Assembly (NCBI GenBank): GCA_027604505.1
Contig: JADIIX010000157.1
Location: forward strand, 1-45,967
Length of the DNA stretch: 45,967 nt
Reading direction: 5' to 3'
Source: Gonapodya sp. JEL0774
Taxonomy: Eukaryota; Monoblepharomycota; Monoblepharidomycetes; Monoblepharidales; Gonapodyaceae
Made by a program: the position numbers and the translations under genes. Shown piece by piece: positions 1-45,967 of this stretch. Below the pieces are notes generated by a model that was given only the letters and a program-made list of their open reading frames with translations, did not search any database and was not told the origin of the DNA. Position 1 is the first letter of the stretch. Each line of letters opens with the position of its first letter.

Positions 1-955
1 GGTGCAAGCGAGCAGCCTCCCCGTGGCGCACCCTGGAAACGTTCTGGTTCCCAAGACCAGAACGGCTAATGCTCGCCTAGCTTCCTCCGAACAACATTCT
101 CAACAAACCATGGAAATCAATAGAGAATGTAAAGTTCCGCTGTTCGTTTACGTGAGTTGCTCTCAAATGCCGGTCTCCCATTCCTCACAGTCGAACTTGG
201 AAGTCACGTTGCCGTCTACTCCAATTTCTCTCACGCAAACAGTGTGAATCATAATTAGCTCAGCAGATTTAGTGCAGTTGCCGAAGGTGAGTTGAATACC
301 GTTGTGGTGGTGGCTGTGGTGCGATACAACTGGCGGTCGGAACCGAGTCTTCGTATATTCTCTTGAGTATAGAGTGATTGCGTCGGGGGATTGAACAATG
401 GGTACTGGGGAGGGTTGTGATCTGCGGCGTTGTCATTATTGAAGGGACGTGGGTTAATTGTCCTGTGATTCGATCCCGTTCATCTCAGTTTGCACTTAAT
501 TTGACATAATTGTTGTATTGAGAGGTCGTAATATATAGTTTTCATGTAATCGCGCTTGTTTAGCACCCCAAATGGGACGGAGAACAGCAACATTCATTCG
601 GTGTTCGCAAACTGTTGCTTGCCAATCATAGCCAAAAACCAAGAAGTTTATCTCCAAGAGTTGCATGTTGCAGTTCTTTGAACGTCATCAAGTGCCCGTT
701 TAAAACACCGGCTCCAGCGTTTCATGGTGTTCAATGCCTCTGAACGTCTGTCACACGCTTTAAACGCTGTTCAGAGTTCTTTATTAGCGTTTACATGAGG
801 GGAGGGGGCTGTTCAATGCCGCGTTCAGAAGTTTAATGGCGTGTAATGGCATTTATTGCCGTTTATTGCCGTCTTTTACTTTCCCGATAGTTCAATCTTC
901 AATTGGTAGCTTCTAGAACGCATCCCCTCTGGGATAAACTGAGATTACTTATGAT
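1..955. other. Left-edge stretch without a supported gene
   Basis: I see no open frame with coding character or consistent splice sites here. The 81-codon frame at 2-247 starts inside the window edge without a recognisable family. The 3' end of the minus-strand gene beginning at 956 adjoins this stretch. Around 700-890 there is an AT-rich array of short related words (finding listed separately). Confidence 0.5.
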
Positions 956-3192
956 TTACATATGCCTAACTCTCTTTTCAGCTGGGTCTTGAGCATCTTT
1001 GTTCCCCACTTCATGCCCCTGTTTGTCTGTTCCACCTTCACTCTCATCTCGCTTCCGTTTCTCCGGGACAGTCGGAACCGCCGCGGCAGTTTGCCCACTA
1101 GTGCCACGAGTGGTGTCCTTTTCTGGGCTAGGAGTGGAAGTCTGAGGAAACATACAGAATCAGATTAATTACAGGAACTTCTTACTCATCAGAAACTCAC
1201 ACTTGGTTTGCTTTCTTGGCTTGGGCTTGATGGTGGTGTCTCAACAGTTCGATCTGGGAACAGTTCCATTACTTGCGGGTATCGATGGAAGTGAAAACGG
1301 TCTGAGAAAGTGAGTATAACATTAACACAACATAGTAACACTATCATAGATTGAGGCACTTACTGATATCGGCGTAGTTCACACACTGGTCATTAGTCAA
1401 AAACGCAATGAGTTTCCTCATTGGAATGCTCCCAGTAAACGCATCAGAAACGTAGGAAGCCTTAGCCCTGTGAAAGCATATATGCAATTATCTATCAGAG
1501 TGATTGTTATTGCTTGAAACTGTTACAGTTACCATTTCACTGGAACGAGCTCCTCGACTGGTTTTCCTCCCACCATCACCGTTCGAGATAATCTCACACC
1601 AAATGCGAGCCAATCAACAGTCTCTAAGGGCGCCTGTGGAGTAGTCGGCTGAGTAATAGCACCCTGGGTGCTGAGGTAGCCCATGAACCGACTGAAATCT
1701 CGTTGAGCCTACTCATCAGTGTCCTGACTTTAGAGAGCGGTCATTTTTTGTACCACCCAATTTTGATCACTTACCAGGACATCTTTGAAGGTTGTTAAGC
1801 ACAAGTAATCCCCCTCCAAAAGAAGAAGAAATTCCTGCGCCTGGTCTCTCGGGTCGCAGTACCGTACCACGGCTCTTCGAACACCATCTGTATTAGTCGA
1901 TCTTTTGCCCTTCACGACGAACGGTCCAATTTGCAAAAAGCTACGTAAAAAGCACTTATCAGTCTTAGTTAAGCGCATTGATCCAGAAACACGAACGGTT
2001 GAACTGACATATGGTCCCGAGTGTGTTGGATGATGCGCTCAAGCGGACCCTTCATACGACAGAAACGCAAAAAGCACCGAAGACTAAAAAAGCAAAAATG
2101 GCTCTTTACCGAGTGGCATAACCCCATCTGCAGGCAAGTTTGTTACTCACGCGCGCAGGGTCTCGTCAATCTCTGGCAGCGACGGGATTGCAAACCGTCC
2201 ATAGCTCGAACTAATTCATTTGAGTAAGAATATGTGATGAAAAAACTTCTTTACAAGACAACTTGTTCAATATTCACCTCGTGTGACCCGTGGCCGAACC
2301 CGTGTCGGCAAGTTGGAACTTTTGGTGATGCGCGCGGGCGAAGCTGGCAAGAGTGATGGTCAAGTTAAGCAGCTGCATCTCATACTTGTCGATGGAAACG
2401 TACCTTCCAGTGGTTTCGCTTAGCTCGACTGCTTGGGCGTTTGCATCCTCTTCTGTCATGTCAAGTAAGAAACCGCCATTCCCGTACCACCGTCCCACGC
2501 CAGCGCTCAGAAGGGATTGGACCACTTGAAACGACAGTCCATCCATAATAATACGATGTCCATGATGGGTTCCAATGCTGACCCCTAGAACCTCCTCAGC
2601 GTTGGGTAACGGAACGGTGGTGAGGAAATTGGCAGGTGCACTTTCCCTGCACCAGACCAGTCAAACTAATAATAATTTATTCTTCGATCGTCCGAGCAGT
2701 TCCTCACCTCGCTTCTTCCATCAACTCCCATAACTCATCTGCTGTCCGAAACTCCTGTAGCGGTACTAACTGGCAGCTTCGAATGTACTCAATGTATGGG
2801 AAGACGTGAAAGTCCCTTCTCGGGTGCGGAAGTGCACTGGGGCGGAAGGAGCAACCAACGGGTGACGTCAGGTCGGAGTTTTTGGATGCATCGTTGCCCA
2901 ACGTTACACACATGCCCGAAAATCCGTCTCCAGACACGCTCACAAAGTCGGGGTATCTGCGCAAGTATGCCGAATGGTCGTTGAAAGGAACAGTCCTGCA
3001 TGAGATGTAACGGGGAAGTGACTGAGGCAATGGAGGGAACGGACTATCATGGTCTTTGAGCTCACGACATTGCACTGTGTTCTCGTCGTCTCGAAAGGGG
3101 TTCTGCAGCAAATTTGGAGCGAAGTTTGGGAATCGACGAATGCTCAGCACAACACCACCACGTCTTTTGTTTGCTGCAACGGCGCCGCCCAC
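956..3192 (-). CDS. Uncharacterised multi-exon protein with basic C-terminal tail
   Basis: I do not recognise the family. Nine exons can be joined with the reading phase kept at every junction. The first visible exon is 2704-3192, followed by an exon read through about 2280-2650, then shorter exons near 2150-2220, 2000-2080 and 1770-1945, then 1525-1715, 1370-1468, 1200-1310 and the last exon to the TAA at 956. Visible traits are a segment with GTHHGHRIIMDGLSFQVV, a hydrophobic acidic stretch EFLLLLEGDYLCLTTFKDVL and a charged tail containing EKRKRDE, a possible nuclear localisation signal. Product length is about 530 residues. The 5' end is unresolved: the frame is open to 3192 but has no ATG near it, so an upstream exon is likely, perhaps starting at the ATG at 3252-3250. 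The gene is divergent from the glycoprotein gene at 3983. It could be a lineage-specific or transposon-derived family, because nothing in it matches a known enzyme motif. Confidence 0.55.
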
Positions 3193-3255
3193 TCACAGTC
3201 TTTTGTTAACGCAAACGCCGCATTGATGACGTATGTATTGAAAATCAAGCATAAA

Positions 3256-3556
3256 CAAAGAGTTGCGTAGTATCACAATTATTTCATCCAAAAAATGGAT
3301 TCCAGTCGGTGTCATGGCGCTTGCAGCGTTTTCAAGTACGGACGCAGAGGGTTCGGGAGTTGAGTACGACGTGCTGAAACAAAGATTTGGGTAGTATCAC
3401 AATCATTTCTTCCAAAAAATGGATTCCAGTCGGTGTCATGGCGCTTGCAGCGTTTTAAAGCGCCGAGGCAGAGGTTCGGGAGTTGAGTGGGGCGTAGGAC
3501 CACCGTGACACAGGAGCTCTCCCCCTATTCAACTCCCGAACCGATGCCTCTGTACA
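3256..3556. repeat. Tandem 124-bp duplication followed by an inverted piece
   Basis: Two direct copies lie head to tail. Copy 1 begins at 3256 and copy 2 at 3380 (period 124). Both share the word GGATTCCAGTCGGTGTCATG followed by GCGCTTGCAGCGTTTT, and both end in GTTCGGGAGTTGAGT. A third partial copy of the end segment appears inverted at about 3527-3556 (CAACTCCCGAAC then GATGCCTCTGT), so 3462-3556 can fold as a stem. No coding role is seen. It may be the remnant of a small mobile element. Confidence 0.7.
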
Positions 3557-3982
3557 GTGCAGTGATGCTATCCATCAACTGATGCCACACTGCACTCCAT
3601 AGATATGCTTCCAGATTCCAGCCGCGGTCTCATCATTCTACCTCTTGTTCCCAAGTGGAGTTCTCAATATATATTGCATTCGAAAAACATTATGGCGTTT
3701 TTTCGACGGTTCAAGTACCATGCTTATGGTACAGCTCACCACGTGCATCCCACAATCAGGTTTGTGCAAGTTTTTGTTACGGACTGTGGACTGTGTTGAG
3801 AGGCCACATAATTATGTCCCCATCTGCAATTCTGCAATCCCCGCGTTTTGGACATTTCATCTCAATCACGTTCATTCCTGATCGCTTATCGCGTCTTGTC
3901 CATCCATCCATCATTCATCGCCCTTTCATCGCCGTTTCCTGCCAATACACAGTCGAAAGTCTCGCCCATTGCGCGTTCACAA
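3557..3982. other. Upstream region of the glycoprotein gene
   Basis: This is the leader of the plus-strand gene that starts at 3983. Several frames stay open by chance, but a signal peptide begins only at the ATG at 3983. Pyrimidine-rich sequence (about 3870-3980) precedes the start, as is common in fungal promoters. No further element can be named. Confidence 0.4.
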
Positions 3983-6698
3983 ATGCCCATGCTTTCCTTC
4001 CCATCGGTCTCGTTCTTTCTCATCGCCGCTTGCTCTTTCCTCGCCTTCTGTTCCTCGGCGCAAAACTCAACTTTCAACGCGTCCATCTCCACCGGCCTGC
4101 GAAATGAAACTGGAAGCTTCGCCTGCTCGCCTGTCTCCATCCAGTTCAACCTTCTCAACCTGACCGCAATCAGGAACGACACCACCTCGTCATGGACCAA
4201 CACCAACTCAACAAACGTCACAATCTCAAACGAAACAGTCTCTCGTGTCTCTGATGATTCGACCTTCTCCTTCACCTTCTCGGATCTCGTGTGGTCCGTC
4301 TCGTATGGCAACGCGTCGCTCTCCATAATGAACCCGATCACGAACGAATCGAGCCCCATTATGAGTGGAAGCGCTCTAAACGCCTCCAACGCGACATCCG
4401 TGAAGGCTCCATCTGCTACATCCGTCACTGTCCCGTTGAGTAACGCCACCCTTACCCTCGGATCAAACACCACGTCCACCACTCCCACAAGCACAATCAC
4501 CACCCTCAGCCTCGGATCCAACACCACTTCCACCACTCCTTTGAACGCAACTACCACCACCGATCCCGTTCCGACCAAAGCCCTCCACATCACTCTTTCC
4601 CCACTCGGAAACCTCACCATCACTTCCACAAACGCCTCACTCTTCACCCTCCTCCGCGCCACCTTGTTCCTCCAAGGCCGCGTCCAGATCCTCGGCCTCC
4701 GAAACGGGTCCACGGTCGCCACCGTGTCGATCGGTGCTGATCCGACGGTGCCCGTGTGGTTCCCAAACGACACGTTTACAAACGTAACCACTACGACAAA
4801 CGTGTCTGCCACAGCGACGTCGACAGCAAGTGCAAACACCACAGCACCGCCGTCTACCATCTCCAATTCCACCTCCAACCGCACCTCTACAACGTCCCTC
4901 CCACCTTCATCACCCTCAACCTCCCCCATCTCGGTCCCTACAAACTCGGTCGACACAACCACCTCCACGTCCACCTTCACATCCACCCCATCCCCATTCC
5001 TATCCCCAGCATGGTCCACCTACACTTTCACCTTCGCCTTGCCCCCCGTGGACACCGTTGTCTTTTTACCCGACGGGACCGAGTCCAACTCGACCTCGAC
5101 AACTGTGACGACCATGAACACGACGAATACCACCATAGAGATATACGGACTGGAGGTGTGCTGGTGTGACGCGGGGTGCGATGGGACATGGAACGGGACA
5201 CGGGGGAGCAACGTGAGCAATGGGACCAACGGGACCAACGCCACCGTTCGCGCGACGGCGACAGCGACCGCGTCGGGTGGATTGAACGCGACTGCCACCG
5301 CGAGTTCGTCCCCCAGAACATCCACGTCCCCGACAACCGATTCCCCCGCCGCAAACGCAACAGCGACCACCACCTCCAACAACGCCACCTTTGCGACCAC
5401 CACCGTTCTCCCTGTAAGTTGTGATAAAGGCGTTTTGTTTCGGGCCGTGTTCCAGAGGTGCAGTGATGACCCCTGACCGATCCGGTGTTGCTCCCGTGAT
5501 TCGCCCCGACAGGCCATTTCCACCAGCGTAAGTGACTTTGAATTCGAGCGTTTGACCGCCTCAATCATCTCGGACACAGATAGACTCACATTGAATCGTG
5601 TTCCCACACAGAACGCGTCGCTGGCTACCACCACCATCGTCGTCTCGACGCCCACGGGTTCGGCGAGGGACGTGAACGCCACGAGCACGGCGGTGAACGT
5701 GAGTGAGGGAGCGACGATTCAACGATCCGATTGATGGATCGTCCCGGTCGAGACTGTGTGCTCCTGTGGCTCACCTTGATTTGTTCTTGTGACTTGGGAA
5801 CCCGTAGATCACCTCGACACTGATTGCGGATAGGCCGGCGACAACAATGGTGAGGAATATGAGCGACGAGGAGATCTTCTCTCATGCCGAGCGAGCTCAC
5901 CAAGCTCACCGCACGTCCACAGCTCTCCACCGCAATGGCCAACCAAAGTCTCACCACGACGATCCCACTTGCGAGTACCAGTATCTCGATTGGAGGGAAC
6001 CAGACGGGCACCACTCTGTCCACCGGGAACACGACCGAAACAGGCACCTGGTCCACCGGCAGTCTTCCGTCCAACACGCAGTCCGCGCTTTCGAGCACAA
6101 CCAACTCCAGCGCCACGGCCACCACGGCACAGGCGGGCAACTTTACGGTCACGGTCTCACCTGCGGCCACGTCCTTGGCGACTATCGGGCTCGGGTTCGT
6201 GGACACCACCACGGCAGGGGTGGCCAACACCACTGCTCGGAACGGCGTTGCGGAGAGACCGACGGCTTCTTCTTCTCCTTCTCCCACGACGTCGGGTTCC
6301 GACCGAACCTCCACCACGACGGACACAGACCCGAATCCGTCCACCCCGCGCGACGTGCCCGTCTCTTCCACGCTCGCAACACAAGGGTCAGGTTCCGGCG
6401 CAGTCGTGGGCTCGTCGTCGAATCTGTCGGTGGACCCTATGGCGCTCGGATTGGCGGCAGGTGGTGGGGTGAGTTTTGGTGTGGATGTCACTCTGGCGGG
6501 TGGTTGTGGTTGTGGTTGCGGTTGCGGTTGCGAACGGGGGCGGGCGATCGCTCGATTTGATTGATTGATCGCGATCTTATCTTTGTGTCAATTTAGGCCA
6601 TCGTTCTTGTCGCGGTTGGAGTGATCGCGGGTGCGTATGTGCGGCACACAAATAATGTTGCAAGGAGGCAGACCAGGAACCAAGCACTTGTGGTGTGA
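3983..6698 (+). CDS. Mucin-like, N-glycosylated surface protein with C-terminal membrane anchor
   Basis: This gene predicts a 740-residue cell-surface glycoprotein. Six exons join in phase: 3983-5413, 5513-5527, 5612-5698, 5808-5849, 5923-6468 and 6597-6698. The start is chosen at 3983 because it gives a classic signal peptide (MPMLSFPSVSFFLIAACSF, then cleavage near SSAQNS). The body is Ser/Thr/Asn-rich with dozens of N-X-S/T sequons and almost no charged clusters. A small Cys pair region (EVCWCDAGCDGTWNGT) sits near residue 395. The last exons encode one hydrophobic segment (ALGLAAGGG joined to AIVLVAVGVIAGAYV) and a short basic tail (RHTNNVARRQTRNQ), so a type I membrane anchor is inferred. 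No enzyme domain is seen. Such proteins usually act as wall sensors or mucins; that role is inferred. All five introns are phase 0 and exon 2 is only 15 bases. The opposite strand also stays open for long stretches because of codon bias and is not a gene. Confidence 0.8.
6499..6532 (+). repeat. GGTTGY hexamer repeat inside last intron of the glycoprotein gene
   Basis: The intron 6469-6596 contains about five tandem copies of GGTTGT/GGTTGC. It is G-rich on the coding strand and outside the exons. Confidence 0.7.
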
Positions 6699-7105
6699 TG
6701 TTCATCGAGCCCAGGAACAAAGGGGGGCCAGAGGGGCAGAGATCACATTTGAAGAGAATTTTACTCACTTAATTCACTGCGCTAGAGACCAGTAGAGTTT
6801 TCTGATTTGGGGGTACTGAGAAGTGGTTGCAGCACATCTTGCATTGGCATACCTAAAATACATCTGACAGCAAATACATACTACATATACAGACGCGAAC
6901 CTAAGGGTTAGTAGGGAAGAACGATGGGAACGAGGCCAACCCCGAGTAAAAGGGATGGAAATTGTGCACGAATGGTGACAACCTGTTGAGAAAACTCTCA
7001 TTTGGGCGGTGCGAATAAATATGAATTATTCCATCATGCACCTCTACGAGTTTTCCAAACAGTGCCGCAAAATATGTACATAATACAAAGAACAGGGTCC
7101 TAATA
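6699..7105. other. Convergent 3' region between glycoprotein and WOPR genes
   Basis: Both flanking genes end into this 407-base stretch (stops at 6698 and 7106). It is AT-rich and contains no coding frame with support. It most likely carries the two 3' untranslated regions. Confidence 0.5.
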
Positions 7106-9670
7106 TCACCTTTGATACATGAGATGACCACTCCCACCTGCTAGAGACTTCATTCCAAACGGCACCGCCAAAATTTCATCCAACAAACTATCGCGGTGGT
7201 TTCCGTGCTGATTGTCCGACTGAACAGGCCAATGGCCCGCGATCATGCCCGGGGAAATGTTCCCCGACGATATCGGAATAGTGTTACTCTTAGAATCAAG
7301 ACGAGGAGTCCACAAGTTTACGCCGCTTATGGTTTGCATAGAGAGATTGGAAGGTGCTGACATGGTGTCAGATCCAGGCAACTGTGACCCGAGGGAGAGA
7401 GAGTTTCGGTGCGAGACAACGATACCTGGGGCGGATTGAGGTTGGGGAGACGGGGTGTTGTTGATATGGATGTGCACAGGGTTCGGCGGAGTGTACTGAA
7501 TGCCTTGGCTCCCAACATTTGATGATGCGATGATGAAGTTGGATCCTCCGCTAGGTACATTCACTCGCTGAGGAACAGCTCCGACATGTTGAGTGGACAC
7601 TGGCATCATCGTCTGCAGTACAACTCTGGTGCCACCTTGCTGCACGACTGATGGAACAGAGGAAACGATGTACTGTTCCGCGTTTGAAGTGCTTGAAGAT
7701 GTCCGTCGGCTCGGAACCGCGGTTGCAGTACTGTTCCAGGAAGGGTGAAGTGTCGATTGATAGGGGCTGTTGGTTACAACCCACGAAGGCGCGGTTTGGT
7801 ATCCAGCGGTCACAGAAAGTTGTGGTAGGGTGAACTCAGCCTTGGATGGTATCGCAGCGAACTGCGCGGACGGTAGCTGAGACTGCGAGTACTGTGCCTG
7901 GCCGAACCGAGCTTGCAAGTACTGGGGAGTATGTGCTGGCTGAGGTACGGTGACAACTGCACAGACCGGTGCGGGATCTTGTGTCCATGGTGCGACTTGG
8001 TAGTGTGGTACGGCAACACTTGGTCTGCTGGAAAACTGAGTTGTACGCACTCGTTGGCTGCTTCGCGGGTCATTGTTAACATTGACAGTGAGTTGGGGGA
8101 ACGGACTTGAAGGGGAGTGGTGACCTGCATGGTGTGTGACCGAACGATCAGGAAGACCTGCGGAAGAATTGCTCATTTGCCTGCAGCTTACCGGATCCAG
8201 AAAGTACGGGCGAAGGATAATATGATCGCACATCCGTTTGCGTAGCGGGAGGGCCACCCCACAACACTTCATCCTGAATCGGAACAAACAAACGTCAGCA
8301 ATCGACGAAGTGGAGAAAACAACACATGGTGTTATCGAGCTCATATACAAACTTGAATGTCACTTGTCTGTTGCTGTGAGCGAGATTGGTCCTCGTCAAG
8401 GCTAAAGTCCGTAATCTCAAGTGTTACCTGGTCCCCGAAACGGATCGAGTTTGCATCTCTCCGGACATTGTCCAGAGACGACGAGTGAACGAAGGACGAG
8501 TCTGTTTCCTGTTGTTCCGACTGTGACTCGTTCATTTTCCGCTTTTTCGAAACAGTAGTGCCCTTGCCCATCCGAACTTGATACTCCTCTGGTGGGGAGA
8601 CAGATTGAAGTGCTGCCACGGCGTGTGTTGGCGTCCGGATAGCGCCACTTGCAAGATCGGAAAGCGAATAGTACGAGACAAGGTGGTAGATGACGTCGTT
8701 CAGTGAGATGGAAATAGTCTTTTTGATGAGGCCGTCCGGCTGCGGGAAAGGTGGATGCAAACAACCAAAGATCAACATCAATCAGAGCACAACACGGATA
8801 CTAAAGTTCTAAGCTACAAAGACTGATTACTGACCTTGTATAGAAAGGTATTGGCGCTTGCCCCTAGAAATGGCAACGGCATGTGCATTTCAGTGAGGGT
8901 TGCAAGGTCCACACCGGTGGCCCGTAGGCTCTTCTTTCTCCGCATCGCTCCGTCCGACAAATCAAAAAGGCCTTCCTCGGTAGTTTCTACTTGCGAGTGC
9001 GGCGACGGCAAGGACAACGGCAGCGTGGGGGGTGCAACAGGACTTCCCGAGTCGGCGCTTGATGGTGCTTCTCCTTCGCTCAAGTCCTCGGCGTAGTCCT
9101 TGGGTTCATGGTTTCTCAGGTTACGTTTCGGGTACATCGATGCTTGCTCGGGTGACATTGTATGTGGTGCCTCGGTTGAACCCGCTTCAGCCGGGTCCAC
9201 CACGTCGCGCGCTTGATCTCCAGGTGGGGGTCTTCGACGATCTTCACGGTGTGGGGTCACGGATACGGATATCGGGTGCTTCCGTTGAAGTTCACGGTAG
9301 ATGAGGAATTGGCCGAGGACCCGTGATGGTGACCAGGTACGACCGTCAGTCCACCGTTTGATGTTGGATTCCTATCGAGAGTCACGTGATTACCACGAAT
9401 TCTCAGTCCCACAAGTGGGCCAAGATAACTCACTTCTTCATTAAAAACAAACACTGATCCACTGCGGATGCCAACTCTCTGCGTCTCCGTCAGGCGAGAG
9501 GTGACTCGATTCAATAATCCGTCGCGGCATCCCTGCAAGACCAATAGACAGTCCTCCACAGTGTCCACAAAACCATAAAGAGTCTCGAGCTCTTCAATAT
9601 CAATGTCTGGGTAGACACAATTGTCCTCGTCGTCGACGGCCTTGCGCTTTCGTGCACTCGGGATGCGCAT
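7106..9670 (-). CDS. Gti1/Pac2 (WOPR) family transcription factor
   Basis: The product is a fungal DNA-binding regulator of the WOPR family, which includes Wor1, Ryp1, Sge1, Pac2 and Gti1. Members control morphological switching, conidiation and effector programmes. Five exons (9434-9670, 8835-9371, 8353-8739, 8192-8273, 7106-8124) join in phase to 753 residues. The N-terminal WOPRa half is complete: ETLYGFVDTVEDCLLVLQGC, then RIRSGSVF-type IRSGSVFVFNEE, then across intron 1 SNIKRWTDGRTWSPSR and LGQFLIYREL. After an acidic linker of about 150 residues comes WOPRb: DGLIKKTISISLNDVIYHLV, SYYSLSDLASGAIRTPT. A KKRKM motif follows as a likely nuclear signal. The long C-terminal half is Gln/Ser/Pro-rich, low in complexity, and typical of a transactivation tail. 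Family assignment is firm. The target genes cannot be read from the sequence. Confidence 0.93.
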
Positions 9671-10531
9671 GCCTGCAGGAAAATAGTGCTACCACAAGTG
9701 AAGAAAAAGGGTAAGACAATGATATAAAGAAGCGAAATGTGGGGGTGATTTAAGTTTCTTTGACGGAAACCCCATTCTTGATGGCGGTGAAAGTAGGCGT
9801 GAGGAAAGGTTGTCACTTTACTCCCTGACCGGCGGATTATCGTCACCATGCCACTTGCCAACCATTCATAAAATATTCACTAATATCATTGATTCCATAC
9901 CCCACGGCCAGAAAATCGCTCCGTTGCGATGATTCAGTGTCGGATGCTCCCTATACATGCACGCAAAACTTGCCCGGATATCCGAGCTCCGGTAAGCAGC
10001 TTCCAAATGATCAAGCAAGCTTCGTATCGTCCTGCTTCCCGCAGTTGATACTCTCCGACAGAGAAATTGCTGGGACACTTGTAACATCGGAGAAGCCCGT
10101 TGGTGGATCAGCCTGCGACCCCATCGGTAATCCACAGAGAAGAAGTCCAGGCGCAGTAGCCCAGTCCGAAGTTGATCGTCGTTGAAACCGAGGAAGTAGC
10201 CTTTTCTCTGTCTCAGCTACTCACGTTGAGAGTTTGTGTTCTGTCGAGAATAAGGTCCGGCCTGGATCCGTTTGTGCCTCACGTCGATATGAAATTTTGC
10301 CTTTGCCATTCCAACATCCACAAAGCCAGAAACTAACAAAGGCACGAATAATATTTCTGACTGCTATGAAGGAGAAAGTCGCCAAATTCCGTTTTTCTCT
10401 CTCGTACTTAGGGATTGGGGACCAATCAACTTTGTCTCCGAATTCATTGCGTCATTGAGGGGTTGCGCCTCTTCATGTGGGGCACTCACCCGTCCCAATC
10501 CTCAGTTTCCAGTCACCACAAATGTTATATG
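9671..10531. other. Upstream region of the WOPR gene; no gene seen
   Basis: Frames here are short, start at non-ATG codons or lack splice partners. The stretch probably holds the promoter and leader of the minus-strand WOPR gene. Long upstream regions are common for such regulators. I could not recognise individual binding sites. Confidence 0.45.
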
Positions 10532-11220
10532 TACAGTCGGATTCCGCTAGCTGCAGGCCCTTGGGAGAGAGAAACTGCCTGCAGATACAGCGAAGCTGCA
10601 GGTGGCAAATGTGATCCAGCTGTCAAAAAAAAATGCTTTATACTCTACACCATTGAATTAAAATTTTTAGATGTATTTGGGCCACTTACAGGTGAACAGA
10701 ACAAATTGTGTGTTGAGATGATGTTTCATGGGTTAGGCCGACGGCATAGTTCCAGGTACGAGCAATAGATGGCTTGGAAAAGTCACATAGAAGGCTGGTA
10801 TTAACACAATCAAGACATGTGCAATTGCAAAAGATGTACGCAAGGTTGAGTGGCGGTTCCAACAGGTTTGGTTGTGCGGGAGGTCGGGCGGGTGGAACCG
10901 TGCGGCTTGGTTAGAAATACCACTCACGGCACCGGAAATGTGGAACACTGGAGGTCTGCTTCATAGTTTAAGTCTGAGATCAGATTTACTTACTTTCTAC
11001 CAGCCATAACATGCGGAATTACCCAATAAAAGGCTCCCATGTCGCTCTGGCAGACTCCCACTGACTGCAAGTCCCCCTTCTAAACCTTGAGTGGGCCTGC
11101 AAATGGCAGATGCAGGTAAAAGCTGCAGATGCCTATTCAACCATGTCGGAAGAACAGAGGTGGCTGCAGTTATGGCGAAGCTGCAGATATTGGGCCTGCA
11201 GCTAGCGGAATCTGACTGTA
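10532..11220. mobile_element. Non-autonomous TIR element, Tc1/mariner-pogo type (MITE-like)
   Basis: The two ends form a 29-base inverted repeat with one mismatch. The left end at 10532-10560 begins TACAGTCGGATTCCGCTAGC and the right end at 11192-11220 is its complement. The outermost TA on each side fits a TA target-site duplication, with element ends CAGTC...GACTG, as in Tc1/mariner and pogo elements. Subterminal regions carry repeated GCTGCAG palindromes and the shared word GCGAAGCTGCAG. The 689-base interior has no frame resembling a transposase, so it would depend on a source copy elsewhere. Superfamily is inferred from the TA and CAGT termini only. Confidence 0.75.
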
Positions 11221-11461
11221 GAACAATATCTTATATATCGTCATATTCGACTCCTCCATCTTGACCAGCGTAGTAAAGAAGGATCATCTAATTGGCATTC
11301 GGGTCGGTTCAACATTGGCAACGAGTGCAATGCTCTTTGGTCAGTGGAATGTCCTTGGTCATTCTCAAGCAGAGAGACGGCGGCGGCAATGCAAGAGAGT
11401 TACATATTAATTTTTTCGAATTGTTACAACGGCATACCACGTGGTCACACTAAAATTTTAC
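11221..11461. other. Spacer between TIR element and NmrA-like gene
   Basis: This is an AT-rich spacer without a supported frame. It includes the 3' flank of the minus-strand gene ending at 11462. Confidence 0.4.
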
Positions 11462-13993
11462 TCAAAACTTCGCCTTCACATCATCCCCATCCACGAAGCT
11501 GTCATCGTCGTCGTCGTCGTCCAGATACCCAGCGACCAGTCCACCTTTTCCCTTCTTTTCCACTTCTTCCGTTGCGTTGGTCACCTTGGACGCAAGGTCG
11601 TGCAGAGACGCGGCGTTGGTGGGAGTTGCACCCCGGTCTGGAACATAGCCGTAGAACGTCGTAGCGATTCGGGAATCCGGTCCAGATGTGGATGAAAGGG
11701 TCGACCGCCGGTGAAGGCGGGGGCGCGAGGATCCGGGCACCCTAAATTAATTGGTGAGGGTGTTGAGGCATCATCAAAACACGGTGACCCAAATACGACA
11801 CTGATCCAGAAGTTGCAGTCAAAGAGTGAACAACGCACCATGTACCACCTCCAGAAACGAGATACTTGCGGCTCCACTCGCTGGGGGTCATTTTGGTAGG
11901 GAAGGACTCTCCGTCCGGTGCACGCTCCATGTTTGGCTCAGTCATCTGATGCAAGGCAGCTGCAACGCATAGACAATGAAAAATGTTCCAACAAAGATGA
12001 CGAGCACGTGAGGTTTCAATTTGCAAGAGAGACGCAAACTCCGATTTAAATCCCTTGATGCCAGGCCAACCACCCACCTGGGTTGAACGTCGTGGTCACT
12101 GGACTGCCGACAATGGGACCTCCCGTCACCGCAGAGGTCGCGCCTACTGACGCCCCAAAACTCGGATAGCTCGACGGGATCACCGATGGAGTTTGAGGCG
12201 TGAATCCAGAAAGAGGACCGAAAGAGCTGGCTGAACCAGATCTTTGCAGTGACGATGGGATGTTAACGCCGATGCTTATTCCCAACGAGGGACGGCGAGC
12301 AGTGTATGGCGGTGGAGGAACCCCAGAGGGAGCAGAAACAGGAGAGGCAGGAGCGATAGTGTTCCCGGTTTCCTCCGGAGTGGGCCCAACCTGAGGTGAG
12401 GGCACGGGCCTCTCCTGAGCGATGATACCGTCAAACATTTGCTTCATCTCCACAAAGTAGCTGCGAAGCGGAGTAGCCCGACGCCCCGTCCAGTTCTTGA
12501 CTTCGGGGGTTGTGTAGGCCCACTCCCCTCTTGCGACTGTCTCGAAGTACCCGCAAATGGTTTCGACCTCTCGCGGAGTACGAGCAATACCGGTGGCGAA
12601 GATTACCTTAGCAAAGTCAGCAAGAGGTAATGCGGCGAAGCGGATGGGGTGGGCGATACCGGTGGAGATTTGTGAAACGAGCTGGACACCCGACAGAAGG
12701 TCCGGTCCGGTCAGTTCTGCATCCAAATATGAACACAAGAGTTTTGTAAGAAGGTTCGTCGGTTTCAAAGTTTCGATGCAATGGAAATGATGACTCACCC
12801 AGCGCTTTGTTCATGTGGACTGAAGGGTACTCTAGGAAGAGCTTTCCTGCAATCTCCGCCATGTCCCTCACCTGCCGTTCCCAATGTCCAGTTTTCACAA
12901 GCCGGAATCATATTTAATAGTTTAGTTAATCAAAACCACATACACTATGTCGGAGCGGCAAACTCACATCCAATGGCGCAAAGGTTCCGTCTCTCATGGG
13001 CAATCTCACCGTTGCGATGCCCAGCCCGGAATCCTGGCACGCGTCCTTGACTGCCCTTTCCACAATCGGAACCAGTGAATGGTGGAAGGGAGGACATCTG
13101 AGAACAGTATATGGAATAGCAGCCCTCCCTACAAGTCGCTCCATTTCGCGAGACTCCGTCTGGTACAGGAACTCAGGGGTAGTCTGGGAGATGGAGGACG
13201 AAACGCGACGAGATGGGAGGGTAGAGAGGAGGACGAGGTAGCGGACGCGACGGTGGCGGAGGGCGGCTTCAAGGAGGGCGGAAAGGTACTGGACCCGATT
13301 GTTGGACTGGACGGGCACTGTAGGGGACGTACAAAGCGTGAGTAAATTGCAGAGGGCTAGAAAGGCAAGTAAGGAGGCATACCGATGAAGAGGTAGTCGA
13401 TTGGGCCAAGCCTGTGGAACGCCTCATCGATCGTGTCGGGGTGGTCATAGTCACTGTCACACAAAACATAAAGAGAAAAAGAAGTGGACATTGACAAATG
13501 ATAAAGAGAATATTCCACTCCACGACATCTTTACCATTGAAACTCACATGTGCACGGCCCTTTCCACGTACTTGAGATTTTGGAGGACATGGGCCTTGGA
13601 AACTTGGTTATAGCCGGCAATTATGCGAAGCGGAAGCCCCTTCTCAGACACTGAGTTGCCCGAATCGTTTGACACAGTGCTTGTAGAAGGTGCATCGGTG
13701 GTAGTACCGTTAGACAGTACTGGCGTAGCGGTGACAGTGACGTTGGTGGTGGCCAGGACCGGAGCCGCTACTGATCCGTGGGAGTGAGAGCCGAGTCGTC
13801 CGAGTCCAGAGAGGCCAGAGAGGTTGCTGAGAGGTTTTGGCACGGCAGCAGCAGCAGTGGACGTCTGAATGGGTGCTTGTCGCGAACTGGCGAAGTTTCG
13901 TGCATCCTGGGAGTGGAGCCAATGAAGGAGAGCGAGCCCCGTGTGGGAGGTGCTACCGGCAACGAACAGAGTAGGTGGGCGTGAGGCGTCCAT
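11462..13993 (-). CDS. NmrA-like NAD(P)-binding protein with long disordered tail
   Basis: The product is a Rossmann-fold protein of the atypical short-chain dehydrogenase (NmrA-like) group. Seven exons join in phase to 659 residues: 13548-13993, 13383-13453, 12968-13317, 12799-12871, 12078-12716, 11839-11959 and 11462-11741. Family marks are TLFVAGSTSHTGLALLHWL at the N-terminus (dinucleotide loop in place of GATGxxG), DEAFHRLGPIDYLFIVP, YLVLLST, YTVLRCPPF, VRDMAEIAGKLF and ELTGPDLLS, all in the expected order. Unusual parts are a Ser/Thr/Ala-rich insertion of about 90 residues between beta strand 1 and the rest of the fold (residues ~35-125), and a C-terminal ~270-residue Pro/Ser-rich extension ending in a run of Asp (YLDDDDDDDSFVDGDD). 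NmrA-like proteins act either as redox sensors without catalysis or as reductases; the sequence does not decide between these. Confidence 0.8.
11500..11523. repeat. GTC trinucleotide run encoding poly-Asp
   Basis: A GTC/GAC microsatellite in the last exon of the NmrA-like gene encodes seven consecutive Asp residues. It is a likely site of length variation between strains. Confidence 0.7.
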
Positions 13994-14188
13994 TTATATT
14001 TTAGAACGGAGATGACCTGCTGAGGTCAGTGCGAGAGTCAAGTCAGTAGGTGGCTTTGAGTTTTTGAGCGGGCAAATATCACAGAATGTGTGAGTTCCGC
14101 TTCGGCATAAATTCCCTAGTGATCTTGATCCCAAGAACAGGTGTAGGACGAAACTTGACATGCTCATATCACAACCCTTTTCGCAACA

Positions 14189-15024
14189 TTACGTCCTTGC
14201 CATATTGAAAACGAGGACCACAGAATGACTGACGGAAGAGAGCTGCTCTTCCACTGGCTCGCTTTCATACGTTCCAGTCGTCTTGCTACACACCGTCACC
14301 TCCTTCTCCTCCGCCCGCATCCCCTGAGACAGACGATTATAAATCTTATCTTGACTACACTCAAGCATTTGCACGTTGAAAACGTCCCGACGCAGAGATG
14401 TCTCCTGCCGTAGCTGTGTTTGTACATCTTTACCAAGACGGACCTTAGACTCAATCCGGAAGCTAATCCAACCCTTTGAACGAAAAAAAGTAGCTGATTG
14501 AATTGGGGGGATTGATTCGCTTTTGCCAGCCGAAATAGAGAAGGGAAGAACAAAGTTCAGAAGGAACTCGGCTTCACCTGGAAAATGATACTGCGGTCAA
14601 GTTTTCCAGCAAAGTTGCACGAACACTCGCAACACTTAAATTTGACAGATTTGTATTCACGAGCTCCAAATTTCACCGCAGAGTTAGCTCACAGTACGGT
14701 TGTAAGTATGTCTGGATGAGAGAAAAGCGGATCACATGGTTCATGACGTAGACGGGCGAGGTTCTTGACCGTCTGCAGGACTCTTCCTCTGCCGAGAGCA
14801 ACAAGTTCTCGTCGGGTTGAATAACATTTGTAGCATCCGCTTCAACGCTTCTCAACGGGTGGGAAATAGTGAGACCTCCACAACCGAGGTGGCAATCGGA
14901 GATATGCGAGGCAATGTGCTGCGTTTAGTGCATCAATCTGTTAGTTTGTTCCCATTCTGACCCCATTTTTCGTTTCCATGCGGATTGCTGTTACAAAACG
15001 TACAGATTGAGTGCTGCAATTCAT
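14189..15024 (-). CDS. Small uncharacterised protein, three exons
   Basis: I do not recognise it. Exons 15004-15024, 14693-14918 and 14189-14577 join with phase kept and good donor/acceptor sites (GTACGT, GTGAGC; ACGCAG, TTCCAG), giving 211 residues. The start at 15024 gives MNCSTQS followed by a His/Cys-containing segment (HIASHISDCHLGCGG). A central stretch VYVMNHVIRFSLIQTYLQPY and then FLLNFVLPFSISAG is moderately hydrophobic; the remainder is charged. It is head to head with the Arp8 gene (182 bases between starts), so a shared promoter region is possible. The tiny first exon is the least certain part. Confidence 0.45.
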
Positions 15025-15206
15025 GGTGAGACTTCTGGTTTAGTTGGTCATTTGAATTCGTGTTCTAAATCGTAGCCGGCCACACCTACCAGACGGCAAA
15101 CGAGCGCCCCACACCGTCAATTCCACTTCTAAGTGGGCTTGGTGAGAACCTTAGTGTAGTCTTACCTCCTCTTGTTCATGGACAGTCTTCGTCGCGATAC
15201 GGAAGC

Positions 15207-18200
15207 ATGGATTCCAGAGAACGACGGCCGGAGGAAAACACATACACCCAGAGAAGGCCGCCCTCTGTGGTGACGTATGTTGCTCCGCCGCCGATAGGGC
15301 AACCGGTTATGGTACCACCTCTACCGACGCCACCAGTGCTACCCCACTTCTTTTCGCCCTCCAGCGGTACACGGACGGTCACATCACAGTCATGGAGCTC
15401 GCCTTCCACTAGTCACGCAAGACCACTACACATGCCACACACGTATCCATCAGTGTATTCCACCTCCTCGTCGCACATCGCGCGCTCCCGAAGGAAACCG
15501 CCTACCCCATTGAAGGCGCATTTTGCCTTCACATCAATTCCACCAGTGCCGCAGGTTGTCTTACCCAAGCATCACACCTCCACCTTTATGAAGGGCTCTG
15601 CTGCCGCCAGTACAGGTGGACTGGGAACGCACCTCCTTGTTTCAAATCGAGACAGAGACAGGGCAACAGGGAACAAGGTTGGGACTCTTGTCGGTTCGTC
15701 GGCAGAATTTGGAGGGCTGATAAATGCCGGCGATGCAGACGGCGAGGTGGGTTCCTCTGGTCAGCGAGCATGAACCTCGGATAGCGCTTACTCGAACTGG
15801 AACTGGAGGTGCTCCCAGCAAACGTGATCTCGCTAGGGATGCACGTTGGCATTGTGTTTGCGATTGAGAAACTTCTAGCACCCATTCCGGATGTTGTTGG
15901 GGGCAACTAAATCGCAACAGATGAGCAATCTCAGCTGAATGGCAGAAATATCAGGCACGAACTTCGGAGCATGTCCATTCTTGCCAACTATTCGCTTGGG
16001 GACCTCACGAGTCCTTTTCCTGTCCCCATATATGTCTCGCAGTTCACCGTCGTTATTCACCCCGGTTCTCGCCTTCTCCGAGTCGGTCGGGCTCAAGATG
16101 GTATACCAAAACTTGTCCACAATGTTGTCGCTCGCAGAATTGACACGATCGGCCTGCTGCGATCTTTGCGGCTAAAATTTGGGACACTCTCCGGGAGCCT
16201 TCCTAACTTTTCCATCGAGGAATTGGCGAAGATGGTAGGTTGGAGCGAAAGCTGGGAGGATGCTGGGGATGAGTGGTATGCAGATGGGGTGACGGCAGGA
16301 TGGAACGACGGAATGAGTGATTCCAAGGGTGGAGTGGTGGTTGAAGGAAACAACGGCTATGGAGAATCTGGCTATGCTGCTGGGAACAAGAAGTGGAAAG
16401 AAAGCGACGTACAATATGGCTCTATGGACGTCGATGGACCCACTGAAAATGAAGGAGAACCTAATTCACCAACCTCAAATGATAATCCGAAATTTCCAAC
16501 GCTCTCCATCCATCACCCTACCTATCCTGCCACCCTCGCTGACCTTCATAACCATCTTCGCAATCGTGTGCGTGATCTGCGTGCCTCTGGTGTACAAGGT
16601 GCCCAAGAGAAAGTCTTGGCAGCAAACGCACGAGCAGAGACGGAATTCACAAGTATACCCGAGCTCAGTGATCGAAGAGCTGTTGCATGGACACGTTGGG
16701 GGGTCGGTGTGAGGGCCGATGGGTCTGTAGTTGGAGACGGTGGAGCTAGGGATCTGTCTACTCCAACCAAAGTGGGGGAGAGAAAGGATCGAGGGCCACC
16801 ACCAGATGTTGTAGTGGGGATCTCCGCTCTCAATCTCCCTCAATTCTCCCTCCCTCATGATCGTGATGCCGCATTTCGGGCCCTCCATGCGGCGCTCATT
16901 TCAGAAGAGCCCGAATCCCGCCTGGAATTGGTTCCGCCACTGTATGTCCTTCGCCGACCGATTCGTCATGGTGCACTCAATGCAACTTCATATGCGAGCC
17001 TTGCGCACCTCACTGGCGACATCGAGGCTATCTGGCGGAATGCCGTCACCGAGGTTGGAGTCTCGAGGAGAGATTTGAAGCGTTACAACCTGGTACTCGT
17101 GATACCAGACAAGTGCGACAAACTTTATGTGCAAACTATGGTACGCGTGGCCATGGACTTGTGTTTCCCTGCGGTGTTGTGTGTTCAGGAGAGTGCTGCT
17201 GCTTGTTTTGGTGCCGGTTTCGGGAATGGTACCTGCGTGGTCGACGTTGGAGCTGAGAAGAGCTCAGTGAGCTGCGTAGATGAAGGGATTGTGGTACAGA
17301 GCACAAGGTGAGTTGTTCACGAAGGTGGTCTGGTTGATCATTGTTGGATAAACGTGGAATCTAGCGCCCACTTCCTTTGCTTCCTTACAGAATCAACCTT
17401 AAGTACGGAGCCGATGACGTTACCTGGTATCTTTCTCACCTTCTATGGGCTTCTCACTTTCCTCATCGCTCTTTCGATCCATACCGGGTGCTCTCAGACT
17501 TCCTTCATGTCGCTGAACACGTCAAGGAGACAAACGTGAATCTGGACTTCGGAGAGCTAATCTCAACTCGCAATATGACTGTTGAAGTAAGGTCACCGGG
17601 ATGTGACGCGAGAGTGTGGACTGTCCGTTGGTGGGATGAGGGTATCTTGGCAGCAATGGTGAGAGTCTATCCACGTTTCTTTGCGGGAGAGTTTTCGACT
17701 CAGGACATTTCTTTTCAGATTTTGTTTTATCCTTCTATTATCAATCACTACCAAAAGCTGCGCGGGCTTTTGTATCCGAGATACTTCGCTGGCGGATCCT
17801 TCCCGTTGAAGGTTACGAACGATGAGGATGATGCAGTTGTCAAACTATCCGTTTTGCCGAACTACCCACCACCTTCGGTTGAACTTCTCAGTGTCGATGA
17901 GTGGGTTGCAGGTGTTGGTTCGCAGGCTCTTGGGGGTTCACGCTCTCTGAAGGAGATCGTTGAACAAGTCCGAGACTTAGCGCGCACTGCAAAGCGGAGA
18001 AAGATCAGTGAAACTCGTGAACTCGGCGTAGTAGAGTCCAAGACGGAAGATAACCGACTGGAAGGTGTGATGGCAACTTCGGAAGCGTCACACGCCGATT
18101 TGGCCACAGGGGACGAGCTGAGACCCGAGCGTACATCCTCCTCTAGCAACTCTGAAAGCCACAGATCAGCGATGCAAACCAAACCGCTTGATCTGCTTGT

Positions 18201-19241
18201 TGCGGCTCAAGAGCCTCTAGATGTCTCAATTGCACGGAGTCTCCTTCTGTACCATCGAGCCATGGCTCAATCACTGGCGGCTGGTGATCCCGCATACATC
18301 CCTGACCCAAAGCTATCCGCTCAAGTACAGATGCCCAACGCAGAACCATTTCCTGGGCAACCGCCTACTCCCCTGCATCCTTTCGCGGATGAACTTCTCC
18401 GTCGCATTGCGTCAACGGTGTTGCTTGCAGGGGATGGTGTGCAGACATCCCGCCTTTCCGAAACTTTACAAGATCGTGTGCAGCAACGCCTCAACGAAAT
18501 GATTGCAGTGCACTTGCCGCACTTATACTGGAGCGTACCACTGGTGAACCGAGATGAATGGGAGCTAGAGGAGGCTAAGGCGCGGGCGCCTGCTGAGAAT
18601 GGACAACAAAGCCTCACTTCCGAATTTCGACCTGGTGTTGTGACTGGCGTAGAAAAATCGATTGAAAATGTGACCACGTCTCTTGCCTCCAGTACCTCAA
18701 ACGGCCTTTCCAATGCGCCAAAATCAGTAAGTGCGCCAGGGGCGACACATGCACGTGGGACTGAAAGGGGTCGTGGCCGCGGCTCACATTTGAAGGGATC
18801 CAGAGGGACTTCGTCCAGTGCTAACTCATCGAAAGCGGCTGGGAACGGTGGCTACAGTTCAGTTGCAAAACCATCCGTTATTTTAGGTCCCCCGAAAGTA
18901 CTTGTTATATACCCTCCACCAAGAGACATTCCTCCAGGACATCTCGTATGGAAAGGGGCATCGGTATTGGCAAGATTAGAAATCGCGAGAGAGATGTGGA
19001 TTGGTCGAAGTGAATTTGAGAACGCCGGAATAGCGAGAGTTTGTCAGGTGGGAGTCCGGACTATCATGAAGTTAGAACAGAATTGAGAAACGCTAAGTTG
19101 TGTGTTTTGTTGGTTCCTTTGCGGAATTGTAGGCAAAGTGGGGTAAGTTCAAAGACAGAGATTTCCGATGGGAAACTAAGTACCAATCCCCCGCTTTTGA
19201 CCTATTGCGCCATATCAGGAATAACCTGGGATCCCTCGTGA
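15207..19241 (+). CDS. ARP8: Actin-related protein 8 (INO80 chromatin-remodelling complex)
   Basis: The product is a nuclear actin-fold subunit of the INO80 remodeller, which with actin and Arp4 binds the HSA region and extranucleosomal DNA. Six exons are proposed: 15207-15746, 16043-17307, 17391-17658, 17719-19047, 19133-19142 and 19219-19241, about 1144 residues. Arp8-specific signatures are VVIHPGSRLLRVGRAQD then NVVARR (residues ~182-215), LTGDIEAIWRNAV, VIPDKCDKLYVQTMVRV, VQESAAACFGAG, CVVDVGAEKSSVSCVDEGI, NLKYGADDVTWYL, LFYPSI, and near the end VLVIYPPPRDIPPGHLVWKG, ASVLARLEIAREMWI. The protein is longer than human Arp8 (about 620) because of a Pro/Ser-rich N-terminal region and two low-complexity insertions, one Arg/Gly-rich. 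Least certain are exon 1 with its 296-base intron, and the C-terminus, which needs a 10-base microexon to read AKWGITWDPS. Confidence 0.9.
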
Positions 19242-19388
19242 GGAAACTCCCGGGCACCACTGGTTCAATCTATGTTTTGCTGTTCTGTGTTTATACTTAC
19301 CACTAGTCGCATTAAATGAATAACACTGCACTCATTATTGTGAACATATTGGTGTCTCTATTAACACAATCTAGACGAAACTACAGGT

Positions 19389-22300
19389 CTACAGTTTGGG
19401 CCGAGTCGACGAAATGCCTTTTCTCTGTTTCTCCTCTTCCCATAGCCTTGCCACATCCTTCTTTAATAGACCCTTCTGAACCTTCCCATTTGGATTCCTA
19501 CAGCGGATGTCAAATGCGTCAGAGGAGAACTTCTGTTCGTTGTAGTGAAATCTCATACGAACCGAGGAATATCCTCGAACTGTATGTGCACAAACACGGG
19601 GATTTTGAATCCCGCCAGCTTGGGGCGCAAGTGTGCTAGAATGTCTTCAGGAGAGAGTTTAACATGCGTGGGCTTGGGAACAATTATTGCTGCAGGTTCT
19701 TCGCCGAGGATGCTAAAGGTGGGGGTATCGACATTTGGATACTCTTCCAACTTGTGAGAAGTAATGAAGCTTACCGATGTGGGACGCCTACAATCTGGCG
19801 CGCAGAAGGGGTGTGTGAAAAGTGAGCTTTCCGGGCAGTACAAGATCGCGAACCAAGGATATCCCACCGTGCAGTCTAGTACACCTCTATCCAATCGGAT
19901 TCCATAGATGGTGTGGCAAGTCAGGGCATTGATAGAAACAACGTCAACGAAACATATACTCACGGGTGTGTGAAAATAGCATCCTCAATCTCCTGACAAT
20001 AGATGTTTTCGCCTCCACGAATGAGCTAGAAGGATGTCCGTGAGTCAAATGTATAGTTGTCCGAGTGACGTGATCACACACCATGTCCTTGATTCGATCC
20101 TTAACAAGTCAAAACCGGGTTCCGGTAAGTTTCCGCGACACAATCTTCGATCGAGGTGAGTGAACGTACCTTGATGTAAACGTAACCGGTTTTCGCGTCA
20201 ATATACCCCACTTGAAGATGATAATAAAGCTCTCAATGACATGGCAAGATAACAGCGATTAAACAATACTGCGCATTACCATCACCAGTGCGATAGAATC
20301 CATTTGGTAGGAACGCCTGTTTCGTTGCATCCGGGTTTCTCCAATATCCTTTGATGATGTTCACTCCTCGAATCAACAGTTCACCAACTTCGCCTTTTGG
20401 GACCTCCAGCAAAGTGTCAGGGTCTTGATCCCAGCGTGGTAAGTATCGGTGGAACTTAATAGGTTTTAGCAAGTGCAAAAGGCTCACCGGCAATGATTAC
20501 TTCATTCAGAGGATGTGGTATACCTGCCGAGTCAGGGTAGTTTATATAGTCCATACCTGTTGTTTTAGGCGGTTACACAAACTTGCGCTACGAATGGTAG
20601 GTCAGAAAAACAATAAGCCTCAAAAATCTCACCAGAAATGCTAGTTGCGACAGGCGAAGCTTCTGTCATTCCCCACGCCTAGTGTTTCAGAGTTTCACGA
20701 AAACCGTCTTAAATATGAGAGAAACACTTGTACATTGCTGTAAAGCGAGCTATTCACCGTTCCTGGAGAACCTTTGAAAACCTTTGCAAAGTTCACAGCG
20801 AGCTCTGGGTGTGCGGGCGCTCCGCCGTACCCAGCCTTCATATTATCTGTCAGACGCGTAATCGCAGATTTTTCGGCTAAGCCAAGACTCACTGAAATAA
20901 AACTGCTCAAATCACGTTTGCCATTCCTTGCGTCGGGGTGTTCCACGAGCATCATGATAATTGCGGGAACAGCACTCATACCGCTCACTCTCTCCTTCTC
21001 AATCACCCGCAGAGCATCACCAGCTTCAAACTGGGAAACGGTAGGACCAAATTCATTCAGTCCGGTGTTATCTCGGACAGTCTCATTCGGCAGATCATAC
21101 CTTGTAAACCATGACAAGTTTCCCACCATGTAATGTGGTCCCTCCGAGAATGGAAACCGCGGTGACGTGGAACAGTGGAACAACGAGGAGGTTCACGCTT
21201 TGTGGGTCTTCTGGGCCCAATGGAAGTTTCGGGACTGGCATTCCCGCCCGAACTGACGAGGTAATCACATTGAACATTAAGGTCGGTGACATTGGGGTGG
21301 AGAAATGAACGGATTTCTATGCAAAAAGTAGCCATCTCACTTAAGCCGCGAATTGTCCCGAGCATAGCCACCCATTGGTTAGTGATGAAATTGCGGTGGC
21401 TGCCCAAAGCAGCTTTAGGCCGGCCAGTGGTTCCGCTGGTAGACCATTCACTATTCAGACAATGCAGCTAAAAAGAGCACCTGGTGTACACATCTCCTAC
21501 CTGGTGAAAAGGACTGACGAACCAGGCCGAAAAACGATGAGGTGAATCGTAGCAAGATTGGCTCCCATGACAGTACACTCACTTGTGGCATCGTCCTCTG
21601 GCAAAATGTTCACCGGGGTCAAGAAGTTCCTGTCTCTCTCCCCTGAGTATTTGCTCAAAACAGTTTCCCACGTTACGGTTCCAGGATACGACGCACTACG
21701 CGACGCGGGTGGTTGGGACAAAGAGCGCGCAAGAATAAATTCGGAAACACCACCGCGCTTGAGATCGGGGATGCGAGAGGCGAGACGCTCGTAACGTTCA
21801 GGATCCTAGTTGGATAAGTTCGCTGTTTACACAGATGTATGCGGAAACAATGGGGGGAGGACATCGAGAGACATACGATGATAGCAACTTTGGCGTCGGC
21901 AAGAGTGATACAGTAAGAGAGTTCGTCCGTGACTAATCGTGGGTGATAATTTGTTGGTTGGAAGTCTATTTGCGGAAAAGGCGAAAAAAAAAAAGTACCT
22001 AGCCAAGCGTTGACTGTGCCAACAGCAAAATACATTGGATGTTATTCTGTACACCGGACCAATGCGACAAGCAACAAGAAACGCTCACCCATGGCCGGGA
22101 TGGCACCCAACATTTGAGAAGCCCAAAATGCGATAATCCACTCCCTTTTGTGACACACATCAACATCATCCACAGTGCGTTGTTTGGAGGTACACAAATC
22201 TTTACTGAAGAGATTCTTCAAAGAATATTCCAGGACCATCACTTACGGGTAGTTCCTCATCGCAATGGCGATTCTGTCGCCCTTCGCGACACCATACTCC

Positions 22301-22833
22301 TTGCTGAGAGCGTTCGCCAACATCCGAACCTTCTCCATGGTTTGGTTGTAGGTTAAACGGTCTTCAATTTTGGTGTGGGGACATTCGTAGATGAGGTACT
22401 CCCGGTTGCCGTGCTTGGCAACTACATCTTCCCAGTATTCACGGAGATTGCTGATGGAGCGTTTGATAGGAAGAACATTGGCGGCGAGAAGATCAGTGAA
22501 GGCGAAAGCACACCGTGTGGAAGTGCCCAAGGCAGTTCAGCAGAGAGATATGCCGGTCGGAATCGTCACATTGCGAGTAAGTAGATTGATCCCCACCAAA
22601 CCGCTTCCAGTATCTCAGACGGATGCCCCACTCGACGGACCCATTTCTCGATGAACTCACGTGTAGCAGTTTTTGAATGTTCTGAACCACAGTTTTCGCC
22701 CGGTGTGCCATTGAATCTGCTCAAACTGCGTTTCACACACTCCTCCAACTTCTTCCATTATCTGACGGTGGCATTGGTCTAGCGAAGGAACTTGGGGAGT
22801 TGGCTCAACGGCAACGGAGTTCGCCTGAGCCAT
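19389..22833 (-). CDS. Acyl-CoA synthetase / AMP-binding (ANL superfamily) enzyme
   Basis: The enzyme would activate a carboxylic acid with ATP to an acyl-adenylate and transfer it to CoA. Nineteen exons run from the ATG at 22833 (exon 1 22661-22833, exon 2 22247-22450, exon 3 22089-22144, a 15-base exon 21999-22013, 21877-21932, 21583-21805, about 21341-21450, 21101-21252, 20758-21030 and ten more) to the TAG at 19389. They give about 646 residues. Core motifs in order are NLREYWEDVVAKHGNREYL, NYPEWIIAFWASQMLGAIPA, the phosphate loop TSGTTGRPKAALGSHRN, LLVVPLFHVTA, AWGMTEASP (A5), GFYRTGD (A7), KDRIKDMLIRGGENI (A8) and NPNGKVQK with the A10 lysine. No peroxisomal tripeptide is seen (ends RPKL). 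Substrate class, fatty or aromatic acid, cannot be set. Eighteen exons keep phase, but the junction just before TSGTTG does not with the strong donor GTGAGT (see finding). The gene may therefore carry a one-base lesion or use the weaker donor four bases downstream. Confidence 0.85.
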
Positions 22834-23177
22834 TGTCAGTTGGTTTTCCGGTGTCACTTGATCTGCAAAGATTCGGCCCAAGGAATCCGATTCCGAGAGG
22901 ACCGATCCCCTCTGGTGTGATCGGACTCGAACTCTTTCTGGTAACACAATCTAATGAACCACTGAGTCGAATAAAAGGAGTTCAATTGAAGCAAGACAAA
23001 TAACATAGCCCGCATTCCAAAATGGGAGGTGAGGTTCAAGTGTTGAAACGCATGGGACCTTGTGGCTCAATCATTTGCTAATCCGGAGCGTGAATTCGAT
23101 GTTGTATTGGACTTATGTATGTGTTTTAAGTGTATAATAATATACCAGGCATTGGCGACTGCTCACCAAACCCACAA
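22834..23177. other. Shared upstream region of divergent genes
   Basis: The acyl-CoA synthetase gene starts leftward at 22833 and the unknown helical protein starts rightward at 23178. No frame with support lies between. It is likely to hold both promoters. Confidence 0.5.
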
Positions 23178-26032
23178 ATGCACACCCAACAACACAAGCG
23201 CATGTCACCGTCGTCCAAAACACGAGCCCCACGCTTACTTCCGCCAATCCGTCGATCCACAGATGCTTTGATACCATCGGCTGATCAATTCCCCGATCGA
23301 AAGGACGAAGCCAAAGACAGTTCCAATCATTGTTCTGTGATCCCAAGAATGAACAAGGCAAACTCGGCCATTCTGAGTGACTTGCTGAGGGATCTGAATT
23401 TGCATGCTCGAAGTCCGCTGCTCCGAGTGGGCAGCCCAACGGAGACCGTAGCCGCGACGGCAAAGAAGAAGCCACCATTAACTTACCTCGGATCATACGA
23501 AGACCTGTCAAAGCGGAAGAAGATATCGAAACCCCACAAGGGCGAGGTGCGTAACGTGGTGATTCATACGGGAAGATGTCTCGGAATGAACTGATTGAGT
23601 GGTTGGTCTCCGACAGAATGCCCTCCTTCGAATACTCCTCTCTTCTATCGCAGGAGCAGATGTCTCACCATCGAACTTTCTCCGAACGAACCTCCACACT
23701 CCATCCCGAACGACCACTCCCCACCAAAACCTGTTGGTTGACCTTCCTGCTCCGACATTACACCTTGCTCGCGTTCTCGTACGTCAAATAGTCCTGACCT
23801 CTATAAAAACGATCGAGAATGAATGGTGTGTGGCGTTTCGATGTTCATCTCAACAACCACTGGAAGGAATATCACCTCCAACAACTTCCACCTCGGGGGA
23901 TGATCTCGGCGCCTTGGTCGAGCAGGAAAACAACTCTTTCTTAGTGGCGCTCCGCAAAGCAAAGCAATCTGACGTAGCTAAGGTCGTTGAGGTACTTGTG
24001 TGGTGTTTGACTGAGGAGGCTTTGCCATCCGGACACGTTGTGGCAGAATTGGAGCGGAAAGTTTTGGATGGTGAGCGGATTTGAAATGAATACCTCATTA
24101 TGTCTCGATCCATGCCCTATGTTTTCATCATTGTTTTGTTGTGACTGAATTGATAGCGACCGTTCTGCTTCTGACCACTCTAATCCAAACTCTCACGTCA
24201 AACTCCATATCCGACCGTGCTTTCCCGTTCCTCTGCTCATCTCCAGGCTTCATCCATCTCTGCCGCTCATCTGCAGAGTCTCTTGTAGATGAACGCCTCA
24301 GAGTCAGTACCATTGCCAGGATCCATGCTGCCGGCAAGTGTGCAGCTCGGGCTCTGGCATTTGCTGATGATGCGGAGGCTCTGGAAGGATGGCAGTGGAT
24401 ATTCTCAAATCTAAGACGTGGAACGCTGGCGGGAAAGTCTCCCTTGCGACCAAGCTCCACGACCGGAGATCGACTCCAATCCTCACGTAATTGTGCAATA
24501 TCCATATTTGCGCAACATATCGCAAATGATCAAAATACGTCCACAACATTCGAGATTCCTGCATCACCCCGCATCAAATTGCTAAATGCCCTCGTGGAAG
24601 ATATCTTTCCGCCGTCGTTTTCATTGAACCCCCTTCGCCCAATGGAGTCCCTTGACAGGACAACATCCACTTGTTGCCTGTCGGTAGCTAAGGCTGCTGC
24701 TCGGTGCGCTGCGGTACTGGGGAGGTCACAAAACGATGAAAAATCTCTATGGAGCGATCGCCTCGTCCCTCGAAGAGTTCTGGATTGGGCACTCTCGATG
24801 CCGATTATGGTCGCAGCTGCAGGGGGACCTGTAACTACAGTGCTGAACAACAACCATAAGCCTGAGAAATTGCTTAGCGATGCTGGGAGAATCAGTCAGG
24901 AGCAGGTGACGAATAACACGGATGGGGTCGACCTGACAGAGGAGTGGTTCGGCTTTGCGGTAGCTGTTCTTTCCCATCCTGCCCCACCTGCCTATCTCCC
25001 TACCACTCTTCTTGCATCGATAGCGGCAATAGCTCCATGGATATCCCCAAGTGCTAGTCGGACTGCGGCGATATGTCTCGCCCCCTGTCTGTTGAGATAT
25101 CGACAGCTTGCGACTGGCTGGTGGAGATTAGCGAGTGTGGGAGGAGTGGACCTAGTAGTAGATGGGCTAGTTAGTGGTACGAATGCAGGTGCCAGTGCGG
25201 AACGTTTTCTGGATGGTAGAGCAGTCCTGGGAGACTCGAGGTGGCGGTTCAGTGTTGCAATGGGAATTGCGAAGACAGTGAGTGGGAGCGAGAGAGGTTG
25301 AGGGCTCGGTGGCGTTTTTGCTCGACGGTTGACCTTGCAATGGCTAGGTAGTTCCCCGTGCAAGTACTCTTGAGTGTCCGAAACCTGCCCTGACCTCATC
25401 CGCCTTGCAACTTCTCTCCCGACTCTCCATCCTTGAACCAATGTCACAACCATTCGCTCCCCAAACATTTGACTCGGTCCAAGCGTATCCTACTCCGTCT
25501 GAATGGTCGACCTTGCAATTAGTTTTCTTACCTCATTTATTTCATGTACTGGCACGCCCATATGACGATGAACGGGCATTCATGGGACCCGACCTCGAAT
25601 GCAGAGTAAAAGATGCGGAAGTTGCGGTCGATATGATCGCGAGGATCTGTGCGGGGTGGAGAGTCGCGGCGGAGGAAAGTCGAGAAATCCAAGAAATGGT
25701 CGTGAAGGTGGTTGGTGAAGTAAGTTCATTCTACCCGCAACTGATGACTATGTTGTTGGCCGTGGTGACGTTTTCTACCATCCTTTGTTTTGCAGGTATT
25801 GCCCGTTTCCGTTGTCACAATTTTGAGGATTCTATTCCGACCAGCCGCACCACCTCAGGACCCGCGGTCGCGACTTTCTTCTTCAATTCGACGAGGAATA
25901 GTGGATCCTTGTTTGCAGTGGTTGAAACGGCAGAGTTTCGACCTGGAACTCGTTGAGTCCAGGACGCTCGAAGATTGGAGAACTTGGGGAGAAAGATTGA
26001 CAAAAGAACTCGCGGTAGAGCAGGGGTGGTGA
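23178..26032 (+). CDS. Uncharacterised 850-residue helical protein
   Basis: I do not recognise the family. Exons 23178-23546, 23617-24070, 24157-25277, 25348-25719 and 25796-26032 join in phase. The ATG at 23178 is used because the open frame further upstream begins with GTG. The N-terminal 120 residues are basic and low in complexity (SKTRAPRLLPPIRR, TAKKKPPLTY, KRKKISKPHKG), suggesting a nuclear or RNA-associated protein. The rest is rich in Ala and Leu with repeated amphipathic helices (LLTTLIQTLTS, LPTTLLASIAAIAPWI, VEVLVWCLTEEALPSG, AVDMIARICAGW), like HEAT/ARM-type solenoids. The C-terminus has WLKRQSFDLELVES and DWRTWGERLTKEL. No catalytic motif is visible. The function is open; a scaffold role would be a guess from the helical pattern. 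Confidence 0.7.
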
Positions 26033-26494
26033 CTGAATTTATTGTTATATTCGGAGATACGCATTGTCTTTTAGTTATTGCTCTAACTTACTTGCCTAAG
26101 CTGGTTGGCAGCCGCGGTACACACCTGTGCAAAGCCGGAGAGTAGCAATGACTGTGCAATCGATCCCACCCGATCTGCCGACATTGGCGTCCGCCAAATC
26201 AGACTATGACTTGCCCTGTTTTCACCTCACATTCAGATGACACGGAGACTGTCATACTGAATATTTTGGTTGAGAAGTACTGATATCATCTGTTCGTCAA
26301 GTGATGTACTTATTATACACAGCAACACCCAATATGCAGTCAACTTCACCCTCAAATTCGCCGCGCCGTGACGGTTGCCCATCACGCCGACTTCAGGGCG
26401 TTGAGGCCACAGTGGAAGTGTCCGTCCGTGTACTTTGAGAACAACATATAAAATTCCCCACGCTTTGTATGTCTTGGCACGTCACCCAAGTCCG
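26033..26494. other. Intergenic region upstream of the MFS gene
   Basis: No supported gene lies here. The stretch is moderately AT-rich and ends at the ATG of the transporter. A frame in register with the transporter is open to 26435, but its upstream start would be TTG, so 26495 is preferred. Confidence 0.45.
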
Positions 26495-28502
26495 ATGGAA
26501 GAACAGGTCATCGAGGTTGCTGAATCAGAACAAGGAGTATCCAACGAGACATCGAATGGATTGACTTTTGATTCCGGTCAAGAACATTCTTTAGGAAACT
26601 CGATCAAAGCTGGAGAAGGGCTTGCAAAACCAGTTCTTTCACCCCTCCTCTCGTGGATCCTGGCTATTCTTTCTGGTGCTACTGTCGCCAATTTGGTGAG
26701 CTCCCTCGCCCCATTTTTGCCTCCGACTCCCAGCTTCTATCGTACAGCAACACCACTGTATTACTACAGTACTACGCAAACCCCATTTTGGAAATCTTGA
26801 AAGCGGAGTTTGATGTTGACACTCAAAGTATAGCTTCTGTTAACGCCCTTCTCCAGGGTGGCTACTGCGCTGGACTGTGAGTACACAGAAATCATCAATA
26901 GTCGCCTAAGCTGTTGTGTAACAATATTTCCAACCGTTTGATATCCAAATCATGAAGCATTTTTGTCACTCCTCTTGGCGACCTCCTTCCTCGAAAGCCG
27001 TTCATTCTTGCTCTCGTCTATCTTTGCAGTATCATCTCGTTCGGACTCTCGTATGCCCCATTTAGGATTTTTCAGACACTATGCTTCCTAATGGGGGTGG
27101 TAACAGTCGCACCACAAGTCATTGTCCCTCTGGCTGCTGATTTAAGCTCGGCAAAGTCCATGGGAAGCAATGTCGGCAAGGTGCGTGATGACTGAAATGG
27201 TGGGTGGGTGGAATGGTTGGTGGCGGCGGTGGAGTGCTGGGTGGAATGGTTGGTGTTGGCGATGGTGCTGGTGCTGGTTTGGCGACTTTCTCTGCAACTG
27301 CTGGGCCAAGCTGAACTACAGTTGTTCCTATTATCTGTCATTACGGTAGATCCTTAGCGGCATTCAAATTGGCGTTCTTCTTGCCCGGGTTCTCTCCGGT
27401 ATAATCGCAGATCACCTCTCATACCATAGTGTCTTCCTTCTCGCCGGCGGGACACAATTGATGCTTGGACTCCTTGTGATGTGGCTAATGCCCAACGTAC
27501 CCCGCAACAATGATGGAATTAGCCTTTGGGAGATTTACAAGAGTTGCTGGTATTTGCTGAGAACCGAGACCAAGTTACAGCAGTGCTCCATCATTGCCTT
27601 TCTATGCTACACAGCTTTCAGTGAGAATCAGCATTCCTTCTCAAATCTCAGCGTGGAGGATCCTGTAACTAGATGATCTTCCTCCATTGCACACAGCAAC
27701 ATTTTGGACGACATCCACTTTCCTCCTCGCCAGTGCCCCCTATTTCTACCCTTCAACAACGATTGGCCTGCTCGGCCTCGCTGGAATTTCAGGGACTTTG
27801 GCGGCTCCTCTGGGTGGCAAACTCGCCGTGAGTATATCGTCAGCACCATGTCTGTTCTGCAGATCTAAACGTTATCTACAAAATCCCCTCCTTGCTTCAC
27901 AGGATCATTTTGGGGGCTCCTTCTTCGTGATACTCGTCGGTATTGCGATTATGACATTGAGTTGGATTATCAGTGTCTCGCTAGGGAAGGTTCACATTGC
28001 TGCGATTGCAGTAGCAGCATTCTGCCTCGACGGTGGGCGACAGATGCAGCAAGGTGAGTGACGAACAGGACATTGCTATTGATCGAAGCTGTTTCCATCT
28101 TGGAGTATATCGACTAGTTGCAAACCAGCTCCGGGTTTACACCATATCTCCGACATCGCGATCCCGAGTTAATGGTGTATACATGATTATTGGTGAGACT
28201 TGCATAATCCTACAGGAATGTTGACCTTTATGCAGCTGATCAATGAGTCTGCATAACTTGGTGGTCATAAAAATTCCCTAGCATATTCAGGAACGTTTGT
28301 CGGGTCCCTTGTCGGCACCCAGTGCTGGGTTGCAGACGGCTGGACGCTCGTTTGTGTCGCTGGGTTTTTCGCCGTGGGTCTGGCGTCTCTCACTTGGGGA
28401 ATGTGGGATCTGCAGGGAGATTTTCGAATAGCCAAGGCGTTTCGATCAAATACCCGATGCGATGGCGGTGGGGACGAGGTACGGAACACTTTGAAGGGGT
28501 AA
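26495..28502 (+). CDS. Major facilitator superfamily transporter
   Basis: The product is a 456-residue secondary transporter of the MFS, most like the drug/sugar:H+ antiporter-type small transporters also found in bacteria (AraJ/YgaY-like; inferred from motif style). Eight exons: 26495-26695, 26770-26876, 26958-27180, 27350-27620, 27697-27827, 27903-28053, 28118-28192 and 28291-28502, all phase-consistent. The first ~50 residues are a charged cytosolic tail. Then come about 12 hydrophobic helices. Motifs include ATVANLYYANPILE in helix 1, FVTPLGDLLPRKP between helices 2 and 3 (the family A-motif region G-D-x-x-x-R/K), LSGIQIGVLLARVLSGIIAD in the helix 5-6 region, GKLADHFGG in the 8-9 loop, and NGVYMIIGTFVGSLVG in the 11th. 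The substrate is not predictable. The bacterial-type similarity could hint at an old transfer, but the gene has seven spliceosomal introns. Confidence 0.85.
27199..27278 (+). repeat. GT-rich imperfect minisatellite in MFS intron 3
   Basis: Inside the unusually long intron 27181-27349 the word GGTGGAATGGTTGGTG occurs twice, about 36 bases apart, and GGTGCTGGTGCTGG follows. The array explains the greater intron length compared with neighbours (60-100 bases). Confidence 0.6.
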
Positions 28503-28962
28503 ACGAACATAAGCAGAGTGCTGCATTCGGGAATCAGACATAATGGAGCGCGGAAAGATTACGCGTACGCAGCAGACGTTCACAGCTCGTGATAGAAAAG
28601 CTAACTTTGAAGGATTGTCGCCTTCTGTGACGAGAGGATTTATCACCCAAACCACCGGCCCGGCGAGAGTCGCATTTGGAGAATGCAGCTCTAAACGGAT
28701 AGCGTATTGTCCATATTAGACACTTCCATGTGTGGTGGCTCTTCGGAAGAAATGGTCGGAACCTAACCTGTGGCTGAACGGCAATGATCAGTTTCATTTA
28801 TTCGTCTCATACTTTTTATTTTCTCCTTGTCTCAAACGAAAATGCATGAACTGCACGTGTGCACGTACATACATATTTTGATGGGAAGATTGGATATATT
28901 ATGTAGGTGAGCCAGTCGTGCTGAAACGGGCGTGGCGAACGGCATCACATTGGTGGTCAACC
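28503..28962. other. Intergenic region, MFS to deacylase gene
   Basis: This is 460 bases without a supported gene. Short minus-strand frames here have no coding character. It presumably holds the MFS 3' region and the promoter of the gene at 28963. Confidence 0.45.
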
Positions 28963-30598
28963 ATGTCTATTCCATTGCTCACCACCAAAAACCCATACCT
29001 TCTGATTACTAGAAGCGGCTTCGATCCATCAATCCATGTCCCGCCGGCTCTTCGTCTCCGAAGAGCACGATGGTGGATTGACCCTGGCAACACAAAGAAT
29101 TCTCGCTTCGCAGGAAAAGGGAATGAGGAGGAAGATATTGAAGGCGCACCTGTCGAAATATTAGTGACTGTGGCGGTGCATGGTAACGAGCAGGTTGGTT
29201 CCATGTACATTTGAAGCACGATCGTCGGCGATCGGGGTCCATCAGCCAGCATCACCCCGTCAAAATATGATTGAAAACATTTGTAATCATTTGCTTTCAT
29301 TTTAGTGTGGTCTTCGTGCCATAAACCACTTGCTCTCCTCTCAATTCTTCCCATCCTCTGCCAACATCAGGCACTTCCAACCCGCAGAACTGGCAGCCGA
29401 CTTTGATCTCCTGGCGTCTGTCGATGGTGATGAGACCGCTTTCCTCGCTATTGCTTCACGGACCTATTCCGTTTTGGAATCGCCCGGCCTATCTGACTGG
29501 CCGTTCGCGTGGGACTCTCTGACTGTTGTGCTCGGCAATCCTGCAGCGGTCCTTGCCAAAAAGCGATTCGTGGACACAAATTTAAACCGCACTTTCACGG
29601 CAGATATCATTGCGGATGCCGTGAAGAAGGAAGGCCTGCACTTGGCGAGCCCTAAAGCGTTTCGCTTGATCGGAGTGCCTGACCCATTGTCCACCAAATC
29701 TTATTCTCAACCTCCAATCCCTGTGGCTGAGCGCTCACTAGTCCCTCCCATCGCATACCTTATCTCCCACTCCACGTCTCTCCTTGACATCCACTCTACT
29801 AGCTCCCCGACTGCCGCGTTCTCAATTCCACACAACCACCAACTGTCACGCGCCATGTGTGCCGGATTGCCCGTGCCGTTTGTAGTAGAAGGAATGCTCG
29901 ATGTACAGGAAGGGACAACTGGGTGCTGGGCGAGGGAGGTGGGGATGGCGAAAGCCGGGGGGGTGGAATGTGGACAGCATGACGCGGAGGAGGTATGTTT
30001 CGAAACCTGACAGTTTGCGATTAAATGGGGAGCCAATGTGCAGAATCAGTTTTTGGAGACATACGAATCACAGTTTGATATTTGCCCGAAGGGAGTTGCG
30101 CGCGGAGCCCCAGAGGATCCAATCGGAAACCCAGGGTCATTGTTCCGTAGAACTTGGCTGAGAGGCTGTTATTGACAACAGAGGACATTAGATAAAACGT
30201 GTCAAGAACCTAACCACAGGATTCAGACGTCACTGTTTTATCTCACAGTCTCTTCTTTCTCCGCTTCCTATCAGTCATTCCAGAAAGCTGTAGAAATCCT
30301 CACCCACTTGCTTTTCATCGACTCCCCAGTATCTCCATCAACCACAAACACGCCACCCCGTGTTCTCCACATTTCATCATCGGTTTTCTGCCGTTCCAAT
30401 TTCCGCTACGTCAAATCTCCACCACCACCTGCATTCGCTCACATTGCAGAGGGGGAAATCGTAGCAGAGGATGAGCGAGGAAAGATTCTCTGTGATGTCA
30501 AAGGTGGAGCGTACTTGGTAATGCCTGTGGCAGAACACTTAGTACACGTGGGAGAAGAAGCGTGGGTGTGGGGCGTCCAGAAAAAGGACGTCAACTGA
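28963..30598 (+). CDS. Succinylglutamate desuccinylase/aspartoacylase-family zinc hydrolase
   Basis: The product is a metal-dependent deacylase of the AstE/AspA group (peptidase M14-like fold), which cleaves N-acyl amino acids. Three exons, 28963-29193, 29306-29992 and 30275-30598, join in phase 0 to 413 residues. Zinc and catalytic marks are HGNE at residues 73-76 (His and Glu zinc ligands), directly followed across intron 1 by CGLRAINHLL;  then DTNLNRTF (substrate-binding Asn-Arg); LLDIHSTSS with the third zinc ligand His; and ECGQH with the general-base Glu. The C-terminal domain (AHIAEGEIVAEDERGKILCD) is the beta domain seen in the family. The donor of intron 1 is GTTGGT, weaker than usual but conserved motifs flank it exactly. 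An AATAAA at 30700 may be the polyadenylation signal. The precise substrate cannot be stated. Confidence 0.87.
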
Positions 30599-30768
30599 TC
30601 ACATATAGAAGAGTAGGGTATGGTCAGCAATTTTGGTGGTGGAATTCATCTCCCTAGAGGACCTGAGAGGGGTATACAAATAATACATTGCGACAATGCA
30701 ATAAATAATAGTGGAAATGGAATGTTCTCAATCTTGCTTCAGTGATTGAAGTGCACATAGAATACATA

Positions 30769-31678
30769 ATGCTCTTGTTCCTCTCACTTCAAGTGAAACG
30801 GAAAACTTTTGTGGATTGGTTTGGAGCTTTGCTTGTAGTGGCCTCGGAGCTCCTCTCTGTCAGCCTCACCATTCAATTATTAGCCGACAGAGATAAAAAT
30901 CAAGCCCTCGACTGGAGCTCCCATGCCCGTTCATCCTTTAACAAGATCGCACGAAGGGATGGACGTGGACAGGCGAATAGGCGAGGAGAAAGGAGCACAA
31001 GTACCGACACCGATATTGACGATGTTGCCCGGGGAGTAAGTTTTAAGAGCGATTGGAAGGCTACGATACAAAATCAGGAGATTTGCAGAAACAGGGAGGA
31101 GGGGGTGTGGGGGGCACTCATTTTTGTCGATGATCTTTGGCAATCTGCGTTCACCATCATCCGAACTTCTTCCCCACGCACACTCATCCACGAATATTTA
31201 CCTGCAATTCACACAATGCGGCATACTCCACCAATGATACCGCTCCTCTGCAAGACTACTTCTACCGATCGCAGGTTATCTAAACCCGCGCACATACTCT
31301 CATCTGATGTGTTCCTCGAAGTCACTTCATCGACACCTCTCACCTACACAAGCGATCGCACGGTATTATCTGTGCAGGTTTGGTGCACCATCGGCGCTGT
31401 ATTATGCGCTCGTGACAGTACCGAGAAGGCATCTGACACGCAACTTGGTTGATGCACTGCTGGCCGTGACATCACTCGCAAAAGCAAGTGCGAGTCGTCG
31501 GATTATGATTTTGTCGGAGGCGTCTCCACACAGATGGGATGCCAGTGTACACTTGGAACACCAGGATCGCCATGATCACCATGGCTCAACCACTCAACTT
31601 CCACTCGCATTCGTGAGGAGAGCTCTTCCAGTACCACGGATAATCATGCAGTTTGGTGGGTATAAGAAGAGAAGGTAG
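30769..31678 (+). CDS. Possible gene, two exons, unknown product
   Basis: This is weakly supported. An open frame from the ATG at 30769 to 31274 can be joined by a GT-AG intron (31275-31377) to 31378-31678, giving 268 residues. Visible are a hydrophobic stretch near the N-terminus (FGALLVVASELLSVSLTIQLL), a basic segment (RRDGRGQANRRGERS), and a C-terminal part with RFGAPSALYYALVTVPRRHL and a His-rich patch (HQDRHDHHGS). The donor is GTTATC, which is poor. A different frame across 31200-31274 also looks coding-like, so the intron pattern may be wrong. No family is recognised. Confidence 0.3.
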
Positions 31679-31826
31679 CCAGATGAAATTTCGGATCAAA
31701 ATTACTCATGATAGTCTGTCCCTCTGGAAAGTCCACTTGAAGCAAAGTGCTTCACTCAGCCCTCCACTACCACCGAACACTCAGTCTGCTCTATCCGCTC
31801 ATTCCCATACTCATTTTGCCACTGTC

Positions 31827-34089
31827 ATGGATACTACTTACTCCAGACTATCTGATCCGACGTACGAGGAAGTGGATCCTAAGACAGTTCTGCCGTTCAT
31901 CCCATGGCCAGTCTATGCGCGTCTCCTCCGGCTCTCTCTCGACCAGCAAGCCATTGCACGACCTTCCCAAGCCCAAGCTCCTGCGCCAGATTCGCTCAGT
32001 TCAACGTCGTCATCTGCCGCGGCTGCGCTAGGCGTCTTCACCGGCACACCAATAGCTCCCGACGGTGACCTCAATCTCTTGCCTCGACCTTCACCGTTGC
32101 TCCTTCGTCTTGCCGTAGCTCTCGACGAAGCGTGCGAACAGGTTGAACGAGCACAAGCTGCATTTCGTTCGTCATCAATAGCCGAGTCGGGCTCGTTCGA
32201 CAAACATTCGACTGGCGACACTGACAACCAAGGGCGGACCAATCTATTGCTGGATTGGACAACTGGCAAACAACTAACAGTGGACGAAACAGAGAGGCGA
32301 AGAGACAACATGGAAATCAAATTGATGACAGCTGTAGCTGTAGATGGTGAGTTTAGAGGTTCATCGGGAAGACTTTAGACAAGAATTTGTTTTCTCACCA
32401 CGGATAATGTTTGCTCCCGTGGCATATGCTTGTTCCTCAACTGCATACTTTCACTTCATATCTCTTCCAGCATCCCGCCATCCACAATATCGCGCGTCCC
32501 CACTTTCATCACTTTCTCCGGCGACAGCGGATGAAACACAATTTCTGCGTCTCGTCCGACTCCATCCTCTGACATCCATCTTTGAACCTACCCTGCAGTC
32601 CATGCACATTTCCTCCCATCCTCATTTCCCGCCAGGCCAACAGGTCCTTAACCCCACTTTGATGCACCAAGGTTCGCGGCGCACCACCCCACTCGCGTGT
32701 CTCCTCGCCCTCGTCCATCAATATGCATTTGTCCCATCACTCATTGCACCCAATCGTCTCGTCCGAGCCTGTGTTGATCTCCTCGCAAACTGCGGCAGTG
32801 GATTGTTTGATCTGGTGATTAGGGACAAGGGTTTGGAGCTGCGTAAGTTCAATACTGGATGGAAGGAGGGTGGAGATATGTGGACGGTGGCGTTAGGTGG
32901 CGTTGGGAGATTGAGGACCGCAGCCGTTACGGGAGGGAGCGGGTCGAGAGCGGAGGAAACGCGACAGCTCCTCGCAGAACTCGCAAACCAATTCAGTATA
33001 CCTGATCCATCAATGCTTGATCCGCCTCCACCGCCACCTCGAGGCGCATCGTCTATCACAGTCGCTCGCCATACTGTAGCAAATGTGATGGTACCTCTTC
33101 GTGACCGAGGAGTCCGGTTCTCGACTTTACATGTGGTTCGCTCTCTTATTCGCTCACTAGCTGGGAACTCTTCCAGAGATGAGGTAACGGACTTACTGGC
33201 GGACTTGGAGACGATGGGTTGGACTTTGCGGGGCGACGACGGGTTTCGAGTGTGGCGAAGTTTGGTCACATTTGTGCTCGAGCGATGGTATGAAGAGCCT
33301 GCGGCACAAAAAATGGCGAGAGATATGGAAGGTGGCTTTGGTTATGGGAGGCCAGGTGCTGGCGATGGTTGCTCAAAGGAGAATGAACGAACGTTGCGTC
33401 GCATTGGAACCAGAGCACGATATGTGGTTGAGATGCCACCTCCACATGTAATACTAAGTTCAGAAGGGGCTCTCAGAGCAGGTTGGTGGGCAGCGAGTGG
33501 TGGAGTTGTAGGGAACAGCTCCGAATCTGAAGAGGGACTGCACCACTCTCATCAAGGCGACTCTGGAACGAATGGTTCAACGCCTTTGCGGAAGTGGATC
33601 CGGTATCCCGTGCTTGTGGCACGATTTCCTCTACCTCACATTCTCGAAAGGCAAGGTGTGGACCATGTCACGGATGCGTTTCGATCTGCGACAGGGGAAC
33701 TCCTTGAAGCCCTTAGCGAACATCTCGTGGCGCTGCAGCTAGACTCAGCGTCGCCAGCCTTGGTCCAGAGCGTACTTCAAGAAATGTCTACAATTGAGAT
33801 GGAGTTAAACTCCCTGGTTGTGGAGGTTACGGAGCAGGATTCACTGGGGGATTTGGCGCCCGCAGCAGAGCCACCTTTGACTGTGCAATGCGGTGTTGTG
33901 CCGACACCTTTTACAGAGCATACTGCATTGCGCATGATTGCCGTGGCGGCCGAGCGTGGGGTAACAGTGCGTGACAAGGTTTTAGACGTCATTATGGAGT
34001 TCGTGCAGACTGTGCATGCGGAAGATGAAGGCGGGCAGACTGCCGGAACTTTGGATGTTGTGATGGAGGAGGTCTTGAGTATGGGATGA
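31827..34089 (+). CDS. Uncharacterised 712-residue protein
   Basis: I do not recognise the family. Exon 1 (31827-32346) and exon 2 (32471-34089) join through a good intron (GTGAGT ... CTTCCAG) in phase. The start is the ATG at 31827, giving MDTTYSRLSDPTYEEV. The N-terminal third has Ser/Ala-rich spacers. The middle holds helix-rich segments (ACLLALVHQYAFVPSLIAPN, RLVRACVDLLANCGSGLFDL), a Pro run (DPPPPPPRG), LHVVRSLIRSLAG and VWRSLVTFVLERWYEE. The C-terminal third is acidic and helical (LVQSVLQEMSTIEMELNSLV). No membrane segment, signal peptide or catalytic motif is visible. It is likely an intracellular scaffold or complex subunit, but this is only inferred from the composition. Confidence 0.7.
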
Positions 34090-34530
34090 AATGGTGTCTT
34101 GAGCTATAATCGAGAAACTGTGACGGTGGAACATTCGTTGATCGGTGTGGAATGGGACTTCACGGGGTGACACTTGAGACGCTAGCTTCAAAGAATATGG
34201 ATCTCCACGCAATGTTCCATTGTACATACATGATAACGTAGCTAGAGAAATTGGGGCCCACTTGTATGTCCCATTTTACAGAGACGCAATACATGTGGAC
34301 ACCTGCATGGACATTTTCATCGACTCTTACCACTGCACGGACCTAGGCGACCGGGACCTGCCGTTTTTCCGTCAACAGGACACAATACCCGTCTCAAAGT
34401 TGCTTATAGGTTTCTAGAGACAGGCTATAGCTTCTCCCAGTCTATACCTGTTTTAAATATTGATACTTTTGATGTCTGTGTGAATCTTTCGTGCTGTGGT
34501 CTATCCTGTCCATTCCCGATCCCAGCCGAG
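34090..34530. other. Intergenic region upstream of the thioesterase-like gene
   Basis: Nothing with coding support. It holds the 3' end of the preceding gene and the promoter of the one at 34531. Confidence 0.45.
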
Positions 34531-36272
34531 ATGGCATCCACGCAGCGTGAAGCACCCTCCTCATCGTTCTATTTCGATCAGTCTCGCCCTCCACGCCATG
34601 GTGTCTCCCCCGTCCTTCTCCCATCCCCGATGCCTCCATGGGTTTTCACAATCATTGCCGGAGCGAGTCCTTCCGATATCCTTTGGGACTTGCCCATTCC
34701 TGCGCCAGCTCCAGCAAGTCTCTCACACATGAGGCCCGAGCTTCAAAGTCCTGGTATCAATCTCGCAGCTCCGTACGACCGCATTCCATTCAAACATACC
34801 ATGCGAACCACTTGTGTTTGGCCAACATTACTTCATCCAAGACGCATCGCCCGCTATTTCTCTGTCGTAAGTCAATCGAATCGACGAGGCCAGGTGGAGG
34901 GCGTTGTTGCATTCGGGGACTGGGCTGCCGGGAAACGAAACACTGTTCAAGGGGGTTGCACGGGGACCGTTTTAATTCAGGTGAGTCCGACCGGACGCTT
35001 TTCTTTCTGGTTTTGACTTACTCCCATGTGCTTGGCAAAATTGAACTTCTTTCAAGGCCATGGGGGACTCTCGTGATGCATTCAACAGTACACTCCGTCA
35101 TTCTCTGTCCGGAAAGGGAGCTCGCCTCCACAGCATCACGGTTGCTTACAAGAACCCTGTTATACCTAACTCGTGGGCGAGAACTCAAGCTTATGTAACA
35201 TCTCATGGCGAGGGAATCTGCCACACGGTTGCACAACTTGTGGACGCAGAAGGAAAACTTCTTGTGGAAGCAACAGGCACCTGGATCGAGACGTTTAGAC
35301 ACTCAGACGAGAAGCAAGCGAAGTTAATTTCTTCTCTCGCTAATTTGCAGCTGGATCCAGACTTGGTTCCCATCAGCCAGATACAGTTCCCACCCATTCC
35401 GCCGCATGTTGTGCAGCTGACGGACCCGTCCCTCGTCAGCAGCCTTAATCCACTGTTTGTTTCCAAGCAATCGCATTCCAACCGGTCTGAAATGTCGTCT
35501 GCAGTGATCAATTTCGGGGGACTTGATCCCCTTGTCCCCCCACACGAACATCTGCTGAACATCTATTTCATCACCGAGTGCTTATGGGGAGGGGACAAAA
35601 TTACTCGTGGAGGCTTTGCTGCAGCGCAGTGGAACTTGTTGCCTTCAGCACAAGGCTCCGAACTTTCTAGTACCAGTGCAGGCTCTCCTCTTACTCACAG
35701 GACTGAATTTTGGGGCGAGTATGAACTGGGAACTGGAGGTTTCGGAGTGGCAGATCCCGCCACGGCAAGGTGGACTTCAGACGGTGCACTTGTCATGGAT
35801 ATTCATCCTGGATTCCTGTTTACTTTGGCAGAGTGAGTCAGTTTCGATTGATTCTGCGAAGTATGCGAAATGCTAACAACAACTTCTTCTAAACTCCAGC
35901 ACCAGTTTCTCAAACATGAACGAGACTCTGATTGGCACAGGTCCTACTGGCACGTTTTCATGCAATTTTCCGGAGACCGAAGAGGTGGTTATTAGAACCA
36001 TCCCCAGCACGCAGTTCTCAGGGCCATGGATTTCCGTTCGGTCGTATCACGAACGTCAAGAAAATCGTAAGGCCTTTCTGAGTGGGGGCATATTTGTGTC
36101 TGGAAAGGAACTCCTTAAGGGTGCGGGCGTATGGATTCATTTGAAGAATGATTCGGGACGGGCTGGCTTAAATGGTGGGATGGGAGTGGATCTTGGACCG
36201 TTTGCCACGATTATTCGAAACGGAAAGACCGTTCAAAAGGCACCACGTTCACAGAGTACAGCGAAGATTTAG
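34531..36272 (+). CDS. Hotdog-fold thioesterase-like protein with C-terminal extension
   Basis: The product is a 532-residue protein with a hotdog-fold thioesterase (PaaI/THEM-like) region. Exons 34531-34980, 35057-35832 and 35900-36272 join in phase; the ATG at 34531 is the first in frame after a GTG. The hotdog part spans about residues 115-240. It shows VQGGCTGTVLIQAMGDSRDA (the usual substrate-helix position after a small-residue loop), LHSITVAYKNPVIPNSWART, and AQLVDAEGKLLVEATGTWIE. The rest has a Pro-rich N-terminus and a ~280-residue C-terminal region with WGGDKITRGGFAAAQWNLLP and GTGGFGVADPATARWTSDGA, which could be a second, divergent hotdog or an unrelated beta domain. The usual active-site HGG/Asp pattern is altered (QGGC), so activity is uncertain. 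The expected role would be acyl-CoA hydrolysis. Confidence 0.65.
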
Positions 36273-36370
36273 TACACGAAGATTTTAGCACACCGTGTTT
36301 ATTTGTACATAATGAATCCATTAGACTAAACACCACTTTATTATGAGATTCATACCAGGAGTGGCTGATT

Positions 36371-39300
36371 TCAGGGGAGAACCATAACGCAGTCTTGGTA
36401 GTTGAGAGCCAACAGGACATCTAGGATCTGATCATTTAGCACGTGATTGCCTGACACAATAATTCTTGTTTCGTTACTCGGAACTGAATTGTCTTCATCG
36501 AGAACTCTCAGCATAACTGGTTTAGTCGCTGAGGCGACCAAACTCGGTGAACGCGACATCCTATTCCCTGTCAGAGGAGACAGCAAGGGAGTTCGCCATC
36601 TGCGAACGAGCTCAACCTTTTCATTTCATGAGCTCACCTGCGGCTGCGAAGTTCAGAGCTGATTTCGTAACCTTGGGTGGTGGTGGTAGATTCGATGAAA
36701 GAAGTTCATTGTCGATTGTTTCCTTTACGTCGCTGACCCACGGAAGCTTGGCACCATCTAAATGGCGAATCACAACCTTCAGCGATAAAGCGGACCCCAA
36801 TGTTGCAACATGCTCTTCAATCAATTCGCGTCCCACAACATCCTTCTCGGTCTCGAAAATGGCGGTGAGCCACAGCTTGAAGGCCGGCGTGCCATTCTCA
36901 AGACGGGGACCATTCCTTGTGTAATACTAGTAATGAGCAAGTAATGATGGTATCAGAAAGTCAAACGCAGCGAGTAATGAAAACGACAAGACGTCTTGAA
37001 TTGAGAATACCCACGTCAATGAGTTGCATCATAGGAGTTATACCTATTCCCGAGGACACCATTCCGACGTTTCCAAAGCACAGGGATGGATGCGATAAGT
37101 TGGCCATCACAGGGTTCCGACCATCTTCACCGCCTCTCATGAACTTCACACGAATGTTGCTACCGGCCTCGGTTCGATCTAGTAAGGGGGTGAACTCTCC
37201 TTTGGTACGTATACGTACAATAAACGGTATTGATCCTTTGCAAAGACTTTTAATTGGAGTGTACGGCCGCTCGATTAGCTTCCCTTCGGCAGAAGAAAGC
37301 TGGATAGAAATGTGATCGCCAGGTGCAAATGTCACCTCAGCGCTAGGATTTGGCAGTGCAAGGGAGCATTGATAGACTTTTGATGATGCTGACGGCGAGC
37401 TTAGGACCTTCTTTTCCTTCAGTGGCAGAAGTCGGTACGCGTGATTCAGAAGCTGTAAGAGCGGCACGTCACTTGTAGTAAACGAAGGTGTCCTGGCAAC
37501 ACGTCCAGTTTCTTCTGCGAAAGACTTCGTTTTTACCACAGAAAGTCTTGCAATATCCGCTCCGGACAGATTGCCGGCTGGATCGACCTTTGCAAAAGCT
37601 TTGATCCTGCCACAGGCCAGGCCCTTAAGCCTGAAGTACTCGATGGTGAGAACAGGAAATGCCGGAGACAACATGAGAAACTCACTGAAACTCCGCGACA
37701 CGCGAGTGATTGTGCCGGCGTCCTGCTCCTGGTAACTCGTCACCGGTGAAGTATGGAGTACAATCAGTTCCAACCACTGCTTGTAGGATGCGCAGACCTC
37801 CGGGATGGTGGTTCATCCAGTCGTTACTCGCTAAATCATATACAACGTCCTTAATGACGATGTATTTCTTGCCTTTCGTCGATAATCTAACAAATCAGTC
37901 CGGACTCCGGTGAAGATTTGCTCATGCATACCCACCCTGCGCGATTTGGTCGTTGAAGTCCTTCCAAGTCATTTCCACGAGTTTTGCTATAACGGGATCT
38001 ACTGCGTTCTTGATCTTGTGCTTGGTCAGCTCGTCGTCATTAACTGCACTTTGAGTTCTCCCCAAACGCTCGTAGACCTTTCGCCGATGACCGAACATCA
38101 TCATGAAAACAGGTACAGAAAGCACGGATATTAAGTATAAAGCTTGTGCAGCCGCAACTTGCGCTGAGGTGGTCGAGATTGAATGTGTGAGCAAATCTGT
38201 GACTCCCAGGTAACCGTTCGTGAGTGCTGTGAAATAGGCAAGGTAACCAGCAACTCTAGAACGCAAAAGAAAAGATGGATTGAGTTTAATGAGAGCTTGA
38301 GGGAGCGGAGCAACACGCACATGTGAAGAGTTCGAATGTACGCTTGAAATCTTGCCAATAACTGGCCCAGTCGCAGAATTCGCACGTAGTGTACAATGAC
38401 GTATCCGGAAAGTACCGACCACGTAGTAACTCCTAATAGAATCAACCCAATTATAGGGTGAATCGACAGTTGGCCGTTTGCGATCTTCCCAAAGATGGCC
38501 AGCTTGAAGCACGGTATCAAATCGTTACCAAAATGAGTCCGCAAACAATCCATCGCGAACGTACCACACCCGATATAAATACTTCAGTATAAATAAAAGC
38601 GCACACTTGCTCGTGAAGTTCTAGCCACTTTTAAAGGATCAGGATGGTTGGAGGCCCAATCCTCAGGCAAACGTGCCGGTGCCTACATCACTCACGTTCG
38701 AATACGTGGTTGAGTTTCTGGCAACGAAAATGGCGAATGGCATCAGGACTCCAAAACACAGTAGCATCAGAGCTGTTTTGCAGATTGGCGTAATCGTCGG
38801 TACCTGATATCTTGAGCTTTAGCGACAATCACTCACATCCGTGAATAATTTGCAGCACTGGGAGCGGATCCATAGTATCGTTCGTTGACACATAAGCGCT
38901 GAAGAAATCTATTTCCATTTTCGCCTTGTTGGGACCGTGGTAAGCGATACTTCTGTGTGATAGCGACCAAGCATACCTATCACAGTAAGGGATGGGATAA
39001 TCAACCAGTGCATCATACACTCAAGATAGTGATCAGTACTTACGTGACCGTAGTGATTCCTGGAGAAATATCGTTGTCGTTTGGATCCCCTGTCACTAAC
39101 TTTCGGGAAAATCCAACGACCTTGAGCCACGTCGTGTCCCCCTTCTTAGAAGTAAGGTCAACGAAATTCTCGACACTGCTGGAACCACCGAGATCAATGT
39201 CCTGGGAAGGAACTGCAAACGCCGTTGACTTGCGATCACTGATTCCACCAACTCCATTGTTCAAATCTGGTTCGTAAGCATAGATATCTTGAGAAGGCAT

Positions 39301-40891
39301 GCCGCTACCAATTCCAAACGCGAACCATCCTAAGAAATTTACAACTCAGTCAAAGTGTTAACTCGATAAAACAGACACCGACTCGCCTGTTGTCGCTCCA
39401 TATACCTCGAAGTCAATGTACCCGGCGGCCTCATGTATCTGCCATCGCAACATAATGTAACTTCCTAGCCTGACTGATTTCCAATCACCATCCGTTTCAA
39501 CAGTCAAGGTGGCGTCCAAGGCCGAGCTCAGACGTCGCACGCGAGAAGTTGCGTCACCAACGACAGTCACATTATTGGCCGAGTTCAAAGTCGCGCCCCG
39601 CTCCAAAAGCTTCTGATAAGCCGAAGTAAAATCTTGGTAGAATAAGCTGTTGTTTGCTGCATATTGTAATGATATTTCACGATAAATCGGGTCTTGCCAA
39701 AGCGCGTAGTCCGAAACAAGCATCATTAACGTGTTATCAGAGTTATTGTACTGAACTTTGGAGTTTGGATTAACCACTGCGGTCCAATTACTATTGGAGC
39801 TCACAAGCAACGTAAAGAACTCGTTTGTGAACCTAGAGAAGGTCGGGTGCTCTGAAGTGGCGAACTCCACTCCCTTTGACGATGGACTCACCTTAGCGGA
39901 TTGTGTGTCCATGGACTGAAGAAAGCGAAAGCGAAGACAAATTCATAGGAGATCACCTGCATCGACTGAGGGACAACTTACCCAATGTAACCACTTCAGA
40001 TGCTTATGTGTGTCAGTGCATTCATAATACCCGAAAACAAACTGGGAGCAGCATTTACCTTCGATCGTAATGACACCGACCCAGTGCGTGACCACCGCCA
40101 ATGACGGCCACAACCTCACGATCGTTCAATCCCATACGAGCAAAAGTCTTCCGAATTTGAGTCGCATTGTTCGCACCCGATGGTAATCGACCAGCATTCA
40201 TCGACGAGTTGTATTCTCCGGGACTTGGACGGAGGGAGAAAATTGGCACAAGCCACCCAGACGTAGTTCTTACATAGCTCAACGACATACTTGTAGTCGA
40301 TCCTTCCGCAGCGAAATGGAACTACGGGTCCACCACTTGGTTATCAAGGGTGCGGTCGCAGATGGGTGGTGTGGACGCAGCATTCGTAGTGCTAGAATCC
40401 ACCATACCTTTCATATACCGCAACCGTCCCAGCAAAAGCCCACAAATCGGCGTAACCAATTGATGGATAGGACTCCTTTATGAGTTCCAATGCGTCAATC
40501 GAGTTTTGGAGAGATACATGACCTCCGCTAGGGGGAACCAATTTCAGAGTACCCCGAGCTCCACCGGTACCGTCAACAATACTGTACGTTCCAGCGTCAG
40601 CCCTAATTGTATCATGAGTGATGGGGTTAGTATGTTCCAACTACGGTCTTGCGAACAGACATCGTGAGGCAATCCTCACGCCAGTCAAATCAACACTCAC
40701 CATGCAAGACGTACGAGTAGCGGACCCCATCCAGCGGCCACCATCCCTGCCAGACTGTTCCGTAACTCCATCCATTCTTGAGCTGACAGACCGCATATGG
40801 ACGCGCCATCCGTAAGAGTAGGTATCAAGATGACAGCTGTAAGCAAAGTTGCGATGAGAGCAATATCCCAACGGGAGTGATGCATTGTCAT
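36371..40891 (-). CDS. Peroxidase-DOMON-cytochrome b561-cytochrome b5-reductase fusion
   Basis: Seventeen exons from the ATG at 40891 to the TGA at 36371 give 1142 residues, phase kept at every junction. Order: signal peptide (residues 1-29); class I haem peroxidase (~30-292) with [30 protein letters not shown] (proximal His189), SGYIGPW (Trp205), [13 protein letters not shown] (Asp252); DOMON (~315-480) with [11 protein letters not shown] and YHGPNKA; cytochrome b561 helices (~485-650) with [13 protein letters not shown]524, LSIH555PIIG, RTLH600IVAG; cytochrome b5 (~695-775) with HHPGG (His736) and RRHNH; FAD/NAD reductase (~780-1142) with [17 protein letters not shown] and a C-terminal NAD lobe ending YQDCVMVLP. 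It would sit in the plasma or an internal membrane and pass electrons from cytosolic NAD(P)H outward. Odd points: the distal catalytic His of the peroxidase is Ala65, and the first b561 His is Lys492. Exons of 12 and 24 bases and one GC-AG intron are needed. The exon boundary near 38892 is the least certain. Confidence 0.85.
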
Positions 40892-41181
40892 CGATTAATT
40901 GAATTGATGAACGTTCAAAGTCAGATCCCTAGGCCAGGTACACAGGGGCCCAACCAGGTGTATTATTGGCGAAATGGTGCCAAAGAAGGCTCCCTCGGAA
41001 GGGTTCTTACCCAGGCATCAAGACCAGTTCATTACCGCATGTGTTATGAGGCCACCCCTCCACAAAACTGTGAAGGTTCACTCAAATTGTTATTTCCAAT
41101 GCAATTTGCGAGTCCGAGGCACAGGTGCACTACATCTCCTCTCCGAGGATGGCTGTCACCTCTGTTTGCGCCCCCGTTTGA
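40892..41181. other. Short region between divergent genes
   Basis: These 290 bases lie upstream of both the redox fusion gene and the plus-strand open frame at 41182. No gene is supported in it. Confidence 0.4.
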
Positions 41182-42783
41182 ATGAAAGTCGCTGAAGCCA
41201 CCTCAAGCCCTCCTGCTGCTAATATGATTGGCACCAGGGATGGGATGGACGTCGATCTCACAACAAATGAAACGATGATGAGACCTCGTCCACGGGCCAT
41301 GCCTGCGCTCTCAATCGACGTTACAAACGCAGTAGCACAAGCAAAGGCTCGGAATGCGCTACAGAAGGCGTTGGAGGACAATCGGTCACCAACAACCATC
41401 AATACCCTCATCAAGCAACTGCAACAAACAAGCGCACCAGCCACAAAACTTTCGTCCCTCTCTGTGCTTTCAGGCATCCTCAAGCGTAAATTTGATCCCA
41501 CCAAGTACGAGATAAACACTAGGGACCCACTGCGCTCATTGGAGTCGGTTGCAGACGCACTTCAGTGTCTTGCACCTGAGATAACCGATAATGAAATCGC
41601 AAAGGCACTTGTCGAATGCTTGCCAAATGAACTAAGGGCAAAGTATGACAAGGGTAGCATGCCTATAAGCCACTACATTGACAGGCCTGCAAGACCAGCA
41701 TCGTTGGACGATATGATACACTGGGTCATGGCACATTGCTACAACCCAGCAATAGAGCACTACTTCCAGAATGCCAAGGTGCACGGAAGTTGGCCATCAG
41801 ACAAACAAGGCAATATTGTACCAACACCAGATGTGCTTGAGGACCTCATCCACTGGCACAGGGCGATGCTCAAGTATTGGACTCCGCTTTACAATAAGAC
41901 AGCCCCCAGAGAAGCTGTTCTAAACCATGCGGCGATCATTTCGCGCGCGCCACAACACCAACAGTGGCACCTTCGACCGCTTCGCGAACGGCGACGTGCA
42001 CCACGTGGACGGGACTCCTCCCAGAGAGTCTCACTCAGCCGCATGGCTCCGCCCTCTGCTCGACGGGTGCTGGTCCCACGAGTCTGGCGTCGTCAGGGAG
42101 CTTTGGAGGCACTTCGTGCTGTTCGCCAGCTGCGCCTCCATCTCGAACCCCTCCAAGATCCCCGACTCGCAAATTGGTCAAGTCGCAGTTTTTGAGGCCA
42201 AGGGATTCAATCGGCAGGAGGCCGACGAACTGGAGGATGCGGACAAGTTCCTGTACGCGCAGGCGCTGAGTCTCCCAAGAACCATTCGCGCATAGATGAC
42301 CATCGGTTCGTCGTCCACACAATCCAACTCTTCCGCTCGGCCCTCACCGTCCACCACCTTTTCGAGGCCGGCCCCATCAAGGGCGGCAAGTTCCCAGTGG
42401 CAAGGTTCATGGACTTCCAGCTTGATCTCCCCACGGCGAGGAAGCCCGCTGTCATCAAATCCCCAACGATATCCTATGATGAGGACATTGCCGTTGTGAT
42501 GGCCGGGCATTGGAAAGGGAGGATCTCCTTCATGTCCTTCTCGAGGAAGCTGGCGCAGTCCTCGAGGACGTCAAGCGGAGAAAGTTTCATAAAGGCCCCT
42601 GACCCACGCTACTATCAAAAGGAGTATCCAGGAGCTGGATACCAAGCTGACGCAGGTCTGTCTCGACTTCCAGTTAGCAGCATTTCTCAACATCCAGGTG
42701 TGAGCGGCAGAGAACAAGGACGACGCACGTTCTGCTCAGGCTGGTATCCCGCAGAGAATGTTTACTTTCGAAGTCAGGTGTGA
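41182..42783 (+). pseudogene. Broken or intron-split unknown open frame, transposon-like setting
   Basis: Coding-like sequence runs through in one direction but changes frame twice. Frame A covers 41182 to about 41945 (MKVAEATSSPPAANMIGTRD ... ALVECLPNELRAKYDKG ... DDMIHWVMAHCYNPAIEHYF). Frame B covers about 41945-42290 (ARHNTNSGTFDRFANGDVHH ... SAAWLRPLLDGCWSHESGVV ... GFNRQEADELEDADKF). Frame A returns from 42289 (RIDDHRFVVHTIQLFRSALT ... FPVARFMDFQLDLPTARKP ... IAVVMAGHWKGRISFMSFSR). The first change sits at a CGCGCGCG run (41941-41948), a classic slippage site. The first part recalls retroelement gag-like helical proteins (SLPxEL-type motif LPNELRAKY), but no zinc knuckle, protease or reverse transcriptase follows. 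Either it is a decayed gene or introns I could not place. Family unknown. Confidence 0.4.
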
Positions 42784-43291
42784 AATCAACAAATGCGACC
42801 AGAAGGCGATTCTCAGATTGCACCTTGCGACAAACGCCCGACTCGAGGCATTGAAGTCCCCCCAATATGAAAAAAAGTCTGAGAGTAGGCGCAGGTCTGG
42901 CAATGACGCTGTGCGGAGGCACGCTCAAGCGCAATTTAACCTCGGGGTGTGCTGCGAGCAAGGCAGGGGCGTTGAGTGAGTCAAGCACACGTGTGGTACC
43001 GAGAGGCCGCATTCCAGGAGTTCGAGGATGCCCTTCGGAAGCTTGGAGCAAGATGATGTATTGTTACGCAGGAACATAGGAACCTTGTAATGGGATAGGA
43101 AGGAGGGGGACGAGAATTAAATAGCATAAAGTGAGTGGAAGAAATAAACACCGTATACACATGCAAAAACGCATAAAACACAGTATTGAAGGAAGATGTA
43201 AGGTAAGGGATTGAGTGGAAAAGGATGATCGCAGTTTTACGGTGCAAGGACTCTGAGCAAACAGTTTTAGCTCCTGCCAGTCTTATCCAAT
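42784..43291. other. Region without a clear gene
   Basis: Several weak frames occur on both strands, none with a family match. A plus-strand frame at about 42867-43079 (AQFNLGVCCEQGRGVE in one phase) resembles a Sel1-like repeat fragment (the NLGVCCEQGRGV pattern), but it is only one repeat. The 3' flank of the FAD oxidoreductase lies at the right end. Confidence 0.35.
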
Positions 43292-44840
43292 CTACAGCTT
43301 TAATACGGTCTTTTGAGATGCCTTCCATCCATCCAATACGTTGTTTTTGGGATTGTCCAGCCTGGCCTGGGACGCTTCGTACAGCCTTGGAATACCGGTA
43401 CTCTTGAAGTCTGCGCCTTCCATCACCATTGACGCCACACCCTTTGCGGATAAAAAGATCTGCGGCATGCCATGGCCGGTGAACCCGGCAAGCATAAACT
43501 GGTTTTGTCTCCCGGGAACGACTCCAACATGCGGTGTTGAGTCCGTGGAGTAACCCATAACTGAGACACACCAACGTTAACAACGATCTCACAACGGTAG
43601 CCAAGATAGATTGACTTACTTCCAGTCCACACCTTGTCCGTGTACGCGCCGGTATCTTCCCAACCCTTGAAGACTTTTTGCATGTACCCATCAAAGTAAT
43701 GCTTCGCCTCCTCAATCAAATTATCGTCATTGACATTGCCATACCACTTCTCCAGGTCATGGTAGTACTCTGACCTCGCACCTCCCACAACAATGCTGCC
43801 GTCCAGTCTAGGGATGAGGTATTCATACTTACTTTCCGACCATCGAATGATGTAAGAGTACGGCAGCAACGGAGCGGGAGTCTTGCCAGGGTGGATATGA
43901 CTGCATATTCCCCGCACAGGAACAATCTTTTCTGAGAACTCAGGCAGGATCGACGAAGTGTAGCCGTTGGTGGCGTACACAATGTTCTTAGCGCGCACAG
44001 TTCCCCGCGGCGTTGTGAGAGTGAGGAATCCATCTGCATCGGGCTTTTCTGTGACATTGGTCACCGGTGTGTGTGTTTGTAGGTTCACTCCAGCGGCGAG
44101 TGCCTTTTCGAGTAGCCCGATAACAAGCTTGTATGGCCACAGGTGACCGGCTGTGTATGAGAGACAACCTTTGGCTCCCTTGACGCCTGACAGCTGGTTC
44201 TGGTCAGCAATCTAAATTGACGTGATTTAGACAGGCTAACTTACTTGCTCCGCCTCTGCACCTTTTGCAAAATACACATCGCCCATCAATTTGACGCCAT
44301 GTTTCCTCAGCAACTCAACTCCAGACCTCATCTGCTCGCAGATGGACTCGGTCATCAATGCGTCGACAGCACGTGTATACACCAAGTCACAGTCAAATCC
44401 CTCAGCTTCAATAGCCTTCTTCACAGCCGCGAGGTTCTCGGCCTCGAAGTTTGCGCACTCGCCGGCAACCTCAACGCCATGGGTCAGGGCAAGAGTTGAA
44501 GGCCGGTTGTAAGGGTCAGGTTTCAAATGGCCACCTACATCAGCTCGAGATTAGCATTGGATCGATATGAAATATGCAAAGAAGTACCATTTCGGCCAGT
44601 AGCCCCAGAGCAAGCCTCTCTCGCCTCAAGAATCACAATATTCGGTGGCGGGTTCCCCTTTGCCTTGCAGATGTTGAAGATGTGGTAGACCGTCGAGACG
44701 CCTGCATATCCGGCACCAATGACGGCAATGTCGACTTGTGAGGGGATGTCAGAGGTAGACCGGTGATTGTCGAGTGGATGCGGACATGACCTCCAGAAAG
44801 AGGTCGTGGAGTTCGGAACCGGGAGCGGGGAGGGCGGCAT
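43292..44840 (-). CDS. FAD-dependent oxidoreductase, DAO family
   Basis: The product is a 467-residue flavoprotein of the D-amino-acid oxidase/glycine oxidase (DAO) superfamily, which oxidises amines or amino acids using FAD. Four exons, 44588-44840, 44245-44534, 43620-44211 and 43292-43560, join in phase. The start at 44840 gives MPPSPLPVPNSTTSFWRS, the leader typical of fungal members; ATG 44915 upstream is possible. Signatures: VDIAVIGAGYAGVSTVYHI (dinucleotide-binding GxGxxG), ILEAREACSGATGRNGGHLK (flavin contact; GATGRNGG), VRAKNIVYATNGYTS, YEYLIPRLDGSIVVGGARSE, and near the C-terminus VWTGIMGYSTDSTPHVG with GFTGHGMPQIFLSAKGVA (second FAD contact). No signal peptide and no peroxisomal tripeptide (ends VLKL), so cytosolic location is inferred. 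The substrate is not known. Confidence 0.88.
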
Positions 44841-45967
44841 GGCGCTTATCCGTATCCAGAGTTTCTTAATTGGAGAGGGATACAACGAAGCAATGTGATG
44901 TGGCGAAGCTCTCATCAAAGCCCCCTGACCTGCTGTAGTAAGGACGCCATCCCCGCTTGCTAAATGTAAACCCGGCTTCACCCGAGGTTGCCTGGATTGG
45001 TTGGGTACAGGTTTCGTTCTTCAGTGGTCAATATACATTGTCCTTCATTTCCTGTCAATTGCGGATGAATTGTATTCAATCAAGACCCCAACTCGCTCCC
45101 TTGCCTACCCAACCACCCCACACTTTTGACCACTCTCCTGCTAATAGAAATTGTCAAGAGGCAATTAGGAAGTACTGCAAAACTTGTTAGAAAACTGTGT
45201 AGCGATGCATTTCAGTCAGGAGACAATTCAATTTAAGGTACAGTAGGTCGAGGAACTGAAAATGTGTGCGAGGAGTAAGTTGACGCACTTTTGCTCGGTG
45301 TAATGCCAGAAGAGGGACTGGCCTAAGCACAAGACTGGTTGTGTTGCGCCGGATGCGTGAACGGGATAGCAGTTCGCGCGGGCGTCGTCGGGACAGGACT
45401 TATAGAGAAGCATCGTTACCAGGGAGCACATCTATAACCTGTACATAGGTATGCATCGAGATACTACGAAGATGTGCGAGAGATTTCAAAAACTGGGGCC
45501 GGAGATATGTGGAGAGACTCGGAAGTCCCAGCAGAACGTACGAGGGTGTTCGAGACCAACACTAATCAACAACCGTAACCTTTTACCACGATATCAACAC
45601 TTATCGAGATCAACGGGGGCAGTAGACGGAGACGGGGTAGCAAAGGGGGTAGTAGACGGAGACAGGGGAGGATAAGGGTGGACATGGGGGAACGCTGCAC
45701 CGGGAAAAGTGCAACATCCCTCCAGACCCTTCCCGAGCCCCCCGGAGCGACCCGGAGCGTCGGATTTGACTGGCTGCGGACCCCCTTTCCGGATTTCAGA
45801 TAGTAAATCCGGATTGACTTATGGTGCTCTCTGGAGAGAGTCAGATACAGCTCGGTTTGGTCTAGATTTGACCATCTCACATCTGACTTGCGGACTCAAA
45901 TCCAGATTATGTTCTGTATTTCCATGTATCTCTAAAGATGCGCCATGCACAATTACATAAATGCCCT
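44841..45967. other. Right-edge stretch with short repeats, no supported gene
   Basis: No frame here shows coding character. The left part is the upstream region of the FAD oxidoreductase gene. Between 45613 and 45668 a 30-base unit containing AGTAGACGGAGAC is repeated twice. From about 45755 to 45915 short related words recur (ATTTGAC, AAATCCGGATT, TCAGAT), which suggests a decayed repeat element. Confidence 0.4.
45613..45668. repeat. Two tandem copies of a 30-base unit
   Basis: The word GGGGG(C/T)AGTAGACGGAGAC appears at 45615 and again 30 bases later, each followed by a G-run. It is purine-rich on the plus strand. Confidence 0.65.

What the first reader, a model, noticed from the sequence alone, without database searches (positions are those of the whole stretch)
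36371..40891. One-protein electron relay: peroxidase, DOMON, cytochrome b561, cytochrome b5 and NAD(P)H reductase fused
A single spliced frame carries five redox modules in an order that makes physical sense. The FAD/NAD reductase and b5 would be cytosolic, the b561 core would cross the membrane, and DOMON plus a secreted-type peroxidase would be outside. DOMON-b561 fusions and b5-reductase fusions are each known; I know of no described protein joining them to a class I peroxidase domain. It could supply an extracellular or luminal peroxidase haem with electrons from cytosolic NAD(P)H, for peroxide detoxification, metal reduction or oxidative attack.
Basis: partly seen in the sequence, partly recalled or inferred. 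Interest (0 to 1): 0.9.

Follow-up and report, generated by a model that had tools for sequence, protein, structure and literature searches.

The report
Peroxidase haem wired through the membrane
An aquatic fungus carries a gene predicted to make one long membrane protein that would pass electrons from inside the cell to a peroxidase-like haem outside, and in this copy alanine stands where such enzymes usually have their catalytic histidine.

Summary
On the minus strand, 40891..36371, 17 exons join in one open frame (1,144 aa in my model). In order they encode a signal-like N-terminus, class I peroxidase, DOMON, b561-like core, cytochrome b5 and a b5-reductase-like FAD/NAD module. The genome is Gonapodya sp. 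JEL0774 (Monoblepharomycota). Two other database proteins share the architecture: one from G. prolifera, one a paralogue (contig C79). A divergent, poorly modelled third locus (C117) has the same order. The protein searches were truncated and word-based, so absence elsewhere is unproven. Of 16 window introns, 14 match C79 in position and phase, so the fusion is no artefact of this model.

The distal catalytic His is Ala here, Val in the G. prolifera orthologue and Gln in C117, but His in C79 and its G. prolifera partner. Distal Arg and proximal His, Trp and Asp remain. The distal Asn is His in the Ala/Val pair only. All 80 prokaryotic KatG loci checked keep the distal His.

Best reading: a predicted trans-membrane NAD(P)H-to-haem relay in paralogues with differing distal sites; fast ordinary peroxide reduction by this copy is doubtful. 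No RNA, biochemistry or usable full-length structure supports the mechanism.

The parts
36371..40891 (-). whole predicted gene, 17 exons, stop codon at 36373-36371; 1,144 aa with intron 13 at 37936/37872
40808..40891 (-). signal-peptide-like N-terminus, hydrophobic stretch residues 10-28
   Evidence: hydropathy; coordinates
39586..40792 (-). class I peroxidase domain (about residues 34-293, exons 1-7)
   Evidence: Pfam PF00141; T. cruzi ascorbate peroxidase 7opt E 3.9e-52
40599..40601 (-). Ala65 codon (GCT) at the distal catalytic His site, first full codon after intron 1
40518..40520 (-). His92 at the position of the conserved distal Asn
40088..40090 (-). proximal haem-ligand His189
39909..39911 (-). 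Trp205, aligned with the proximal Trp of class I peroxidases
38886..39522 (-). DOMON domain (about residues 315-485); Met370 and His468 are the candidate haem ligands
   Evidence: Pfam PF03351; invariant residues in A1
38087..38873 (-). b561-like membrane core (about residues 490-665); His500, His532, His563 and His608 are the candidate ligands of two haems
   Evidence: sub-threshold PF03188, invariant His, hydropathy
37624..37984 (-). cytochrome b5 domain (about residues 700-780), HPGG from His738, second His771
   Evidence: Pfam PF00173, solved b5 matches
36374..37416 (-). b5-reductase-like FAD/NAD module (about residues 850-1144), RPYTP at 899-903, SGNH from 1118
   Evidence: Pfam PF00970, NADH-cytochrome b5 reductase 2eix E 7.7e-20 for the four-member profile

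Best explanation
This gene is predicted to splice into a single 1,144-residue membrane protein that would carry electrons from cytosolic NAD(P)H through FAD, cytochrome b5, a two-haem b561-like core and a DOMON haem to a class I peroxidase-like haem outside the cell, and in this copy alanine stands at the catalytic distal histidine site. Shown by sequence: the module order, the expected haem-ligand residues of each module, the FAD motif, Ala at the distal site together with His at the neighbouring conserved Asn site, and the same architecture in two Gonapodya species. Inferred: splicing in vivo, haem and FAD loading, topology, direction of electron flow and the final acceptor. I commit to a division of labour: the His-bearing pair (C79, P0002) would act as wired, cytochrome-c-peroxidase-like enzymes that reduce outside peroxide with cytosolic NAD(P)H, while the Ala/Val pair (this gene, P0007) would be fed by the same wire but activate peroxide slowly, or by a surrogate such as His92, and may mainly run another haem chemistry (oxygen, metal or slow peroxide reduction).
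For: One frame over 17 exons. Same modules in P0002 and P0003; same order at C117. 14 of 16 introns shared with C79. Invariant among window, P0002 and P0003 (and in P0001 where its model holds the residue): DOMON Met/His, four b561 His, two b5 His, FAD motif residues. b561 His spacing 32/31/45 against 34/33/36 in HYP1, a DOMON-b561 protein shown to pass electrons across the plasma membrane (PMC10784544, passages). Reductase matches NADH-cytochrome b5 reductases. Peroxidase matches class I and keeps Arg, proximal His, Trp and Asp; nonsynonymous divergence of the peroxidase (pN 0.32) is not above that of the other modules. Distal His changed in window, P0007 and C117 but kept in the 10 other aligned domains, in three further class I loci of this genome and in 80 of 80 prokaryotic KatG loci.
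Against: No transcript, protein or activity data. Cytochrom_B561 is below its Pfam cut-off (14.5 of 23 bits) and only four b561-region helices pass or approach the usual pattern, one being under my hydropathy threshold. The CGPP NAD motif is not conserved and NAD_binding_1 is found in only 2 of 4 rows of A1, not in this protein. Glycosylation sequons fall on both sides. The full-length fold was unusable (pLDDT 41), so haem distances are untested. In my C117 model the DOMON His is not found and two in-frame stops remain.
Confidence: 0.6

Rival explanations
1. The reductase-b5-b561-DOMON part is an outward metal or oxygen reductase, and the distal-His-less peroxidase domain is only a haem-binding, sensing or docking module.
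For: Ala, Val or Gln replaces the catalytic His in three members; a DOMON-b561 protein, HYP1, reduces ferric and cupric substrates (PMC10784544, abstract and passages).
Against: Proximal His, Asp, Trp and distal Arg are kept, window and P0007 stay 77% identical over 233 aa, and the sister pair keeps the full catalytic set.
Confidence: 0.27
2. Two neighbouring genes, or a mis-assembled gene model, were joined by eye.
For: No RNA evidence; the deposited model differs (992 aa, exons 3-6 and 17 missing), and an ab initio chain gave 20 exons.
Against: Same fusion on another contig and in another species; exons 7 and 9 each span a module junction without an intron at it; 14 of 16 introns shared with C79.
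Confidence: 0.03
3. The window copy is decaying: the peroxidase part is a relic on its way to a pseudogene.
For: Loss of the distal His; two of three loci in this genome lack it.
Against: Open frame over 17 exons; peroxidase pN (0.32) lower than DOMON, b561 and FAD/NAD; the His is also missing in the G. prolifera orthologue, which has otherwise stayed 77% identical.
Confidence: 0.07
4. Electrons flow inwards: the outer haem oxidises an outside donor and the reductase end is a cytosolic acceptor site.
For: The module order alone does not fix direction.
Against: The C-terminal module matches NADH-oxidising b5 reductases, and HYP1 passes electrons outwards from cytosolic ascorbate (PMC10784544, passages).
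Confidence: 0.03

Closest known systems
Cytochrome c peroxidase and trypanosomatid ascorbate peroxidase (class I / hybrid A)
   Same: Best solved matches of the peroxidase domain (7opt, then CcP); proximal His, Asp and Trp and distal Arg kept. In CcP electrons enter through the proximal Trp (PMC4232752, passage).
   Different: Those are separate enzymes that meet their donor in solution and have the distal His; here the donor chain is fused and the His is Ala.
CYBDOM proteins (DOMON-b561, e.g. Arabidopsis HYP1)
   Same: DOMON then b561 core, Met/His and four His candidate ligands with similar spacing.
   Different: HYP1 uses cytosolic ascorbate and has no peroxidase, b5 or reductase attached in the passages read.
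NADH-cytochrome b5 reductase and b5-reductase fusions (CYB5R4, nitrate reductase)
   Same: FAD module and NAD lobe align (2eix, 7rom, 6mv1, 1cnf), beside a b5 domain.
   Different: Soluble in the matched structures (recalled for the fusions), CGPP instead of SGNH, no membrane or outer haems.
DUOX and DOMON-carrying ferric reductases
   Same: By logic: one protein joining a cytosolic NAD(P)H/FAD module, a membrane haem core and an outer peroxidase-like or DOMON domain (PMC3591440, passages).
   Different: Built on the ferric reductase domain, not b561; the passages list peroxidase-like and DOMON domains in different models, not together.
Fungal Hybrid B heme peroxidases
   Same: Fungal peroxidases fused to other domains; G. 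prolifera genes are mentioned in that clade (PMC4232752, passage).
   Different: Their tails are WSC or other sugar-binding domains and their proximal residues are class III-like (PMC5571214 and PMC4232752, passages); DOMON and b561 do not occur in either Hybrid B paper searched.

Membership tests
Class I heme peroxidase (PF00141) | homology over the domain | tested here: met
   108.6 bits against cut-off 27; 7opt E 3.9e-52
Class I heme peroxidase (PF00141) | proximal His with Asp and Trp, distal Arg | tested here: met
   His189, Trp205, Asp252, Arg61; present in all five family members
Class I heme peroxidase (PF00141) | catalytic distal His | tested here: not met
   Ala65; the only other stop-free in-frame GT/GC-AG splice over this interval uses a poor GC donor and removes the LAW motif. 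Hence a homologue, not filed as a working peroxidase.
Hybrid B heme peroxidase | WSC or other carbohydrate-binding tail | tested here: not met
   no such Pfam family among the five listed up to E 1
Hybrid B heme peroxidase | class III-like proximal residues | tested here: not met
   Trp at the proximal position as in class I; that class III has Phe there is recalled
CYBDOM | DOMON directly followed by a b561 core | tested here: met
   order; b561 profile covered 1-132 of 137 but below cut-off
CYBDOM | four haem-ligand His in the core, Met/His in DOMON | tested here: met
   invariant in A1; spacing compared with HYP1. Haem binding itself not testable.
Cytochrome b561 (PF03188) | profile score over the curated cut-off | tested here: not met
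   14.5 bits against 23; best E among four rows of A1 0.036
Cytochrome b5 | HPGG and a second His ligand | tested here: met
   His738 and His771; Pfam 34.3 bits against 23.7
NADH-cytochrome b5 reductase family | FAD-binding module with RxYTP motif | tested here: met
   RPYTP 899-903; FAD_binding_6 40.3 bits against 21.1
NADH-cytochrome b5 reductase family | NAD lobe ending in CGPP | tested here: not met
   lobe aligns but the motif reads SGNH; CG remains in C117. That CGPP is the family motif is recalled and seen in the aligned 2eix.
DUOX / NOX | ferric reductase membrane core | tested here: not met
   no such Pfam match up to E 1

The most novel reading that the evidence does not exclude
Gonapodya has plugged an extracellular class I peroxidase haem into cytosolic NAD(P)H through one polypeptide and then diversified its active site: one copy keeps the distal His, one has moved the catalytic His to the old Asn position (Ala/Val65 with His92), and one carries Gln, so the same wire drives peroxide reduction, a surrogate-His peroxidase and an altered, possibly peroxide-oxidising haem. 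These would be natural versions of classic laboratory mutants.
Probability: 0.2. Interest if true: 0.9.

Novelty: new variant of a known kind. Interest (0 to 1): 0.72.

Why it matters
If true, a peroxidase need not wait for a soluble donor: reducing power from the cytosol would be wired across the membrane to one outer haem. I found no paper describing this combination in the searches (open-licence library only). The paralogues also offer a natural test of what the distal histidine does when electron supply is built in, a question so far asked with laboratory mutants.

Tried and rejected
Rejected: mis-splicing of intron 1 as the cause of the missing His. Of the GT/GC-AG pairs over this interval (introns of 35 nt or more) only two keep the frame without a stop: the canonical one gives RLAW-A-DAG; the other uses a poor GC donor, loses LAW and inserts an unrelated stretch. 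A TACTAAC sequence lies about 30 nt before the canonical acceptor.

Rejected: the right flank as a high-copy repeat (the DNA of 41150-43500 matches only itself in this genome; its two long ORFs have no Pfam match).

Led nowhere: the AlphaFold model of full-length P0003, whose deposited gene model is itself flawed, gave pLDDT 41. The P0007 model (76.5) is below 50 at residues 29-36, next to the distal loop, so the geometry of His92 could not be judged. A prokaryotic control with CcP/APx-like patterns found no relative. The KatG control kept the best 80 loci of at least 591; 75 read His by one motif and the other 5 read His by eye. Its search patterns held the distal Asn, so it says nothing about that position. 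Sequons did not settle topology. P0013, a fragment matching 22% of its query, was left out of the 13-domain alignment. One search was a stray pattern search of no meaning.

Limits: protein searches scored only the 7,986 and 7,999 candidates that shared most words, so absence outside Gonapodya is not proven. No DNA of G. prolifera was available, so whether P0007 continues into the other modules is unknown.
Full report
Where it is. The window is C157:1-45967 of an assembly of 25,010,664 bases in 381 contigs. A deposited protein on a contig of the same length is named HDU93_002149, Gonapodya sp. JEL0774, class Monoblepharidomycetes, phylum Monoblepharomycota.

Gene model. Hand splicing gives 17 exons, 40891..36371, one frame, 1,150 aa, 15 GT-AG introns and one GC-AG intron. 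Homology-guided splicing moves the intron 13 boundaries and removes six residues, in line with the deposited protein; I use 1,144 aa. That run also split exon 15, which I did not adopt. An ab initio chain kept one gene but 20 exons and was trained on this gene's own splice sites. The deposited model is 992 aa; it replaces exons 3-6, lacks part of DOMON and lacks the last exon. Exon 7 holds the end of the peroxidase and the start of DOMON, and exon 9 the end of DOMON and the first b561 His; exon 13 holds the last b561 helix, the linker and the first residues before the Pfam b5 match.

Modules. Pfam gives peroxidase, DOMON, Cyt-b5 and FAD_binding_6 over cut-off and Cytochrom_B561 at 14.5 bits against 23. 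The b561 call rests on that nearly full-length sub-threshold match, on four histidines invariant in A1, on hydrophobic stretches at 501-519, 535-553, 566-584 and 642-660 (the helix around His608 stayed under my threshold) and on His spacing of 32/31/45 against 34/33/36 in HYP1, whose H211/H278 and H245/H314 pairs are modelled as haem ligands (PMC10784544, passages). DOMON Met370 and His468 match the M90/H174 pair of HYP1 in order, and in distance to the first b561 histidine (32 against 37). The reductase profile matches NADH-cytochrome b5 reductases through the NAD lobe (2eix E 7.7e-20), with SGNH where 2eix has CGPP. NAD_binding_1 is listed for 2 of 4 rows of A1, best E 0.0014, and not for this protein.

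Relatives. One search returned 6 proteins at E up to 1e-3 from 7,986 scored candidates: this gene (P0001), P0002 of G. prolifera, P0003 of this genome, and three proteins sharing only the peroxidase domain. A profile search with the C-terminal part returned the same three fusions and nothing else from 7,999 scored. A search with the P0002 peroxidase domain returned 7 proteins: P0007, a partial G. prolifera peroxidase, and six others. In this genome P0002 gives 28 matches on five contigs: C79, C157 and C117 match more than the peroxidase domain, while C5 and C54 match it alone. C117 shows the same module order at lower identity, but its model is ragged, holds two in-frame stops in badly modelled stretches, and the DOMON His is not found in it, so I do not claim it is intact. 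Intron positions: 14 of 16 window introns are shared with C79 and 0 of 16 with C117 (the C79 model was guided by a profile that included the window protein).

The altered active site. In an alignment of 13 peroxidase domains (five family members and eight others; P0013 left out) the distal His is kept in 10 and is Ala in the window, Val in P0007 and Gln in C117. Distal Arg is kept in 13 of 13. The distal Asn is kept in 9, is His in the window and P0007, and Thr in P0002 and C79 (the Asn of C117 depends on an alternative exon boundary). In the alignment to the solved T. cruzi enzyme the His of P0007 again faces that Asn. The Gln codon of C117 is read directly in the DNA. Three further class I loci of this genome (C38, C5, C54) read His, and so do 80 of 80 prokaryotic KatG-type loci. 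No other plausible splice restores a His at this place. Window and P0007 are 77% identical over 233 aa. The tree joins the window with P0007 (97/97), P0002 with C79 (100/99), these four (100/99), and C117 with them less firmly (87/86). So the His was lost before the two Gonapodya lines split, and most simply a second time in C117.

What the change may mean. [quoted passage not shown] The members studied at protein level were said to have a catalytic distal His, and the same survey set sequences without the essential residues aside (PMC4232752, passages), so such a family would not have shown in its main tree. [quoted passage not shown] I saw the titles, not those papers; that Asn-70 corresponds to the Asn position here is recalled. 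Making the CcP pocket apolar (Arg48, Trp51 and His52 to Ala) raises hydroxylation 34-fold, while H52Q gave the lowest rate in the range quoted for mutants not designed for apolar substrates (PMC3733812, passages). The Ala/Val plus His92 pair therefore resembles an engineered rescue, but it is one evolutionary event seen in two orthologues and its geometry is untested.

Selection. Window against C79: synonymous sites are saturated (pS 0.79 overall); pN is 0.38 overall, 0.32 peroxidase, 0.35 DOMON, 0.44 b561, 0.55 linker, 0.23 b5 and 0.38 FAD/NAD. The peroxidase is not the loosest module. This compares paralogues and cannot date a relaxation.

Structure. The P0007 model (pLDDT 76.5) matches CcP (best Foldseek E 1.2e-18), as expected from sequence. 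The full-length model was poor. No haem distance is claimed.

Literature. Searches for the combination and for Gonapodya with peroxidase listed no paper describing peroxidase, DOMON, b561, b5 and reductase in one protein; I saw listings and abstract starts, and passages of eight papers. Only open-licence papers are held, and the 2007 DOMON survey of Iyer et al. was seen only as a reference. The two Hybrid B papers do not mention DOMON, b561 or Gonapodya; the 2014 survey mentions Gonapodya prolifera once, among Hybrid B genes.

Verdict. A real, old, multi-member gene fusion. The relay mechanism is plausible but inferred. The role of this copy as a peroxidase is in doubt because of its distal site, which is also the most testable point.

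Noticed in passing
L021 (G000:C117:4500-12500, minus strand): A third, divergent locus with peroxidase, DOMON, b561-like, b5 and FAD modules in the same order, Gln at the distal His site and CG kept in the last reductase motif; no protein of it appeared in the homologue lists.
   Followed up: partly
36371-40891: The deposited protein HDU93_002149 (992 aa) is a different gene model: exons 3-6, part of DOMON and the last exon are missing or replaced.
   Followed up: yes
39330-39386: Intron 7 is GC-AG (donor GCGAGT), the only non-GT intron of the model.
   Followed up: partly
L022 (G000:C79:49800-57000): The deposited paralogue P0003 lacks the signal-like N-terminus and the proximal-Trp part of the peroxidase, both of which the DNA encodes by homology-guided splicing.
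   Followed up: yes
41182-42783: Two long open frames beside the gene without any Pfam match; the DNA is single-copy in this genome.
   Followed up: partly
15911-19086: Two long frames with partial actin-family matches (31.8 bits over and 21.6 bits under the cut-off of 27), perhaps an actin-related gene split by introns.
   Followed up: no
43426-44211 minus; 29306-30007 plus: Frames matching FAD-dependent oxidoreductase (DAO, 73.2 bits) and aspartoacylase-like catalytic domain (34.1 bits).
   Followed up: no
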